Below are positions 1 through 64,000 of a DNA stretch of 64,000 nt, one piece after another (the first letter of the stretch is position 1; each line of letters begins with the position of its first letter). Under the pieces are notes generated by a model. The model worked only from the letters and a program-made list of their open reading frames with translations, was not told the DNA's origin and searched no databases. The DNA comes from Oceanipulchritudo coccoides (GTDB taxonomy: Bacteria > Verrucomicrobiota > Verrucomicrobiia > Opitutales > Oceanipulchritudinaceae). Made by a program: the position numbers and the translations under genes. The stretch is from contig NZ_JAAGNX010000003.1 in assembly GCF_010500615.1 (NCBI RefSeq), positions 620,001-684,000 of the forward strand. Direction: 5' to 3'.

Positions 1-1544
1 ATCCGGCGGGAAAGGCTTATCTGGATTACAAGAAGTCGACCTGGCGTCCCTTTGAAGCGGCGGGGCGGGTGGCCGAAACCTGGCCCGAAGCACTTTCAAA
101 GGTCATCGGCAGCGGGGCAATGACGGCGGATGCGTGGGCCCGGATACTCATTTCAGTGCACGAACATGCCGTATTTCTCCGGAAGGAGCATTGGAAAACA
201 GGCAACCATGCAACCCTTGAAGTCGCTGCGCTGGGGATCATTGCCTGCTTCTACCCGGAATTCAAGGAAAGCCCTGAGTGGCTGGCCTACGCAGTGAAAT
301 TTCTTGATGGAATGTGGCCCGACCTCTTTGCGGAGGACGGATACTCGAAGGAAATGTCGGGAAGTTACCACTGGGTGGCAATGCGGAGCTATTTCAGCTT
401 TTTCGAGGTCGCCTGCGCGAACGGCCATGACGGAATTTTTCCGGCCCACTACCGGGAACGGTTAATTCTCAACAGCTATGCTGAACTGTATCAGGACAAG
501 CCGGATGGCTCGACCCCCATCAGCAACGATTCCAGTTCCACGATCAACCGGCGGGAACAACTTCTGCGCATCCACCGTCTTCTGGAAATTCCAGAGATTG
601 GATTTTTCCTGAACGGTGGCAAAGAAGGGCCTGTCCCAGCGGTGACATCCTACTTTTACCCGCACTCAAGGATCGGCGTCATGCGAAGCGCATGGACCCC
701 GGATGGCAACTACCTCTATTTTGACATGGGGGCATGGGGCGACAACCACATGAACCAGGACCAGCTCTCAATCGAGGTCTCCGCAAAGGGCCGCCATTTC
801 CTCATCAATGGCGGAAAGTGGCGCTACACAACATCAGATCCCAATGCGGAGTGGATGCCCTTGGCCAAGTACTTCAAGGCCACGGCTTCTTACAATTGTG
901 TCCTCGTCAATGGACTCGGCCAGATCTTCGGTGATGCGGAGGGACGGATGGTTATCTCGGATAATTGTGATTATGCCGATGGAACTTTCGGGGCGGGTTT
1001 CGGAGAGGAAGTTCCGGGCCGCGATGAGAAGCTGTTCCGCGAGCGAGGACTCTCGACCCTGATGGAAAACCGGTTACCCGGGGTTGTCCACCGCCGCCAG
1101 GTCTTCTTTGCCAAACCGTACGGCTGGATCATCCGGGACACGATTGAAGGTCCCGGCATAACGCATGCCGATCAGCTTTGGCATTTCTTCGAAGGGCCAC
1201 TCAAACCCCTCAATGAGGAGCGCAGTGCCTGGTCCACTGATTTTCCCGACAGCAACCTGATCATTCTCTCGCCAGGCCGAGCCACTGTCTATGAAGGGCA
1301 GAAGGAACCGTTTATTGCCGGTTGGCACTGCCCCTATTACGATCAGTTACGGCCTGCGCCAGAACTTCGCTTTACCCAGCAGGGAAGTAAGCGGATTACC
1401 TTTCACACTCTACTCCTTCCGGTGGACGGACCCGTCACCTCCATGCCCGATTTTTCCTGGTCAGAGAATGCCTATACGGTCCAACACGGGCCGGTTGGAT
1501 TCCAGGTAAGCGCACCTTGCAGCGGAATTTGGACCATTCAATAG
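1..1544 (+). CDS. Heparinase II/III-type polysaccharide lyase, 5' end missing
   Basis: The reading frame is open from base 3, so the gene begins left of the window; the GTG at 69 is only the first in-frame start codon visible. About 513 residues remain. The visible part has an alpha-helical barrel segment with GNHATLEVAALG (near base 200) and EMSGSYHWVAMRSY (near 350), then a beta-sheet part with WGDNHMNQDQLSIEV (near 735-775) and HFLINGGKWRY. These match the layout of heparinase II/III and alginate lyase families (PL12, PL15, PL17), in which Asn, His and Tyr residues drive beta-elimination of uronate glycans. The usual H-x-H/D-x-D core reads N-H-M-N-Q-D here, so the exact PL family and substrate are unclear. 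It lies directly upstream of a beta-mannosidase, 38 bases away, and probably belongs to the same transcript. Confidence 0.75.
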   Translation, partial: PAGKAYLDYKKSTWRPFEAAGRVAETWPEALSKVIGSGAMTADAWARILISVHEHAVFLRKEHWKTGNHATLEVAALGIIACFYPEFKESPEWLAYAVKFLDGMWPDLFAEDGYSKEMSGSYHWVAMRSYFSFFEVACANGHDGIFPAHYRERLILNSYAELYQDKPDGSTPISNDSSSTINRREQLLRIHRLLEIPEIGFFLNGGKEGPVPAVTSYFYPHSRIGVMRSAWTPDGNYLYFDMGAWGDNHMNQDQLSIEVSAKGRHFLINGGKWRYTTSDPNAEWMPLAKYFKATASYNCVLVNGLGQIFGDAEGRMVISDNCDYADGTFGAGFGEEVPGRDEKLFRERGLSTLMENRLPGVVHRRQVFFAKPYGWIIRDTIEGPGITHADQLWHFFEGPLKPLNEERSAWSTDFPDSNLIILSPGRATVYEGQKEPFIAGWHCPYYDQLRPAPELRFTQQGSKRITFHTLLLPVDGPVTSMPDFSWSENAYTVQHGPVGFQVSAPCSGIWTIQ

Positions 1545-1582
1545 AGCTTCACCCGACCTTTCATTCACCAACTGAATGCACC

Positions 1583-4500
1583 ATGTACAAACAAATTGAC
1601 CTCTCCTCCGACTGGAGAATTTTTCCCCTCGACCTGGACCATGGCCTGCTCGGAAACGCTGGCCGCGCTTATCAATGTGGTTACTCGCCTTCCGACTGCG
1701 TCACGGCCAATGTTCCCGTAACCGCTCCAACAGCATGGCTTCAGGACAAACGCATTGAGGATCCCTATGTGGGCATGAACAGCCGTGACATTCTCTGGAT
1801 GGAGAAAAAGGAGTGGTGGTACCTGAAAGATTTTGATCTTCCGCGTACCGACGGTTGCTACCGCCTCACTTTTGAAGGGGTGAATTACCGGGCCGAAGCC
1901 TGGTTGAATGATGTCCAGATTGCCGTCTGGGAAGGCAGCTTCCTCCGCAAATCAATCGATCTTGACCCGGACTTGATCAAGGCATCCGGAAATCGTCTCG
2001 CCATCCGGGTTCGCACGCAGGAGCGTGCATGGGAGGATGGCACCCAGCCCGATCCGAGAGGATTCCAGAACAGTTCAGCCCATATCCGTACACAACGTCC
2101 AACCCCGCAATATGCTTATGGATGGAATTGGTCCCCTCACCTCATTGCCGTTGGAATCTGGCGCCCGGTTATTCTCGAATGGATGGAGTCAGCACGCTTC
2201 GCGGACACGCGCGTGCATGCCGAACTTCCCAGTGACTTAAAGACAGGCAGCATCCGGTTTACCGGTTCTATCGAAAACCTGGGCAAAGGAACCAAAGCAC
2301 TGGCGGTCGAGGTCTCCATCCGCCATCCCAATGGCACAACAACGCAGGCACTGGAGGAAATTTCTGGAAGCGAAGTGGACTTGCAACTGGAAATCCCGGA
2401 TCCGGAACTCTGGTATCCGAACGGCTTTGGTGACCAACCGCTCTACAATTTTGAAGCCCGCCTTATCACAAAGGACGGCACAACCTGCGACGAGCGCCAC
2501 CGAAGGCTGGGATTCCGCCACATCGAGTTTGTCCCCAATCCCAATGACGTCGAAGTCCAGGCTGAGAGTGGCCAGTCCAACCGCATGTGGTCGATTGTTG
2601 GCAAGCCCTATCCCTGGACACTGAAAGTGAACGGTCTTCGGATTTTTTCCAAAGGAACCAACTGGTGTCCGGTCGACAACCTTTACCGAAACCGTGACAA
2701 GCATGTGACCCGTCTACTTGAGCTCGCGCGGGACGCACATTATGTGTTCATTCGCGTTTGGGGTGGCGGCCTGACTGAGTCTGATCACTTCTACGACTGC
2801 TGCGATGAGATGGGGTTGCTCTGCCTGCAGGAATTCTGGTTTGCCTGCGGGTCCGCACCCGCAATGGATTACCGCGTATTTCTCGAAAACGCGGAAAGCG
2901 AGTTGATCCGCCTCCGTGAACGCACCTCGATCGCCCTGTGGGGCGGGGGGAACGAATTCAATCCGGACAATCACGAGAATCGCCCGATTATTGATCTTAT
3001 CGGCAAGCTTGTCGACCAGGTTGACGGAACCCGGGAATTCCGACGCGGCTCACCCTACAAGGGAGACAGGCATGGGGGTCTTGTATCGACACCTCACTAC
3101 ACGACGAACAAGTATCGTGATCTCCTTCCGGGTCGCAAACGTCTGGTTCTTTTGCGCAGCGAATGCGCCGTGGGGCGCTCCCCGACCCGTCCGGACAATA
3201 TCCGCAAATTCGTGCCGGGGGACAAGCTGTGGCCGATCGACTGGGAAGTCTATCAGAACCACCACGCACAACGACCGGAATGGGAAATGGTTTCAAAGCC
3301 CTTCGGACCTGCGGAAACCTGGGAACAAGCCCTTTTGCACGCGTCCGTTTTCCACTGCATGGACAGCCGGATGAACATGGAGTTTGCCCGTGCCAGCAAA
3401 TACGAGAGCTCCGGCTGCTGGACTTGGCAGCTAAACGCCTCATGGCCTTCCTTCCACCGCGAACACGTGGATTGGTATGGAGCCCCAAAGCCTGTCTACT
3501 ACTGGTATAAGAACGCCTGCAAACCGGTCATCACACTGGCTGATTTCGAGCGCTTCGTCTATCATCCCGGAGAGCAGTTGAACCCGGAAATCATTGCCGT
3601 CAATGACACCCACACTCCTGTCCAGGTTGACGTGACAATTCGCATTTTTTCGCTGGATGGCCGTGAACTGCACAGCCAATTGCACTCCGCATTGGTTTCA
3701 CCGGATGACCGCCACTCCTTCGGCAAGTTGGATTTCAGCATACCGTCGGAACTCGCCTGCAAGGCTCTCTATCTTTCCTTGAAGACCGTAATCGATGGCT
3801 CCCCTGTGCACCGGAATACCTACTACATAGCCGTTTCTCCCGACACCCGGCAGGCAAACGCGATGGAACTGGGAACTCACCTCAAGTTGCAATACATGGG
3901 GAAATCTTCGGTGGTCAACGCACCGCACTACTACACCCTCGCTGAAATTGTCGATGAGCCGACTGAGCATGACAAGGAGCAGAAACAGGCGGCAGCCGAT
4001 GAGCTGGATGGCATCTACTCCCGGGACTTCGACGTTCCACAAAACCTTAATGGAAAAGAGCTGGAAATTTACCTCCCGGGCCTTTCCGCAGACGATGTCG
4101 TCTTACTGAACGGGACACAAATCGGCAAAGGACTGATCGACCTCGAGAGCGAATGGAATTACGAGGCTGATCCCCTGCGCTGGCCCAACCTCCCGCGCCG
4201 CCACTATCCTGTTCCTGGTTCCCTGCTTAAGCCAACAGGCAATAGCCTGGAAATACAGCTCAGTGGTCGCCGCATCGCTTCCGCAACCGACAAGCGCTTC
4301 GGACTCACCATGATGATCTACTTGCGCGAAGCCACTCCAGCCGATCTGCAGAAGGAGTTGACCGATTACAACCGGCGCATGGAATTTTTCCGCCCGATTG
4401 TCGAAGGACCACGTGCATCGCTCAGTGCGGAGATTCAGCCAGAAGACCAGAACGGTTCCAGATCAGTCCGTATCTCCAATGCCGGACCTGCAAGCGCCGC

Positions 4501-4687
4501 TTTCCTCGTACTGGACCTGACAAACGAGGGCTCGGCCCGGTTCACGTTTGAGGAGGGTGCGCCCGCCGCACTCGACCCGGATGAGACCGTCACTGTGGCT
4601 TTGAAAATCGAAGGTTCCGTATCACCCGATGCCGCTCTCTCCGTTCGCTGCCTCAACGCAGAAACCCTAATCGTTCCACTCGCCTGA
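1583..4687 (+). CDS. Glycoside hydrolase family 2, beta-mannosidase-like
   Basis: A 1034-residue GH2 enzyme expected to release terminal beta-mannosyl residues. The order is N-terminal galactose-binding-like jelly roll, immunoglobulin-like domain, TIM barrel, then C-terminal beta domains. RVWGGGLTESDHFYDCCDEM (near base 2755) and LWGGGNEFN (near 2940) are typical of GH2 mannosidases, with Glu of the NE pair as acid/base. LRSECAVGR (near 3155) supplies a candidate nucleophile Glu, and WTWQLNASWPSF (near 3420) is a mannosidase signature. The frame stays open 66 bases further upstream, but ATG at 1583 gives the normal N terminus (MYKQIDLSSDW). No signal peptide is evident, so it probably acts in the cytoplasm on imported oligosaccharides. 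The exact substrate cannot be read from sequence. Confidence 0.88.
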   Translation: MYKQIDLSSDWRIFPLDLDHGLLGNAGRAYQCGYSPSDCVTANVPVTAPTAWLQDKRIEDPYVGMNSRDILWMEKKEWWYLKDFDLPRTDGCYRLTFEGVNYRAEAWLNDVQIAVWEGSFLRKSIDLDPDLIKASGNRLAIRVRTQERAWEDGTQPDPRGFQNSSAHIRTQRPTPQYAYGWNWSPHLIAVGIWRPVILEWMESARFADTRVHAELPSDLKTGSIRFTGSIENLGKGTKALAVEVSIRHPNGTTTQALEEISGSEVDLQLEIPDPELWYPNGFGDQPLYNFEARLITKDGTTCDERHRRLGFRHIEFVPNPNDVEVQAESGQSNRMWSIVGKPYPWTLKVNGLRIFSKGTNWCPVDNLYRNRDKHVTRLLELARDAHYVFIRVWGGGLTESDHFYDCCDEMGLLCLQEFWFACGSAPAMDYRVFLENAESELIRLRERTSIALWGGGNEFNPDNHENRPIIDLIGKLVDQVDGTREFRRGSPYKGDRHGGLVSTPHYTTNKYRDLLPGRKRLVLLRSECAVGRSPTRPDNIRKFVPGDKLWPIDWEVYQNHHAQRPEWEMVSKPFGPAETWEQALLHASVFHCMDSRMNMEFARASKYESSGCWTWQLNASWPSFHREHVDWYGAPKPVYYWYKNACKPVITLADFERFVYHPGEQLNPEIIAVNDTHTPVQVDVTIRIFSLDGRELHSQLHSALVSPDDRHSFGKLDFSIPSELACKALYLSLKTVIDGSPVHRNTYYIAVSPDTRQANAMELGTHLKLQYMGKSSVVNAPHYYTLAEIVDEPTEHDKEQKQAAADELDGIYSRDFDVPQNLNGKELEIYLPGLSADDVVLLNGTQIGKGLIDLESEWNYEADPLRWPNLPRRHYPVPGSLLKPTGNSLEIQLSGRRIASATDKRFGLTMMIYLREATPADLQKELTDYNRRMEFFRPIVEGPRASLSAEIQPEDQNGSRSVRISNAGPASAAFLVLDLTNEGSARFTFEEGAPAALDPDETVTVALKIEGSVSPDAALSVRCLNAETLIVPLA

Positions 4688-4690
4688 CCC

Positions 4691-5128
4691 ATGTTGAAGA
4701 CAATTATTACTCATCCCCAGATCCTCGAGGCCCTTGGCCAAAGCGGCCACTTTGCACAGGTTGTCATCGCTGACGGCAATTTCCCTTTCAAGGCAATGGG
4801 CGGTCCAAATGCGAGCACTGTTTACCTGAATTTCCGCCCGGGACTACTCGACGCGGAACAGGTCCTTGATGGCCTGCTTGAAATGGTCAACATCCAGGGT
4901 GCTATCGTCATGCAACCGCCAGCGGGTATCGAGCCTGATATCCACCTCAGATACCGGGAAAAACTGGGGACCCAAGTCGAGTGGAAAACCATGGAGCGAT
5001 GGGCCTTTTATGACCAGATCAAGTCCCCTCAAACCACGCTTCTAATTGCCACCGGTGAACAGCGTCGATTCGCAAACCTTATCCTTACCGTGGGGGTCGT
5101 CAAACTCCCTGAAGAAAGCGGTTTCTGA
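4691..5128 (+). CDS. RbsD/FucU family sugar mutarotase
   Basis: A 145-residue protein of the D-ribose pyranase / L-fucose mutarotase family, which speeds interconversion of sugar anomers. It has the family N terminus (LKTIITHPQILEALGQSGH), with the catalytic-type His followed by VVIADGNFPF, and the C-terminal TGEQRRFANLILTVGVV block. Length matches FucU (about 140). It starts 3 bases after the GH2 stop codon, so it is almost certainly co-transcribed and may act on the monosaccharide released by that enzyme. Fucose, ribose and other sugars cannot be separated from sequence alone. Confidence 0.88.
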   Translation: MLKTIITHPQILEALGQSGHFAQVVIADGNFPFKAMGGPNASTVYLNFRPGLLDAEQVLDGLLEMVNIQGAIVMQPPAGIEPDIHLRYREKLGTQVEWKTMERWAFYDQIKSPQTTLLIATGEQRRFANLILTVGVVKLPEESGF

Positions 5129-5185
5129 TCAAGGCGCGGTGGCGAACCCCCCCACCGCAAACCGGGATTCTTTCTCGATTGGATG

Positions 5186-5214
5186 TATTTCACTGAACCG
5201 GTGAAATAGTTTTA
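5186..5214. terminator. Hairpin with T-run between convergent genes
   Basis: TATTTCAC (5186-5193) pairs with GTGAAATA (5201-5208) around a 7-base loop and is followed by GTTTT. It sits between the convergent fucU-like gene and the TonB-like gene and can end the + strand transcript. Confidence 0.55.
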
Positions 5215-5934
5215 ATCAAAGTTGAATGGAAGACGGGCCTTTACCACGGTTGGCAAACCGTTCCGGGTTGGCGGTTCAAATCGCAGACCCTCGATCCGGT
5301 GCAGAGCCGCCTTCGTAATCGCCGGATGATCACTGACAAGAATTTTGGGGAGGCGCGGAATTCCCTGGGCATCGACGTAAAGCTCAATCACAGCTCGTCC
5401 CTTGACGGGTTGGTCATCGGCGTCCACGGGCACCAGGATCTCACCGTCCCCGGACACTGAAAGCGGTTTGTCGAGCTCATCAGGAAGGCTCATTTGCATC
5501 GCTGGCTGGGTGTGCGCCAGACCTTGGATATTTTCATCGATGTGATCTGTAACCGACATGGCTATTGTTCCGGCAATTTCCCGGCCAGGGTCGCGGAAAT
5601 GTACCTCCAGATTCAAGTCGGCAACAAGTGTGCCGGTTTCATCGTGGGCTGGTTGAAACCGAGCGAACTTGAGAGCCCGTTCGGCTGGTCCAATAAGCTG
5701 CGCATGGCTAGCGCTGATAACAACATGATCCAGGATTTCGCCATCAGTTCCAATCCGGACGATCGCCGTCACGGAAGGATTGCGTATGTTGAGATGGCGT
5801 AAATTAACCGGCATAAGAAGATCTGGAAAGGTCTCAGCCACAGGCGGGTGATAGCCTTCACTGCCTGCGGGTAAAGGTGGCGCCAGAACCTGGGTTACCA
5901 AAAGGGTCAACAATATGTATGGTAACTTCTTCAT
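5212..5934 (-). CDS. Exported protein with two TonB C-terminal-type domains
   Basis: A 240-residue protein with an N-terminal signal peptide (MKKLPYILLTLLVTQVLAPP). Two copies of a TonB_C-like fold follow. The first covers about residues 45-120 (VTAIVRIGTDGEILDHVV...FARFQPA). The second covers about 165-240 (AVIELYVDAQGIPRLPKILV...GLRFEPP). TonB energises outer-membrane receptors, but this protein lacks the usual proline-rich spacer and appears to be released to the periplasm. ATG 5934 has AGGAG ten bases upstream; the frame continues to 6186 but that extension crosses a terminator and has no ribosome site. A role beside a PL6 gene in glycan uptake is plausible but unproven. Confidence 0.7.
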   Translation of the reverse strand: MKKLPYILLTLLVTQVLAPPLPAGSEGYHPPVAETFPDLLMPVNLRHLNIRNPSVTAIVRIGTDGEILDHVVISASHAQLIGPAERALKFARFQPAHDETGTLVADLNLEVHFRDPGREIAGTIAMSVTDHIDENIQGLAHTQPAMQMSLPDELDKPLSVSGDGEILVPVDADDQPVKGRAVIELYVDAQGIPRLPKILVSDHPAITKAALHRIEGLRFEPPTRNGLPTVVKARLPFNFD

Positions 5935-6111
5935 TATCTTTTTTCTCCTGAGTAGCAGACTTGATTTAAAGATTAAAGGCGCGCCCTTGCGCTGAATGGT
6001 TACCGATCCCGGATCTACTCGATCCGAATTGACAGTAATTGGCCAGCCTGTTTCCGATAAGCATTGGGTTTTCAACTCGAGTACCTGCCTGCGGCAAAGC
6101 CGGTTTGCCGC

Positions 6112-6142
6112 AACAAAAAGGCAGGCCCCGAAAGGGCCTGCC
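6112..6142 (-). terminator. Rho-independent terminator of the PL6 gene
   Basis: On the - strand GGCAGGCCC and GGGCCTGCC form a perfect 9-bp stem with a 5-base loop, followed by CTTTTTG. It lies 44 bases beyond the stop codon of the large PL6 gene. Confidence 0.85.
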
Positions 6143-6185
6143 GGGTAATATAATAACCAAGGTGGATTTTCTATCCCGTAAAGCA

Positions 6186-8978
6186 TTACGGGTTAACGAT
6201 TGCTACAACCCTGTAGAAAAGTTTCTCGCCCGGGGAGGTCGGTCCGGACGTTGTGAATTCCAAGTCCGCCCCGGTGCCGTCAAGGCTGGAAACAGTTCCC
6301 CACGAAGTTGAGGAAAGATCCGTTGAGACCTGCAGGTGATAACGGGCTCCTGACTGGCTTGGGACGACTACCTTCATGTCCCCTCCGCTAAGGATCTCGC
6401 CGGAGATCAATTCCTGGGAAAGGTTGACCGAGCTCAGCTTGTGAACCTCCACCCGGTCCAATGTGAACCCGTCCGCAACACGGCTGTTGAGGTGGAACGC
6501 CACGGTGTCAAAAGTCAGGTTGGGACTGGTCGAGTCAGTTCGCGTCAGGAGCGCATAGTTGATGCTCCCCTGATCCAATGAGTAAGTGAGGGTCAGGTCG
6601 CTGCCTGTGTTTGCAAGGCTCAGGCTTCCCGTGTAGATCACACCATCGGAAATCGTGGTATGCTCACTGTTGGAAGTGGATCCCAGGGAGGTGTAGACGG
6701 AGGTCGAGCCGATCAGAATTGGATCAGAAGGAACAATCTTTTTCCTGAGGGAAATATTTCGCGCCGAGTCTAAACCGCCCGAAAACATGTAGCCCGTATA
6801 GTCAACAAAGTCGGGGTTCGGGCTTGATGTAGAGGTACCCTTGAAATTGTCCATCATCGTAGTGTCCCGATTGCCATGGCTGTCCCAAGTCCCCATCCGG
6901 AAATCATTCTCCGTCCCGTCGAAAACCAAGACCGTGGTTCCGGCAAAAAAACGGATTTCAAAACGGATGAGCAAAGTTTCGCCGGCTGCCAGCGAAACCG
7001 GACTACCCGAATCCGCAAAGAAGGCCAGAAGCCCCCGCCCGCTGTTCCCAGTCAGCTGGGTCAGCTCCGGTACGCCGGCTGACGGATCAATCACATTCGA
7101 TGTCCCCGATGAGGAATACCACGCCATCGAGTTATTGGACAAATCCTGCGTTGCCCGCTCTTCGTCCGCAAAGGTTTCGTCAACTATTAAAGTTTCCTGC
7201 GTCTGGACTGTGATACTAAATGGTTTGTCGGAGAAGTCCCCGTCATTATCGCTAACCCTCAGGGAAAACGGAAAGACACCGGGCGCAGTTGCCGTCCCCG
7301 AAATGGTTCCGCTGACCGAATCGAGGGTAAGCCCGACGGGCAGGGAACCAACGCTGACGGAATAGCTCAAAGGAGCGTCTCCACCTATGGAGACAACGCT
7401 CACGGAGTAGGCCCCGTTGAGCGGTGCCTCCGGAAACGAAGCTGTCAGGATTTCCGGGATTGAACCCGGAGGTGAATAACTGCCGGATGGGCCTCCATAA
7501 TAGGCAGGTCCCACTTCAGCCCTGGCCAGAGGCGCTCCAATTGGAGTTCCAGCGGCACCGACCTCATACGCCCCGATATCCGGGTTGCCGTCAGTTCGTG
7601 GAAGGCCCCGTATATCATTAAAAATCAGTGGATCCACTAGACCGGAATCCAGACAGGGGCTGGTTCCGGAAGGAATAGAATACCCCAGTCCAACGTCGGG
7701 AACAAGATCGGGAAAAACACCATAAGTCACCCCGGAAAGACCTGTTGTCCCGTAATTGCCACCAATGTCATAGACAAGGTTACCACCAAATTCCATCAGG
7801 GATGTGGCATATTGGAGATCAAAGACAATTCCGGATATACCTGAGTTCTGGACAACATTGTTCAAGATCCGCACATCATCCGGAACAACGCCGTCTGACT
7901 TGTCTTCTCCTATGTTGATCGGGCGCTTACAATCCACGAACGTGTTGTTGGCAATGACGGCCCGGTCTGCCGCCTCGTAGCCATTGCTGTCATCGCTTGC
8001 TGGCCAGTCGTTGTCCCCTGCCATGACCACAACCGTTGAACGCAGCCCAGTCCCTTGGATTCCCTCGAAATAATTGTTCCTGACCACGTGATCCTGCCCG
8101 ATTACACGTACACCCGAGTCGCGACCGGTTCCGCTGCCAAAGAAGAAATTCCCCTCCACGATGCACTCGTCACCATGCCGCAGGGTAAGTTGTCCATCGT
8201 TGTCCATAAACGTGTTGTACCGGAAAATGTTCCCCGCTGACTTGTTTGAAATGACCTCCATTTCGTCCGCGCTCAAATTCTTGATCGTCTGGAAAAACAG
8301 ATTGTGTTCCACCGTCACTTCCATCCGGTAGACTTGCCTGCTGCTGTCGCTGATCCGGATACCCTCGTAGCCGTTTGTTCCAATGACGGTCCGTGGACCC
8401 ATGTAATTGTGGTCAAACCGATGGTTCCGGGTGACCGATGCCCCACCCTCCGAACTGTCTGGCTTGAAATTGACCGTCACATTCTCGGTTGTTTTTCCCT
8501 CGAAACTGCAGTGGTCAATCCGGTGGTTGAACCCGTAGGCAAAAAGCCAATACGAAGATGCCGGGCCTGCATTGAAGTCCTTGAATTGGCAGTTTGTCAC
8601 ACGGCAGGAATCCGATGCCTTCGCAAGCTGGACAACTCCGTTACTGGATACAGGCCCGCCGTTGCCATCAAAAACAAGCCCAGCCAGAATGATGTGTGAT
8701 CCATCAAGGGTGAACCGAGTCAATCCCTCGAATACGGCTCCGCCCAGCGGCTCGGCATACACGCTTATGGGACTCCCCGCGGTGCCAGTTCCCTTGAGAG
8801 TCCGTTGGATATCCGTGTAAGTCCCGGCTTGAATCCTGACGGTGTCTCCAGCTTGCAAGGTCGTCGGCAAGGCTGAGAAATCAGCTTCACTCGATACCAC
8901 ATAGTCGGCACCCATGGCATACGTGCAGGGAATCACCAAAACACCATAGCTTAGCAAGCGAAGGAAATGTTTCTTCAC
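6186..8978 (-). CDS. Multidomain PL6 (alginate lyase / chondroitinase B family) exported protein
   Basis: A 930-residue exported lyase predicted to cut alginate or a related uronate polymer by beta-elimination. After a signal peptide comes a right-handed beta-helix. SNKSAGN and TLRHGDEC supply the catalytic Lys (residue 246) and Arg (267), spaced 21 residues as in chondroitinase B. A putative-Ig domain (about residues 520-600, SLPVGLTLDSVSGTISG), a concanavalin/LamG-like region and a C-terminal LQVSTDLSSTSW...KLFYRVVA module follow; the last is a common tail of verrucomicrobial exported proteins as I recall. I chose GTG 8978 because AGAGG lies 9 bases upstream and the signal peptide starts there; the frame is open to ATG 9134, which has no ribosome site. 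Confidence 0.85.
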   Translation of the reverse strand: MKKHFLRLLSYGVLVIPCTYAMGADYVVSSEADFSALPTTLQAGDTVRIQAGTYTDIQRTLKGTGTAGSPISVYAEPLGGAVFEGLTRFTLDGSHIILAGLVFDGNGGPVSSNGVVQLAKASDSCRVTNCQFKDFNAGPASSYWLFAYGFNHRIDHCSFEGKTTENVTVNFKPDSSEGGASVTRNHRFDHNYMGPRTVIGTNGYEGIRISDSSRQVYRMEVTVEHNLFFQTIKNLSADEMEVISNKSAGNIFRYNTFMDNDGQLTLRHGDECIVEGNFFFGSGTGRDSGVRVIGQDHVVRNNYFEGIQGTGLRSTVVVMAGDNDWPASDDSNGYEAADRAVIANNTFVDCKRPINIGEDKSDGVVPDDVRILNNVVQNSGISGIVFDLQYATSLMEFGGNLVYDIGGNYGTTGLSGVTYGVFPDLVPDVGLGYSIPSGTSPCLDSGLVDPLIFNDIRGLPRTDGNPDIGAYEVGAAGTPIGAPLARAEVGPAYYGGPSGSYSPPGSIPEILTASFPEAPLNGAYSVSVVSIGGDAPLSYSVSVGSLPVGLTLDSVSGTISGTATAPGVFPFSLRVSDNDGDFSDKPFSITVQTQETLIVDETFADEERATQDLSNNSMAWYSSSGTSNVIDPSAGVPELTQLTGNSGRGLLAFFADSGSPVSLAAGETLLIRFEIRFFAGTTVLVFDGTENDFRMGTWDSHGNRDTTMMDNFKGTSTSSPNPDFVDYTGYMFSGGLDSARNISLRKKIVPSDPILIGSTSVYTSLGSTSNSEHTTISDGVIYTGSLSLANTGSDLTLTYSLDQGSINYALLTRTDSTSPNLTFDTVAFHLNSRVADGFTLDRVEVHKLSSVNLSQELISGEILSGGDMKVVVPSQSGARYHLQVSTDLSSTSWGTVSSLDGTGADLEFTTSGPTSPGEKLFYRVVAIVNP

Positions 8979-9356
8979 CGCAAGCAACCTCTTGAATTCA
9001 AGGAGATTCCTTCGCCCACGCCCATGACAGCTAAAGCGAAAACCAGGGGTTGAGAAGACCTGCAACAGGTCCAGAATTCTAGGATTTAAGCCACTCATAA
9101 ACGGGATAACCCGGGAACGGAACCGGATTTTCATAATTATTATTTTGGGTTGTGCCGACGCGAAGACGGCGGGAAGTACATGTTTGGACTACTTGCAAAA
9201 GGCTGCCCGAACAGTGATTCAGCAAGGGGAATTCGGAGACTCGGGATTTCCCTCATAGTCTCTCAGGCACACGACCGGGGTCAATACTATATTAATAATT
9301 ATTATTAATATATTAACCCCATTTCACACCTGGGAGAGGGAGAAAGACGGCCCGCC
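8979..9356. promoter_or_regulatory. Control region between LacI regulator and PL6 gene
   Basis: This 378-base stretch has no convincing gene. It contains an AT-rich inverted repeat (9288-9312) and a smaller ATAATTAT palindrome (9133-9140). Part of it (8979-9134) is in frame with the PL6 gene but looks untranslated. It probably holds the PL6 promoter and operator. Confidence 0.5.
9288..9312. promoter_or_regulatory. Perfect inverted repeat, candidate operator
   Basis: TATATTAATA and TATTAATATA form perfect 10-base arms separated by ATTAT. It lies upstream of the PL6 gene and downstream of the LacI-type regulator. Related AT palindromes occur near 10,570 and 10,766. Binding by the LacI regulator is an inference; classical LacI sites are usually CG-centred. 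Confidence 0.45.
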
Positions 9357-10442
9357 TCAAGCGTCGACCAGGGTAGTATTAGTGGGGACGGACACGGGAG
9401 CGGGGCCTGTTGAATCGCGAACAACCAGTTTAACGGGAAGGACGATGTCCTGAAGGGGCTGGTCGTCCCCTTGTTGCGCCTCAATAAGGAGGCGTCCTGC
9501 TTCCCATCCGAGGTCTTCGGGAATCGCGGAAGCGGAGGTCAGTGTGGGAATTTCCTCCCAGCAGACGCGTGTCATATCGATAGCCGCTACGCTGACTTCC
9601 CCGCCAATTTTGATCCCCTGTTGGAACAGCCTGCTACAGACCCCGCGGGCCATGGTTCCATTCCCGACAATCCAGGCAGTTGGCAAGTCCTTGCCCGCGC
9701 ATTCCCTGATCAATTGATCAGCTGCCTTGAAGCCCTCGGCCCGGTCCGCACCGCTGGCCTCCTCAATAAACCGGCACCTGGCTGGATCAACACCTGCTTG
9801 CTGGAAGCTTTGAATAACCGCTTCGCGCCGCTCGAGGTAGCGTCCTTTGGGGGCCAATCCCCCGAGAAAAGCAAATTGGCGGTGCCCCAATTCAAAAAGA
9901 TGATGGGTGAGGAGCTGGGCGGCCTTCACCTCATTCGAATTAACCGAGTGAAAAATGCCGGTGGCCCGCGAGCTCACGATGACTGTCGGCATCTGCATAT
10001 CATCTACAAATGATTGGAACTCGGGGGCGATCTCGCCCAGAATAACCAGCCCACGCAAAGTGGGAAGCGTCTCCTTGACCCGTCGCAGCATGCGGTCATC
10101 CGCATCCGACTCGGGCCCAAGAAAAATCAAGTTAAGGTCATTCTCCGAGGCATAGTCATGCAGTCCTTGGGTCACATGGCTGAAAAAATTGGTTTTTGTC
10201 GCGAGTTTGAATGGGGACCGCAGAAAATAACCGATAGCGGTGCGGCGAACCGCTCCGCCAGACACATGATCCACTTTCATTCCCTTTGGGGTGTACCCGG
10301 CGGTGATGGCATAATTCCAAATCCGGTCAAAAGTCGTCGGGGAAATCCCTTCCTTGCGACCATTCAAAACCATTGAAACGAGGGCCTGTGAAACACCAAG
10401 GTGTTTCGCGATGGCAGCTTGGCTGGGAGTCTTCTTGCTCAT
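9357..10442 (-). CDS. LacI-family transcriptional regulator
   Basis: A 361-residue DNA-binding regulator. An N-terminal helix-turn-helix (SQAAIAKHLGVSQALVSMVLNG, residues about 7-29) and hinge precede a periplasmic-binding-protein-like sensor (RGLVILGEIAPEF, HHLFELGHRQFAFLGG, SVAAIDMT). It diverges from the symporter operon and precedes the PL6 gene on the same strand, so it likely senses a breakdown product and controls both sides. The ligand is unknown. Start ATG 10442 gives the standard N terminus; no clear ribosome site is present. Confidence 0.9.
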   Translation of the reverse strand: MSKKTPSQAAIAKHLGVSQALVSMVLNGRKEGISPTTFDRIWNYAITAGYTPKGMKVDHVSGGAVRRTAIGYFLRSPFKLATKTNFFSHVTQGLHDYASENDLNLIFLGPESDADDRMLRRVKETLPTLRGLVILGEIAPEFQSFVDDMQMPTVIVSSRATGIFHSVNSNEVKAAQLLTHHLFELGHRQFAFLGGLAPKGRYLERREAVIQSFQQAGVDPARCRFIEEASGADRAEGFKAADQLIRECAGKDLPTAWIVGNGTMARGVCSRLFQQGIKIGGEVSVAAIDMTRVCWEEIPTLTSASAIPEDLGWEAGRLLIEAQQGDDQPLQDIVLPVKLVVRDSTGPAPVSVPTNTTLVDA

Positions 10443-10556
10443 ATGTTGAAATTTGTCTGGTTGGCGGACACGGCGCGGAGGCCATCAAGAACCCCAGTGC
10501 GGTCCGAACAAGTTGTTCCTACCAATGGCCGCACCCATCAGATTTGCAATCTTCTT

Positions 10557-10582
10557 TTTATAATTATCGGAAGAATTATAAA
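10557..10582. promoter_or_regulatory. Inverted repeat, candidate operator
   Basis: TTTATAATT and AATTATAAA form perfect 9-base arms around an 8-base spacer (ATCGGAAG). It lies 115 bases upstream of the LacI-type gene start, in the divergent control region. Confidence 0.5.
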
Positions 10583-10759
10583 TTCCCCTGAGAGGGCCTC
10601 GTTAAAGCTCTAAAGCGCACCCCGCCGACGGTTCCGCCGATCTCCTGAGGTGTCCTTCGGGTGCCCCCACTTCTCTCGGGTCGGCTCGCTTGCCAGCGCT
10701 GAAAATTCATCCCGGGGTGCCGAAAAGTCTTGCCAGCTCCAGAAGCTCCTGATCAGAAT

Positions 10760-10773
10760 TTAATAATTATTAA
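10760..10773. promoter_or_regulatory. Perfect 14-base palindrome, candidate operator
   Basis: TTAATAATTATTAA is fully self-complementary and sits 70 bases upstream of the symporter start codon. It resembles the core of the repeat at 9288-9312, which supports a shared regulator. Confidence 0.5.
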
Positions 10774-10842
10774 CGGAGAGCGGTCTGATCCTCCGGGATT
10801 GAGGCCGGCAAGCCCAGATCACCCCATTCAACCAACTGCTCT

Positions 10843-12612
10843 ATGTTTGGCACGAACCTCAACTCTTGGGACCTCCTTGTGGTGGTCTTCTATTTTGGCT
10901 TTCAACTCAGCCTGGGTCTCATCTTCCGGGCATTCAGCAAGGATGCCAGCGATTACTTTCGCGCCGGCGGGAGTATCCTCTGGTGGCTGGTCGGGGCATC
11001 GGCGTTCATGACGCAATTCAGCGCCTGGACCTTCACCGGGGCGGCCGGCAAAGCCTATCTGGACGGTTCGCTGGTGGCGGCCGTCTTCTTTGGAAATGCG
11101 GTCGGCTACCTGGGGAACTATTTCCTGACCGCCCACCGGTTTCGCCGTCTGCGGGTGATCACTCCGATCGAGGCGGTCCGAGACCGCTATGGAAACAAGA
11201 ATGAGCAGGTTTTCACATGGATTCAGGTTCCGATGAGTATAGTCTATGCCGGGATCTGGTTGAACGGCTTAGGCATCGTGGCCTCGAGCTTTTTCAATAT
11301 TCCGATGAGCGTGACGATCATCATCGTGGGCGTGGTCGTGGTATTCATGAGCGTGACCGGAGGATCCTGGGCCATCATTGCCTCGGACTTCATGCAGACT
11401 GTGCTTCTGATGAGCATCACCATAGTGGCATGTTTTTTAGCGCTGAGTCACCCGGCGGTTGGCGGACTTTCTGGCTTTATTGAGAAAGTGCCGGAGCACC
11501 ACTTCAAGGTGTGGGAGTCCGAGGATGCATCTTTTGTCTACCTCTGGATATTTGCTGCTTTTGTCATCCAATCCTTCAAATTGAACAACATGTTCGAGTC
11601 TTACCGCTACCTTGCGGTGAAAGACGACAAGCAAGCCAAGAAGGCGGCTTTGATGGCAGCTACCCTCATGTTCGTGGGACCTTTCATCTGGTTCATTCCG
11701 CCGATGGCGGCCTCAATCATCCAGCCGGACTTGAGTCTTGTCTTCCCCCACTTGGGAGAGAAAGCACACGAAGGGGCATTTGTTTTCATCGGACTGGAGC
11801 TAATGCCAGCGGGAATGCTTGGGTTGCTTCTCTGTGCGCTCTTTGCCGCAACCATCTCCTCGATGGATTCGGGCCTCAATCGCAACGCCGGCATAATCGT
11901 TAAGAACTTCTACAATCCGGTTTTCCGGCCGGACGCATCAGGGAAGGAACTTCTCGTTGCGGGCAAGATCGCTTCCGCACTTTTTGGTGTCCTGATCATA
12001 TGCTCAGCTCTGATGATAAGCCAAATCCAGCAGTATGATCTATTTGAAATCATGGTCCTCTTCGGGGCGCTTATCGCGATCCCATATGCCATGCCATTGG
12101 TTTGGGGGATCTTTTTCAAAGGGGCCCCAAGATGGGCGGCATGGTCGAGCCTGATCGTCGGCCTGACCTTCTCCTACATCGCCAAATTCCAATTTGATCC
12201 TTCCTGGCTGGGATACACGGACCTGAGCGGCCGTGAAGCATCCGATCTTCTCTATATAATCAGTGGATTGGGAAACATATTTGTCTGTTCCGTCTGGTTC
12301 TTCCTCACGATCTGGATCGGCCGTCTCACCGGTTACAAGGAAAAGCCAGCCACTGAAAAGCTCTTCGAAAACCTGAAGAAACCGGTCAATTATACGGGCG
12401 AAGGAGGCGTTGAATCGGACGGGAAGCAGGCCAGGATTCTGGGATTACTCTGTTTTGTCTACGGAGGTTTCATCACCTTGCTGGGTGTCGCCATTCCCAA
12501 CCAGCTCTCCGGCCGCCTCTGCTTTGCCTTTTGCGGACTTTTGATTGTCGCGATCGGGACCCTTCTGTACCAAGCTTCCAAGAAAGTAAATCCGGGCGAC
12601 CGGAAACCCTGA
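10843..12612 (+). CDS. Sodium:solute symporter (SSS family)
   Basis: A 589-residue inner-membrane protein with about 13-14 hydrophobic segments and SSS features: DYFRAGGSILWWLVGASAFM near residue 35, AISS-type DSGLNRNAG near 340, and a long hydrophobic C-terminal half. SSS transporters co-import sugars or uronates with Na+. In marine alginate degraders SSS members carry unsaturated uronate or oligoalginate, so import of PL6 products is a reasonable inference. It is the first gene of a run with a mannose-6-phosphate isomerase 5 bases downstream. Confidence 0.9.
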   Translation: MFGTNLNSWDLLVVVFYFGFQLSLGLIFRAFSKDASDYFRAGGSILWWLVGASAFMTQFSAWTFTGAAGKAYLDGSLVAAVFFGNAVGYLGNYFLTAHRFRRLRVITPIEAVRDRYGNKNEQVFTWIQVPMSIVYAGIWLNGLGIVASSFFNIPMSVTIIIVGVVVVFMSVTGGSWAIIASDFMQTVLLMSITIVACFLALSHPAVGGLSGFIEKVPEHHFKVWESEDASFVYLWIFAAFVIQSFKLNNMFESYRYLAVKDDKQAKKAALMAATLMFVGPFIWFIPPMAASIIQPDLSLVFPHLGEKAHEGAFVFIGLELMPAGMLGLLLCALFAATISSMDSGLNRNAGIIVKNFYNPVFRPDASGKELLVAGKIASALFGVLIICSALMISQIQQYDLFEIMVLFGALIAIPYAMPLVWGIFFKGAPRWAAWSSLIVGLTFSYIAKFQFDPSWLGYTDLSGREASDLLYIISGLGNIFVCSVWFFLTIWIGRLTGYKEKPATEKLFENLKKPVNYTGEGGVESDGKQARILGLLCFVYGGFITLLGVAIPNQLSGRLCFAFCGLLIVAIGTLLYQASKKVNPGDRKP

Positions 12613-12617
12613 TTACG

Positions 12618-13733
12618 ATGGAACTATCCGGTAGAATCCTGACCTTCCAGCCAGAGCGAGTGTGGCGCAGCTATCCCGGAGGCGCCACATTGGACCGACT
12701 TCAAGGTAAATCCAATCCACGTGATGACCATTGGCCTGAGGACTGGGTGGGCTCAACAACCGAGGCTGTCAACCCGGTCAAACGACCCGACGGGGAAGGC
12801 CTTGCACGAGTGGTTGAAGGAGACCAGCCAAGGTTCCGCGACCTTCTTGCCCGGGATCCTGTTGCCTTTTTGGGGAAAGACCACACCGGAGCCTATGGGG
12901 CAAACTTGCCGGTTCTTGTAAAATTGCTTGATTCAGCTATCCGCCTGCACTTCCAGGCTCATCCGACCGCAGAATTCGCGAGAAGGCACAAGCTTGGTCC
13001 CTCAGGGAAAGCCGAGGCTTACCATATTCTGGCAATGAGGCCTGAGATCAAGGATCCCTACATCTATATCGGCTTCCAGCGCCCACCATCGCGGGCCGAG
13101 TTCAAGCGCATGATTGAAGAGCAGGACATTGCCGCAATCGAAGCCTGCTTTGATCGTATCCCCGTCAAGGTCGGGGAAACGTACTTTATTCCGGGTGGCC
13201 GTCCGCACGCCATCGGGCCAGGCATCCTCATGGTTGAGGTGATGGAACCCTCTGATCTTGCCGTTCGATTTGAGTTCGAACGCGGCGGCTATGTCCTGCC
13301 TGAATCAGCTCGCTTCATGCAGCGCGATCTCGACTTCTGTCTTGATGTTTTTGACTACGATCCGTTGCCACTTGAACAAGCAATTGCCCGCTATCGCTGC
13401 AATCCCCTGGCACGCCGTGAATGGTCGGGGGGAGGACACCAGTTCTCGCTTCTCGAAAAAGACCGGAATCCGCGCTTCACTCTGCGCCAGTCCACATTCA
13501 CCAGAAATGCTGTATGGGAAGGAGCCCAAGCTTTCATCGGGATCGTGACCTCTGGAACCGGCGTTATCGACGACAGTCAAGGGCAGCGCGCAGTCGGTCC
13601 TTACGATCGCTTCTTTTGTCCCGCGGATCTGGAAAAATTTCAAATTGAACCGGGCCCGGACGGGCTGACTCTCCTTGAATGCTATCCGCCCGCCCCAGAG
13701 GATTCCCTCGCTGATTTTAAACACCCTGGTTGA
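12618..13733 (+). CDS. manA: Class I mannose-6-phosphate isomerase
   Basis: A 371-residue zinc isomerase that interconverts mannose-6-phosphate and fructose-6-phosphate. The motif LHFQAHPTAEFARR (near residue 115) gives the Gln/His zinc ligands, AEAYHIL a further ligand region, and PGGRPHAIG (near 195) the final His. The frame extends upstream into the symporter gene, but ATG 12618 gives the expected start five bases after the symporter stop. Placement suggests use of mannose, which fits the beta-mannosidase upstream in the window. Confidence 0.87.
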   Translation: MELSGRILTFQPERVWRSYPGGATLDRLQGKSNPRDDHWPEDWVGSTTEAVNPVKRPDGEGLARVVEGDQPRFRDLLARDPVAFLGKDHTGAYGANLPVLVKLLDSAIRLHFQAHPTAEFARRHKLGPSGKAEAYHILAMRPEIKDPYIYIGFQRPPSRAEFKRMIEEQDIAAIEACFDRIPVKVGETYFIPGGRPHAIGPGILMVEVMEPSDLAVRFEFERGGYVLPESARFMQRDLDFCLDVFDYDPLPLEQAIARYRCNPLARREWSGGGHQFSLLEKDRNPRFTLRQSTFTRNAVWEGAQAFIGIVTSGTGVIDDSQGQRAVGPYDRFFCPADLEKFQIEPGPDGLTLLECYPPAPEDSLADFKHPG

Positions 13734-13735
13734 AG

Positions 13736-14353
13736 ATGAATTTCCCTACCATCATTGTCGGCGGCATTTGCCTGACCGGAAAGACAACCCTGATCAAGCG
13801 CCTCACAAGCCGCGGCGGGTTTGATTTTAAATACATCGAAGGAGATGATTTACACACGAAGGAATCCATTGAATCGATGACCTTCGGAAGGCCCCTCACA
13901 GACGCAGATCGCCGTATCTGGAAAGCGAAGATTGGAGATATCATACGCAACCGGGAGGAGGGACCAGTCAGCATCATTTCGTGCTCCGCCCTCACCCGGG
14001 CCTTCCGCGATGAGCTTCGCAGCTATGGGGAAGTTCGCTTTATTTTTCTTGTTTTTAGCCGTGCCAGTGCTGAGAAGCGTGCCATAAAGCGCCTTCGCGA
14101 CGATTGGGAGCGTCTCCAGCGGGAACCGTCTTACCGTCCCCATTATTTCCAGCCGGCCATTTATCCAGAGTTGCTGGATGGCCAGTATCGCGACCTTCAA
14201 GTCCCCGGAGGAAAGAATACTCCGGGTGAACCCGAGGGCGATTGTTTCGTCGTCGACCTCGACCAGTTTCCCTCCGGTGACTCGGGCCCGGAAACAGACT
14301 ACGCAAGCCTAGCAGGGCAAATCGCGGACTGGCTTCAGGTCAGGAAACCCTAA
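13736..14353 (+). CDS. Gluconokinase-like P-loop kinase
   Basis: A 205-residue protein with an N-terminal Walker A motif (GGICLTGKTTL, residues 9-19) and the gluconokinase-type EGDDLHTKESIESM...GRPLTDADR segment, which resembles GntK (H-x-x-x-N/S-x-x-K-M-x-x-G-x-P-L-x-D-x-D). It also keeps ISCSALTRAFRDELR. The C terminus is longer and less typical (the usual QFxxLExP motif is absent), so substrate may differ from gluconate; a ketodeoxygluconate-like sugar acid is possible here. It starts two bases after the manA stop codon, so it is co-transcribed. The TTG at 13730 is in frame but less likely as start. Confidence 0.75.
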   Translation: MNFPTIIVGGICLTGKTTLIKRLTSRGGFDFKYIEGDDLHTKESIESMTFGRPLTDADRRIWKAKIGDIIRNREEGPVSIISCSALTRAFRDELRSYGEVRFIFLVFSRASAEKRAIKRLRDDWERLQREPSYRPHYFQPAIYPELLDGQYRDLQVPGGKNTPGEPEGDCFVVDLDQFPSGDSGPETDYASLAGQIADWLQVRKP

Positions 14354-14396
14354 GCCTCAAGACTGGTTACTTTTGCCGGATGGCTCGCTCTGGCCC

Positions 14397-15161
14397 CTAC
14401 ATCCTGTAGATACCACCGTTGATGTCTATTGTCGCTCCGGAAATGAAGCCATCATACTCGCTGGCGAGGAAAGTGATTGTGCGGGCAATATCTCCGGCGT
14501 TACCGGCTCGCTGCAGGGGAATTTGTGAAATCGTGGCATCAGCGGACTCCTTCGTCGTGTGCTTGTCGTGAAAACGGGTTCCGAGGATCAAGCCCGGGGC
14601 CACCGCATTTACCCGAATGCCCTTGCCTCCAAGCTCGGCGGCAAGGGAACGCGTCCAAGTGAGTACCGCTCCCTTTGTTGTAGAATACGCCAGTGAGCCG
14701 GAGTGGCCTCCACAGCGACCGGCAAGTGAAGCAAGGTTTACCACGCTCGCCCCGTCCTGCGCCTTTTCAAGTGCTGGAAGGGATGCCTGCGTGACGTGAA
14801 GCATCGTTGTCATGTTCACATCCAGAACCGTCTGCCAGAACTTTACGTCGATCTCACCAAGGTATTTTCGGCCGATTATGCCACCCACATTATTCACCAG
14901 CACATCCATACCACCGAGGAACTCAATGGCCTCCTGCACACAAGCTGTGGCTTCGCCTTCATCGGTCAGGTCGCCCCGTCCGTAAGCGGCCCGCTGCCCT
15001 CTCGCCTCGGCTCGGGCGACCAGCTCCTTCGGCCCCTCCTCACCCATGAAATAATGGATGAAAATATCGCAACCCGCATCAATCAGATGCTCCGCCACCG
15101 CTTTACCAATTCCTTGTTCCGCACCGGAAACAAAGGCATTCTTTTTGAGTAATGATCCCAT
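14397..15161 (-). CDS. Short-chain dehydrogenase/reductase
   Basis: A 254-residue NAD(P)-dependent SDR. It has GAEQGIGKA (cofactor-binding glycine motif, residues about 13-21), NNVGG (near 90), catalytic Ser in NLASLAG and YSTTK (Tyr/Lys pair), and the C-terminal FISGATIDINGG. Beside PL6 lyases it could reduce 4-deoxy-5-hexoseulose uronate to ketodeoxygluconate, a step done by SDR enzymes in alginate users; this is inference. ATG 15161 is the family-typical start; a longer frame to 15212 is unlikely. An ATAATTAT palindrome lies just upstream. Confidence 0.85.
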   Translation of the reverse strand: MGSLLKKNAFVSGAEQGIGKAVAEHLIDAGCDIFIHYFMGEEGPKELVARAEARGQRAAYGRGDLTDEGEATACVQEAIEFLGGMDVLVNNVGGIIGRKYLGEIDVKFWQTVLDVNMTTMLHVTQASLPALEKAQDGASVVNLASLAGRCGGHSGSLAYSTTKGAVLTWTRSLAAELGGKGIRVNAVAPGLILGTRFHDKHTTKESADATISQIPLQRAGNAGDIARTITFLASEYDGFISGATIDINGGIYRM

Positions 15162-15175
15162 TTTATAATTATGAA
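15162..15175. promoter_or_regulatory. AT-rich motif upstream of SDR gene
   Basis: TTTATAATTATGAATT directly precedes the SDR start codon on the - strand and contains the palindrome ATAATTAT (15165-15172). Its TTTATAATTAT half equals the left arm of the repeat at 10557. It may be a regulator site overlapping the ribosome-binding region. Confidence 0.3.
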
Positions 15176-15323
15176 TTGACTCCTGTTTGAAACGCAAGCA
15201 CAGAAAACTCACCTGGGCAAATTAGCTGCCAATGAGGGGTTCACCGGTACAATTGGGGTTGACCGGAAGGCCCCAGCCCACCGAATTCCCCGATTTGGAA
15301 ATGCGCTAAATACAGAACAGGGA

Positions 15324-16271
15324 TTACGGACGATAGACCCAGATCCAGGCGCCGTCTTCAGAGGCACTCGTTTCTTCCAGATACATCCAGCCCGTGAGAG
15401 CTTCGTTGTATATCCACGGGGCGTTGACTACATTGACCAAGCCCAACCAGTTGCCTGTGTCAGCATAGCCATCCTCAACCATGTAACCGAGCCAGCCGGA
15501 AGATCCCCCTTCGCCAATCGAATCACCAGTCTTGAGGACCACATTGTCAAAATAGACTTCGGCGCCACCCTTGGCGTCGCTGTCTCCAAGGAAACCAAAG
15601 CGGCTGATACCGGCGGCTGGATCATAATCAGCGGTTCCGGTCTGCAGAAGGATATCCTGGTCGGCAAGGACGCCGTCGACAAAGATCGAGTACGTAAGCG
15701 GTTGGAGCGTGTAGGCTACCCCACCCATGGTGAAGTCCAACGTATTGACAGTGGAATTGTTGGCCACGAGAGAAACCGAATAGGTTGTTCCACCATCGTG
15801 TTCGCCGGACACACTGCTTGTGCTCAAACCACCATTGTCGCCGTTGTCATAACCAAAACGGAAATCCGTGTCCCATTTGAAACCAAGTTGTAGCCCGGTC
15901 TTGCTGTTGGAAGTGGGATCGATGTCATTGCCAAAGCGGAATCGAATTTCACCATTCGAAGCGGTTCCCGGGGCACTGCCATCCGCATTGTAGGTAGGCT
16001 GGCTTTCATTACGGAAATCGAAGTCCAACTGGAATCCGTCCATAAGAGGACTAGTTAGGTAGACATAAGCTTCCGGCTTGTCCGCAGTGCTGAAATCAGC
16101 AATCCGCAATTCACCGGAAGAATCATCCGGGGTGGAACTGGCGTCGCCCTTGATTGTGGAAAAGTTTGCCGCAAGGTCGCCTGTATCCATGAAGATACTT
16201 GTGACTTCAGCGAAGGCCACACAGGCCGACGCGCTAGCAATTGTGAAGGTAATGAGCTTTTTCATATTCAT
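15324..16271 (-). CDS. Secreted LamG-like protein with W-rich C-terminal tail
   Basis: A 315-residue exported protein with a clear signal peptide (MKKLITFTIASASACVAFAE). The body (about residues 25-250) looks like a concanavalin/LamG-type beta-sandwich (FQLDFDFRNES, FRFGYDNGDNGG, AEVYFDNVVLKTG), a fold that often binds sugars. After a Gly/Ser linker (GEGGSSG) the last 58 residues hold a tryptophan-rich module (TGNWLGLVNV, APWIYNEALTGWMY, GAWIWVYRP) that is very like the end of the octaheme cytochrome at 47702-49243. The function is unknown; glycan binding at the cell surface is a guess from its position between uronate-use genes. ATG 16271 and ATG 16265 are both possible. Confidence 0.75.
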   Translation of the reverse strand: MNMKKLITFTIASASACVAFAEVTSIFMDTGDLAANFSTIKGDASSTPDDSSGELRIADFSTADKPEAYVYLTSPLMDGFQLDFDFRNESQPTYNADGSAPGTASNGEIRFRFGNDIDPTSNSKTGLQLGFKWDTDFRFGYDNGDNGGLSTSSVSGEHDGGTTYSVSLVANNSTVNTLDFTMGGVAYTLQPLTYSIFVDGVLADQDILLQTGTADYDPAAGISRFGFLGDSDAKGGAEVYFDNVVLKTGDSIGEGGSSGWLGYMVEDGYADTGNWLGLVNVVNAPWIYNEALTGWMYLEETSASEDGAWIWVYRP

Positions 16272-16597
16272 CTGATTAGGGATTGGATTAGTTAGAAAAT
16301 TTGATGGTTCTTGACAGAGAACACGCAGTCAAAGGTTCTAGATAGAGATATTTATAAATATGAATAGAGATTTCTGAGGCAAGGACAATCGAATATATTC
16401 TCTCCAACCAAAGGTGAATCAGAGGCGGCATACAAATTCATAAGCCTTTATGCTTAATGTACTTATCGAAATATTTAACGATATCCCCAAACAGAATAAG
16501 ATGTTTAATAATAATTTCCATCGCCAGACCTAAACGCCGGTTAGGCTTATCTGGCGGAGCTTCGGTTCTACCAACTCTACGGAATCAGGTGATCATT
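16272..16597. promoter_or_regulatory. Intergenic control region with palindrome
   Basis: This 326-base AT-rich stretch has no gene. It includes ATATTTATAAATAT (16348-16361), a perfect 14-base palindrome 77 bases upstream of the secreted-protein gene, and probably its promoter. The remainder, toward the aldo/keto reductase stop, shows only weak AT-rich repeats. Confidence 0.5.
16348..16361. promoter_or_regulatory. Perfect 14-base palindrome
   Basis: ATATTTATAAATAT is fully self-complementary and lies upstream of the - strand secreted-protein gene. It resembles the TTTATATTTATAAA repeat upstream of the second PL6 gene (19428-19441). Confidence 0.45.
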
Positions 16598-17596
16598 TCA
16601 TCGAATGCGACTTGGATGCATCCATAGGTCACACTCCTGACCGAGAGTCGCCTTCAAGGCTGTCGTTGCTGCAGAGAGGGAGTCAAGTTGCTGACGATCC
16701 AACCGTAATTTGGCCACAGCCAGGTTTTCGGCCAACTGCGAGGGTGAGCGTACTCCAACAATTATACTCCCCACCGCCTCCTGGTGGAGAAGCCAAGCGA
16801 GGGCCAGGGGAGCCATATCCAAACCCCATTCGCCGGCTAGGGCGCGAATTGCCTCCAGCGTGGCAAAGGTCAGATCTTCACAACCCGGTTCATTGTGACT
16901 GCTGTATGGACGATCGGCACGGAAGTGGCGGCTGCGGGCCCGGCGATCGGGAACTTCATCCGCGTCGGAAAACTTTCCCGTGAGCAATCCCTGCATAAGT
17001 GGACTGTATGCAAGGATGCGCATCCCTTTGTTGATCATCGGCGGAATCACATCAAATTCAACTGCCCGCGCCAGGAGAGAATAAGGGAACTGGTTCGTCG
17101 TTGCCGGTCCCCCGCCGGAAAACCAGTCTGACAAATCCCGCGGACCGAAATTACAGACCCCGAATGCGCGGATTTTTCCCTCTGATTGGAGATCTCGAAG
17201 CGTCGCGAGCGTCTCATCGAGTGGAAGGACATGGCTCGGCCAATGCACTTGGTACAGGTCGATGATGTCCGTTTGAAGACGGCGTAGACTCTCCTCGCAG
17301 GATTGACGCATGCCAGTTTCCGTCAGGTCATGGCGGCCAACCTTGGTTGCGATCACCACCTCATCCCGACATCCGCGGAAGACATCCCCAAGAAGTTCTT
17401 CTGAAGCGCCGTCTCCGTAAACGGGCGCTGTATCAAAAAAGTTGATACCTGCTTCCAAAGCCGCATGCAGGGTTGCAGTGGATTCTTTCCGGTCCTGTTG
17501 ACCCCAGTATTCGCGGCCAGCCATGGCCCAGCATCCGATCGCCACCCGGCTCACGTGGAGTCTGGAACCATCCCCGCACTCAATTGGAATTTTCAT
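16598..17596 (-). CDS. Aldo/keto reductase
   Basis: A 332-residue NADPH-dependent reductase with the family tetrad: Asp and Tyr in FFDTAPVYGDG (residues about 52-62), Lys in VIATKVG, and His in LYQVHWP. The C-terminal GSIIVGVRSPSQLAENL block binds cofactor. The start codon overlaps the stop of the upstream PL6 gene as ATGA (17593-17596), so the two are translationally coupled, and GAGGG precedes it. This tight link suggests the enzyme reduces a keto-uronate derived from the lyase product, although the lyase is exported. The substrate is unproven. Confidence 0.88.
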   Translation of the reverse strand: MKIPIECGDGSRLHVSRVAIGCWAMAGREYWGQQDRKESTATLHAALEAGINFFDTAPVYGDGASEELLGDVFRGCRDEVVIATKVGRHDLTETGMRQSCEESLRRLQTDIIDLYQVHWPSHVLPLDETLATLRDLQSEGKIRAFGVCNFGPRDLSDWFSGGGPATTNQFPYSLLARAVEFDVIPPMINKGMRILAYSPLMQGLLTGKFSDADEVPDRRARSRHFRADRPYSSHNEPGCEDLTFATLEAIRALAGEWGLDMAPLALAWLLHQEAVGSIIVGVRSPSQLAENLAVAKLRLDRQQLDSLSAATTALKATLGQECDLWMHPSRIR

Positions 17597-19413
17597 TTAT
17601 AGTCCCTCATCAATTCCTCTTGGGATGCGTCCAAAGTTTGTGCGGCCTTCATCCAGAAAAACATCCGGGGAGTCATTTCATCCAAGGGAATGCGCAAAGA
17701 CCAAACTTCTCCCTCCCGGCTTGCTTCAAAAAGCGCTGGCCAGGCTGTGCTGCCGTCCAGTTCACCGCGGCGCAGGTCAAGCTCACCCACCAAGGGGATG
17801 GCCCCCAGATTCAGTTTCCATACCAGCTCACTGGCGCTGGAAAATTCAACTGCATGAGCGGTGTCCAGAACAGACTCGGACAGCCAGCTCGGTCCGGCTG
17901 TGTCGGGAGAAACCGGTGCCAGCAACTGTGTCCGCTCAGTTCTTTCATCAGCGCCAATATCAGCTCCATCTGACCGCAGGTCACCATCCAGATCAGACTC
18001 GAGTCCTGCGTAAAGTATATCCGCAGTATCAATCGCGGCACCCGTCATGCCCGGCTGCATCAGCCAGTCCTTGCGCAACTCCAAATTTGGGTTTGCCTCC
18101 ATAAAACCCGGGTCACTGATGCCGGCGGTCGCTCCGTGAAGAAGGTTGCCAGCATAGGTCATTGCCGATGGCGGTTCATCCCACTGCACAAGCGGACCGG
18201 TCGCCGATACAATCAGGTTGTTCGCAATAATGGTATCAGTTGGCCTGTAATTGTTATCCTTTGAGCCCAGTTCACAGAGCTGCAGCGATTCCCGGGCATC
18301 AAGCACAGTGTTATGGACGACCTCGACATTGCGCACTTGCTCGTACCCTCCGTTTGTGTCCGCTCCGGTTACACGCCCCGCTGCCCGCAAGGTGATTCCC
18401 GCTCGAAGTCCGGTCCCACGGATGCCCTCAATATAATTGCCACGTATGAGGTGGCCTTCGCCGTTGAGACGGATCCCACCCGTGCCGCTACGCCCCATGC
18501 CAAGGATCAGGTTGTTTTCGACGACACAATGGTCACCATGGCGCAGGACCAAGGATCCCTTGCAGCCTATCAACACGTTGTTGCGATACGTGTTATAGCT
18601 GCTTTTGTTCGAGATCACTTCAATCTCCCCGTCGCATTGAAAGAACCGGTTGTGCTCCACAACGATATCCCCGCGAAAATTGGCATAATTGCTGGTCCCC
18701 ACTCGTACTGTTTCAAATTCATTATCGGACCAGCCAACCGGATTTGGACCAAAGCTGTTGTGGTCAATCCGATGGGCAAACGAGGCGTAGGGTGTTCCGT
18801 CATCCCCGTCTTGCGGGACCATTTCCACAACGATCAGGGCTCCACGGACAATCTTCCCCGAAAAGTGACAATGATCCACCCGGTTGTTTGTTCCGTAAAT
18901 CTGCACCCATTTGGAATTTGCCCAGATCTTTTCCGTGGTATCCCCGTCCTCGTCGTCATCATCACTGTCCACTTCCCAAAAGTTGTAGTCGACGAATGCA
19001 CATTCCGTCAGACGGCAGTGGTGTGCGTGCCGGTTGCCATTGTTGGAACGGAATTGCACCAACGATGATGGAATATCCCGGTCGTGGTCATCTCCATTGT
19101 AGAAATAAAACCCGGAAACCTCAATGTAGTCGCCCCCAAACTTGATCGCGCTTTCACCTTTGAACATCACTCCGCCAGGCGTTTCCGCCCGGAGAAGAAT
19201 CGGCGCCCCCGCAATTCCACTCGCCGACACATGGATCCGTTGGTCGAGGTAAACACCATCCCGCCATATGATCGTGTCACCAGGCCCCACCTGCCCCCCG
19301 TCAAAGAGATTCGCCAGCTCGTCATCGGAGCCAATCCAATGCTCCGCAGCCCACCCAGTCAGTGGCATAAGCACCACCCACAACATGATCCGATAAAGTT
19401 CTTTCCATATCAT
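17593..19413 (-). CDS. PL6 family alginate lyase / chondroitinase B-like
   Basis: A 606-residue exported lyase with a signal peptide (MLWVVLMPLTGWAAE; the ATG at 19386 is an alternative start). The right-handed beta-helix carries ISNKSSYN (catalytic Lys 270) and LVLRHGDHC (Arg 291), again 21 residues apart as in characterised PL6 enzymes. Unlike the paralogue at 6186-8978 it lacks Ig and LamG extensions; after the helix there is only a short beta-rich tail (LDLRRGELDGSTAW, MFFWMKAAQ). The two paralogues probably split labour, for example on different alginate blocks or at different sites. It is coupled to the downstream aldo/keto reductase by an ATGA overlap. Confidence 0.88.
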   Translation of the reverse strand: MIWKELYRIMLWVVLMPLTGWAAEHWIGSDDELANLFDGGQVGPGDTIIWRDGVYLDQRIHVSASGIAGAPILLRAETPGGVMFKGESAIKFGGDYIEVSGFYFYNGDDHDRDIPSSLVQFRSNNGNRHAHHCRLTECAFVDYNFWEVDSDDDDEDGDTTEKIWANSKWVQIYGTNNRVDHCHFSGKIVRGALIVVEMVPQDGDDGTPYASFAHRIDHNSFGPNPVGWSDNEFETVRVGTSNYANFRGDIVVEHNRFFQCDGEIEVISNKSSYNTYRNNVLIGCKGSLVLRHGDHCVVENNLILGMGRSGTGGIRLNGEGHLIRGNYIEGIRGTGLRAGITLRAAGRVTGADTNGGYEQVRNVEVVHNTVLDARESLQLCELGSKDNNYRPTDTIIANNLIVSATGPLVQWDEPPSAMTYAGNLLHGATAGISDPGFMEANPNLELRKDWLMQPGMTGAAIDTADILYAGLESDLDGDLRSDGADIGADERTERTQLLAPVSPDTAGPSWLSESVLDTAHAVEFSSASELVWKLNLGAIPLVGELDLRRGELDGSTAWPALFEASREGEVWSLRIPLDEMTPRMFFWMKAAQTLDASQEELMRDYK

Positions 19414-19427
19414 GCTTTCAAGCCTGA

Positions 19428-19441
19428 TTTATATTTATAAA
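19428..19441. promoter_or_regulatory. Inverted repeat upstream of second PL6 gene
   Basis: TTTATA and TATAAA flank TT, 15 bases before the PL6 start codon. An operator or an overlapping promoter -10 region is possible. Confidence 0.35.
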
Positions 19442-19617
19442 CCGGGCAAGGAGAAAGCCGATGGGGCACGGATCATCGAATTCTTTTTCAAAATTGGACA
19501 AATCCCCTGTGTTTTCGGTTTTCAGCAAACTTCTGGACGTAATCCCGTTCGCGAACACAATCACCTCGTTCGCGACAATAAGAAAACGCATATGCCGTTA
19601 TGAATAAAGGTCAGGAC

Positions 19618-20901
19618 ATGCAGACAACCCAAGAGCTTCCTCAAACCGAACGCTTCCACTCGCTTGATGCTCTGCGTGGATTCGCGCTGCTCCTTGGGGT
19701 ATTTTTTCATGCGGCTGAATCCTTTTGTCCGGAACGTTTGTCATGGGCTGTTCTCGACAAAAATACTCATTGGATAGCCGATTGGTTCCAGTTCTTGAGT
19801 CACTCTTTCCGAATGGAACTTTTCTTCCTGATTGCCGGATTTTTCGCCCATCTCGTCTATCATCGAGCAGGTGCCCGGCATTTCATCCTTAACCGCCTGT
19901 CCCGCATTTTCCTTCCTTTCATGATGGGGTGGTTAATCCTGTTTCCTGTTTTATCGTGGATCTGGATCTCAGGATTTGCTCAAGCGGGACGGTTATCCGA
20001 CATGGGCATCCCTGAGGAATTCCACTCCATGCCTGCCTGGAAACTCACCATAGGTGCCCTCATGCAAAAGGATTTCTGGATCGAGAACTTTAGCTTGATG
20101 CACCTCTGGTTCCTCCATCAATTGCTTGTTATCTACGGAGTTATTCTGGTCGCCCGGGCGCTGGTCAGCAGCACGGCTGGACGTAGCTTCAATCACCGAT
20201 TGCGCAGGGCTGCCGATAACGGTTTTGCAATGCTCTTCAACGCTCGCTTTGGCTGGCTCGTTCTCGTCGTTGTGACTGTTCCGATTCTTTGGACCATGAA
20301 TGAATGGACCGTTGATACGCCGAATGAATCGCTGATTCCTCACCTGCCAACGACTCTGCTCTACGGGCTATTCTTTCTGGTTGGCTGGATGCTTCATCGG
20401 AACACAGGTCTCCTTGGCAAACTCAAGTGTGCCTCAAGCGGGTTTTTCCTGGTCGGGTTGGGAATTGGGCTTTCATTCCTCGTCTACTTCCTGAACGACG
20501 CGTTGGTCCTGCTCGGACTGGTGTCGCTGAAAGGTGAGCTTTACAAGCACGTGTACCAGCTTGCCTATGTGACGATGATGTGGGCCTTCGTTATCGGGAC
20601 AATCACCCTCTTCCAGCGATTTGCGCAGACCCGGTCTGCATTTTGGAAGTATATCGCGGACGCCTCCTACTGGATTTACCTGGTCCACCTCGTCGTTGTC
20701 GTTCCCGTGCAAATCGCCATAGCGGAGCAACCGTGGCCGGCAGCACTCAAGTATTTCATTATTCTGGCAGTTTCCCTTCCGATTCTGTTTGCCAGTTACC
20801 ACCTCTTCGTAAGGAGCACGATTATAGGGAAATGGCTCAATGGTAAAAAGCACGCGTCTCCTAAACGTCAGCCTCTCAAACCGGTCCCCAACTTTAATTG
20901 A
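19618..20901 (+). CDS. Membrane acyltransferase (acyltransferase 3 / OpgC-like)
   Basis: A 427-residue integral membrane protein with about ten hydrophobic segments. The N-terminal RFHSLDALRGFALLLGVFFHA motif with its Arg and His, and the FRMELFFLIAGFFAHL block, are typical of acyltransferase family 3, which transfers acyl groups such as succinyl or acetyl to exported glucans or polysaccharides. ATG 19618 is chosen since AAAGG lies seven bases upstream; ATG 19600 is also in frame. It stands alone on the + strand next to the PL6 gene. The acceptor is unknown. Confidence 0.83.
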   Translation: MQTTQELPQTERFHSLDALRGFALLLGVFFHAAESFCPERLSWAVLDKNTHWIADWFQFLSHSFRMELFFLIAGFFAHLVYHRAGARHFILNRLSRIFLPFMMGWLILFPVLSWIWISGFAQAGRLSDMGIPEEFHSMPAWKLTIGALMQKDFWIENFSLMHLWFLHQLLVIYGVILVARALVSSTAGRSFNHRLRRAADNGFAMLFNARFGWLVLVVVTVPILWTMNEWTVDTPNESLIPHLPTTLLYGLFFLVGWMLHRNTGLLGKLKCASSGFFLVGLGIGLSFLVYFLNDALVLLGLVSLKGELYKHVYQLAYVTMMWAFVIGTITLFQRFAQTRSAFWKYIADASYWIYLVHLVVVVPVQIAIAEQPWPAALKYFIILAVSLPILFASYHLFVRSTIIGKWLNGKKHASPKRQPLKPVPNFN

Positions 20902-21151
20902 CGATAACGGTCAACCTGCTTCCTCTTCGGGAGGAACATAGGAGGAACATAGGGACAGGTAAACAGTTACGGTACGGTGCGGGTGGGAGCCGAATCAAAG
21001 GGAGCTACTGTCTGATTGATTAGTTCTCTACGATCAAGCAGGCGGGGGTTCGCGACTTGACTGTCTCATTCGAATCGGATACATTTATTAAACTTCGCCC
21101 CCGTATTTCGTACACAGATTACACACAACATTAGAGCGATTGGCAGATCCC

Positions 21152-22618
21152 ATGAGGATAGCGCGTTTCAGGGCCAGGTTTACCGGGTTGCTTTTTACCG
21201 TAGTACTGTTTTTGGCGACGCTCGCGACGGCTCGCCAGCACCTCGTGGAAATCCAGACATCGCACAACAGGTGGCCGGATCCGGAAGCTGACTGCCAAGC
21301 GAGCCCCCTCGTATGGCCCGCGTTGCCCAATATCATTGTCCAGGTCCTCAAGGACGGGGCACCTGTTGCCCTTGTCAGAACAGAACGCGGCCGGGATCCG
21401 GAAACCAACACACACCTCGCCCTCGCGTATGTCACACTTGAGCCGGGCACCTACAGCGTGCGTGCCTGGGATATGACAGGTGGTTCGGAGGTTGTTGCCG
21501 CGGCTGTCCGTGGCAGGAACGATTTGCATCCGGGCAGCATCACCCCTCCCTACGGGGATTTCAGGCTCTTTATCCATGACGACAGTGCCTACGATGGCGA
21601 TTACTACAAATGGGACTTCCGGGCAATTATCGGGATATGCCCGGGGGCGGCTGTTACCGGTGGCAACTCACCCGTCATCAAGAGTGTCGATGCGCCCGGT
21701 GTCTGGATCGCGGAGGACACCTATCAGGTCGAAATTACCTATGAAGACCCGGACGGGGACATCACATGGATTCAATTCCTCGAAGTGAATCCATTTGAGC
21801 CCGGATTGAGAGTCTTTGATGAATACGATCCTGGGGTTTCCGGCAGCAAGGAGGGGATCATCTACCGCAATACGGGTTGCACGGCTATTGATTTCCCGCC
21901 CGATTTCACTTCCGGCAAGGCCGGATTCCTCGTGAGGCTTCGGGACAGCGAGAGCAACGTGGGACAAAACCAGTTCTTCTACACCTGCAGCAGGGACCCG
22001 GCCACCATCACCCCACCCCCGGGCGGCTATTCCATGGATGGACAATGGGATACGGAGCTTGGCAAGCTTGAGGCGAGTCAGAGCGGTGACGGAGTGGCGG
22101 GCTCCTTTGCTATGGATGGCGCCGAGGCACGCTTTGATGGCGTACTGGACGGGCAAACCGTTTTCGGCACTTGGTCACGAGCCCCCTCGTTTGGGCCTCC
22201 AGATGACTGTGGGGATCTCTGCCTGACCATTCATCCCGATGGAACAGAGTTCATGGCCGTCTATCGAGTTGGTTTCACCAGTGATGACTGGCAAACCTTG
22301 TCGGGAAGGAAATCTCTCTGGACCGGCGCAATCGGGCTCGCCAACAACTGGTTCTGGCTGGACTGGTTTGGGTACTTCAACGTGGCGCACGAATCGTGGA
22401 CTTACCACCAGCAAAACCACTGGCTACACCCGATTGGCGACAATCCGGAGAACATCGTTTTCTGGGACAGCGGAATGGAGGCCTTCTGGTGGACTTCATC
22501 CAGCTTCTACCCCTTTGCCTTCAGGTTTTCCGATGGCTGCTGGTTGTATTACCAAAAGGACTCGATGGATCCTCGAAGATTCTACAACTATTGCACCCTC
22601 AGCTGGGAAGAGTGGTAG
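21152..22618 (+). CDS. Secreted protein with W-rich C-terminal module
   Basis: A 488-residue exported protein I do not recognise. A signal peptide (FTGLLFTVVLFLATLATA) is followed by a region with DPEADCQ and a beta-sandwich (about residues 35-125), then an Ig-like segment (VEITYEDPDGDITWIQF). Next comes a small beta-barrel-like block (MDGQWDTELGKLEASQSGDGVAGSF...FGTWSRAP). The last 100 residues are tryptophan/tyrosine-rich (WFWLDWFGYFNV, ESWTYHQQNHWLHPIG, FYPFAFRFSDGCWLYYQKD) and resemble the tails of the proteins at 15324 and 47702 but longer. ATG 21152 is the best start; no strong ribosome site is visible. Function unknown; surface location likely. Confidence 0.7.
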   Translation: MRIARFRARFTGLLFTVVLFLATLATARQHLVEIQTSHNRWPDPEADCQASPLVWPALPNIIVQVLKDGAPVALVRTERGRDPETNTHLALAYVTLEPGTYSVRAWDMTGGSEVVAAAVRGRNDLHPGSITPPYGDFRLFIHDDSAYDGDYYKWDFRAIIGICPGAAVTGGNSPVIKSVDAPGVWIAEDTYQVEITYEDPDGDITWIQFLEVNPFEPGLRVFDEYDPGVSGSKEGIIYRNTGCTAIDFPPDFTSGKAGFLVRLRDSESNVGQNQFFYTCSRDPATITPPPGGYSMDGQWDTELGKLEASQSGDGVAGSFAMDGAEARFDGVLDGQTVFGTWSRAPSFGPPDDCGDLCLTIHPDGTEFMAVYRVGFTSDDWQTLSGRKSLWTGAIGLANNWFWLDWFGYFNVAHESWTYHQQNHWLHPIGDNPENIVFWDSGMEAFWWTSSSFYPFAFRFSDGCWLYYQKDSMDPRRFYNYCTLSWEEW

Positions 22619-22656
22619 GGCTTCCAGCGCTTCCGTAAGACCGTTTGCCGGTCGCT

Positions 22657-23484
22657 TTATACTTCCTTGTTGATAATATGGATATCCCTCTGGGGGAACG
22701 GGATCGCGATGTTCTCCTTCTGGAGTGCCTGGAAAATGGCCAAGTTAATCCCGTATCGGGTCTTATGGTAAATCTGGGTAGGCACCCAGACCCGGTAACC
22801 GATGTTGATTGAGGAGTCGGCAAACGCGTCAATCCCCACATCTGGTTGGCGGTCAGGGGCCACTTCCTTAACAGAATGGATGGCATCGCGGACACATCGT
22901 ATCGCTGCTTCAGGGTCCTCGCTGTAGGCAATTCCCACGACACCTTCGACAATCTTGAATTCCTGTGAATTGACAAAGATCTCCCCCAGCACCTTCCGGT
23001 TGGGGATCGTGATTTTTTCATCATCCTCATTGTAGAGTTGCGTGTGCCCAAGGGCGATGTTGTCAACGATTCCCGATTGCCCGCTGACGCTGAGCGTATC
23101 GCCAACCTTGAAGGGCCGCGTCACGATAAGGACAATCCCAGCTCCGTAATTGGAGATCGGACCCTGCACAGCAAGGGAGAGCCCGAAGGCGCTGGCACCG
23201 AGGAGCGCGACAAACGGGGTAATCTCAATGCCCGCCTTGCTGAGAGCAATGATGACAGCGAAGACAATGACGATGAGCTTGGTGAATCCGGCAAAAAACC
23301 GGGCGAGGGTCACATCGAGCCCGCGCTTGTCGCAGATCTTCAGAATCAGCTTGGACAGCGATTTCCCAACCCAGAATCCGACGAGGATAATGACCACCGC
23401 CAGAAAGAGGCGCATGCCGTTTTCCACTAGGTAGAGGATCAATTGATCTTTGAGGCCTTGTAGTTTTTCCAATTCTTCTTCCAT
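22657..23484 (-). CDS. MscS-family mechanosensitive channel
   Basis: A 275-residue small-conductance mechanosensitive channel that releases solutes on osmotic downshock. Three N-terminal transmembrane segments (about residues 18-110) precede the pore-lining stretch GASAFGLSLAVQGPISNYGAGI and the beta domain RPFKVGDTLSVSGQSGIV...IPNRKVLGE. Length matches E. coli MscS (286). It is convergent with the W-tail protein gene and seems to be a single-gene transcript. Confidence 0.93.
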   Translation of the reverse strand: MEEELEKLQGLKDQLILYLVENGMRLFLAVVIILVGFWVGKSLSKLILKICDKRGLDVTLARFFAGFTKLIVIVFAVIIALSKAGIEITPFVALLGASAFGLSLAVQGPISNYGAGIVLIVTRPFKVGDTLSVSGQSGIVDNIALGHTQLYNEDDEKITIPNRKVLGEIFVNSQEFKIVEGVVGIAYSEDPEAAIRCVRDAIHSVKEVAPDRQPDVGIDAFADSSINIGYRVWVPTQIYHKTRYGINLAIFQALQKENIAIPFPQRDIHIINKEV

Positions 23485-23593
23485 AGCTCGTGCACGGGAA
23501 TATTGGCGAATTCTTCATCTTTTCCAAGATAAGTTTTCCGGCCCAGACGCGGTTCCGTGCGGCTATGTACCGGACTATTTCCCTGTCCCTCCT

Positions 23594-23636
23594 GCCATGA
23601 GCTAGACGATTGGGGGAGAGAGGGACTCGAACTGGG
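23594..23636 (-). other. tRNA-like remnants
   Basis: On the - strand GTTCGAGTCCCTCTC followed by TCCCCCA (23612-23632) looks like a tRNA T-loop and 3' acceptor end with CCA, but the 5' T-stem does not pair. Directly after it TCGTCTAGCTCATGGCAGGA (23591-23610) resembles the D-arm half of a Glu/Gln-type tRNA. No anticodon arm connects them. They may be fragments of two tandem tRNA genes or debris of recombination. Confidence 0.3.
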
Positions 23637-23803
23637 TTTTATAAAGCTCTTATTCACTGCTACTTACCAAATTGGTAATTTTTCCGTGGAGGCATAATCA
23701 ATGCACCAGAGTAGCGATTAGTCGTGTTCTGTTGGATTCCCCGGGGAAAAATAGGCATGAACAATCAATTGACAGGCGTAGCCAGTAGGCTACATATTGA
23801 ATC

Positions 23804-24106
23804 ATGCGAATAATCCGCAAGACAGAAGTTTTCGGCAAGTGGCTGGATGGACTAAAGGACATCCGTGCTCGGGCCCGCATCCTGGTGAGAATCCAAAGAC
23901 TGGAAGCGGGTAACACGGGCGATGTAAAACCGGTTGGGTCGGGAGTTTCTGAAATGCGGATTGATTACGGACCGGGCTACCGGGTCTACTATTGCCAGCA
24001 AGGGCGGGAGATCGTGATTTTGCTGGCAGGAGGTACCAAACGAACGCAGTCCACGGATATCAAACGAGCTATTCACTTATCAAAAAATTTGGAGGAACCA
24101 TCATGA
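23804..24106 (+). CDS. RelE/HigB-type toxin (addiction module killer protein)
   Basis: A 100-residue toxin of the RelE/ParE superfamily, in the group annotated as putative addiction module killer proteins. It shows VFGKWLDGLKDIRARARILVRIQRL, a Gly-containing loop (GDVKPVGSGVSEMRIDYGPGYRVYY) and IVILLAGGTKRTQSTDI. Such toxins usually cut mRNA on the ribosome. The toxin precedes the antitoxin and shares an ATGA overlap with it, as is usual for this subgroup. The setting between tRNA-like debris and a tRNA-Ser gene suggests an acquired module. Confidence 0.9.
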   Translation: MRIIRKTEVFGKWLDGLKDIRARARILVRIQRLEAGNTGDVKPVGSGVSEMRIDYGPGYRVYYCQQGREIVILLAGGTKRTQSTDIKRAIHLSKNLEEPS

Positions 24107-24402
24107 AAAAGATTCAAACCAGTCGATTCGATGTCGCCGAACATTTGCGCACTCCGGAGGAGATGGCTGCCTATCTTGAAGCTGTCATGGAAGATGCTCC
24201 CGGAGATGCCGCCCGCATTGCCAAGGCCCTCGGAGATATTGCCCGGGCTAAGGGGATGACTCAGGTCGCCCGCGATGCCGGCTTATCCCGCGAAAGTCTC
24301 TATAAGGCTTTGTCCGGTGAACGATCTCCCGGCTTTGAAACGATCCTCAAGGTCATCAACGCACTGGGACTGAAAATCCATGCTGAACCCGCGAGCGTCT
24401 AA
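24103..24402 (+). CDS. HigA-type antitoxin (addiction module antidote, XRE)
   Basis: A 99-residue antidote protein with a helix-turn-helix (ARAKGMTQVARDAGLSRESL, about residues 47-66, then YKALSGERSPGFETILKVINALG). It should bind and silence the preceding toxin and repress their shared promoter. ATG 24103 overlaps the toxin stop and has GGAGG (24091-24095) as ribosome site; the frame extends upstream without a better start. Confidence 0.92.
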   Translation: MKKIQTSRFDVAEHLRTPEEMAAYLEAVMEDAPGDAARIAKALGDIARAKGMTQVARDAGLSRESLYKALSGERSPGFETILKVINALGLKIHAEPASV

Positions 24403-24809
24403 ATCCAATTGACCTCAGCTTGCTTGGAGCACTGCTGCGGAGCTCATAGCTTGAACAGCGGTGCCCTCCGCAGTGTGGCGAAGGATGGGTCGCGCGATTA
24501 CCGGTTTCCCACAGCCTGTCCGCCGAAGCCTGCAAGGCGAAGGAGGAAGGCGGGCTGGGTGTTTCGTTGTTTAGTCAGATGTAGGTGACGTTAGCTCCTG
24601 GAAAGATTGGAGGGTTGATAACCGAGAAGCTGTTCAAGTGCCATTTTATTTATGCCCGGTGTACGTCTGGCACACCCTCGGCTATGGCTGGCCTGTAGGT
24701 TGGATCTTGAGCCCGTGCTTCGCTCTCACTGCGTTCGAGCTACGCAGGGCATCCTTGCTCTAGCCTCACTCCGAATGGCTGCGCCATCCGAAGCTCGGAG
24801 AGCGAAGGA
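24403..24809. other. Gene-free stretch with repeat-like segments
   Basis: These 407 bases show no credible gene. They contain GC-rich short repeats, for example GCGAAGGATGG at 24479 and again near 24803, and CCGAAGCCTGCAAGGCGAAGG near 24523. They look like degenerate repeat debris between a toxin-antitoxin pair and a tRNA gene. Confidence 0.45.
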
Positions 24810-24899
24810 TGGCGGAGAGAGAGGGATTCGAACCCCCGGTACCATTGCTGGTACAACTGATTTCGAGTCAGTCACGATCGGCCACTCTGCCATCTCTCC
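24810..24899 (-). tRNA. tRNA-Ser (anticodon CGA)
   Basis: On the - strand the acceptor GGAGAGA (from 24899) pairs with TCTCTCC, followed by G and encoded CCA. The anticodon arm CTGACTCGAAATCAG carries CGA in the loop, a long class II variable arm (TACCAGCAATGGTA) is present, and the T-loop is GTTCGAATC. Length is 90 bases with CCA. This is a standard serine tRNA for UCG codons. Confidence 0.95.
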
Positions 24900-24988
24900 G
24901 TCAAAGGGAAGGAAATTGGCCAAAAGGGGGGTAAGATGGCAAGCCTAAGAACGAAGAAAAGGCACTGGGCGGACCGAATCCACAGCTG

Positions 24989-25561
24989 CTATTGTCCCGA
25001 GGGGATCTTTTCCTGCCAGGGATACTTGTCTTCGCTGAGCGGGCCCCAAAACAGATCCCCTGAATCGCGCCAGGCATCGAGGACAATTCCCTCGCTGAGC
25101 GGCTGGTTCCTGGCGGTCACAACGACCGCATTGTGCTCACGAATAGTATTCTCCCGGGCAATGATCTGGCGCACTTCGAGGGTAAACAGGGTAAGTCCGA
25201 TCAGGGCGGCTTCCATATCCTCGGCCCAGTGGTAACAGAGTCCCCGGTCACGCAAGCCCGCATTGACGAGCATGTTGTGGACAATGGGAGAAGCCCCCAC
25301 TCCATACTCCTCAGCCAATATACTTGATGTCCTGAGGGCGGTTTCGGCAACGCGATAGGCTTCATCGTAGGCCACATCCGGACCAAGCGCGAGCAAAGCT
25401 GTCCGGAGTGAGGAGGATTCGATCTGCTCCACCTGGCCGATCTGGTCGCGAGGCCCTGCTGAAGTGCTCGCACATCCGGAAAAGCAGATAAGGAGACAAG
25501 CCAGCCCGGCCAGCAGGCCAATTGCTGGGCATAATGAAGCTCGTGGGCGGTTTATCTGCAT
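24989..25561 (-). CDS. Small lipoprotein, unknown function
   Basis: A 190-residue predicted lipoprotein. The N terminus has a hydrophobic segment ending in a lipobox (LLICFSGC, Cys near residue 29), so it should be anchored to a membrane. The mature part is mostly helical (LRTALLALGPDVAYDEAYRVAETALRTS, EAALIGLTLFTLEVRQIIA) and I do not recognise a family. ATG 25561 is chosen because it starts the signal sequence; the frame is open to 25624. It diverges from korA. Confidence 0.7.
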   Translation of the reverse strand: MQINRPRASLCPAIGLLAGLACLLICFSGCASTSAGPRDQIGQVEQIESSSLRTALLALGPDVAYDEAYRVAETALRTSSILAEEYGVGASPIVHNMLVNAGLRDRGLCYHWAEDMEAALIGLTLFTLEVRQIIARENTIREHNAVVVTARNQPLSEGIVLDAWRDSGDLFWGPLSEDKYPWQEKIPSGQ

Positions 25562-25715
25562 ATCCACACTGATCCAGTGCGACAGAATCCCGCCAATTGT
25601 CGATTCTTGATCACTAGGAGGCATTTAGGCAGGGACCCCACATCATCCCGCGTTGACTTCCGACCGGAGCTTTCGCAAGTTGACGGCAATTCTCACTCCC
25701 TACTCCTGAAGAAAC

Positions 25716-27560
25716 ATGACTGAAAAAATTTCTGGTTTTGAAGAGCGCCAATCGGTGGTGGTGCGGTTCGCGGGTGATTCCGGCGACGGCATGCAAACGG
25801 TTGGGGAACGGTTTACCGACAGCAGCGTCGTGGTCCCGAATGCCATTGCCACTTTCCCGGATTTCCCGGCGGAAATCCGCGCACCCGCAGGGACGATCCC
25901 AGGCGTGTCCGCCTTTCAGGTGCACTTTGGGAGCCGCGAAATCCTCACCCCCGGTGATGAGCCGGATGCGCTTATCGCGATGAATCCGGCGGCCCTGAAG
26001 GTCCATCTGGACGACCTCACACAAGGCGGCATGCTGGTCGTCAATACGGGGGCGTTCACGCCCGAGAACCTGAAAATGGCGGGCTACGAGAGCAACCCGC
26101 TTGAGGATCCGGAGCTGGCCAAGAAGTACGAGCTTGTCCCGATTGATATCACCGAACTGACCAAGGAAGCTCTCAAGGACAGCGCCTTGAAGACCCGCGA
26201 CAAGCTGCGCTGCAAGAATTTCTTCGCCCTTGGATTCACCTACTGGGTGTATGGTCGCCCGCTCGATCCGACAACCAGGTTTGTCCAGGACAAGTGGGGT
26301 AAAAAACTTCCCGAGGTCGCGGAAGCAAATGTCCAGGTCCTGAAGGCCGGCTACTTTTTCGGGGAGACCTCGGAGATTCATCGCAACCGCTATATGGTGA
26401 CCAAGGCAGTTGTCCGCGCGGGCCGCTACCGGAAGATATCGGGCAACGAAGCGCTTGTCCTCGGCTTGGTTGCGGGGGCTCGTCAGGCGGAAAAGGAACT
26501 CGTCTACTCGGGTTATCCGATCACCCCTGCCTCCTCCATTTTGGAGATGGTCTCCACCTACAAGCATTTCGGGATCAAGTCGGTCCAGGCGGAGGATGAG
26601 ATTGCCGCGATCGGGGTGGCCCTTGGAGCGAGCTTTGCCGGATCCATTGGGATCACCGGAACCAGCGGACCCGGGATGTGCCTCAAATCCGAATTCATGG
26701 GGCTCGCGGCCTCGGTCGAATTGCCGCTGGTCATCTGCAACATCCAGCGTGGTGGTCCCAGCACTGGCCTGCCGACCAAGACCGAGCAATCAGACCTCTT
26801 GCAGGCGATGTTTGGCCGGCACGGGGAAAGCCCTCTCCCAATCGTCGCGGCGATGTCGCCCTCGGACTGTTTCCCGGTCGCCTACGAGGCAATGCGGATT
26901 GCCATCACTTACAGCACTCCGGTGATTATCCTGAGTGACCTCTACGTCGCCAACGGCGCTGAGCCATGGCGCCTGCCTGACCTGAGTGAGTTTAGCCCAA
27001 TTGAAGTCCCCACGCCCAACACTGACGGCCCTTACCGGCCGTTCGAACGAAATCCTGAAACGCTCGCACGCGCCCAGGCAATCCCTGGAACGAAGGGATT
27101 CGAACACCGGCTCGGCGGTCTGGAAAAGAACGATGCTGGGGAAGTCAGTTACGATCCGGAAAATCACGAGCACATGACGGAAATGCGAGCCAGCAAGATC
27201 CAGCGGATCGCTGATTCATACGCGCCCCTCATTATAAACGGCGAACCGGAAGGCGATGTCCTTGCCCTTGCATGGGGCGGGACCTTTGGTGCCGTGACCT
27301 CTGCCGTGAGAACGCTGCAAGCGGAAGGCTACAAGGTCAGCAGTGTGCACCTGCGCCACCTGAATCCGCTCCCGAATGATCTCGAGGCAACACTACGACA
27401 ATTCAAAAAAGTGATCATTCCAGAATTGAATACCGGCCAGCTCGCCATGCTGGTCCGCGCACGCTACCTGATCGATGCCGTGCCGCTGAACAAAATGAAG
27501 GGCCGCCCCTTCAAGGTCGCGGAAATCCGCGATGCCATCCTTAACCTCATCCCCTCCTGA
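25716..27560 (+). CDS. korA: 2-oxoglutarate/2-oxoacid:ferredoxin oxidoreductase, alpha subunit
   Basis: A 614-residue fused gamma/alpha subunit. The gamma part comes first (VVRFAGDSGDGMQTVGERF, residues about 10-28, to about 195). The alpha part follows from about 240 (GNEALVLGLVAGARQAEKELVYSGYPITPASSILE), including GTSGPGMCLKSEFMG and QRGGPSTGLPTKTEQ, which are typical of this two-subunit class. With the beta subunit 3 bases downstream it oxidises a 2-oxoacid to acyl-CoA and reduces ferredoxin, in the TCA cycle or a reductive route. 2-oxoglutarate is the usual annotation; sequence alone does not fix the substrate. Confidence 0.93.
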   Translation: MTEKISGFEERQSVVVRFAGDSGDGMQTVGERFTDSSVVVPNAIATFPDFPAEIRAPAGTIPGVSAFQVHFGSREILTPGDEPDALIAMNPAALKVHLDDLTQGGMLVVNTGAFTPENLKMAGYESNPLEDPELAKKYELVPIDITELTKEALKDSALKTRDKLRCKNFFALGFTYWVYGRPLDPTTRFVQDKWGKKLPEVAEANVQVLKAGYFFGETSEIHRNRYMVTKAVVRAGRYRKISGNEALVLGLVAGARQAEKELVYSGYPITPASSILEMVSTYKHFGIKSVQAEDEIAAIGVALGASFAGSIGITGTSGPGMCLKSEFMGLAASVELPLVICNIQRGGPSTGLPTKTEQSDLLQAMFGRHGESPLPIVAAMSPSDCFPVAYEAMRIAITYSTPVIILSDLYVANGAEPWRLPDLSEFSPIEVPTPNTDGPYRPFERNPETLARAQAIPGTKGFEHRLGGLEKNDAGEVSYDPENHEHMTEMRASKIQRIADSYAPLIINGEPEGDVLALAWGGTFGAVTSAVRTLQAEGYKVSSVHLRHLNPLPNDLEATLRQFKKVIIPELNTGQLAMLVRARYLIDAVPLNKMKGRPFKVAEIRDAILNLIPS

Positions 27561-27563
27561 GCC

Positions 27564-28613
27564 ATGACAACCACACCCGAAGAACCGCTTAAGAAAAAAG
27601 ATTTTGTCACCGCGAATGATGTACGCTGGTGCCCGGGATGCGGCGACTACGCCATCCTCAACGCCCTGCAACGCACCTTTCCCGAGCTTGGTGTGCCCCG
27701 TGAAAACTTTGCCGTGATCAGCGGGATCGGGTGCTCCAGCCGTTTCCCTTATTATATGGAAACCTACGGCTTCCACACCATCCACGGACGCGGACCCGCT
27801 GTGGCCACCGGGGTCAAGGTCGCCAATCCGGACCTGAGCGTCTGGCTCATCACCGGTGACGGTGACGGGCTGAGTATTGGCGGCAATCACCTCCTGCACA
27901 TCCTGCGGCGCAACCTGAACGTCAACATCATCCTCTTCAACAATCGCATCTATGGATTGACCAAGGGGCAGTACAGCCCGACTTCACCCGTTGGCACACG
28001 CACCAAGAGCACGCCCATGGGATCAGTCGACAACCCGATCAATCCCCTCCTCTTTGCCCTCGGAGCCGAGGCGACTTTCATCGCCCGGACCTATGACACA
28101 AACGTCAAGCACATGGTGGAAATCTTCAAGGCCGCCCACGCTCACCAAGGGGTCTCCTTCATTGAGATCCTTCAGAACTGCGTCATTTTCAATGACAAGA
28201 CCTGGGACTCCGTCTACAGCAAGCAAACCCGAGAGGAAGAGCTGATGTTCCTGCAGGAGGGTCAGCCACTTCTCTGCGGCAAGGATCGCAACCACGGAAT
28301 TCGCCTCAATGGACTGACCCCGGAGAAGGTTATCGTGGGCGCTGGTGGGGCCGACATGTCGGAAATCCTCGTCCACCAGTCTGATCATCCAAGCCCTCTC
28401 TACACCCAGATGCTGGCCCAGATGACACATCCCGACTACCCGACGCCAATGGGCATCCTGCGCAAAGTTGAGCGTCCGACTTATGATGCCGCTGTCGCGG
28501 GCCAGATTGAAGAAGCCCAGTCACGCTTGGGCCATGGCTCGATCGAATCGCTCCTCTACACGGACGACTGCTGGGAAGTGTCCGAGAAAGAAGTGGAAGA
28601 AGCCAAGCACTGA
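27564..28613 (+). CDS. korB: 2-oxoglutarate/2-oxoacid:ferredoxin oxidoreductase, beta subunit
   Basis: A 349-residue subunit that binds thiamine diphosphate and one iron-sulfur cluster. CPGCGDY (residues about 24-30) and GIGCSSR supply cluster Cys residues, and GDGDGLSIGGNH with FNNRIYGLTKGQ is the TPP/Mg2+ site. It follows korA after three bases and is co-transcribed. No ferredoxin gene is next to it. Confidence 0.94.
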   Translation: MTTTPEEPLKKKDFVTANDVRWCPGCGDYAILNALQRTFPELGVPRENFAVISGIGCSSRFPYYMETYGFHTIHGRGPAVATGVKVANPDLSVWLITGDGDGLSIGGNHLLHILRRNLNVNIILFNNRIYGLTKGQYSPTSPVGTRTKSTPMGSVDNPINPLLFALGAEATFIARTYDTNVKHMVEIFKAAHAHQGVSFIEILQNCVIFNDKTWDSVYSKQTREEELMFLQEGQPLLCGKDRNHGIRLNGLTPEKVIVGAGGADMSEILVHQSDHPSPLYTQMLAQMTHPDYPTPMGILRKVERPTYDAAVAGQIEEAQSRLGHGSIESLLYTDDCWEVSEKEVEEAKH

Positions 28614-28628
28614 GACATGGAGATGTGT

Positions 28629-28644
28629 GGCAGGCATCCCTGCC
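28629..28644. terminator. Hairpin between convergent genes
   Basis: GGCAGG (28629-28634) and CCTGCC (28639-28644) form a 6-bp stem with a 4-base loop, in the 33-base gap between korB and the convergent membrane-protein gene. No T-run follows, so it may act for both strands or be a repeat fragment. Confidence 0.4.
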
Positions 28645-28646
28645 TG

Positions 28647-29453
28647 CTAGGCATTTGGCAGCATCCCTAGCAACAGAATCACAATCGCAGACAGTGCCAG
28701 GATTGTGTCGACCACTGCGCGGATCCCCGAAACAGTTTCCTTGCTCTTCATCAAGTGGCTGTAAAGCCCCAGATATAGCACTCCGCAAAAAAGGGCGCCC
28801 GACCCAACAGACCAAAAGGGAAAAACGAGGAGAGTGCCGGATACAGCTACGCCGAAGAGGGACCACTTCAGGGCTGGTTCCAGCCAGCTGGGCCGGATAC
28901 TGTCGCGACTTTCCTGATACGAAATCAGGAACAAGTTGGCGAAGGCGCAGCACAACAAGACGAATAGTGCAGCGAGGCCCTCAGGCGTGCGCCAGCCTTC
29001 CGACATCCATCCGACACCTGCCATAAAAATAACTGGCACCGCAATACGCTTGAGGAAGAAGCGGGTGGAGTCCTTCCAGGTGCAGCTTAGCACGGCGAGG
29101 TAGCCCACAATTCCAGCGACAAGCACCAAGCCTCCAGCCCACTTCCAGAAGGGAAGAACCAACCACGACAACACCAGCGACCCGACAAACAGTGTGCCCC
29201 ACAACAGGAAGAATTCCTTGTAGTGGCATTTATAGTACATATGGCGATCTGTCTGCGGCACGGGTCGGCCCGGACGAACGTCCCACAGGCGGTCAGCCAC
29301 ATAGGTCAGCCAAGTCGAAAGGATCAGGACGAGGATGGACCACAAGTCTATATCCCTTGCAGCTGTTCTGCCCACAGCAATCCCCCAGGCACCAGCCACC
29401 AGGACTGCATCGAGGGACCACCGCTCCAAATATCTGATTAAGTTCCTTCCCAT
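28647..29453 (-). CDS. UbiA-like integral membrane protein
   Basis: A 268-residue membrane protein with eight or nine hydrophobic segments. The cytoplasmic-type loop TYVADRLWDVRPGRPVPQTDRHMYYK (near residues 50-75) resembles the D-x-x-D motif of UbiA prenyltransferases, which attach prenyl chains to aromatic rings in quinone, heme or carotenoid-type pathways. The second Asp-rich loop is not clear (YQESRDSIRPS is a candidate), so activity is uncertain. It is not near menB/menD. ATG 29453 follows no obvious ribosome site. Confidence 0.6.
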   Translation of the reverse strand: MGRNLIRYLERWSLDAVLVAGAWGIAVGRTAARDIDLWSILVLILSTWLTYVADRLWDVRPGRPVPQTDRHMYYKCHYKEFFLLWGTLFVGSLVLSWLVLPFWKWAGGLVLVAGIVGYLAVLSCTWKDSTRFFLKRIAVPVIFMAGVGWMSEGWRTPEGLAALFVLLCCAFANLFLISYQESRDSIRPSWLEPALKWSLFGVAVSGTLLVFPFWSVGSGALFCGVLYLGLYSHLMKSKETVSGIRAVVDTILALSAIVILLLGMLPNA

Positions 29454-29483
29454 CTGAAATCAAGGGACACTGGACCTGCCTCC

Positions 29484-31730
29484 CTAAATCAGGTGCTGCG
29501 CATCGACATCGATGATCTCGATCAGCTCGGGGTCCCACTTGAAGGCACGGCGTTGTTCATTCAAAAAGGGCATTATACGGCCAACGTTGGGCGTGAAGTA
29601 CCAGATCTGGTAACGGAACATGTTCTGAATCCGCTCCACCGGGCAAGGTGCTGGACCCCGGATCTCGACTCCCCTCTTCTGGAGCCCCTTCCCGACCTGC
29701 TGGACCCATTGCTTTGCATAGAACTCAACTTTCTCCTGATTCTGTCCGCGGATGAGATGGTGAATCAAATGGCGGTATGGCGGATAACCAAATTCCTTCC
29801 GGTGATCCAATTCCTCCTTGGTAAATCCGTCAAAATCCTGCTGACGGCCAAACTGGATTGGCGGGGATGCGGGCATATAAGTTTGCACGACCACTTCCCC
29901 GGCACGGTCGCCACGTCCAGCCCGTCCGGATACCTGCACCAACAACTGGAAGGTCCGCTCCGAGGCACGAAAGTCGGGAAGGTGCATCGAGATGTCGGCA
30001 TCCAAAAGGCCAACAAGGGTCACATTCGGAAAATCCAGTCCCTTTGCGATCATCTGCGTCCCGACAAGAACGTCGATCTTTCCCTGCCGGAAGGCCGTCA
30101 GCTGCTCCCGGAAGGCATGGCGTCGGCGCATTGTGTCCGCATCAATGCGTACAATGTTCGCGTGTGGGAGAATCTTTTTGGCAATCGTCTCCACCTTCTG
30201 TGTGCCGGAACCCTTGTAGCGGATTTTTGGTGACCGACACTTCGGACACGTTGACGGCACGGAGGTTTCCGATCCGCACATGTGACACCGCATGCGCCGA
30301 TCGTAGAAGTGATGGGTCATCGTGATGTCGCAGAAATCGCATACCGCGACAAAGCCGCAATCCGGGCAGTGGAGGGAAGCGTCGTAGCCACGTCGATTGA
30401 GGAAAAGAATTGCCTGTTCCTTCTTTTCCAACCGGTCCTGCAGTTTGTCAGCGAGCAACTGCGAAAAAACCTTGCCACCCTTCTCCCGGCGCATGTCCAC
30501 CACATGCATCAAGGGAAGTTGCCGGTCGTCCACCCGTTTGTCCAGGCGGTCCAGTTTGTATTTCTGGATGTCCACGTTATGGAGGGTCTCCAGAGAGGGC
30601 GTGGCACTCCCAAGAACGCACAGGGCCTTGTTGATCATGGCCCGGTAAACCGCCACATCCCTTCCGTTGTAGCGGGGCACTTCCTCCTGCTTGTAGGCAG
30701 GCTCATGCTCCTCATCGACAACAATCAATTGCAGGTTTTCCACAGGCGCAAAGACCGCTGAGCGAGCTCCGACGACGACCTTCGCTTCGCCCGTGGCCAA
30801 GGCGCGCCAGGCATCATAACGCTCGCCGTCCGACAAGTGGCTGTGCCAGACCACGACTTTGTCACCCCCAACCGCTTCAAAGCGTGCCCGGAGTCGTCCC
30901 ACGGTTTGAGGCGTCAAGGCCACTTCCGGGACGAGGAAAATAATCCCTCCCCCGGCCGCGAGGACGTCCTTCATGATCCGCATGTAGACTTCCGTCTTTC
31001 CGGAACCTGTTATCCCGTGGAGCAAGTGTACGTGGAATCCGCCTTCCTTCAGGCTCTCGCGAATACTTGAGGCCGCCGCTGCCTGCTCGCCCGTCAGCTC
31101 AAACCCGGTTGTCACCACATGCTCCCCTTCGCTGATCCCATCCGCGTAGGCCACCCGCTCGGATGCTTCCCGGCGCTCCACCAACAGGCCTTTCTCCACC
31201 AGCCCGTCGATTACAGTCGGCGACACCTTCAATCGCTTGATTATAAGCCCGCGGGGCCAGCTGTCGCGGGCTACCTGCCCTCGCATGAACTCAACCACCG
31301 CGTGCTGCTTGGGAGCACGACGCTCAAGCTGTGCCAGGATTTCTCCATCGAGTTTCTCCGCGAGTGTTACAAAGCGCTCCTGCTTCTGCTGCATCCCCCG
31401 GCGAACAGCCCCCGGAATCATCACTTCCAGCACCTGTTCCATCCCGCAGCTGTAATACCCGGCCATCCAGTTCGCCAGCCGGATGCCATCCTCCCGCACC
31501 ACCGGAAAGGCCTGCTCCAGCCCAAATAACTGCTTCATCCGGCCACGCTCAAATTCACCATCATCCCCCATCCGTACCACTATCCCGTGCTCAGTCCGGT
31601 TCCCCAGCGGCATCCGGACAAGGCTCCCCACACCAATCCGGTCCTCCATCCCCTCCGGTATGCAATAAGCCAGTCCGCGCCCCAACCCGCGCAGCGGTAC
31701 GACCGTTACCGTCTCCTCTCTTCCTCGCAT
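29484..31730 (-). CDS. priA: Primosomal protein N', replication restart helicase PriA
   Basis: A 748-residue 3'-5' helicase that reloads the replisome at stalled forks. It shows an N-terminal DNA-binding region, Walker A (LLHGITGSGKTEVY, near residue 240), DEEH box (VVDEEHEPAYKQEEVPRYNG), eight zinc Cys residues in pairs (CPDCGFVAVCDFC and CHMCGS...CPKCRS), and the C-terminal GTQMIAKGLDFPNV helicase motif. Length matches PriA. It diverges from the rpoD-type gene. Confidence 0.97.
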   Translation of the reverse strand: MRGREETVTVVPLRGLGRGLAYCIPEGMEDRIGVGSLVRMPLGNRTEHGIVVRMGDDGEFERGRMKQLFGLEQAFPVVREDGIRLANWMAGYYSCGMEQVLEVMIPGAVRRGMQQKQERFVTLAEKLDGEILAQLERRAPKQHAVVEFMRGQVARDSWPRGLIIKRLKVSPTVIDGLVEKGLLVERREASERVAYADGISEGEHVVTTGFELTGEQAAAASSIRESLKEGGFHVHLLHGITGSGKTEVYMRIMKDVLAAGGGIIFLVPEVALTPQTVGRLRARFEAVGGDKVVVWHSHLSDGERYDAWRALATGEAKVVVGARSAVFAPVENLQLIVVDEEHEPAYKQEEVPRYNGRDVAVYRAMINKALCVLGSATPSLETLHNVDIQKYKLDRLDKRVDDRQLPLMHVVDMRREKGGKVFSQLLADKLQDRLEKKEQAILFLNRRGYDASLHCPDCGFVAVCDFCDITMTHHFYDRRMRCHMCGSETSVPSTCPKCRSPKIRYKGSGTQKVETIAKKILPHANIVRIDADTMRRRHAFREQLTAFRQGKIDVLVGTQMIAKGLDFPNVTLVGLLDADISMHLPDFRASERTFQLLVQVSGRAGRGDRAGEVVVQTYMPASPPIQFGRQQDFDGFTKEELDHRKEFGYPPYRHLIHHLIRGQNQEKVEFYAKQWVQQVGKGLQKRGVEIRGPAPCPVERIQNMFRYQIWYFTPNVGRIMPFLNEQRRAFKWDPELIEIIDVDAQHLI

Positions 31731-31991
31731 CAGTTTCTCTTATTTCTTCCTTTCTCCTTCCATGCAACCTCTCCCTTCAGCCTTTTTCCCTTGTCTCTTT
31801 GAACGTTTTTATTGATTCTTAGTCTCAATTAAAAGTGGCGTATATTTTCACAGTTGAATTCCCGGAATTACCGTTTACCCGACCCGGGGCCCATTTACCG
31901 GAAATCCGACCCGTATTCCGCAGTTAGATTTACGCCAGCCGGTAAATTTTTGAGAATATTCCACGTCGCATTAACTCAAACCTTTAAGAAC
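31731..31991. promoter_or_regulatory. Divergent control region priA / sigma factor
   Basis: This 261-base gap separates the divergent priA and sigma-factor genes. Bases 31731-31803 are almost pure pyrimidine on the + strand, so the priA leader is purine-rich. The frame of the sigma gene is open from 31854 but ATG 31992 is the conserved start. Promoters for both genes should lie near 31810-31850 (TATATT at 31841), but I cannot assign boxes with certainty. Confidence 0.45.
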
Positions 31992-32996
31992 ATGAAACTC
32001 ATAGACACCGCACCCGAGATCGAAGAAATACAGGTAGGCCGCAGTGCTTCCGCCGTCACCCCAGAGGTTGACGATGTCCGCAAGCTTCCGAGTGCGGATA
32101 GAAGCACCATCAAGCTATACCTTCAGGAAATCGGGAAAACCCCGCTCTTGAAGCCCTCGGAAGAGGTTGAGTTGGCGGCCTTGATCCAAAAAGGTGACCA
32201 CAAGGCTCGCGAGAAGATGATCACGGCAAACCTGCGCCTTGTCGTTAAAATAGCGCATGACTATTCCAATTTCGGACTTCCGCTGCTCGATCTGATCAGC
32301 GAAGGAAACATCGGCCTGATCAAGGCGGTTGAGCGATTTGACCCTGCCAAAGGCGGGAAATTATCGACCTATGCAGCCTGGTGGATCAAGCAATCCATCA
32401 AGCGCGCCTTGGCCAATCAAAGCAAAACGATCCGCCTTCCCGTCCACCTTGTGGACAAAATTGCCCGGATGCGCCGTATTGCCACCGAGCTGGAGGAAGC
32501 CCTTGACCGCCCACCCACAGACGAGGAAATCGCCTACGAAATGGAAATGTCGGTGAACAAGGTCGCCCATTTGAAATCCGTGAGCGTGCGTCCGGCAAGT
32601 TTGGATGCGCCTATCGGGGACAATGATGGGACCGAATTTGGTGATCTTATTGGAGATGAGAATTCGATCAATCCACTGGACAACCTCCAGAGCAAGAATG
32701 TCGTCAACGACCTGAACCAGCTCATTGACGAATTAGACCCACGGGAAGCGGAGATTGTCCGCCTGCGCTTCGGCCTCGGCGGGGACAAGCCAAAGACTTT
32801 GGAAGAAGTCGGCGAAATGTTCGAAATCACCCGCGAGCGCGTGCGCCAGCTGCAAAACATGGCCTTGACGCGGATGCGGAAGGCATTGATCGCCAACGAG
32901 CGCCAGCGGAGCACCGAGGAGATCGAGGAAGAGATCCTCGAGAAAAAGCGGATGGAAGTCCTCCAGGAATTCTACCAGGAAAACATCGCCAGTTAA
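31992..32996 (+). CDS. rpoD: RNA polymerase sigma factor RpoD/SigA type
   Basis: A 334-residue sigma-70 factor. Region 1.2 ([21 protein letters not shown]), region 2 ([22 protein letters not shown]...[19 protein letters not shown]), region 3 and region 4 ([19 protein letters not shown]) are complete. The long acidic region 1.1 seen in many primary sigma factors is missing, so it may be the primary or a group 2 sigma factor. It could be the vegetative sigma, but a second copy elsewhere cannot be excluded. ATG 31992 starts the conserved protein. Confidence 0.93.
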
Positions 32997-34543
32997 TGGC
33001 GGAAGTGCCGGATTCCGGTAAAGACCATTGCCATGCCGCGCTTGTTTGCCGCGGCAATCACTTCCTCATCTCGAACTGAGCCACCCGGCTGGATGGCGGC
33101 AGTAGCGCCAGCGTCAGCGGCTGCCTCGAGCCCGTCGGCGAAGGGGAAAAAGGCATCCGAAGCAATAATTGACCCGGCAAGCGGAAGCTTAGCTTCCCCA
33201 GCTTTCCATACCGCAATCCGTGAACTGTCGACGCGGGACATCTGACCTGCCCCAATACCGAGGGTCCGCTCAGCAGCGGCATAGACGATCGCATTGGACT
33301 TCACGTGCTTCACGACTTTCCAGCCAAACAACATGGCCGCCCACTCCGCCTCGGTTGGCTGGCGCTCCGTGACCACCTTGCACTCAGCGGGGCGCAAACG
33401 TTTCTGGTCACGGTCCTGGACGAGGAAGCCTCCGATTGCTGAACGGATGTCCTGTAATGAATCGGTTCGAACCCCCTCGCGGTTGATCATCAAGCGCAGG
33501 TTCTTGCGCTTACCGAATTGCTCGAGCGCATCGTCTGAAAAATGTGGCGCGATAATGACTTCACAGAAAATTTCCCGGATTCTCTGGGCGAGCTCACCGT
33601 CAACGGTCTGGTTGACGACAATGATTCCCCCGAAGGGAGCCTGTCGGTCTGTGGCAAAGGCCTGATCCCAAGCCTCGACAAGCGAGTCGGCGCTGGCCAC
33701 CCCACACGGGTTCGTGTGCTTCAGAATCGCAACGGTCGGGCTCTCAAATTCACCAATGAGGTAGGTCGCGGCGGAAATATCGATGATATTGTTGAAGCTG
33801 AGTTCCTTCCCTTGGAGCTGCTCGAAGACCTCAAAAAACCGCCCGTACAACGCTGCCTGCTGGTGTGGGTTTTCCCCATAGCGCAGGGAAGACGCCTTTT
33901 CGGCCTCGATTGAAAATGTGTCAGGAAGTCCGGAAATGGCTGACAAGTCGGGTTCGTCTGTCCCGGCCTGACTCAGGAATTTTGTGATGGCCCCATCATA
34001 TTCACTTGTCCGCGCATAGACTTTGATAGCCAACTCGCGGCGCAGGGCTGCCAATTCACCGGGCTCATCGAGGACTGCCAGCACACGACTGTAGTCCGCC
34101 GGATCGGTGATAACAGTGACAGAGGCATGGTTCTTGGCCGCACTCCGCAACATCGAGGGACCGCCAATATCGATCTGCTCGATGGCCTCCTCCCGAGTGA
34201 CTCCGTCTTTAGCCACGGTCTCCTCAAAGGGATACAGATTCACGACCACCATATCGATCATTTCAATATCATGTGCCGCCGCCTGCTCCATGTGCTCCGA
34301 TTTCTCCCGCAGGCAGAGAAGCCCGCCGTGGATCTTCGGGTGAAGCGTCTTCACGCGGCCCTCCATCATTTCGGGGAAGCCGGTGTAGTCGCCTACTTCA
34401 ATCACCTCGATTCCGGCTTCGGCAATGGCCTTGGCCGTTCCTCCAGTGGAGAGAATCCGGAAGCCGTGGCGCGTTACAAGCTCCTTTGCAAAAGGAACTA
34501 TTCCAGTTTTGTCGCTGACGCTGATGAGGGCTGTTTTCGTCAC
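32993..34543 (-). CDS. purH: Bifunctional AICAR transformylase / IMP cyclohydrolase
   Basis: About 516 residues carrying out the last two steps of IMP synthesis. The N-terminal MGS-like cyclohydrolase domain ([47 protein letters not shown]) is followed by the transformylase domain ([25 protein letters not shown]-type KHTNPCGVA, and FFPFADG). GTG 34543 gives the family N terminus; a TTG at 34579 adds 12 residues and has AGGA 8 bases upstream, so the longer form is possible. The stop overlaps the end of the sigma gene by 4 bases (convergent). Confidence 0.96.
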
Positions 34544-34680
34544 AATCGAAGACGACAAAGACTGAAGGCGTTTTCGCAAGCGTAAATTCCTGCTCCCGGG
34601 AAGAAGCTTTTATTCTTGCCAGTTACCGGGCTGAAGACTGCCCTGACTCATCGATTTATGACGGAACGAGGAGCCAACTA

Positions 34681-35091
34681 ATGGATGAGCAAGGCGCCAG
34701 ATCCAAACCAAGTCCAGAGGGCCTTTTTGTGACTCTGGATGATTTGAAATACAGCTACAATCCGATCCATGCCCCGGCGGATAAGCCACATCTCTTTGCT
34801 TACCACCTGACCATACACAACCATGCGGAAACCAGCGTGACTATCCTGGCCCGCAAATGGATTCTCGAATATGAAGATGGGAAGATGGATGTATTCGAGG
34901 GGGACAAGGTGATTGGCCGGACTCCTGAGCTGACCCCCGGGCAGTCCTTTTCCTACACCTCCTTTCACTTGGTTCCAGGCAATGCCCACGCAAGAGGAGC
35001 CTTCCATGGAGTTGATGCCGAGGGAGCCCTTTTCTCCGTCGTGATACCGGAGTTCAAGATGACTATTCCCGGAGATGCAGCGTGCAACTGA
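34681..35091 (+). CDS. apaG: ApaG domain protein
   Basis: A 136-residue ApaG/FBXO-A fold protein. FAYHLTIHNHAETSVTILARKWIL and VIGRTPELTPGQSFSYTSF match the family, whose members are beta-sandwich proteins linked to Co2+/Mg2+ tolerance; the biochemical role is unclear. GAGGAG lies nine bases before ATG 34681. It overlaps the following hydrolase gene by ten bases. Confidence 0.93.
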   Translation: MDEQGARSKPSPEGLFVTLDDLKYSYNPIHAPADKPHLFAYHLTIHNHAETSVTILARKWILEYEDGKMDVFEGDKVIGRTPELTPGQSFSYTSFHLVPGNAHARGAFHGVDAEGALFSVVIPEFKMTIPGDAACN

Positions 35092-36431
35092 CTGACCTGA
35101 ACGCTCACGGCGGGATTGGCGCGAATTGTCTCCTGCTTCAATTTGAAGGACTCAACATCATCATCGATGCCGGAATCCATCCAAAGAAAATTGGCCGTGA
35201 GGCCCTCCCCCGGTTCGAAAAGCTTTATGGGCTGCATATTGACCTGATATTCGTCACCCATTGCCATCTTGACCATCTGGGGGCCTTGCCAGTCATCGCC
35301 AAGGACCATCCAAACACGCCGATCATCATGAGCCATGATACCGCCCAATTCTATCGGCGCATGCTACAGAATTCCTGCAATGTCATGGATCGACAGCGGG
35401 CCGAGCTCGGGATTGCGGATTATCCTCTCTATTCCTACGGGGACATCTCAGCCTGTTCACGCCAGGTGATCGGGCTCACACCGGGTCAGGCACGACACTT
35501 TGAAGCAGACTCCGGAGACCGGATTTCCTTCACTCTCCATCCATCCGGACACATCCCGGGCGCGATGGGAATCCTCTTTGAATACCGCCATCAGAGGATT
35601 TTCCACAGCGGGGATGTCCTCTTTGAGAAAACGATCCTTCTGGACGGTGCGGAATTCCCCCAAGGCGACATGGATACGGTGATCCTTGAGACGACACGGG
35701 GATCCACCGAGCGCGCCGCCAGCCGTGAAAGTGAGATTGAGCGCTTGCTTCGCTGCATCATGGATACCGTCTCGCATGGCGGATCCATTCTCATTCCGGT
35801 CTTTGCCCTGGGGAGAATGCAGGAACTCCTCGCTGTCTTCCATCATGCGCGATCAACCGGTAAATTAAAAGAACTCCCGATTTATATAAGCGGTCTTGGA
35901 ATCGACTTGCTGAACCAGTTTGACCGGATTTCACGCAAGAGTCCCCATGTGCGCATCCGGCGCAAAATCCTCCGGGAATTGAATGCCTGCAAGATGCCCG
36001 ACAAGCATCGCCCGGGTAAGGATCGACCCGGAATTTACTTGCTCAGCAGCGGCATGATGGTGGAAAACACGCCTTCCTACAAGGCGGCTTCCACTCTTCT
36101 TGAGTCACACCAGAATACCATCGCCTTCGTCGGTTATTGTGATCCCGATACGCCGGGCGGGAAGATCCTTAAATTGCACCAAGGTGACAAATTCCTTTTC
36201 AAGAGCTTGGGCAAAGCCGTCGCGGCAATGGCGAGGATTGAGAAGTTTGATCTGAGCTCCCACGCTGACCGGGAGGAATTACTTGAATTTGCCAAGGCAA
36301 GGAATCCCCGATGCGTCGTCCTTCACCACGGTGATCCCGACTCGCGGGATTGGTTCAAGAGCCGACTGACTGAATGGGACCCAAAATGCCAGATCCTGGA
36401 TCCTGTCCCCTTGAAAGCCGTAACGGTTTGA
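35082..36431 (+). CDS. Beta-CASP metallo-beta-lactamase hydrolase (RNase-like)
   Basis: A 449-residue metallo-beta-lactamase with the beta-CASP insertion, as in CPSF73-like RNases. The metal motif THCHLDHLGALP (near residue 60), HPSGHIPGA, HSGDVLF, and the beta-CASP part (IPVFALGRMQEL, LSSGMMVENTPSYK, and DLSSHADREEL...VVLHHGDP) are in order. It probably processes RNA. Start GTG 35082 overlaps the apaG end by ten bases and has GGAG eight bases upstream; this implies translational coupling. Confidence 0.88.
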   Translation: MQLTDLNAHGGIGANCLLLQFEGLNIIIDAGIHPKKIGREALPRFEKLYGLHIDLIFVTHCHLDHLGALPVIAKDHPNTPIIMSHDTAQFYRRMLQNSCNVMDRQRAELGIADYPLYSYGDISACSRQVIGLTPGQARHFEADSGDRISFTLHPSGHIPGAMGILFEYRHQRIFHSGDVLFEKTILLDGAEFPQGDMDTVILETTRGSTERAASRESEIERLLRCIMDTVSHGGSILIPVFALGRMQELLAVFHHARSTGKLKELPIYISGLGIDLLNQFDRISRKSPHVRIRRKILRELNACKMPDKHRPGKDRPGIYLLSSGMMVENTPSYKAASTLLESHQNTIAFVGYCDPDTPGGKILKLHQGDKFLFKSLGKAVAAMARIEKFDLSSHADREELLEFAKARNPRCVVLHHGDPDSRDWFKSRLTEWDPKCQILDPVPLKAVTV

Positions 36432-36437
36432 CCAGAA

Positions 36438-37352
36438 TTATTCCTCTGGAGATGGAGGTAAATCCGGGCGTATAAAGGTGCTGTCCAGAATACCTGGATT
36501 CAGCTCAACATCCCGTACAACAAGCGTCTGCGTGAGTTTGTCATTCACGTAGGTCTCTATCATAGCCGGGACCTTGAGGCCGCTGATATCCATATGGTCA
36601 GAGTTGATTGACCGGGATACGGTCAATGTCCCATCCTCCTCAAATGTCCGCTCCTCGCGTCCAATATCGAGGAAGGTATCCGGATCTATAAAAAAGCGGA
36701 CAATATGTCTTGGATTCACTTTAACCTCATAACAATAGGCCATTTGATAATTGAACGCCTGCTGGCCAAGATATTCGGTTGTCCAGGAATTATTCATGGC
36801 GAGGAATAGCTCGCTCACGACATAGGATGACCGCCTCAAGTTGTCCTGTTCCTTCAGGGCAAGATCTTCCACCTGGATTGGTTTCCCATCCCTCCGGACA
36901 CTGCGCCAGGCGTCCTCCGGCGTAACAACCATCGTGATTGTCACGTTTTGCCTCTTGTATGAAAGACGGATTCGCTCCCCTTTCTTCTTGGCAATAACAA
37001 AGGACATCGACTCTCCATCCGTTAAGTCGATATCGGCCGATACGAGCAAACTGTTGATCGACGTAAGCCGCTTGACCCCACCGATTGCCGCAAAATGGCG
37101 TTCGAGGACTGCGCGATTGAGTGATTTCGGCGCCGGAAGAGCATTTGCATCCGGAACCAGCGCTTCGAGGGAGTCGTCTACCTCCAAACTGTTCGTCAAT
37201 GGTTCATAAACAGGCGGTTCCTCATTCAAGCTGCGGAAGACGGACCAGACAACGGCCGCTAACAATATGAAAATCACGACAGCAGAACCCACTAGGAGTA
37301 CCTTCGAACGTGGACTTGCTTGCCTCCAGCCATCCTTAGTTCTTTGAAACAT
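36438..37352 (-). CDS. Membrane-anchored LolA-like protein
   Basis: A 304-residue protein with one N-terminal transmembrane helix (KVLLVGSAVVIFILLAAVVW, about residues 18-37) and a large exported domain. The latter starts LERHFAAIGGVKRLTSINSLLVS and continues as a single beta-sheet barrel (MSFVIAKKKGERIRLSYK, AYCYEVKVNPRHIVRFFID), resembling LolA/outer-membrane lipoprotein-sorting folds. The function is unknown; it could bind a lipid or hydrophobic ligand. ATG 37352 is the natural start; a longer frame exists to 37403. It is divergent from leuB. Confidence 0.6.
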   Translation of the reverse strand: MFQRTKDGWRQASPRSKVLLVGSAVVIFILLAAVVWSVFRSLNEEPPVYEPLTNSLEVDDSLEALVPDANALPAPKSLNRAVLERHFAAIGGVKRLTSINSLLVSADIDLTDGESMSFVIAKKKGERIRLSYKRQNVTITMVVTPEDAWRSVRRDGKPIQVEDLALKEQDNLRRSSYVVSELFLAMNNSWTTEYLGQQAFNYQMAYCYEVKVNPRHIVRFFIDPDTFLDIGREERTFEEDGTLTVSRSINSDHMDISGLKVPAMIETYVNDKLTQTLVVRDVELNPGILDSTFIRPDLPPSPEE

Positions 37353-37471
37353 AGATAGATCACAATAAGATTCCTGGGTAACCGCAAGCCGATCCTTCCT
37401 CATGAGACCGGAAAAGAGATTGCCAATTCAGGCACACATTTCCCATTGTCCAAGGTTTTGTAACAATTATT

Positions 37472-38572
37472 ATGAAATCCTTGAAATTTGCAGTCCTCCC
37501 CGGTGATGGAATCGGCCCTGAAGTCATGGAAGTGGCTCTCGAAGTCCTCCAAAAGGCGATCGATGGCTCAGGCTACACCTTGGAAACAACGAATGCCGCC
37601 GTCGGCGGGGCGGCTATCGATGAACATGGAGAGGCCCTTCCTCCTTCAACGGTCAAGGTCTGCGAGGATAACGAGGCGATTTTATTTGGCAGTGTAGGCG
37701 GCCCCAAATGGGAATCCCTTCCACCTGCCGAACAGCCTGAGCGAGCCGCACTCCTGCCACTTCGCAAGCACTTCCAGTTGTTCGCGAACATCCGCCCTGG
37801 ACTCCTCTACCCGGATTTGGTCGCCGCCTCCCCTCTCAAGACCGAGCGCATTCCTGAAGGGATCGATATTGTCTGTATCCGGGAATTGACCGGAGGTATT
37901 TATTTTGGCCAGCCAAAGGCGCGCCGCGAACTGCCTGATGGTGACATCGAGGCGCTGGATACGATGATTTACAAGCGCAGCGAAATTGAGCGAATTGCTG
38001 AAGTCGCAGCCCAGACCGCCCTGAAACGGGATAAGCGAGTCTGCTCAGTCGACAAGGCCAATGTCCTCACCACTTCTGTTCTCTGGCGTGAAGTAGTGAC
38101 AGCCTTTTTCGCCAAAAACTACCCGGAAATCGAGCTCAGCCACATGTATGTCGATAATGCCGCCATGCAACTGGCCCGAGAGCCCAACCAGTTTGATGTC
38201 CTCTTTACCGAAAACATGTTTGGGGACATCCTCAGCGACGAGATGGGAATTGTCTGCGGAAGTCTCGGTATGCTTTGTTCCGCAAGCCTCGGACTGGAAA
38301 TGAACTCCCTCGGTCATCCTTTCGGACTCTATGAGCCGGCCGGCGGGACGGCTCCCGACATTGCCGGACTTGGCGTGGCCAATCCCTGCGCGCAAATCCT
38401 GAGCGGTGCGATGATGCTCCGCTTCAGCTTCGGGCTGGACGAGGTGGCCTCGCGGATTGAGAATGCTGTCCGCCAAACTGTTGAATCAGGCATCCGCACC
38501 GGTGACATCGCCTTTGGTCTCGAAGCCGTCAACACGCGCCAAATGGCCGATGCCATTCTGACCCACTTATAA
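37472..38572 (+). CDS. leuB: 3-isopropylmalate dehydrogenase
   Basis: A 366-residue NAD-dependent enzyme of leucine synthesis. The family features are PGDGIGPEVM (residues 9-18), LLPLRKHFQLFANIRP, CIRELTGGIYFGQPK, VDNAAMQLAREPNQFDVLFTENMFGDILSDE and PAGGTAPDIAG. Length is typical. No other leucine gene lies next to it. Confidence 0.97.
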   Translation: MKSLKFAVLPGDGIGPEVMEVALEVLQKAIDGSGYTLETTNAAVGGAAIDEHGEALPPSTVKVCEDNEAILFGSVGGPKWESLPPAEQPERAALLPLRKHFQLFANIRPGLLYPDLVAASPLKTERIPEGIDIVCIRELTGGIYFGQPKARRELPDGDIEALDTMIYKRSEIERIAEVAAQTALKRDKRVCSVDKANVLTTSVLWREVVTAFFAKNYPEIELSHMYVDNAAMQLAREPNQFDVLFTENMFGDILSDEMGIVCGSLGMLCSASLGLEMNSLGHPFGLYEPAGGTAPDIAGLGVANPCAQILSGAMMLRFSFGLDEVASRIENAVRQTVESGIRTGDIAFGLEAVNTRQMADAILTHL

Positions 38573-38586
38573 GATGATCGCTTGTT

Positions 38587-38643
38587 GTAGTGAGCGGGTT
38601 TACCCCGCAATTACGGTTTTTGCGGGATAAACCCGCTCACTAC
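38587..38643. repeat. Long hairpin, REP-like repeat or terminator
   Basis: GTAGTGAGCGGGTTTACCCC plus GCAA (38587-38610) is repeated inverted at 38620-38643 with one mismatch around a 9-base loop. The 24-base arms are longer than a normal terminator and no T-run follows. It sits between leuB and alaS, both + strand, and resembles palindromic repeats seen in many bacterial genomes. Confidence 0.6.
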
Positions 38644-38669
38644 GCCACAAAATATTACTATCAAAAGCC

Positions 38670-41351
38670 ATGACCTCCGCTGAAATCCGTCAGTCGTTTC
38701 TTGATTTCTTTGCCAGCAAGCAGCACAAGATCGTGCCGTCAGCCTCGCTGATGCCAACCGCGCCCAACTTGCTCTTTACCAATGCCGGCATGAATCCTTT
38801 CGTGCCGTATTTTCTCGGTGACCGGGAAGCGGCAGACCGGCGCATCGCAGATACCCAGAAGTGTATCCGGGCAGGCGGTAAACACAACGATCTCGATGAT
38901 GTCGGACTGGATACCTATCACCAGACATTCTTTGAAATGCTGGGAAACTGGTCATTCGGGGATTACTTCAAAAAAGAGGCCATCGAGTGGGCATGGGAGC
39001 TTTTGACCGAAGTGTGGAAATTCCCGACAGACCGGTTGTACGTGACCGTCTACAAGCCCGGCAAGGGCGATCCGGCCGAGTTTGACCAGGAGGCCTACGA
39101 CATTTGGGCGAAGGTACTCAAGAAGAGCGGTCTTGTCCCGGAAGAGCGGATATTGACCGGCGGCAAGAAAGACAATTTCTGGATGATGGGAGATACGGGC
39201 CCCTGCGGTCCCTGCTCGGAGATCCACATTGACCTGACCACTGCCGGCGATACGCAAGGCAAGCTCGTCAATGCCGACTCACCTTACTGCATCGAGCTCT
39301 GGAACTTGGTCTTTATCCAGTTTAACGCCGATGAGCATGGCAATTTCAGCCCGTTGAAGAACAAGCACATCGATACCGGCATGGGCTTTGAACGGGTTGC
39401 CGGGATTATTGCCACAACCAAGGGATTCACGGATTTCTCAAATCCGCCCAGTAATTACAATTGCGACCTCTTCACGCCAATCTTCGCCCAGATTTCGGAA
39501 ATGTGCGGGCATTCATACAAGGCCACCCTGCCGGCTAACCCACACGAACCAACTGAGGCGGAAATGCTGGATATCGCCTTCCGTGTCATTGCCGACCATA
39601 TCCGGACACTGAGCTGTGCCATCGCTGACGGAATCCTGCCCGGAAATGAAGGCCGTAATTACGTCCTTCGACGAATTCTCCGCAGGGCTGTCCTGTATGG
39701 ACGCCGGCTTGACTTAAAGGATGGCTTTTTCACCAAGTTGGTTGAACCAGTGATAGAAATCCTGGGAGGAGTCTTCCCGGAACTGAAAACCCAGGAAACG
39801 ATCATCCGGAAAATCATCGCCAGCGAGGAAGCAGCCTTTGAGCGAACGATCGAGCGAGGGCTCCTGATGCTCGAGAAGATTTTCTCTACTGACCCAGACC
39901 AGATCTCCGGGGAAGATGCCTTTACCCTCTACGACACACACGGTTTCCCACTTGACCTCACCCAGATCATAGCCGCTGAGAAGGGCCTCACCGTTGATAC
40001 GGAAGGGTTTCAGAAGGCAATGAATATCCAGCGGGAGCGGGCACGGGCAGCACGACAGACCAGCGTGATCCGCGTTTCGGAAGATTCGGATGACAGCAGC
40101 TCCACCGAGTTTATTGGTTTCGACAACGGCAGACTCACCGGCACTGAAGCAGTCGTCACCAATGTGATAACAGACGAAGGAAAGACATTTATTGTCCTGG
40201 ACAAGACACCTTGCTATGCGGAAATGGGTGGACAAGTCGGTGACAAGGGGAGTTTGTCGATCGATGGCAAAACGTATCCACTCGTCAATACAACCCGTGA
40301 TGCAAACGGCCATTCCCTGCACGAGGTAAGCGGAAACCTGGATGCTTCCGCTGTCGGCAAGACGGCCAAAGTGAATGTTGATGTCCCTTACCGTAAAGCG
40401 GTACAACGCCATCATAGCGCAACGCACATTCTCCATCATGCCTTGCGGTCCATTCTTGGCACCCATGTCCAACAGGCAGGCTCTTTTGTCGGCCCAGACC
40501 GCCTTCGCTTCGATTTCAGCCACTTTGAGCAGATCAGTACGGAGGATCTCCGCGCAATCGAGAACTTCTGCCAGGAAAAGATCCTGGAGAACGATCCGGT
40601 AAAATGGTATGAAGTCCCCTACTCCGAGAAGCCGGAAGACGTGATTGCATTCTTCGGGGAAAAGTATGGCGACACTGTCCGCATTGTCGATGTGGGAGGA
40701 TGGAGCAAGGAACTATGTGGAGGCACACACGTTTCAGCAACCGGGGAAATTGGTCCTTTCAAGATTGTCTCCGAATCGGCAATTGCTGCCGGTACGCGCC
40801 GAATAGAGGCAGTTTGCGGAAGTGCTGCTTCCGGATTGATTGAGGAGCGCTTCTCGATATTGGCCAACCTGGCGCAAACCTTCGCCTCCAAGCCAGCTGA
40901 GCTGCCGGACCGCGTCAAGGACCTGCAAAACCGGCTGACTGAAGCGGAGAAAAGCTTGAAGCAGTTGAAGGCACAGGCACAAAGCAGCCAGACGGCCGAG
41001 TTGAAGGATGAAACCAGGCAGATCGGAGGGCTTTGTGTATTGGTTAAGCGACTACAGGTTGATAATCCAAACGACTTGCGCACCTTGGCTGCCAAGGCTT
41101 TCAAGGAAATAGAAGGAGATCTTCTCGTATTTGGTGCCCCCTTGGGCGAGAAGGTGACCTTGGTCGCCATGGCTTCCGATGAAGCAATCGCAAAGGGCTT
41201 CAAGGCTGGAGATCTGGTCCGTACACTCACCGCCGAACTAGGCGGCAAAGGGGGCGGCAAGCCCGACTTCGCAATGGGTGGCGGCACCATGCCCGACAAG
41301 CTGGAGGCCGTTCTGGCCGCCTGGCTAAACAATTTGGAGAAAAGTGAATAA
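38670..41351 (+). CDS. alaS: Alanyl-tRNA synthetase
   Basis: An 893-residue class II synthetase. Visible parts are the catalytic core (SFLDFFASKQHKIVPSASLMP, TNAGMNPFVPYF, TGPCGPCSEIH), the editing/metal site (HHSATHILHHAL, CGGTHVSATGEIGPF), a coiled-coil segment (LPDRVKDLQNRLTEAEKSLKQ) and the C-terminal C-Ala domain (GGKGGGKPDFAMGGG). Length is usual. Its stop codon overlaps the next start as TAATG. Confidence 0.98.
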   Translation: MTSAEIRQSFLDFFASKQHKIVPSASLMPTAPNLLFTNAGMNPFVPYFLGDREAADRRIADTQKCIRAGGKHNDLDDVGLDTYHQTFFEMLGNWSFGDYFKKEAIEWAWELLTEVWKFPTDRLYVTVYKPGKGDPAEFDQEAYDIWAKVLKKSGLVPEERILTGGKKDNFWMMGDTGPCGPCSEIHIDLTTAGDTQGKLVNADSPYCIELWNLVFIQFNADEHGNFSPLKNKHIDTGMGFERVAGIIATTKGFTDFSNPPSNYNCDLFTPIFAQISEMCGHSYKATLPANPHEPTEAEMLDIAFRVIADHIRTLSCAIADGILPGNEGRNYVLRRILRRAVLYGRRLDLKDGFFTKLVEPVIEILGGVFPELKTQETIIRKIIASEEAAFERTIERGLLMLEKIFSTDPDQISGEDAFTLYDTHGFPLDLTQIIAAEKGLTVDTEGFQKAMNIQRERARAARQTSVIRVSEDSDDSSSTEFIGFDNGRLTGTEAVVTNVITDEGKTFIVLDKTPCYAEMGGQVGDKGSLSIDGKTYPLVNTTRDANGHSLHEVSGNLDASAVGKTAKVNVDVPYRKAVQRHHSATHILHHALRSILGTHVQQAGSFVGPDRLRFDFSHFEQISTEDLRAIENFCQEKILENDPVKWYEVPYSEKPEDVIAFFGEKYGDTVRIVDVGGWSKELCGGTHVSATGEIGPFKIVSESAIAAGTRRIEAVCGSAASGLIEERFSILANLAQTFASKPAELPDRVKDLQNRLTEAEKSLKQLKAQAQSSQTAELKDETRQIGGLCVLVKRLQVDNPNDLRTLAAKAFKEIEGDLLVFGAPLGEKVTLVAMASDEAIAKGFKAGDLVRTLTAELGGKGGGKPDFAMGGGTMPDKLEAVLAAWLNNLEKSE

Positions 41352-41656
41352 TGACATCATCCCTCGCCCTCAGTTCAGCTGAACGTAAACTCTATCGTGG
41401 TCGCGCGATGAATCTTAAACCGGCTGTGATGGTAGGTCGCTCTGGTGCCACAGACACTGTGATCAAGGCCGTTGACCAGGCGCTCACACAGGATGGGTTG
41501 ATCAAGATTCGCCTTGAAGCACCGGACAAGCCAACCCGGAAGCAATGGCTTCAGACCATTGCCGAGTCCACGCGCTCCACGGTGTGCGGGGAAGTCGGCC
41601 ACACCGCCTCCCTCTACCGGCCTTCGCAGACTAAAAGCCAACCTGAGACCGCCTGA
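41351..41656 (+). CDS. yhbY: YhbY/CRS1-type RNA-binding protein
   Basis: A 101-residue CRM-domain protein (LSSAERKLYRGRAMNLKPAVMVGRSGATDTVIKAVDQAL), a family tied to ribosome assembly. ATG 41351 overlaps the alaS stop codon. Its last codons coincide with a short repeat (41651-41666). Confidence 0.95.
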   Translation: MTSSLALSSAERKLYRGRAMNLKPAVMVGRSGATDTVIKAVDQALTQDGLIKIRLEAPDKPTRKQWLQTIAESTRSTVCGEVGHTASLYRPSQTKSQPETA

Positions 41657-41666
41657 AGGCGGGACT
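41651..41666. repeat. Short palindromic repeat, copy 1
   Basis: GCCTGAAGGCGGGACT at the yhbY stop codon is identical to 42165-42180. GCC...GGC forms a hairpin and the extended unit resembles a REP element. Confidence 0.6.
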
Positions 41667-41689
41667 CCAACACAAGATCTACGACTCTC

Positions 41690-42157
41690 ATGAATATCTG
41701 GCTGATGAAATCCGAGCCGGACGTGTACTCGTTCGATGACCTGAAAAAGGCTGACAAGCGCACTTCCATGTGGGAAGGCGTGCGCAATTACCAGGCGCGC
41801 AATTTCATGCGGGATGACATGTGCAAGGGGGATGTCGTCCTTTTCTACCATTCCAATTGCAAGGAGCCGGGAATCGTCGGCCTCGCGGAAATTTCCAGCT
41901 CGAAGGCGTATCCCGATCCAACGCAGTTCGACAAGAAGAGCAACTATTTCGATCCAAAGTCGGATCCGGAAAACCCGCGTTGGCTGGTTGTGGATGTCCG
42001 CTACCGCAAAGCGGTCAAGCGTCCGGTTACCTTAAAGGAAATCAAGGCCCATCCGGAGCTTGGTAAAATGAAGGTGGCCCAGCGAGGAATGCGCCTCTCC
42101 ATCCAGCCCGTTGACAAGGCCCATTACGATATTATACAGAAGGAATTCTGGGGTTGA
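41690..42157 (+). CDS. EVE domain protein
   Basis: A 155-residue EVE-domain protein (MNIWLMKSEPDVYSFDDL, RNYQARNFMRDDMCKGDVVLFYHS, GIVGLAEI). The PUA-like fold binds modified bases in nucleic acid. Homologues are single-domain and common in bacteria (thymocyte nuclear protein 1 family). It is 33 bases after yhbY. Confidence 0.94.
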   Translation: MNIWLMKSEPDVYSFDDLKKADKRTSMWEGVRNYQARNFMRDDMCKGDVVLFYHSNCKEPGIVGLAEISSSKAYPDPTQFDKKSNYFDPKSDPENPRWLVVDVRYRKAVKRPVTLKEIKAHPELGKMKVAQRGMRLSIQPVDKAHYDIIQKEFWG

Positions 42158-42164
42158 TAAGACT

Positions 42165-42180
42165 GCCTGAAGGCGGGACT
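42165..42180. repeat. Short palindromic repeat, copy 2
   Basis: Second copy of GCCTGAAGGCGGGACT, eight bases beyond the EVE gene stop. Followed by TCAG, so CTGAAG and CTTCAG can also pair. Confidence 0.6.
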
Positions 42181-42192
42181 TCAGCCTAGGAC

Positions 42193-43686
42193 TCAGGACA
42201 GCTTCACCGGCAGGAGAGCGGCATCGCGCATGCCATGGATGATCTTCTTATCAGCCGGACAAAAGGTGGCCAAAACCCCGCCGGTTTCGACTTGCTCACC
42301 CTCGACAAAATAATACGGGCAAAGCCGAAGGCGCCCATTCATTTGAAACAACTCCCCTTCCGGGCTGAATACAGGGTGTTTTAATCTGGCTGGTTTCTTG
42401 TATTCCTGAAGTAGATACAGGTTATCCCCGGCACCTTCCAGCGCTTCCTTGATCCCGTCGAGCCATTCCTCCCGGGAGGCATCGCTTCCATATAGCACGC
42501 TTCTCGCTCCCCAGGCATTTTCATGAAAACCGCTCAGTTTCATGATCAAGTTTCTTTCCTTCTGTGAGGCATCCGCCAGCTGCTCCCACTTATAGATGGG
42601 ATTGCCTCCGATATGGGGCGCGTCCAGCACGGCATTGGGGGGCAAATCAACAGGGTCCATGATCCAGCCCTTTGGAATGATCCGGTTCAATAACTTAAAA
42701 CTGGGCTTGCTGAGGTTCTCACGCCAGAAGTGCTCCAGCCGCGGATGATGGAAGAGAACAAGGTTCAGCTTCTCTTCCTGAAAATGTCTCATGGGCGGGG
42801 TTACCGCTAGCGGAGCACCGTCTTCAAGCATTTGCAGGATATGCCGCGAGATTGGAATGTTATCGAGGTCGAACAGCTCCCAGAAGCGATATAGCACATC
42901 AATTTCCTCCGGGTTCCCATCGATGTCCGCGCACAATGTATCCCCAACGGGAAAGACATCGCCGGGATGAAGACAATAAACCCGTTTCCCATGCGTCTGG
43001 AGGCGTCGGGCCAACCACTCCATTTCCGGACGGTAAGTGGAGGCTTCATCCGAGACAACAATGGCAACAACAGGATACTCCTTGTCCGGACGAAGCGAGG
43101 CCATCGATGAGTAGAAGGCATGCACGATTCGCTCCTCTGCGCCGACAATGCCGGGCTCGGGGGCGTACAAGTCATTGAGGAACGCCGTCAGCCCGATACC
43201 GCCGGGAACCGAGTCAACCTCAGTCAATGCAAAGCCCTCCTCCGTTGCCAGCAGATCCGGTCGGATAACCATTGGCTGGCTCCGGCGCATGGTCTTTGAG
43301 CGCGCATGGCGCACCAGCCAGTCGGGCTTTCCCCGATCCAGATAATCGGCTACCCAGGGAGCCTTCAGCTCGGCATTGCGGAGAAGATTCTTGTTCTCGT
43401 GAGAGCGTGTGTAAAGAAGCTCAGAGGCACGGTAAAACTCAAGACATGCCTGCCCTATCTGATGAATCTCCTTGATCTGCTTTTTATCCAAAGGCCATGC
43501 CTCTGGAGAAATCCGCCAGGTCTTGTCCTCAAATAGGCTCTGCGCCCCAAAGGCCTTTTTCAGTGCCTCATATGTCAGTCCGTCACTCAATGGTCGCGTT
43601 TCCCAATTAAAAATTCCAAACCAGAACCCTAGTCCTCGATCTTGATATCCTTGTTCCGGCTTGTCGGACACCCAGCCCGAAGCCAA
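42193..43686 (-). CDS. Probable ATP-grasp-like protein, unknown substrate
   Basis: A protein of up to 497 residues with no close family I can name. Features include [22 protein letters not shown] (near 145-165), [17 protein letters not shown] (near 260), [32 protein letters not shown] and [12 protein letters not shown] (near 420). The Lys-Leu, Gln-Glu-Tyr and Glu-Val-Asp-Ser-Pro-Gly-Gly elements recall circularly permuted ATP-grasp ligases such as glutathionylspermidine synthase-like proteins. The start is uncertain: TTG 43686 or GTG 43671 would overlap the end of prfB (stop near 43629) by 43-58 bases. Confidence 0.5.
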
Positions 43687-44775
43687 GCGTGGATAAACCG
43701 GTCCAAGTCACCATCCATCACCTGCTGGATGTTCGACGTGTCGACGCCCGTGCGCAGGTCCTTCACCATTTGGTAGGGTTGAAAAACATATGACCGGATC
43801 TGGTTGCCCCAGCCAATTTCGCCCTTGGCCCCGTAGAACTTCTCCATCTCGGCACGCTTTTCATCCTCGTACTTTTCATACAGGCGTGACTTGAGCATCT
43901 TCAAGGCGGTCGCCCGGTTCTTCAGCTGTGAGCGCTCGTTCTGGCACTGGACAACAATATTCGTCGGAAGATGGGTCATCCGGACAGCTGAATCAGTCTT
44001 GTTGACATGCTGCCCGCCTTTACCGGATGCGCGGTATGTATCAACACGCAGGTCTTCATCCTTGATCTCCACGTCAATGTCATCATCCAACTCGGCGATC
44101 ACATCCACTGCGCAGAAAGAGGTGTGGCGGCGGGCATTGCTGTCAAAGGGACTGATCCGGACAAGGCGGTGCACTCCGCGCTCAGCCTTGGCATAGCCAT
44201 AGGCATTGGCTCCGATAATCCGGATGGTGGCATGGCTGATTCCTGCTTCCTCCCCGGGTGAGAGGTCATCCGTTTCCACCGTGTAGCCACTTCGTTCCGC
44301 CCAGCGGACGTACATCCGGTAGAGCATATCCGCCCAATCACAGGATTCGGTCCCACCGGCTCCGGCATTAATGGACAAGATCGCGTTATTGCGGTCCATT
44401 TTACCTCCCAGGAAGCTCTGGATTTCAAGCGCGTCGAGATCTTTGACCATCTTCCCAACGCTCTCAACGATCTCCTTGAAATACTCCTGACCATCCTCAT
44501 CATCAGCGTCCTCAACCAACTCCACGAGCGTTTTCACATCGTCTATGCGCTCATGGAATTTCTTGATGGGCTGGATCCGCGCCTTGGTATGGCTGACTTC
44601 CGTCACGACCTTGTTGGCCGCCTCTTGATGGTCCCAAAAGTCCTGTTGGGCCATCTTCTCCTCGAGCGAGGCAATTTTTTCCTCCTGCTTGGGGACGTCA
44701 AAGATACCTCCACAGGTGTCCGGCACGCCGTGTGATTTCTTCCAGCTGATTTCGAATTTCAGAATCAATAACCAT
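43629..44775 (-). CDS. prfB: Peptide chain release factor 2, programmed +1 frameshift
   Basis: A 381-residue RF2 that ends translation at UGA and UAA. The gene needs a +1 frameshift: ATG 44775 opens a frame encoding [20 protein letters not shown] and five further residues, ending CTT TGA (44703-44698). Shift at CTTTGAC gives [16 protein letters not shown]. The upstream GGAGGT (44711-44706) is the usual internal ribosome signal. Further on are the GGQ-type [23 protein letters not shown] and [16 protein letters not shown] motifs; the SPF-type tripeptide region is present as FDS-type text. The in-frame ATG 44768 is not the true start. Confidence 0.96.
44698..44715 (-). promoter_or_regulatory. 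prfB autoregulatory frameshift site
   Basis: GGAGGTAT then CTTTGAC on the - strand. In-frame UGA is read slowly when RF2 is low, and the Shine-Dalgarno-like GGAGGU promotes the +1 slip. This is the classic bacterial prfB arrangement. Confidence 0.93.
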
Positions 44776-44888
44776 ACACCGAGAAGTGATTCAAACTCAG
44801 TTGCTTTTCAAGTCCCAATAGGGATTCAGGCAGGATTTACGACAAGGCTTTGACCTCTCGCCAAATTTTAAACTAACTACCTGCGAAA

Positions 44889-45533
44889 ATGAGTGGTCCC
44901 CAATTGGCAATTCTCGGTGGAATCTGGCTCAGCCTGCTTTACTCAGCTGCTGTCATGCCTGCTTCCGTTTGGGTTATCCAGGTCACCGTCAGCCGAACAT
45001 GGATGGCCGGGATTGCTTCGGCCTTGGGACTTTCCCTTGGCCAGTTGCCATGGTGCCTCCTGGCGAGTGTTTTGCTCTTTCAGTATCCCCTTTTCTGGCA
45101 GGAAATGGATTTCCACCTCAGGGCAATCGCGGTTCTTTTCCTATTCTGGATGGCATACCGTTGCATCAAGGCCCCCGAAGTCAGGTTACTGAAGACAGCC
45201 ACCACGGCCAATATCTCAGGCCTCTTCGTCATGAGCTTTTGGCGCAGCTTGATCATGCCCTGGCGTTTCCCACTCTGGGCGGCCTTTATTCTATCGGTCG
45301 GAATCCATTTGCGCGGACCCGGATGGATGGCCGCCTGCCTCTTTTCACTCGGAGCGGTTGTCGGGCAGATGCTTTGGCATCTTCACTTCATCGTTGTCGC
45401 AGGGCTATTCGGCCATCGCGTCCCGGAAGATATTTCCCTTCGTTCGCTCAACAAGTTACGCCTTCTTTCCGCAACCGTTACCGCGGGTCTGGGTTTTATC
45501 ATTCTTGCCCCAATTGCCTTTCCTCCCATTTAA
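44889..45533 (+). CDS. LysE/RhtB-like transporter
   Basis: A 214-residue protein with five to six hydrophobic segments. The N-terminal half (LSLLYSAAVMPASVWVIQVTVSR, ASALGLSLGQLPWCLLASVLLF) and the C-terminal GAVVGQMLWHLHFIVVAGLFG fit the LysE superfamily, which exports amino acids. Similarity is modest and several usual motifs are weak. It is followed after three bases by a lipoprotein gene. Confidence 0.65.
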   Translation: MSGPQLAILGGIWLSLLYSAAVMPASVWVIQVTVSRTWMAGIASALGLSLGQLPWCLLASVLLFQYPLFWQEMDFHLRAIAVLFLFWMAYRCIKAPEVRLLKTATTANISGLFVMSFWRSLIMPWRFPLWAAFILSVGIHLRGPGWMAACLFSLGAVVGQMLWHLHFIVVAGLFGHRVPEDISLRSLNKLRLLSATVTAGLGFIILAPIAFPPI

Positions 45534-45536
45534 GTA

Positions 45537-46460
45537 ATGATGTTTCGAATACATTTCTTGCTGTGCCTTGGTGTGTGTTTCTTCACCGGATGTCGCCCGT
45601 TCGGCAAGGCCACGACTGGCTCCATCATCCCCGACCTGGAGCTTGTCTCAGTTTATCCGGTTGAATCCCCCACACTTCTTGAACCGTCGGGAATGACCCT
45701 GCATGACGGGCGCCTCTATGCGGTCGCTGACAAGGTTAACAACCAGATATTCCGGGTGGAACTTGAGGGAAATGTGGCAAGGCTCGTTCCGCACATCCAG
45801 TTTTCTCCACCGGATCGCCGCACCATGGACTGGGAGGGAATCACATCGGATCCCGGGGGAAGCTTTTACCTGATTTCTGAGGAACGCGGCAGGCTCCTGC
45901 GTGTCACCGCGGACGGGACGGCCGTTTGGATAACCCCGGACCTGAGGAATAAGGGACGGTCACTTGGCTTGTTTGCGAAGAGTAATGCCGGTTTTGAAGG
46001 CGTAGCATGGCTCGGCCCAAACCACTGGATCGGAGCTGCCGAAAGGGAAAAACGGGGACTGGTCGAATGGAGCGGATTGGACAGCTCCCTGGAGATCGAG
46101 GCACAGCTCCACATGGAATCTCCCTACAAAGGGGCTCTCCCGCTCATGCGGTTACCCGATTTTTCAGGCCTGCATGCGGACAATTCAAACCTTTACGCAC
46201 TATTCAGAAATGCCCATCTGGTCGTTCAGCTGGAGAAGCGGGACGGTGTATGGGAAGAAACAGCGGCCTGGGGCTTTGAAAACATCGAAACTGATCCTCG
46301 CTGGGCATACCGGTCACAAACCTATGGTCAGGCCGAGGGGCTTGTTGTCGATGGCTCTGATGTGTTTCTAATCCTTGATAACAATCGAGGTGGAAAGCAA
46401 TCCGACCCGGCCGACCGGAGGCCGTTGCTGATTCATGCCCGAATACCCGATGGGCACTAG
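45537..46460 (+). CDS. SdiA-regulated / phytase-like lipoprotein
   Basis: A 307-residue predicted lipoprotein: the signal ends FFTGC (Cys near residue 19). The body is a six-bladed beta-propeller-like fold typical of esterase/phytase-like or SdiA-regulated proteins (ESPTLLEPSGMTLHDGRLYAVAD, DWEGITSDPGGSFYLISEERGRLL, EGVAWLGPNHWIG, AEGLVVDGSDVFLILDNNRG). The substrate is unknown; phosphoester or sugar-phosphate hydrolysis at the surface is possible. It overlaps the end of ald by four bases (convergent). Confidence 0.75.
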   Translation: MMFRIHFLLCLGVCFFTGCRPFGKATTGSIIPDLELVSVYPVESPTLLEPSGMTLHDGRLYAVADKVNNQIFRVELEGNVARLVPHIQFSPPDRRTMDWEGITSDPGGSFYLISEERGRLLRVTADGTAVWITPDLRNKGRSLGLFAKSNAGFEGVAWLGPNHWIGAAEREKRGLVEWSGLDSSLEIEAQLHMESPYKGALPLMRLPDFSGLHADNSNLYALFRNAHLVVQLEKRDGVWEETAAWGFENIETDPRWAYRSQTYGQAEGLVVDGSDVFLILDNNRGGKQSDPADRRPLLIHARIPDGH

Positions 46461-47575
46461 CCCTTGAGCACTTCGTAAACAGGTTCGTAGGGAAGCCCGA
46501 ACGCTTCCGCAACGCCGTGGTGCGTGATGGTGCCGCGGACAATGTTGGCCCCCATGGCAATGCTCTTGTGCTGCCGTATCGCGGCAGCAAAGCCCTTGTC
46601 CGCCAGTTCAAGCGCGTAACGGATCGTGGCATTGGTCAGGGCCATGGTTGATGTCATTGGCATTGCTCCCGGCATGTTGGTGACACAGTAATGAACAATT
46701 CCGTCCACCGTGTAAATCGGGTCACGATGCGTTGTTGGACGAGAGGTCTCCGTTGATCCCCCTTGATCAATCGCCACATCCACAATGACCGCCCCGGGTT
46801 TCATGATCTTAAGCGTCTCTTTGGTGATCAGTTTTGGGGCCTTGCCTCCAGGTATTAAAACACTCGATACAACCAGATCCGCATCGGCGAGCGTCTTCCG
46901 AAGGTTTGCCTTGTTGGACATCATGGTGATCACATTCGACGGCATGACATCGCTGTAGTAGCGAAGCCGTTCCAGGTTGACATCCAGCACATAAACAAGG
47001 CTCCCCAGCCCGGCCGCCATCTTGGTTGCATTCATGCCGACGACCCCGGCTCCAAGAACAACCACCGTAGCCGGCGGCACTCCAGGCACCCCGCCCAGAA
47101 GTATTCCTCGTCCACCATGTGCCTTCTCAAGATACTTCGCACCCTGTTGCACCGCCATCCGGCCGGCCACTTCGCTCATTGGTGTTAAGAGTGGCAGCTG
47201 GCCCTTGTTGTCGACAATTGTCTCGTAGGCAATCGCGATGCACTTGGTCTCGATGATTGCCCGGGTCAGTTCCTCGGAAGCGGCAAAATGGAAATACGTG
47301 AAGACAATCTGGTTTTCACGAATATGCCCGAACTCGCTCATTTGTGGCTCTTTGACCTTGAGGACCATCTCCGCGGTTGACCAGACTTCACCAGCTGAGC
47401 CCAGGATGGCCGCTCCAGCCTCCGCATACTCCTCATTGCTAAATCCGCTTCCCTCGCCTGCGCCTGCTTCAACCAGTATGCTGTGTCCACGATCGCAGAA
47501 GGCTTCCACTCCCGCAGGGGTCAAAGCTACGCGGTTTTCATCCGCCTTCACTTCCTTAACTACACCGACTTTCAT
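46457..47575 (-). CDS. ald: Alanine dehydrogenase
   Basis: A 372-residue NAD-dependent enzyme that interconverts alanine and pyruvate plus ammonia. It contains MKVGVVKEVKADENRVALTP, GAGEGSGFSNEEY, VVLGAGVVGMNATKMAAGLG (Rossmann glycines near 170), and SRPTTHRDPIYTVDGIVHYCVTNMPGAMP. Length matches the family. It lies 127 bases downstream of the octaheme gene, with a terminator between. Confidence 0.97.
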   Translation of the reverse strand: MKVGVVKEVKADENRVALTPAGVEAFCDRGHSILVEAGAGEGSGFSNEEYAEAGAAILGSAGEVWSTAEMVLKVKEPQMSEFGHIRENQIVFTYFHFAASEELTRAIIETKCIAIAYETIVDNKGQLPLLTPMSEVAGRMAVQQGAKYLEKAHGGRGILLGGVPGVPPATVVVLGAGVVGMNATKMAAGLGSLVYVLDVNLERLRYYSDVMPSNVITMMSNKANLRKTLADADLVVSSVLIPGGKAPKLITKETLKIMKPGAVIVDVAIDQGGSTETSRPTTHRDPIYTVDGIVHYCVTNMPGAMPMTSTMALTNATIRYALELADKGFAAAIRQHKSIAMGANIVRGTITHHGVAEAFGLPYEPVYEVLKG

Positions 47576-47631
47576 AAAACACCTTTTCCTGAGAATACCT
47601 TAGCCATCCTCTTCGTCAACGCGGCTCAGAT

Positions 47632-47666
47632 AAAAAAAACCACCGGTGGGAATGTCCCACCGATGG
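47632..47666 (-). terminator. Rho-independent terminator of the octaheme gene
   Basis: On the - strand CCATCGGTGGGA and TCCCACCGGTGG form a 12-bp stem (one U:G wobble) with a 3-base loop, followed by eight T. It lies 36 bases beyond the octaheme stop. Confidence 0.9.
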
Positions 47667-47701
47667 TCGAAACCACAAAGCTGATAAAATACCGCCCGGG
47701 A

Positions 47702-49243
47702 TTATTTAGGAGCGTAGGCCCAGCCACCATCGCTGGAGATCGCGCCACCCGGCATGTAGATGTATTTGCCAATGTCCATGACCCAGATCCATGGATCTGC
47801 ATCCACATTGATCCAGCCCATCCAGTCACCGGTATTGACCCATGGGTCGCTCTGCATGCTGGTCTGAAGCGCCTGGGCATTTTCAAACCCGAGTTCGTAG
47901 AAGTTGATGCGGCTTCCCCAAGTATGGCAATCCGTGCAGGTAAGGGCCATTTCCTTTGGAGCCACCATGTGATTCTGGATCCAGAACATTTCCGTATCGA
48001 CGATGCCAACCGGTCCCACAAAGGTGCGTCCGACATAATCCATACCGGAAGTCAGTGCGGCATCCCAGTCAAAGGCCTTCCAATAGGCAGTCGTGTCTTC
48101 CGCATTGTTCGGGAAGAGATTCGGCACGGCAAAGGTGTTCGCCCCAGCGTCGTAAGGCTGACGGCCGACAAAGCGCTTTACCGGGAAAATGTAGGCATTG
48201 TCATCATTGATGTCTCCACCAAGCTTGTTGATGGTCACACGGCCTGCTGGTAATTGATCATCGAGAAGTGTGTAAGTGACTGTTCCGTTGAACCACTTTG
48301 TTTCCGGGATGACATTTTCCTTCCAGATGAAGGACCCCTTCTTGGTGTCATAGATGACGTTTCCGTCAGCGTCCCTCGTGACAATCTGAGATCCATCAGG
48401 ATTCTTCTGCCCGGCTGTAGTCCAGTCCCAGTACATTTTGGTTGCCTTGCCGCCGCGAGCATAGGCCGGAATGTGACAGGTCTGACAGGCCACCGTATCG
48501 GCGTGCGTGTTGAGGAAGCCGTTTGCGTGAACCGGTCCCTCTGCCTCGTGGCAGTTCTTACACATCATGTTGTCAGGAGCAGCCTGCGAGTAGCGGGAGC
48601 CCACGATGTCGTGCGGGTTGTCCTCGTCCGGGGCGTGACAATCCGAGCAGACCATGTTTCCACCGTCGGCACTCATGTGCACGTCAAGCTCGCGGGATGG
48701 ATTCAAAAGCGATGAATCCATGCTGCCATGTTTCACCCCTTCACCACCACCTCCGTAGAAGTGGCAGATACCACAGTTGTTGCGGTCTGGCAAATCGACA
48801 CTGCGTGCCACCGCAGTCAAGTCGACTCCTGGATCAGGCGCACCGGCCCCGGTCGGAACCTTCTTGTAGGTACCCGTCTGGTCATGACAAACCAAGCAGT
48901 CAATTTTGCTCGGATCATCGAAATCAAATGTATTGTCCGCGTAACCGACACCAATGTGGCAGCTTGTGCAACGCGGCTCGTTCGAGGCAACCGCGATACA
49001 GTAGTTGTTAATCACGTTCTTCTTGCCAACAACCTGGCCGGTTGCCGAATCGGTCTTCTCCCAGGTCCAGTGCAGGCTGTTCATGACATCCGACTGCAGG
49101 TTCGGGTGGAAGTTCTGGTGGCAGTTCAGACAGGTTGTCGCATCGACGTAGTTCATGCTCCCGTGCTGGGCAATCAGCCCGAGCGGAGCAAGCAACAGAA
49201 GGCCACTGGCTATCCGTAACAACATTTGGGGGGTACTTTTCAT
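47702..49243 (-). CDS. Octaheme c-type cytochrome, tetrathionate-reductase-family-like, W-rich tail
   Basis: A 513-residue exported protein. The signal peptide (LLRIASGLLLLAPLGLIAQ) is followed by eight CxxCH heme motifs: CLNCH, CTSCH, CLVCH, CGICH, CSDCH, CKNCH, CQTCH, CTDCH. The text SLHWTWEKTDSATGQVVGKKNVINNYC resembles the octaheme tetrathionate reductase (OTR) group, whose members reduce tetrathionate, nitrite or hydroxylamine in the periplasm; the true substrate is unknown. After the last heme, residues about 460-513 form a W-rich tail (TGDWMGWINVDADPWIW, GGWAYAPK) found on two other exported proteins here. ATG 49243 begins the signal sequence. No partner genes (quinol dehydrogenase, maturation) are adjacent. 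Confidence 0.88.
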   Translation of the reverse strand: MKSTPQMLLRIASGLLLLAPLGLIAQHGSMNYVDATTCLNCHQNFHPNLQSDVMNSLHWTWEKTDSATGQVVGKKNVINNYCIAVASNEPRCTSCHIGVGYADNTFDFDDPSKIDCLVCHDQTGTYKKVPTGAGAPDPGVDLTAVARSVDLPDRNNCGICHFYGGGGEGVKHGSMDSSLLNPSRELDVHMSADGGNMVCSDCHAPDEDNPHDIVGSRYSQAAPDNMMCKNCHEAEGPVHANGFLNTHADTVACQTCHIPAYARGGKATKMYWDWTTAGQKNPDGSQIVTRDADGNVIYDTKKGSFIWKENVIPETKWFNGTVTYTLLDDQLPAGRVTINKLGGDINDDNAYIFPVKRFVGRQPYDAGANTFAVPNLFPNNAEDTTAYWKAFDWDAALTSGMDYVGRTFVGPVGIVDTEMFWIQNHMVAPKEMALTCTDCHTWGSRINFYELGFENAQALQTSMQSDPWVNTGDWMGWINVDADPWIWVMDIGKYIYMPGGAISSDGGWAYAPK

Positions 49244-49608
49244 CTTATTTATTTCGTTTGTGGTTAATTCTTCCGGATTTGCCTGATCGAATCCTTCGAC
49301 AACCCCGGCTTGGTTACACAACGAATATTTCCCCTGATTCCTAAATTCAAGGCTACTTTGGATGTCTGAACATGTATTAAAGTATTCGATAGATGTGATA
49401 ATTATGGCTGATAATTACTTAAGTTTTTACTTAAATGATTTTCATTTTATTTATTTTTAAAGTGAAAAGACAAAATCTACCGCACAAGATCACCAAATTC
49501 CAAAGGACATAGGACAAGGAATGCGGAGGGATTTAATTGTCAGGCCGCCCGTTCCGGTGCGCGAATAATTGCGCCGGGAATCGCCAAAAGGAGAGCGGAG
49601 CTGTCTCC
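49244..49608. promoter_or_regulatory. Control region upstream of the octaheme gene
   Basis: These 365 bases hold no gene. The part near 49397-49434 has two direct repeats of GATAATTA (49397 and 49410, 13 bases apart) and two of ACTTAA (49417 and 49429, 12 bases apart), in an AT-rich stretch that should carry the promoter. A regulator binding in phase is possible. Confidence 0.45.
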
Positions 49609-50448
49609 TCAGGAATCGGAGCGACGGAAAAACGGATTGTTCTGTTTCTCCTCCCCGACGGTGGTCGCCGGTCCATGCCCGGGGCAGAGGATTGTCTCAT
49701 CGGGAAGGCTGAGAATCTTCTTACGGTTGTTCTCCAACGCCCGTTCATAAGCATTTGGCGCTCCACCCTGTGAGCAGCAGAAGAGCGAGTCGCCGACAAT
49801 CGCCACCGGCTTTGAGAGCCCACTGACGACAAAAGTTGTTCCACCCGGGGAATGCCCATTGGTGAGGCGGCTCTCAATCTCGAGGCCGCCCACCCGGAAA
49901 ATTCTGCCCTCGCAAAAATGATTTAAGCCCGACAAGGGCTCATTCTCATGAATCCACACGGGAGGATTTCCTGTTTTTTCAAGTAATTCCGAAAGGGCGT
50001 GGATGTGATCATCGTGCGAATGGGTTAAAAAAATCCGCTCAATCTTGATATCCAGACGCTGAATGTCGGCCAGCAGGGCACTGACATCGGCCCCCGGATC
50101 AAAGACCGCCCCCGATTTTGATTCTGAATCAAGAACGAGGAAGCTATTGACGGTCATTTCCTCGTATCCAGGAACCGGGAAAGGTGTTGTATAACCGGTC
50201 AGACCCTTCAGATCAACCGGCTCGGGACGCCAGGTTCCCTTGGCCAACTGCACAACAGACGGCCCATCCAGGTGGAGCTCCCTTGAGACAAGAAGACAAG
50301 CTTCCTCATCGAACTTGCCCTCCATCAGCGCGTTCAGGTCTTCAATTGATATGCCGGTTCTTTCACTCAGTTGCAGAAGGTCCAGTCCCAACCCCGAGGC
50401 GGCTTTTCCCAGCACATCCTCAAATCCGTCTTCGATACGTTCCGTCAT
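49609..50448 (-). CDS. Metallo-beta-lactamase hydrolase with N-terminal HTH
   Basis: A 279-residue fusion. Residues about 1-60 form a helix-turn-helix of XRE type (LDLLQLSERTGISIEDLNALMEGK). The rest is a metallo-beta-lactamase (FLVLDSESKSGAVFDPG, LTHSHDDHIHALSEL with HxHxDH, GHSPGGTTFVV, ILCPGHGPAT) of glyoxalase II type. The pairing suggests a sensor-hydrolase or a DNA-anchored enzyme; thiolester substrate is a guess. AGGA lies six bases before ATG 50448; ATG 50454 is also possible. Confidence 0.83.
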   Translation of the reverse strand: MTERIEDGFEDVLGKAASGLGLDLLQLSERTGISIEDLNALMEGKFDEEACLLVSRELHLDGPSVVQLAKGTWRPEPVDLKGLTGYTTPFPVPGYEEMTVNSFLVLDSESKSGAVFDPGADVSALLADIQRLDIKIERIFLTHSHDDHIHALSELLEKTGNPPVWIHENEPLSGLNHFCEGRIFRVGGLEIESRLTNGHSPGGTTFVVSGLSKPVAIVGDSLFCCSQGGAPNAYERALENNRKKILSLPDETILCPGHGPATTVGEEKQNNPFFRRSDS

Positions 50449-50523
50449 CTTCATTCCTGAATGATTAGACAATTGCCGGTGCGTTGACAATACCATCCTT
50501 GAAACCCAGCTTGTCGAATCTGC

Positions 50524-51462
50524 ATGGGCTACATCATTTCAACTTTATTCCCGGTCTTCGCAGTCCTTGGACTGGGCTACATTCTGGCTCGAAAGACATT
50601 CCTCTCGCGGGATTTTCTCAATGAGCTGAACCGGTTTGTGTATTATATCTCCCTGCCTGCACTGATTATTAACGGGCTGGCAACTGCACAAAGCCTTCCA
50701 AGCGGGACTGTTCCCACTTTCCTCATCTACATGGCGGCCACCTTTCTTGTGATTGGTGCCGCCTTTCTGACAGCGCGCCTGCTGAAGCTCCAGCGCTGGC
50801 AATTCGGGACCTTTATCCAAGCTTCATTCCGCGGAAACCTCGCCTTCATCGGCATCCCCGTCCTCGTCTACGCACTTCGGGATTACCCAAAGGAATTCGC
50901 GGCCGGTATTGTCGCCCAGGCCATCTTTGTCTTCGCCCCGACGATGATTTTCTATAATGTTGTTTCAGTCCTGCTGCTCATTGGTAGTCGCGATGGGGAC
51001 GCCTCGGACAGAATGCGGGGCATGCTGAAAAGCATTGCCACAAATCCCCTCATTCTAGCCTCGGTGGGCGGCGTCATTCTTTTTCTGCTTCCCTTCAGCT
51101 TGCCGGAGCCGGTTTACAATACACTGGAGTTTGTCGGAAGGATAGCCGCACCGGCGGCCCTTATCTGTGTCGGGGGAGGCATGGCCGTGGTCTCCATGGA
51201 AGGCCGTTATCGGAGTGCAACATTTTCGGCCATTTTAAAAACAGCGGTAACCCCGCTTTTTGCATGGGTGATGAGCCTGCCGTTCAACCTTTCAAGCGAA
51301 ACAACCCTCCTGCTCATGATCTTTGCGGCAACGCCGACGGCTGTGGCCAGCTATGTGATGGCCAAGGAACTGGACGGGGACGAGGCCATGGCCTCCGGGG
51401 GAATCGTCCTCAGCACGGTGTTTTCCATTATTTCCCTGAGTATTGTTGTCGGCCTGTTTTAA
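50524..51462 (+). CDS. AEC family transporter
   Basis: A 312-residue protein with ten hydrophobic segments, of the auxin efflux carrier family (FPVFAVLGLGYILARK, FVYYISLPALIINGLA, SFRGNLAFIGIPVL). C-terminal half: FAATPTAVASYVMAKELDGDEAMASGGIVLSTVFS. Members export or import small organic acids; the substrate is unknown. It is divergent from the HTH-lactamase gene. Confidence 0.9.
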   Translation: MGYIISTLFPVFAVLGLGYILARKTFLSRDFLNELNRFVYYISLPALIINGLATAQSLPSGTVPTFLIYMAATFLVIGAAFLTARLLKLQRWQFGTFIQASFRGNLAFIGIPVLVYALRDYPKEFAAGIVAQAIFVFAPTMIFYNVVSVLLLIGSRDGDASDRMRGMLKSIATNPLILASVGGVILFLLPFSLPEPVYNTLEFVGRIAAPAALICVGGGMAVVSMEGRYRSATFSAILKTAVTPLFAWVMSLPFNLSSETTLLLMIFAATPTAVASYVMAKELDGDEAMASGGIVLSTVFSIISLSIVVGLF

Positions 51463-51479
51463 CCAGCAGGGATGATGAC

Positions 51480-52631
51480 CTAGCGCTCGAACCGCGTCCA
51501 CGCCTCCGCCTTGGCGGAATTGACAGCTGTCTGGATGAACCGCATGCCCTCCACCCCGTCATCGACAGTCGGAAAATCGTAAGGGCCGCCAACAGAAACG
51601 CCTTCAACCGCATCCCGGATAGCTCGTGCGGCCTCCAGATAGATGTTGGCAAAGGCCTCGATAAAGGCCTCAGGATGTCCTGCGGGAATGCGGGAAAACT
51701 TGTTCGCTTCCTCGCTGAGGTAAGGGTTTCCGCGACGCAACAGCTCCCGCGGTGCTTCCGGGTACTTCATGAGCAAGTCATTGGGATATTCCTGTTTCCA
51801 CTCAAGGGATGCCTTCTCGCCATAAACCCGGATGGTCAGGCTGTTCTCTTCGCCAACTGAAACCTGCGAGGCGTAAAGGACACCCTTGGCCCCGCCCTTG
51901 TAGCGGACGAGAATGTTTCCATCATCCTCGAGTTTCCTTCCCGGTACGAAGGAGGTGAACTCCGCACAGACCGCTTCCAATTCAAGCCCCGTGATGTAGC
52001 GTCCGAGATTTTCCGCATGCGTGCCGATATCCCCGATGCAACTGGAGGCTCCCGCTTTCGTCGGGTCGGTCCGCCAGGCCGCCTGCTTCTGGCCCTCCGC
52101 ATCGATGTTCTTGATCAGCCAGCCCTGTGGATACTCGGCGACAATCTTCAGTATCTTCCCGAGCTTGCCGGATTTAACCAGCTGACGAGCCTCCTTGACC
52201 ATCGGATAGCCCGTATAGTTGTGCGTCAGGGCGAAGACTTTTCCGGATTTTTCGACAATCTCCTTCAGCATCACGGCCTCTTCGACATCAAATGTCATCG
52301 GCTTGTCGCAGACAACATGGAAGCCTGCCTCAAGAAAGCATTTGGCGACCGGAAAATGCATGTGGTTCGGCGTGACAATCGAGACAAAGTCGATGCGCTC
52401 CTCCTCTGGAAGAGCCGCCTCCTTCGCGGCCATTTCCTCGTAGCTGCCGTAGACCCGGGATGGATCAAGGAATAGATCCTCACCACTCAAGCGCGACTTC
52501 TCAGGATCGGAGGAAAAGGCACCTGCCACCAGTTCAATCTGCCCGTCAAGATTGGCCGCCATGCGGTGTACCGCACCAATGAAGGCATCCCGTCCTCCCC
52601 CAACCATTCCCATGCGTAGTTTGCGATTCAT
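51480..52631 (-). CDS. Gfo/Idh/MocA family oxidoreductase
   Basis: A 383-residue NAD(P)-dependent dehydrogenase. The Rossmann motif MGMVGGGRDAFIGAVHRMA is at residues 7-25, EKPxx-type text reads CDKPMTF (near 113), and the HVVCDKPMTFDVEEA block with its Lys and Pro is typical. Conserved LTHNYTGYPMVKEAR and GDIGTHAENL follow. These enzymes oxidise sugars, inositols or aldehydes. It is paired with a TIM-barrel isomerase 27 bases upstream, suggesting a short sugar pathway. Confidence 0.92.
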   Translation of the reverse strand: MNRKLRMGMVGGGRDAFIGAVHRMAANLDGQIELVAGAFSSDPEKSRLSGEDLFLDPSRVYGSYEEMAAKEAALPEEERIDFVSIVTPNHMHFPVAKCFLEAGFHVVCDKPMTFDVEEAVMLKEIVEKSGKVFALTHNYTGYPMVKEARQLVKSGKLGKILKIVAEYPQGWLIKNIDAEGQKQAAWRTDPTKAGASSCIGDIGTHAENLGRYITGLELEAVCAEFTSFVPGRKLEDDGNILVRYKGGAKGVLYASQVSVGEENSLTIRVYGEKASLEWKQEYPNDLLMKYPEAPRELLRRGNPYLSEEANKFSRIPAGHPEAFIEAFANIYLEAARAIRDAVEGVSVGGPYDFPTVDDGVEGMRFIQTAVNSAKAEAWTRFER

Positions 52632-52658
52632 ATCAAGTCTCCTGAATGGCGGAATGCG

Positions 52659-53693
52659 CTACTGGTTGCTTTTATCAAAGGCCGCGTCGAAAGCGATCCG
52701 GTTCGGGGGAAAATCCACACTCCGGACAAACATGCAGGCCTCCTCTGCTCCATGGATACGATCCATGCGTCCATCTTCCCATTCGACAGAGAGCGGCCCC
52801 GTGTACCCAATATCGTTCAAGGCGACAATGATCTCCTCGAAGTCGATATCGCCATGCCCAAGGGAGCGAAAATCCCAGTAGCGGCGCGGATCCGTGAACT
52901 CGGTATGCCCCCCGAACACGCCCACTGACCCATCCCCGCGATTCCACCAGACGTCCTTCATGTGGACGTGATAGATCCGCTCGAACATGTCGCGGATGAA
53001 CTTCACATAATCGACACCCTGGTAGCCAAGGTGGCTGGGATCATAGTTGAATCCAAAGCGCTTGTGTCCGTTGATGGCCTCAAGAGCCCGTTCGGAGCTG
53101 GCGATATCAAAGGCAATCTCGGTTGGATGGACCTCAAGGGCGAAATTCACATCCTCTTCCTCGAAAACATCCAGGATCGGCAACCAGCGCTTGGCGAAAT
53201 CCTCAAATCCCTTGTCGAGGTAGTCCTGGCTTGTTGGCGGAAAGGCGTACAACGCATGCCAGATGGAGGAGCCGGTGAAGCCGTTGACCACAGGCGGAAG
53301 GACCTGCTCGTCCGGTCGGGCATCGAAAAACTTTCTCGCGGCGCGCGCGGTGGCTTTCATTTCCTCCGCAGCGCGTTGGCGCACGCCTTCAGGATCACCG
53401 TCACCCCAGACACTGTCGGGAAGGATTGCTTTGTGCCGTTCATCGATGAGGTCGCAGACCGCCTGCCCTACAAGGTGCGCGGAAATAGCGTGGCAGGTCA
53501 GTCCGTGCTTCTGGAGTAATTCCCATTTTGCCGGGATGTAAGCCTCATCCGAAAGGGCTTTGCTGACATCAAAGTGATCGCCCCAACAGGCCAGTTCAAC
53601 CCCGTCATAGCCCATATCGGCTACGAGCGGGAGCAGTTCTACCAGGGGCAAGTCGGCCCATTGGCCTGTAAAAAGAGTAACATCGCGTGACAT
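52659..53693 (-). CDS. Sugar phosphate isomerase/epimerase (AP endonuclease 2 fold)
   Basis: A 344-residue TIM-barrel protein. [28 protein letters not shown] (near residue 6-33), [30 protein letters not shown] and [13 protein letters not shown] carry the Glu, His and Asp metal ligands of the family, whose members include xylose isomerase-like and inosose dehydratase. [16 protein letters not shown] closes the barrel. Start ATG 53693 matches the family; the frame extends to 53777. It is transcribed with the downstream Gfo/Idh/MocA gene. Confidence 0.9.
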
Positions 53694-53818
53694 GGTTTGA
53701 AACTGAGGCCTTCCGGCCCTCATTTCAAGGTTAACCCCGGCCGACCATGGGAATTTCTTTTGCGAATTTCCGGCCAATGGTCTTGAAGAAAGCCCAGCTC
53801 TCCTACACTAGAGACCAC

Positions 53819-54601
53819 ATGCCCAAGCACATCCTTATTACAAATGACGATGGAATCGAATCGGGTTTCCTCCACGCCATTGCCCGCGCGCTGAGCGAAC
53901 ACTTTGAAATCACAATCGCCGCACCAGCCAAGGAACAAAGCTGGATTGGCCGCGCTGTCTCAAGGCGCCGCCCGGTCCGCGTCGAGGAGCACCCGGAATT
54001 GCCTTGGAAGGCGTGGACCATCGACGGAACGCCTACCGATTGTGTCAATATCGCATTGGGCAACCTGTTGCCAGAGCGGCCAGACGCCGTTGTTTCGGGG
54101 ATTAATATCGGGTATAACACTTCGATTCCCCTGATTTACTGTTCCGGCACGGTTGCCGGCGCATTGGAAGGAGCCTTCTGGGGACTTCCCTCCTTTGCCA
54201 TTTCACAGGAAATCCCGGACAACATTTTCGAGCATGTCACACATTCGAAAGGAGCGCTTCCGGATGATTGGCAGTCCCTGCTCGATGCCAGCGCCCAACA
54301 CGCTTCCGAGCTAATCGGGAAGATCCTGTCCAACGGGGCTGGCGGGGCGGACGCCGTTGTCCACAACCTGAATTACCCAAGTCGCCCTAAAAAACCGTTC
54401 AACACGGTGCGTACGGTCCCCGCACCGCTTCAGGAACTCCCATTCTACAAGCGGGATGATTCAGGGGACTACTCCTTCAATTTCCAGCATGGAATAACTG
54501 TTGATGCGAAGCAGAAAACTGACCGGGAGGCCCTCATTGAGGGTGAGGTCAGTCACTCAATTTTGAACTTTTCTGCCTTGGGAAGAGACCTAAACCATTG
54601 A
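53819..54601 (+). CDS. surE: 5'-nucleotidase SurE
   Basis: A 260-residue survival protein that removes 5'-phosphate from nucleotides. HILITNDDGIES (metal-binding Asp pair, residues 4-15), AAPAKEQSWIGRAVS, VSGINIGYN and YCSGTVAGALEGAFWG are conserved. ATG 53819 is the proper start. Confidence 0.96.
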   Translation: MPKHILITNDDGIESGFLHAIARALSEHFEITIAAPAKEQSWIGRAVSRRRPVRVEEHPELPWKAWTIDGTPTDCVNIALGNLLPERPDAVVSGINIGYNTSIPLIYCSGTVAGALEGAFWGLPSFAISQEIPDNIFEHVTHSKGALPDDWQSLLDASAQHASELIGKILSNGAGGADAVVHNLNYPSRPKKPFNTVRTVPAPLQELPFYKRDDSGDYSFNFQHGITVDAKQKTDREALIEGEVSHSILNFSALGRDLNH

Positions 54602-54649
54602 CCCCGAATTAGCGGGGAACAATTATAGAGACAACTGACCATTAAATTC

Positions 54650-55804
54650 ATGAAACATCCCCTTCCCTTCCAGTCCTTCTTGGTTTTCTCCATTTTGCTT
54701 TTGGCCCTTCCGCTTGCCGCACAGACCAGCGACGAGGTTGAATCAGTTGACCCGGGGCCCTTTTACGGATTCTGGGAAATCCAGGAACCCGCAGGTGACA
54801 AGTGCGTGGTCATCATCAAACGGGGTGGCCGGCTCTCTTGTTTCTGGGCTGGCACCAGCAGCCGCGCCATCCAGAAGGGGACATGGACGAGAGCCGGAGA
54901 TGTGCTGACCGCCCGTTGGGAAACAGGTCATGTGGATACCTTTAAAAAACTCGGGGACAACGCTGTTGAGCGCAAAAGCTGGCAGCCGGGCAGCTCCCTC
55001 ATGGAAGACCCCTTCCTGACAATTCGAGGCGTTCGCGTTGATTCACGAATTCCGGGCAGCCTCACCATCAAAAGTGATGAAACCCGTATCCGGGAAGAGG
55101 AAATTCCCGATCCACAGCAAGCCCCTGCCATTACGATGGGAAATGCCTTCATTGGCTTTTGGAAGATCGACCAGTCCACCGGGATCTTCGGCATTGGTGG
55201 TGGCGAGCCGTTTTTTTACTTGAGGCTGGCCCGCAGCGGGGAAGCAACCGTGGCTCTCCGGGACTGGGAAGGTGATCAGGCCGTGCGCGGCAAGTGGCGG
55301 ACAGATGGGGACCGTGTCATCGTCTCATGGCCTAACAATCGTCGGGATGTCCTGATGCAAAATAAAAAAGGGGGATATTCCCTCGGGACTTACAAGCCGA
55401 AGGACAATCTCACCGACAAGCCGCGCAATCCCGCCACAGCGGAGAAGGTCCAACCAGCTGAGGCAGAACGTTACTTTGATGCCGGTAACTTCAGCCGGCT
55501 GACAGTCGTCGATATCCGCGGGACATGGACACCTGTGGAAAAGCAAGGGAGGAGCGAATATATTTCCATTGAAGGATGGGGAAATGCCTACCGCTCACCA
55601 TCAGTTACAGGAAGTACGGGGACTGACCCGGGCAAATGGCGTCTCCAGAATGACCGCGTCGTCATTACATGGGTCGACAACAGCAAGGACATTATCCGCT
55701 TGGATTTTCCCTACATGGTGCAGGAATCCTATTCCAAGAATGAGCCCATCACGGGCGCGCCATTCCGCACGATCAAGGTTAAACGCAATCCGACCAAGGA
55801 GTAG
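54650..55804 (+). CDS. Secreted protein with three lipocalin-like repeats
   Basis: A 384-residue exported protein: signal peptide (FLVFSILLLALPLAAQ) then three related units of about 90-100 residues. Each begins with a W-containing GFW/RGTW turn, has GTW or GKW with R-x-D/N-R-V-x-x-x-W, and ends K/R-D-x-x-x-L. Unit 1: FYGFWEIQ...GTWTRAGDVLTARW. Unit 2: FIGFWKID...GKWRTDGDRVIVSW. Unit 3: IRGTWTPV...GKWRLQNDRVVITW. Small beta-barrel domains are likely. I do not recognise a named family; the function is unknown. Confidence 0.75.
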   Translation: MKHPLPFQSFLVFSILLLALPLAAQTSDEVESVDPGPFYGFWEIQEPAGDKCVVIIKRGGRLSCFWAGTSSRAIQKGTWTRAGDVLTARWETGHVDTFKKLGDNAVERKSWQPGSSLMEDPFLTIRGVRVDSRIPGSLTIKSDETRIREEEIPDPQQAPAITMGNAFIGFWKIDQSTGIFGIGGGEPFFYLRLARSGEATVALRDWEGDQAVRGKWRTDGDRVIVSWPNNRRDVLMQNKKGGYSLGTYKPKDNLTDKPRNPATAEKVQPAEAERYFDAGNFSRLTVVDIRGTWTPVEKQGRSEYISIEGWGNAYRSPSVTGSTGTDPGKWRLQNDRVVITWVDNSKDIIRLDFPYMVQESYSKNEPITGAPFRTIKVKRNPTKE

Positions 55805-55843
55805 GTTTGCTTCACACGCGGAGGGACAACCGCAGTCTCGTCC

Positions 55844-56683
55844 TCAAGGGAGCCAGGGATACTTCCCGAAATCCGGTTTGCGCTTGTCCACGTAGGCCCG
55901 ATGCCCTTCCTCGCCTTCCTCGGTGAGATAGTAAAGCAACGTGGCATTTCCGGACAATTCCTGCAGGCCAGCCTGTCCGTCGACATCCGCATTGAACGCG
56001 CTTTTCAAGCAACGAATTGCAAGGGGGCTCTTTTCCAGAATATCCAGTGCCCATTCGATGCCTTCCTCTTCCAGTTGGTCGACAGGTACCACCTTGTTCA
56101 CCAGGCCCATGCGTTCAGCTTCCTCAGCGTTGTATTGACGACATAGATACCAAATTTCCCGCGCCTTTTTCTGTCCGACAATCCGGGCCAGGTAGCTGCT
56201 GCCGAATCCTCCATCAAAACTGCCAACCCGAGGACCGGTCTGCCCGAAAATGGCATTGTCAGCGGCAATTGTCAGGTCACAAATGACATGGAGGACATGG
56301 CCGCCCCCGATTGCGTAGCCCGCAACCAGCGCAATAACCGGCTTCGGCATGCTCCGGATCAGCCGTTGCAGCTCGAGGACATTGAGGCGCGGAACACCGT
56401 CCTTGCCGACGTAGCCGCCCTTCTGCTCGCCACGGATTTTTTGGTCACCACCTGAACAGAAGGCGTACTTCCCGTCGGTGTGCGGTCCTGCACCCGTCAG
56501 GAGGACAACCCCCGTCTGCGTGTCATTGGCTGCGTCGCGGAATGCGTCGAGTAATTCATCCACCGTGTCAGGCGTAAAGGCATTGCGCCGATGCGGCCGG
56601 TTGATCGTCACCTTGGCGATGCCGTTCCACTTTTCGTAGAGAATATCTGAATACGTTTTAACGGTTTTCCATTGGGCTTTCAT
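55844..56683 (-). CDS. menB: 1,4-dihydroxy-2-naphthoyl-CoA synthase
   Basis: A 279-residue crotonase-fold enzyme of menaquinone synthesis. [14 protein letters not shown]-type text reads [18 protein letters not shown], and the [46 protein letters not shown] and DAEG-like [12 protein letters not shown] blocks are typical of MenB. Ends FGKYPWLP, also typical. AGGAG lies six bases before ATG 56683. It is nine bases after menD, co-transcribed. Confidence 0.97.
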
Positions 56684-56692
56684 ATCAAACTC

Positions 56693-58402
56693 CTATTTTC
56701 CAAATCCTGATCCAATAAAGCGGCGATGCAAGTCACGGCTGATTTTCCGGTCAACGGGGATTTCAATGACGGTCACGCCTGCCGGATTCCAGACCTCGAT
56801 GGCCCACTGCAGCTCGTCGATTGATTCAACCCGCTGATGTCGTGCCCCGTGCGCTTCCGAAAGTTGCTTGAAATCCACTTCCTGTGGCGTGCCAAAGAAG
56901 CGCTCAAAGTCGGCGCTCTTCCCGGCCACTGGCAGATGCTCAAAGATGCCACCGCCGGAATTGTTGATAAGGATGACGAGCAGCCCGTTTTCGTCACTGG
57001 CCGAGCCGAGGAGCCCGTTTGAATCATGCAAAAAGGCGAGGTCACCCGTGACAAGGCAGACCGGGTGGCCACTACCGGCGGCAATCCCCCGTGCAAGGGA
57101 TAGGGTCCCGTCTATTCCATTGGCCCCGCGCTGGCTAAACGGTACCAATCCGGATTTGCTGCGCGGCATGAACCACTCGGCATCACGAATGGCCAGACTG
57201 CTGGCGAAACAGACAGGTGTACCCGCAGCAAGGGCCTGAGAGAGTACACGATGAATATCACCCTCGAAAAGTGGATGTGGTTCGTCCAATACCGCGGCCA
57301 ACCGGCTTTCCATCCGACCATCTTCCTCAGCCCAGATAGCGCCAAAAGATCCCGCGGGGCCGTCGACACGCCCGACAAAGGCTTCCAGGGAGGTGCCGGC
57401 CCACTCGATTTTTCCGTGGAAAGGGTTCATTCCCGGTTTGCCACTCCCGACTTGAAAGCCTGGCAGATCCAGCTCCGAAAGGCGCTGCCGGAGCAATTTG
57501 CTGGTCGGTGGCTCGCCCCAGAGCACAACTGCCTCGGGTGCAAGGGATTTCCATAGCGCGTCATCCCGGACGATGCGGTCGTGATGAACAATGACTTGTG
57601 CGGCATCACCAGCTGAATAGCGCAAGGGATTGCTCCCGTCGGTCAGGATGGGAAACCCGCGCTTTGTTGATAGCTCAAGAATGGCATCCAACTCACTTTG
57701 CGGATCCTTCCATGGCCTCGGACCAGCAAGGATGAGCGTGCGCTCGGGCAGCTCAAGGGGCAGATCGCTTGTGCTTCTTGCAGCCACCACCGGTTTCAGT
57801 CCCTCAAGCAAAGAAGGATCCGGATCACCGGCCTCCTCTTCTTTGGGAAAGAACGGTTCCCGGAAGGGGCAATTCAAGTGAACGGGTCCATTGGGAATTC
57901 CAAGCGAAGCCTCAACCGCCCTGCGGCAAATTTCCCGCACCGCGCGCAGAATGGAAGAACCAGTTTCCGGGACAGGTAGCTCCGCGTGGAAAAGCGGATA
58001 GCTGCCAAAAAGCTTTTGCTGGTCGATCGTCTGGCCGTGATGACAATACCTTTGCTCAGGTGGCCGGTCAGCAGTCAACACAATCAGGGGCAGTCCTGCC
58101 TCCCGTGCCTCAATGACTGCCGGATAGTAATGCGCACCGGCAGTGCCGGAAGTGCAGATCAGGGCGACTGGTCGCCGGGTGGCCTTGATCCGGCCCAGGG
58201 CATGAAATGCAGCCGACCGCTCATCGATAAAAACCGTGGACTTGCCCGCACCGAGGGAGCCCACCGCGAGGGCCAGTGGGGTCGACCGGGACCCCGGGGA
58301 CAGGATAAAATGTTCCACCCCGAGGCGGTCCAATGCCTGAATGACAAGCGTCCCGAAAGGCAGGTTGGCATGGCTGGCAGCCGTTGAGATGTCCTCTGAC
58401 AT
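56693..58402 (-). CDS. menD: 2-succinyl-5-enolpyruvyl-6-hydroxy-3-cyclohexene-1-carboxylate synthase
   Basis: A 569-residue TPP-dependent enzyme of menaquinone synthesis. LSPGSRSTPLALAVG and FIDERSAAFHALGR (about residues 29-60), TSGTAGAHYYPAVIEA, LTADRPPEQRYCHHGQTIDQQKLFG and the C-terminal GDLAFLHDSNGLLG with INNSGGGIFEHLP are the family signatures. ATG 58402 is the best start although AGGAGG is 19 bases away; TTG 58447 is an alternative. MenD feeds the DHNA pathway, which MenB completes. Confidence 0.95.
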   Translation of the reverse strand: MSEDISTAASHANLPFGTLVIQALDRLGVEHFILSPGSRSTPLALAVGSLGAGKSTVFIDERSAAFHALGRIKATRRPVALICTSGTAGAHYYPAVIEAREAGLPLIVLTADRPPEQRYCHHGQTIDQQKLFGSYPLFHAELPVPETGSSILRAVREICRRAVEASLGIPNGPVHLNCPFREPFFPKEEEAGDPDPSLLEGLKPVVAARSTSDLPLELPERTLILAGPRPWKDPQSELDAILELSTKRGFPILTDGSNPLRYSAGDAAQVIVHHDRIVRDDALWKSLAPEAVVLWGEPPTSKLLRQRLSELDLPGFQVGSGKPGMNPFHGKIEWAGTSLEAFVGRVDGPAGSFGAIWAEEDGRMESRLAAVLDEPHPLFEGDIHRVLSQALAAGTPVCFASSLAIRDAEWFMPRSKSGLVPFSQRGANGIDGTLSLARGIAAGSGHPVCLVTGDLAFLHDSNGLLGSASDENGLLVILINNSGGGIFEHLPVAGKSADFERFFGTPQEVDFKQLSEAHGARHQRVESIDELQWAIEVWNPAGVTVIEIPVDRKISRDLHRRFIGSGFGK

Positions 58403-58549
58403 TGTGGCAACCGTAGATATCCCTCCTGAAATGGCAACCTTGTCCAATGATTATCCTAAAGGGTTGCGTCGTTGGAATTCATCCTCCAAAACTCCCCAGT
58501 GAATCAAGGGATTGGCCGATCACTCCAAGGCGAATCCTCCATCCAAACC

Positions 58550-59509
58550 ATGAATGAATTGATCGCAAATTGGACCCGCAAGGATCTGATCTCCATCGAA
58601 TCCCTCACACGGGAGGAAATCGACACCGTTCACGCTCTGGCAAAGCATTTCAAGGAGATCATGGCCACGAACCCCGCGTCATTACCTTCGCTCAGGGGAC
58701 GGACCATCCTGAACCTCTTCATCGAACCAAGCACGCGAACGCGGATTGCCTTTGAAATCGCCGCCAAGCGCCTCGGAGCCGATGTCACCCTCGTCGAGCA
58801 GGCTGCCTCGAGCTTGACCAAGGGAGAATCTCTCCGCGACACAGCCCAGGTGGTCGAGGCCCTTCAGGCGGACACGGTGGTCCTGCGACACAGTGCAGCC
58901 GGTTCCCCGCTCTACTTAAGCAAAATCCTCAATGTGCCGGTCATCAATGCGGGGGACGGGGCCCACGAGCATCCGACCCAGGCACTGCTCGACACCTTCA
59001 CGATGCGCGAAAAGCTGGGCCAGTCGCTCGAGGGCAAGAAAATCACCATCCTTGGGGACATCCTTTTCAGCCGCGTTGCCCGATCGAATATATTCGCCCT
59101 GAACAAGCTGGGCGCCTCGGTCACATTATCTGGCCCGGCCACTCTTGTCCCGGACGGGTTCCGCCAACTCGGCGTGGAAGTGGATTTGGATCTGAAGTCC
59201 GCCCTCGCGGACGCCGATGTGGTCATGCTGCTCCGCATACAGCATGAGCGGCAGACTTCCACCCATTTTCCGAGCCTGGGCGAATACAAGAGCCTCTACG
59301 GCTTGAACCAGGAACGGGCCAGTTGGCTCAAGCCGGATGCCATCATTATGCATCCGGGGCCGGTCAACCGCGGCGTTGAGCTGGATTCATCCCTCGCCGA
59401 CAGCAACCGCTCGGTCATCCTCCAGCAAGTCGCGAATGGCATCTTCAACCGGATGGCAGTCATCTACCTCTGCATGGCCGCCAATAATAAAAACCTGATT
59501 TCAGAATGA
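58550..59509 (+). CDS. pyrB: Aspartate carbamoyltransferase catalytic subunit
   Basis: A 319-residue enzyme that makes carbamoyl aspartate. LFIEPSTRTRIAFEIAAKRLGAD (S-T-R-T-R phosphate site), VLRHSAAGSPLYL, DGAHEHPTQALLDTFTMRE, ITILGDILFSRVARSN and HPGPVNRGVEL are diagnostic. ATG 58550 is the start; the frame is longer upstream. Overlaps pyrC by ATGA. Confidence 0.97.
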   Translation: MNELIANWTRKDLISIESLTREEIDTVHALAKHFKEIMATNPASLPSLRGRTILNLFIEPSTRTRIAFEIAAKRLGADVTLVEQAASSLTKGESLRDTAQVVEALQADTVVLRHSAAGSPLYLSKILNVPVINAGDGAHEHPTQALLDTFTMREKLGQSLEGKKITILGDILFSRVARSNIFALNKLGASVTLSGPATLVPDGFRQLGVEVDLDLKSALADADVVMLLRIQHERQTSTHFPSLGEYKSLYGLNQERASWLKPDAIIMHPGPVNRGVELDSSLADSNRSVILQQVANGIFNRMAVIYLCMAANNKNLISE

Positions 59510-60804
59510 GCAGCATACTTTGGATTAAGAATGGACGCGTGATCGATCCGGCGAACAAACGGGACGGAACGGGCGACCTGTATGCACGCGATGGAGTCAT
59601 CGTCGATTCGCTCAGTGAATCGGAGTTGAAGGCGGCCGAGGTCATCGACGCGCAAGGCGCTGTGGTCTGTCCGGGGCTTGTCGATATTCATGTTCATCTG
59701 CGCGAACCCGGCCAGACACACAAGGAGGACATTGCCAGCGGGACCCGGGCTGCAGCAGCCGGTGGGTTCACGACAATTGTCTGCATGCCCAATACCAGCC
59801 CAGTCGGTGATAATCCGGGAACCATCCGGCGTATCAACGATTCCATTACACGCAACGCCATCGTCAATGTCTACCCGACAGGTTGCCTGACCGTGGAAAT
59901 GAAGGGCGAGCAGCTCGCTCCGATCGGGTCCCTGAAAAACGAGGGAATCGTCGCGGTGACGGATGACGGGCTTTGCGTGCAGAACAATGAAATCATGCGG
60001 CGGGCCGTAGAATACGCCCGCATGTTTGACCTCCCGGTAATGGACCATTGCCAGGATGCCAGCATGACCCAAGGCGCCGTCATGAATGAGGGTTACTGGT
60101 CCCTGAAGCTGGGCTTGAAGGGCTGGCCCAGTGCTGCGGAGGACTTGATCATTGCCCGCAATGTCGTCTTCTCCCGACAGTTTGACGCACACATCCACAT
60201 GCAGCACGTGAGCTCAGCCTATGGGGTCGACATCATTCGCCGGGCCAAGAAACGCGGAATCCGCGTATCGGGCGAAGCAACACCCCACCACATGTATTTT
60301 ACGGACGAGTGCTGCAAGGACTACGATCCGGTCTTCAAGATGAATCCCCCACTCCGTACTGAGGAAGACCGGCAGGCTGTCATCGAAGGCGTCCTGGATG
60401 GCACCCTTGAGGTGATTGCCACCGATCATGCTCCGCACACAGCGGACGAGAAGGACAACGAGTTCGACATTGCCCCGTTCGGCATCATTGGCCTGGAAAC
60501 CGCCCTTGCCGCTTCGCTTGAGGTCCTTGTCCATTCCGGTCGCTGCGACTTGTCGTTCCTGATCGCCCGCATGACGCACATGGCCGCGGAGATCCTCAAT
60601 CTTCCCGCGGGCACCCTCTCCACGGGAGCCAAGGCAGACATCACCCTTTTCGATCCCGATGCGGAAATTGTTGTCGATCCAGACCAGTTTCATGGAAAAT
60701 CCACCAACTGCCCGTGGAACGGAAAGCGCTTGAAGGGCAAGGTCCTTCGCACAATCGTCGCTGGCAAGACTGTCTGGGATGGAAACCAAATTACCGCACA
60801 ATGA
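59506..60804 (+). CDS. pyrC: Dihydroorotase
   Basis: A 432-residue class I dihydroorotase. VCPGLVDIHVHLREPGQTHKEDI holds the His-x-His metal site; IVCMPNTSPVGDN, MDHCQDASMTQGAVMNEG, HIHMQHVSSAYGVDI and EVIATDHAPHTADEKDNEFD are typical. The order pyrB-pyrC with ATGA overlap is classic. It is followed by a protease gene, again with ATGA. Confidence 0.97.
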   Translation: MSSILWIKNGRVIDPANKRDGTGDLYARDGVIVDSLSESELKAAEVIDAQGAVVCPGLVDIHVHLREPGQTHKEDIASGTRAAAAGGFTTIVCMPNTSPVGDNPGTIRRINDSITRNAIVNVYPTGCLTVEMKGEQLAPIGSLKNEGIVAVTDDGLCVQNNEIMRRAVEYARMFDLPVMDHCQDASMTQGAVMNEGYWSLKLGLKGWPSAAEDLIIARNVVFSRQFDAHIHMQHVSSAYGVDIIRRAKKRGIRVSGEATPHHMYFTDECCKDYDPVFKMNPPLRTEEDRQAVIEGVLDGTLEVIATDHAPHTADEKDNEFDIAPFGIIGLETALAASLEVLVHSGRCDLSFLIARMTHMAAEILNLPAGTLSTGAKADITLFDPDAEIVVDPDQFHGKSTNCPWNGKRLKGKVLRTIVAGKTVWDGNQITAQ

Positions 60805-61682
60805 CACCGGAAGAGATTGAAGCATGGTTGCTGGAGCAGCCCTTTGTCCTGGCCTATATGATCCTGCTCCTGCTGGGAAGCCTGGTCTCCTTCATCGTCC
60901 TCATTCTCAAAGTTGGCCGTGCCCGCCGGATCGGGACACATACCGTTTCCCCTTGGCCCCTCAAGACGAGTGACTTCGCCCTCTTCATGGTGACCCTGAC
61001 GCTCTGGTTTGTTCTCTCCGGGGCGATGCTCATGCAATTCTATAGCTGGATGAGCGGGGAAGGCTCTGAACCGGGAACAGGCATGATGGTTATGGGCGGG
61101 ATTCTGCTTCAGGCAGGGATGCTATACGTATTCCTTCGCTTTCGTTTTCACTTCCGCAGTGCAAATGAGGGGCCCATCAGTCCGAAGATCATTTCGCTGG
61201 GCCAGAGCCTCTTTCTCGGATTGTTTTACTTTCTCGCCTCCCTCCCGGTTGTCTACGGTGTGGGTGTTGCATGGAATGGTTTGCTCGAGTATCTGCGCCA
61301 ACAGGGATTTGACATCAATCTGCCTTTGCAGGATGCCGTCGTCCTCTTTCAGGAAGCAAGCAGCCCAATTGTCTTCGTAGGATTGATTCTTCTGGCTGTC
61401 GTGGTTGCCCCAGTTGTTGAGGAAACGGTCTTCCGGGCAGGAATTTATCGCTTCTTCAAGGGCAAAACTTCCGTGGCCTTGTCCCTTTTGATCAGTGGAA
61501 CCCTGTTTGGCCTCGTGCACGGGAATGTGCAAAGCCTTCCGGGCCTCGTTGCAGTGGGGGTCTGTCTCGGCTTTGCTTATGAACTTTCTGGAAGTATCCG
61601 CGTTCCCATTTTCTTCCACGCCTTCTTCAATCTGAATTCCATTATCTGGATCCTGCTCCTTCCGGCGAATGTCACTGGCTGA
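60801..61682 (+). CDS. CPBP family intramembrane metalloprotease
   Basis: A 293-residue membrane protein with seven or more hydrophobic segments. The CPBP signature is VAPVVEETVFRAGIYRFF (E-E-x-x-x-R, near residue 210), FGLVHGN, and FHAFFNLNS, giving the Glu and His metal ligands. Prenyl-type CAAX or other intramembrane cleavage is the family role. ATG 60801 overlaps the pyrC stop. Confidence 0.9.
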   Translation: MTPEEIEAWLLEQPFVLAYMILLLLGSLVSFIVLILKVGRARRIGTHTVSPWPLKTSDFALFMVTLTLWFVLSGAMLMQFYSWMSGEGSEPGTGMMVMGGILLQAGMLYVFLRFRFHFRSANEGPISPKIISLGQSLFLGLFYFLASLPVVYGVGVAWNGLLEYLRQQGFDINLPLQDAVVLFQEASSPIVFVGLILLAVVVAPVVEETVFRAGIYRFFKGKTSVALSLLISGTLFGLVHGNVQSLPGLVAVGVCLGFAYELSGSIRVPIFFHAFFNLNSIIWILLLPANVTG

Positions 61683-61711
61683 GGCCGCCGGTCCCAAACT
61701 GATAAAAGGCC

Positions 61712-62152
61712 ATGAGTATTCTGGAGGAATTGAAGGCGGGCATCTGCACCGGCTCTGCCGAGGAAACCGAAGCCCTCGGGGCCAGGTTGGCACAAGCTTT
61801 GCCGGATGATGTTGCCCTCGCCCTCAGTGGGGACCTTGGCAGCGGGAAAACAACTTTGGTCCGCGGCATTGCCCACGGCTTGGGAATCAGAAAATCGGTT
61901 ACCAGTCCCACTTACAATATCTACACGATATATCAAGGGAGGCGACAGTTGGTCCACATGGATGCCTATCGCCTTTCGGACGCCCATGAGCTGGACACCC
62001 TCAGCATTGCGGAATTTCTGGCGTCCCCATTCCTGATCGCAGTTGAATGGCCTGAGCACATACCCGGATTTTTCGAGGACTATCCTTGTTATTCAATTGA
62101 ACTGAAGCTGCTTGAAGACCATCGGCACCACCTCAAGCTGGTGCAGGATTGA
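61712..62152 (+). CDS. tsaE: tRNA threonylcarbamoyladenosine synthesis ATPase
   Basis: A 146-residue P-loop ATPase (LSGDLGSGKTTLVRGIAHGLG, residues near 37-57; SPTYNIYTIY; LVHMDAYRL). It works with TsaB/TsaD in t6A modification of tRNA. Length is typical. It lies 29 bases after the protease gene. Confidence 0.95.
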   Translation: MSILEELKAGICTGSAEETEALGARLAQALPDDVALALSGDLGSGKTTLVRGIAHGLGIRKSVTSPTYNIYTIYQGRRQLVHMDAYRLSDAHELDTLSIAEFLASPFLIAVEWPEHIPGFFEDYPCYSIELKLLEDHRHHLKLVQD

Positions 62153-62181
62153 TTCCGGAATGTTCCGTCAGACCCGAATAC

Positions 62182-62844
62182 TCAAGGGGTCTTGACAAGG
62201 GGAACAAACCGGACCGGAAAAAGGGATTGTCGCTCGATGCAGCCGTCACGATCTTTTCGATACACACGAAGCTCCTGGCTCCATCTGCCGACCGGGATAA
62301 CGAGACGCCCCTCCGGAGCAAGCTGATCAAGGAATACGTTCGGAACAGCCACCGGCGCTGCCGTGACAATAATTCCGTCAAACGGGGCTTCTTCCAGCCA
62401 GCCATGACGGCCGTTGCCTGTGCGAAATTCAACGTCCCCATACCCGATTGATCGAAGCCTGCTTTTTGCCTCATCTGCCAAACCCGGCAAGACCTCAATG
62501 GTATAGACTTTAAGTCCCATTTCCGCAAGCACCGCCGTCTGGTATCCACAACCCGTTCCAATCTCAAGCACACGCTGACCCGGTTTCAATTGTAGTGCCT
62601 CACTCATTACAGCGACAATATAGGGCTGGGAGATTGTCTGGTCTTCGCCGATTGGAAGTGGTCCGTCAGCATAAGCCATTGCCCGGAGCTCCACAGGAAC
62701 AAAGAGTTGCCTGGGAACACGCGCCATTGCTTCAAGAACAGCCTCATCCTCAATTCCCCTTGGGCGCAGTTGCTGCTCAATCATTTGATCCCTGAGAGCT
62801 CGGTGCTCTCCGGAATCCAAGGGGGTTTCCAAATCATTCTTCAT
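62182..62844 (-). CDS. pcm: Protein-L-isoaspartate O-methyltransferase
   Basis: A 220-residue SAM-dependent repair enzyme. MARVPRQLFVP (near residue 42), ISQPYIVAVMSEAL, VLEIGTGCGYQTAVLAEMG (SAM motif I) and PFDGIIVTAAPVAVP are diagnostic. ATG 62844 overlaps the stop of the upstream phosphoesterase gene as ATGA. Confidence 0.96.
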   Translation of the reverse strand: MKNDLETPLDSGEHRALRDQMIEQQLRPRGIEDEAVLEAMARVPRQLFVPVELRAMAYADGPLPIGEDQTISQPYIVAVMSEALQLKPGQRVLEIGTGCGYQTAVLAEMGLKVYTIEVLPGLADEAKSRLRSIGYGDVEFRTGNGRHGWLEEAPFDGIIVTAAPVAVPNVFLDQLAPEGRLVIPVGRWSQELRVYRKDRDGCIERQSLFPVRFVPLVKTP

Positions 62845-63560
62845 GCTGACTTCTTTTTCAGCGGGAACCGGACAACACGGAGCCGTGCGCCATGAGTTGC
62901 CGCACCGCAATTGTGAAAGGTAAACCCCTGGTGCTGGAAATCCTCAAAGTGATTATGTGTATGACCAAAGTAGACATGCCGAATGGACCCATTATTCAGC
63001 CAGTCCTCGTGGTCGAGATAAGCCAGAATTCGCGATGCGAGCAGTCTCTTGGGAACCATTCGAAGAGCCACCGACGAGACACGCGACCGGTGTATCGCTG
63101 AATGTGCCATACGCTGCAGGGCATGACCATTTGCCGGTCGCTGTAGCTTGCTCCTGAAAGTACGCAGGGCATCGTTGGTACAACCCGCATGGATAACATC
63201 GCCATGGAGGAATACCCGGTCGGCCACCCGGACGGCAAACTCATGCCAAGTGAGGTTATGATGACTCTGCGCCAGCTCGTCCAAGGCATCCATGTAGGGA
63301 GGTACCGCGTCGTGGTTGCCCAATGTAATGAAGAACTGGCAGTCCGGCGCCTGCTCAATCAGTTCCTTGATAAACCGTGTCGCCGCCGTTACGGAACGGC
63401 TGAATACGCCATGCTCCGACCACTTGAAATCAAAGATATCCCCGTTCAGGACAAAGACCTTCGCCTTGCCAGCAGTTTCCTCAATGTGCCGCAGGTATTG
63501 CTTCGACCGCGAGTGGTGGCTGAAGATGTGCAAATCGGATACGGTTGCCCCGAAGTCCAT
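62841..63560 (-). CDS. Calcineurin-like metallophosphoesterase (LpxH-like)
   Basis: A 239-residue phosphoesterase. Metal motifs are in order: SDLHIFSHHS, NGDIFDFKW, LGNHD, HGDVIHAG and FGHTHNHF. The overall plan resembles UDP-2,3-diacylglucosamine hydrolase, but the substrate is uncertain. ATG 63560; a terminal ATGA overlap couples pcm. Confidence 0.87.
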   Translation of the reverse strand: MDFGATVSDLHIFSHHSRSKQYLRHIEETAGKAKVFVLNGDIFDFKWSEHGVFSRSVTAATRFIKELIEQAPDCQFFITLGNHDAVPPYMDALDELAQSHHNLTWHEFAVRVADRVFLHGDVIHAGCTNDALRTFRSKLQRPANGHALQRMAHSAIHRSRVSSVALRMVPKRLLASRILAYLDHEDWLNNGSIRHVYFGHTHNHFEDFQHQGFTFHNCGAATHGARLRVVRFPLKKKSA

Positions 63561-63596
63561 ACTTGGAACCTAGCCCAAGAGACAAGCTGAAGCAAC

Positions 63597-64000
63597 TTAT
63601 TTTCCCTGGTAAGCGTGCTGGAAATCGTGCAACGCTTCGCTCAATTTAGCCGCATTGGCCAGATCCGTGGTCTGCTTGCACTTCATGGCAAGGACAGTGA
63701 TCTCGTGCGCTAGTTCAACCAGTTGCGTGTACTTTTCCGGGGCGGTATCTTTCGCTTCCAATTTGATACGCTGGGCGAGAAAATAGGCGGACATGACATC
63801 CTGAATATTCTGTGCGTGCGCTTCCTTGTTGGTCACCCAGCGAACAAGCTGGTTATAATTGACGGATTCTTCCCCGCCGAGCCGAACGATCTCTTTCATC
63901 GCTTTTTCAATGGTGGCGACATCCGTCGTCAATTCCCCGAATACGACATCATCCCCGTAGATGCCACAAGGGACCTGGCAATGGGCGGATAGCTGGTTCA
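63597..64000 (-). CDS. sodN: Nickel superoxide dismutase, 5' end beyond window
   Basis: At least 134 codons remain open to the window edge. The sequence after the leader reads AHCQVPCGIYGDDVVFGELT; HCxxPCGIY is the nickel-hook motif, in which the mature N-terminal His, Cys2 and Cys6 bind Ni. The helical bundle part follows (IEKAMKEIVRLG, VNYNQLVRWVTNKEAHAQ). The enzyme dismutates superoxide; the leader peptide is cut before His by SodX, whose gene would lie to the right. TTG 63932 is not the start: the hook is upstream of it. Confidence 0.93.
   Translation of the reverse strand, partial: NQLSAHCQVPCGIYGDDVVFGELTTDVATIEKAMKEIVRLGGEESVNYNQLVRWVTNKEAHAQNIQDVMSAYFLAQRIKLEAKDTAPEKYTQLVELAHEITVLAMKCKQTTDLANAAKLSEALHDFQHAYQGK

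Follow-up and report, generated by a model that had tools for sequence, protein, structure and literature searches.

An aromatic C-terminal tail on diverse exported proteins of Oceanipulchritudo coccoides and its relatives alternates with PEP-CTERM on paralogous bodies

In a 64,000-nucleotide stretch of the genome of Oceanipulchritudo coccoides (the window, G000:C3:620001-684000, where G000 is the own genome of 3.52 Mb), an exported protein and an octaheme c-type cytochrome end in similar tryptophan-rich tails, which raises the question whether this tail is a module in its own right and what it does for the proteins that carry it. A sequence-only reading of the window had noted the likeness and proposed an anchor, a sorting signal or a carbohydrate-binding unit.

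When the 58-residue tail of carrier 1 was used as a single query, the octaheme tail was matched with an E-value of 5.2e-5, and in the own genome 35 matches were obtained below E 1e-3 (50 at E≤10). A profile of 34 own-genome short tails, including both short tails of the window (A1), gave 38 matches in 37 genes at E≤1e-5 and 54 matches at E≤1, so that the likeness extends well beyond the three proteins of the window in which it had been seen. The tails in A1 have a mean pairwise identity of 0.36, and their consensus is W-x-GY-x5-G-x-VDTG-x-WLGW-x2-V-x3-PWVYS-x2-L-x2-W-x-Y-x-P-x7-G-x-W-x-Y-x-P. The relationship between the two short window tails was borne out by a second profile made of 52 short tails from other genomes only (A3), which recovered both of them with E-values of 5e-21 and 3.7e-19 among the window frames. 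A chance likeness of tryptophan-rich sequence was ruled out by the match counts and by the register, which is kept over 58 residues. The window carriers, their parts and the pairs of genes discussed below are collected in Table 1.

Table 1. Tail carriers of the window with their parts, and paralogous gene pairs that differ in their C-terminal ends
Feature	Position in window	Strand	Remarks
Carrier 1, exported protein of 315 aa with short-form tail	15324..16271	-	body without Pfam match
Short-form tail of carrier 1, 58 aa, runs to the stop	15327..15500	-	profile matches; AlphaFold2 pLDDT 92.4; equals G000:C3:635327-635500
Carrier 1, probable signal peptide, MNMKKLITFTIASASACVAFA	16209..16271	-	by eye
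Carrier 2, octaheme c-type cytochrome, TIGR04315	47702..49243	-	start chosen at ATG of MKSTPQML; 49321 in the ORF list
Carrier 2 tail, short form, following the TIGR04315 domain	47705..47863	-	matched by single query, A1 and A3
Carrier 3, exported protein with long-form tail	21140..22618	+	no Pfam match at E≤0.001
Carrier 3 tail, long form; the model covers 90 aa	22346..22615	+	profile place 22358-22612; pLDDT 70.4
Swap pair L092/L158			73% over 241 aa
Swap pair, two genes in L078			58% over 195
Swap pair L199/L045			39% over 322; opposite strands; L045 tail divergent
Swap pair L198/L005			38% over 184
Swap pair, two genes in L043			long-form tail; 43% over 155

The tail occupies a nearly constant place in its carriers. 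In the own genome, 48 carriers with closed frames were found (37 short, 11 long), and the tail ended at most 9 residues from the stop in 47 of them; a strict signal-peptide rule was positive in 41. A larger set comprised 100 short-form and 37 long-form carriers from the own and related genomes, whose loci are mostly best-scoring matches. Here 96/100 short-form and 31/37 long-form carriers had 6 residues or fewer between the end of the tail and the stop, and 97/100 and 35/37 had 12 or fewer, the exceptions being L035, L083 and L118 (short) and L110 and L129 (long). With a looser signal-peptide rule, 76 of 91 short-form and 15 of 16 long-form carriers with closed frames were positive, compared with 8 of 43 background ORFs of the window; the rule is a crude heuristic that is positive in just 41 of 57 PEP-CTERM-like proteins. 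The tail thus stands nearly always at the C-terminus and mostly behind a signal peptide, but there are exceptions to both, and a rule without exceptions was not borne out. The signal peptides that had been read in all three window carriers are plausible by eye; that of carrier 1 was missed by the strict rule and caught by the looser one. Two or more tail-sized copies are present in 15/100 short-form carriers, and Lys or Arg is the final residue in 50/100 (a raw count with no background rate).

The bodies in front of the tail are diverse, as the sequence-only reading had proposed from the window. By single-linkage clustering at E≤1e-4, 38 own-genome short-form bodies fell into 30 clusters, and 50 short- and long-form bodies into 41. 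In a Pfam scan of 40 of the 48 own-genome carriers (35 short, 5 long), 17 had a match at E≤0.01 and 15 a match over the family cut-off. The families include GH16 (in five carriers), GH10, GH76/88, a Peptidase_S9-type hydrolase, FGE-sulfatase, CBM96 with a beta-helix, DUF4465, Endonuclease I, Exo_endo_phos, BNR_2 and Flg_new_2, and none of the listed Pfam stretches overlaps the tail. Carrier 1, scanned separately, had no Pfam family at E≤1, and the label 'LamG-like' given to it earlier is not supported. Carrier 2 has 8 CXXCH motifs and matches TIGR04315 with an E-value of 2e-150 over residues 62-477. Adjacent tail-bearing genes with similar tails, encoding proteins of ∼280-440 and 390-420 residues, were observed in four genomes (L166, L169, L170 and L173 in G012, G005, G008 and G009) and form a possible conserved two-gene unit. 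The neighbourhood of carrier 1 (14397-19413) encodes a Chondroitinas_B-family lyase (17593-19413, minus strand), an SDR protein and an aldo/keto reductase, together with a kinase-like protein whose AAA_18 match stays below the cut-off, and we take it to resemble an alginate or uronate use cluster.

That the tail fits no named family was likewise upheld, as only isolated, weak matches of single members were obtained with Pfam (34 short tails, best E 0.0072 to PF06323; 26 long tails, best E 0.029) and with NCBIfam (52 short tails, best E 0.013). AlphaFold2 on A1 predicts the short tail to be a small all-beta domain (mean pLDDT 92.4, pTM 0.74) with strands at residues 6-9, 12-14, 21-23, 29-32 and 37-40. 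The long form, described by the profiles A2 and A4, repeats a PWVY...GW-x-Y hairpin, and four successive hairpins are seen in the model of the carrier 3 tail, which was computed from 3 rows. The long form is covered by A4 without any window sequence; among the window frames this profile matched the carrier 3 tail at E 4.5e-18, the short tail of carrier 1 at E 5.5e-6 and the octaheme tail only at 0.05. A comparison of both forms by hhalign gave a probability of 90.3 and an E-value of 1.5e-6 over 27 columns only, and on these alignments the two forms are related.

Searches with both models gave no significant fold match (best E 2.4 and 0.54; best Z 2.7 for OCRE and 3.3 for OspA). Of 134 chains compared with the short model, just two reached Z≥2, both of them OCRE domains, from RBM10 and RBM5 (one at Z 2.7, with an rmsd of 3.8 over 50 aligned residues, the other at Z 2.5), and weak Pfam matches to OCRE occurred in 1 of 34 short (E 0.095) and 1 of 26 long tails (E 0.048). 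OCRE is a domain of nuclear RNA-binding proteins; the scores lie far from significance, and the likeness is taken as a convergence of aromatic strands. With A1 and A3, which share no row, the first PDB match was in both cases the choline-binding domain of LytB (7pl5; E 0.0063 and 0.0017); A3 also matched 7pl2 (E 0.3) and 4cnl (E 0.39), alongside an unrelated flagellar protein (E 0.19). A control run with reversed A1 gave a best PDB E-value of 1.0, to unrelated proteins. The LytB scores are sums of several weak stretches (best single i-Evalue 1 for A1 and 0.3 for A3), and with A4 no PDB match below E 1 was obtained, so that the likeness of the tail to pneumococcal choline-binding repeats is marginal. 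The Pfam model gave no support for membership of the choline-binding family: PF01473 had one below-cut-off match elsewhere in the own genome and none at the tails, it was absent among the families listed for the 34 short tails, and no choline-binding chain was among the fold-search matches listed.

The distribution of the two forms differs. Of 55 genomes, counting the own one, 16 have the short form; they belong to a single family, in which 16 of 17 members have it, and it was found in 0/38 genomes from other families of the order. With A4, the long form was found in 27 of the 55 genomes, spread over 8 of the order's 28 families, with up to 52 matches per genome, some of which may be short tails or second copies. 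Families f1-f4 and f19 are among those that have it, and the two genomes each of f8, f11 and f14 gave no match. In phylum samples, in which 16 and 19 candidates were scored per genome and carriers can be missed, the short form was seen in 4/387 genomes, all in the same family, and the long form, with a 9-row profile, in 7/288; a phylum-wide tail was rejected on these counts. When named genomes were scanned for the motif VDTGDW[LM]G, 35 stretches came up, of which 10 are relatives, in four Opitutales/Verrucomicrobia MAGs that are already among the genomes searched (G002, G007, G009 and G015) and are thus not independent. In G074, which belongs to the distant family f47, several carriers (L109, L116, L121, L126 and L131) have tails that are like the long form and closely resemble one another, and these genes lie near each other on contigs C45 and C20.

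The best evidence for what the tail does came from comparing the bodies of 100 short-form, 37 long-form and 63 PEP-CTERM-like proteins, the last class being approximate, as it was defined by our own pattern; frames shorter than 100 residues or open-ended and bodies shorter than 60 residues were left out. Seventeen cross-class pairs were obtained at E≤1e-5 (12 PEP/short, 4 long/short and 1 long/PEP). Eight of them were aligned in detail and five are counted as swaps: the body is shared up to the junction, after which one protein has an end of the VPEPSTYALL...RRR type and the other the aromatic tail. In each of the five, both genes lie on one contig, at most ∼7 kb apart. L226/L145 and L204/L017 were rejected, as homology up to the junction was not clear. 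In L092/L160 homology reaches the junction, but the pair spans two genomes and is not among the five. Because paralogous bodies swap between the two ends, the tail appears to do the kind of job that PEP-CTERM does, and the earlier anchor, sorting or carbohydrate-binding proposal is thereby backed as far as a role in localisation is concerned.

Both kinds of end occur side by side. The own genome has 3 exosortase and 16 PEP-CTERM matches beside the tail, and exosortase (PF09721) was matched in 26 of the 27 long-form genomes compared with 14 of the 28 others, a difference that genome size confounds. G011 (94% complete) has 22 long-form matches and 2 short-form matches in one protein and neither an exosortase nor a PEP-CTERM match. 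G017 and G042 (family f2) have 1 and 2 exosortase and 12 and 21 long-form matches, respectively, and no PF07589 match at E≤0.01. Among 177 genomes of the order, the octaheme family occurs in 3, each from the genus of the window, and 3 of the 4 proteins over the family cut-off have the tail (the tail-less G001:C292, below this cut-off, is excluded). G002 encodes two octaheme cytochromes (L193, L196), one tail-less and one tailed, the latter of which may act at the surface.

The tail is a module with a C-terminal place, diverse carriers and an alternation with PEP-CTERM on paralogous bodies, and very probably it serves as a C-terminal localisation module for exported proteins. More specifically, it could be a small folded aromatic beta-hairpin module that keeps exported proteins on the surface of the cell or within its extracellular matrix, a reading to which we give about an even chance. 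Carriers would leave by Sec export and cross the outer membrane by some route. The rows of Trp and Tyr in the tail would then mediate non-covalent binding to a ligand of the envelope or the exopolysaccharide, and the enzymes would thereby remain with the producing cell. By analogy, its mode of action would resemble that of choline- or glucan-binding repeat modules. With three secretin matches, the own genome offers an outer-membrane channel, to which we draw no link from the tail; one of these matches (L247, G000:C2:790254-790757) lies ∼2 kb from an exosortase match (G000:C2:792540-793460). Binding is favoured over a signal that is cut off because the tail is doubled in some carriers, because the long form has extra hairpins and because LytB is the first PDB match; the predicted fold, the two lengths and the conserved richness in Trp and Tyr argue in the same direction. 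The LytB similarity, marginal as it is, leans towards binding. The absence of a PF01473 match at the tails, of a PDB match below E 1 with A4 and of a significant fold match weighs against this reading, and neither a ligand nor a partner gene emerged from the searches.

Possible but rather doubtful is that the tail is instead a C-terminal secretion or sorting signal for an undescribed outer-membrane export or attachment machine, comparable to type IX, for which matrix binding is not required. The nearly strict C-terminal place and the basic last residue agree with a recognised export signal as well as, or better than, with binding; moreover, most carriers have a single copy, PEP-CTERM, with which the tail swaps, is itself a proposed sorting signal, and the cargo of the tail resembles type IX cargo. 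The doubled copies and the two related forms of different length stand against it, as does the lack of a partner among the findings, and the Pfam families listed for the 34 short and 26 long tails (E≤1) include no type IX sorting-domain model. SprA (PF14349) was matched in 0/19 genomes, the control genomes being likewise without match. It is unlikely that the tail is a carbohydrate-binding module that brings enzymes to external polysaccharides as their substrates. Modules of this kind commonly have aromatic platforms, glycoside hydrolases make up several of the carriers and a Chondroitinas_B-type lyase gene adjoins carrier 1, but the tail is also found on an octaheme cytochrome, on nucleases and on proteins of no known kind, the GH16 carriers L026 and L028 have a CBM6 already, substrate targeting is not what the PEP-CTERM alternation points to, and no Pfam CBM was among the families listed for the same tails at E≤1. 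That the tail has no role in localisation and acts as a stabilising cap or dimerisation hairpin is very improbable; such a function would suit the small self-contained model but leaves both the presence of one tail on many unrelated bodies and the PEP-CTERM alternation unexplained.

If the tail is indeed a surface tag, surface proteins would become predictable from sequence by an element that has no Pfam or NCBIfam model and occurs on dozens of proteins per genome, and many uncharacterised exported proteins would gain a likely location. The bacteria of this group include polysaccharide degraders, and to our knowledge little is known about how such bacteria keep their extracellular enzymes with the cell. 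The paralog pairs with PEP-CTERM or the tail represent a natural swap experiment. The host group of the tail has an outer membrane, and if the hairpins bind glycan, anchoring of the choline-binding type would reach outer-membrane bacteria.

C-terminal tags shared by many exported proteins are familiar as a kind; no description of such a tail, or of a folded aromatic tag alternating with PEP-CTERM, was found in the parts of the literature covered by our search. The C-terminal domain of type IX cargo is a small beta domain that ends many exported enzymes, and the tail, by its predicted fold, is alike in this. Choline-binding repeats are aromatic beta-hairpin units that can be repeated (PMC4929436), and the tail, as modelled, resembles them in both respects; unlike these repeats, the tail has a nearly strict C-terminal place, is not matched by PF01473 and occurs in a host group with an outer membrane. 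The closest parallel is PEP-CTERM, the proposed sorting signal of the exosortase (EpsH) system (PMC1569441): both ends occur many times per genome, at the C-terminus, behind signal peptides, on diverse bodies and at the same place on paralogs, whereas the tails, in the alignments, are without PEP motif, transmembrane helix and basic cluster and are predicted to fold. Tentatively, and at somewhat under even chance, we propose that Opitutales have an undescribed localisation system parallel to PEP-CTERM/exosortase, in which a folded aromatic C-terminal tag would be recognised by a dedicated envelope partner, a glycan or a protein machine. The long form of this tag would be spread over several families and the short form confined to one; each genome would use it on dozens of proteins, and some paralogs would be kept in two versions, one for each system.
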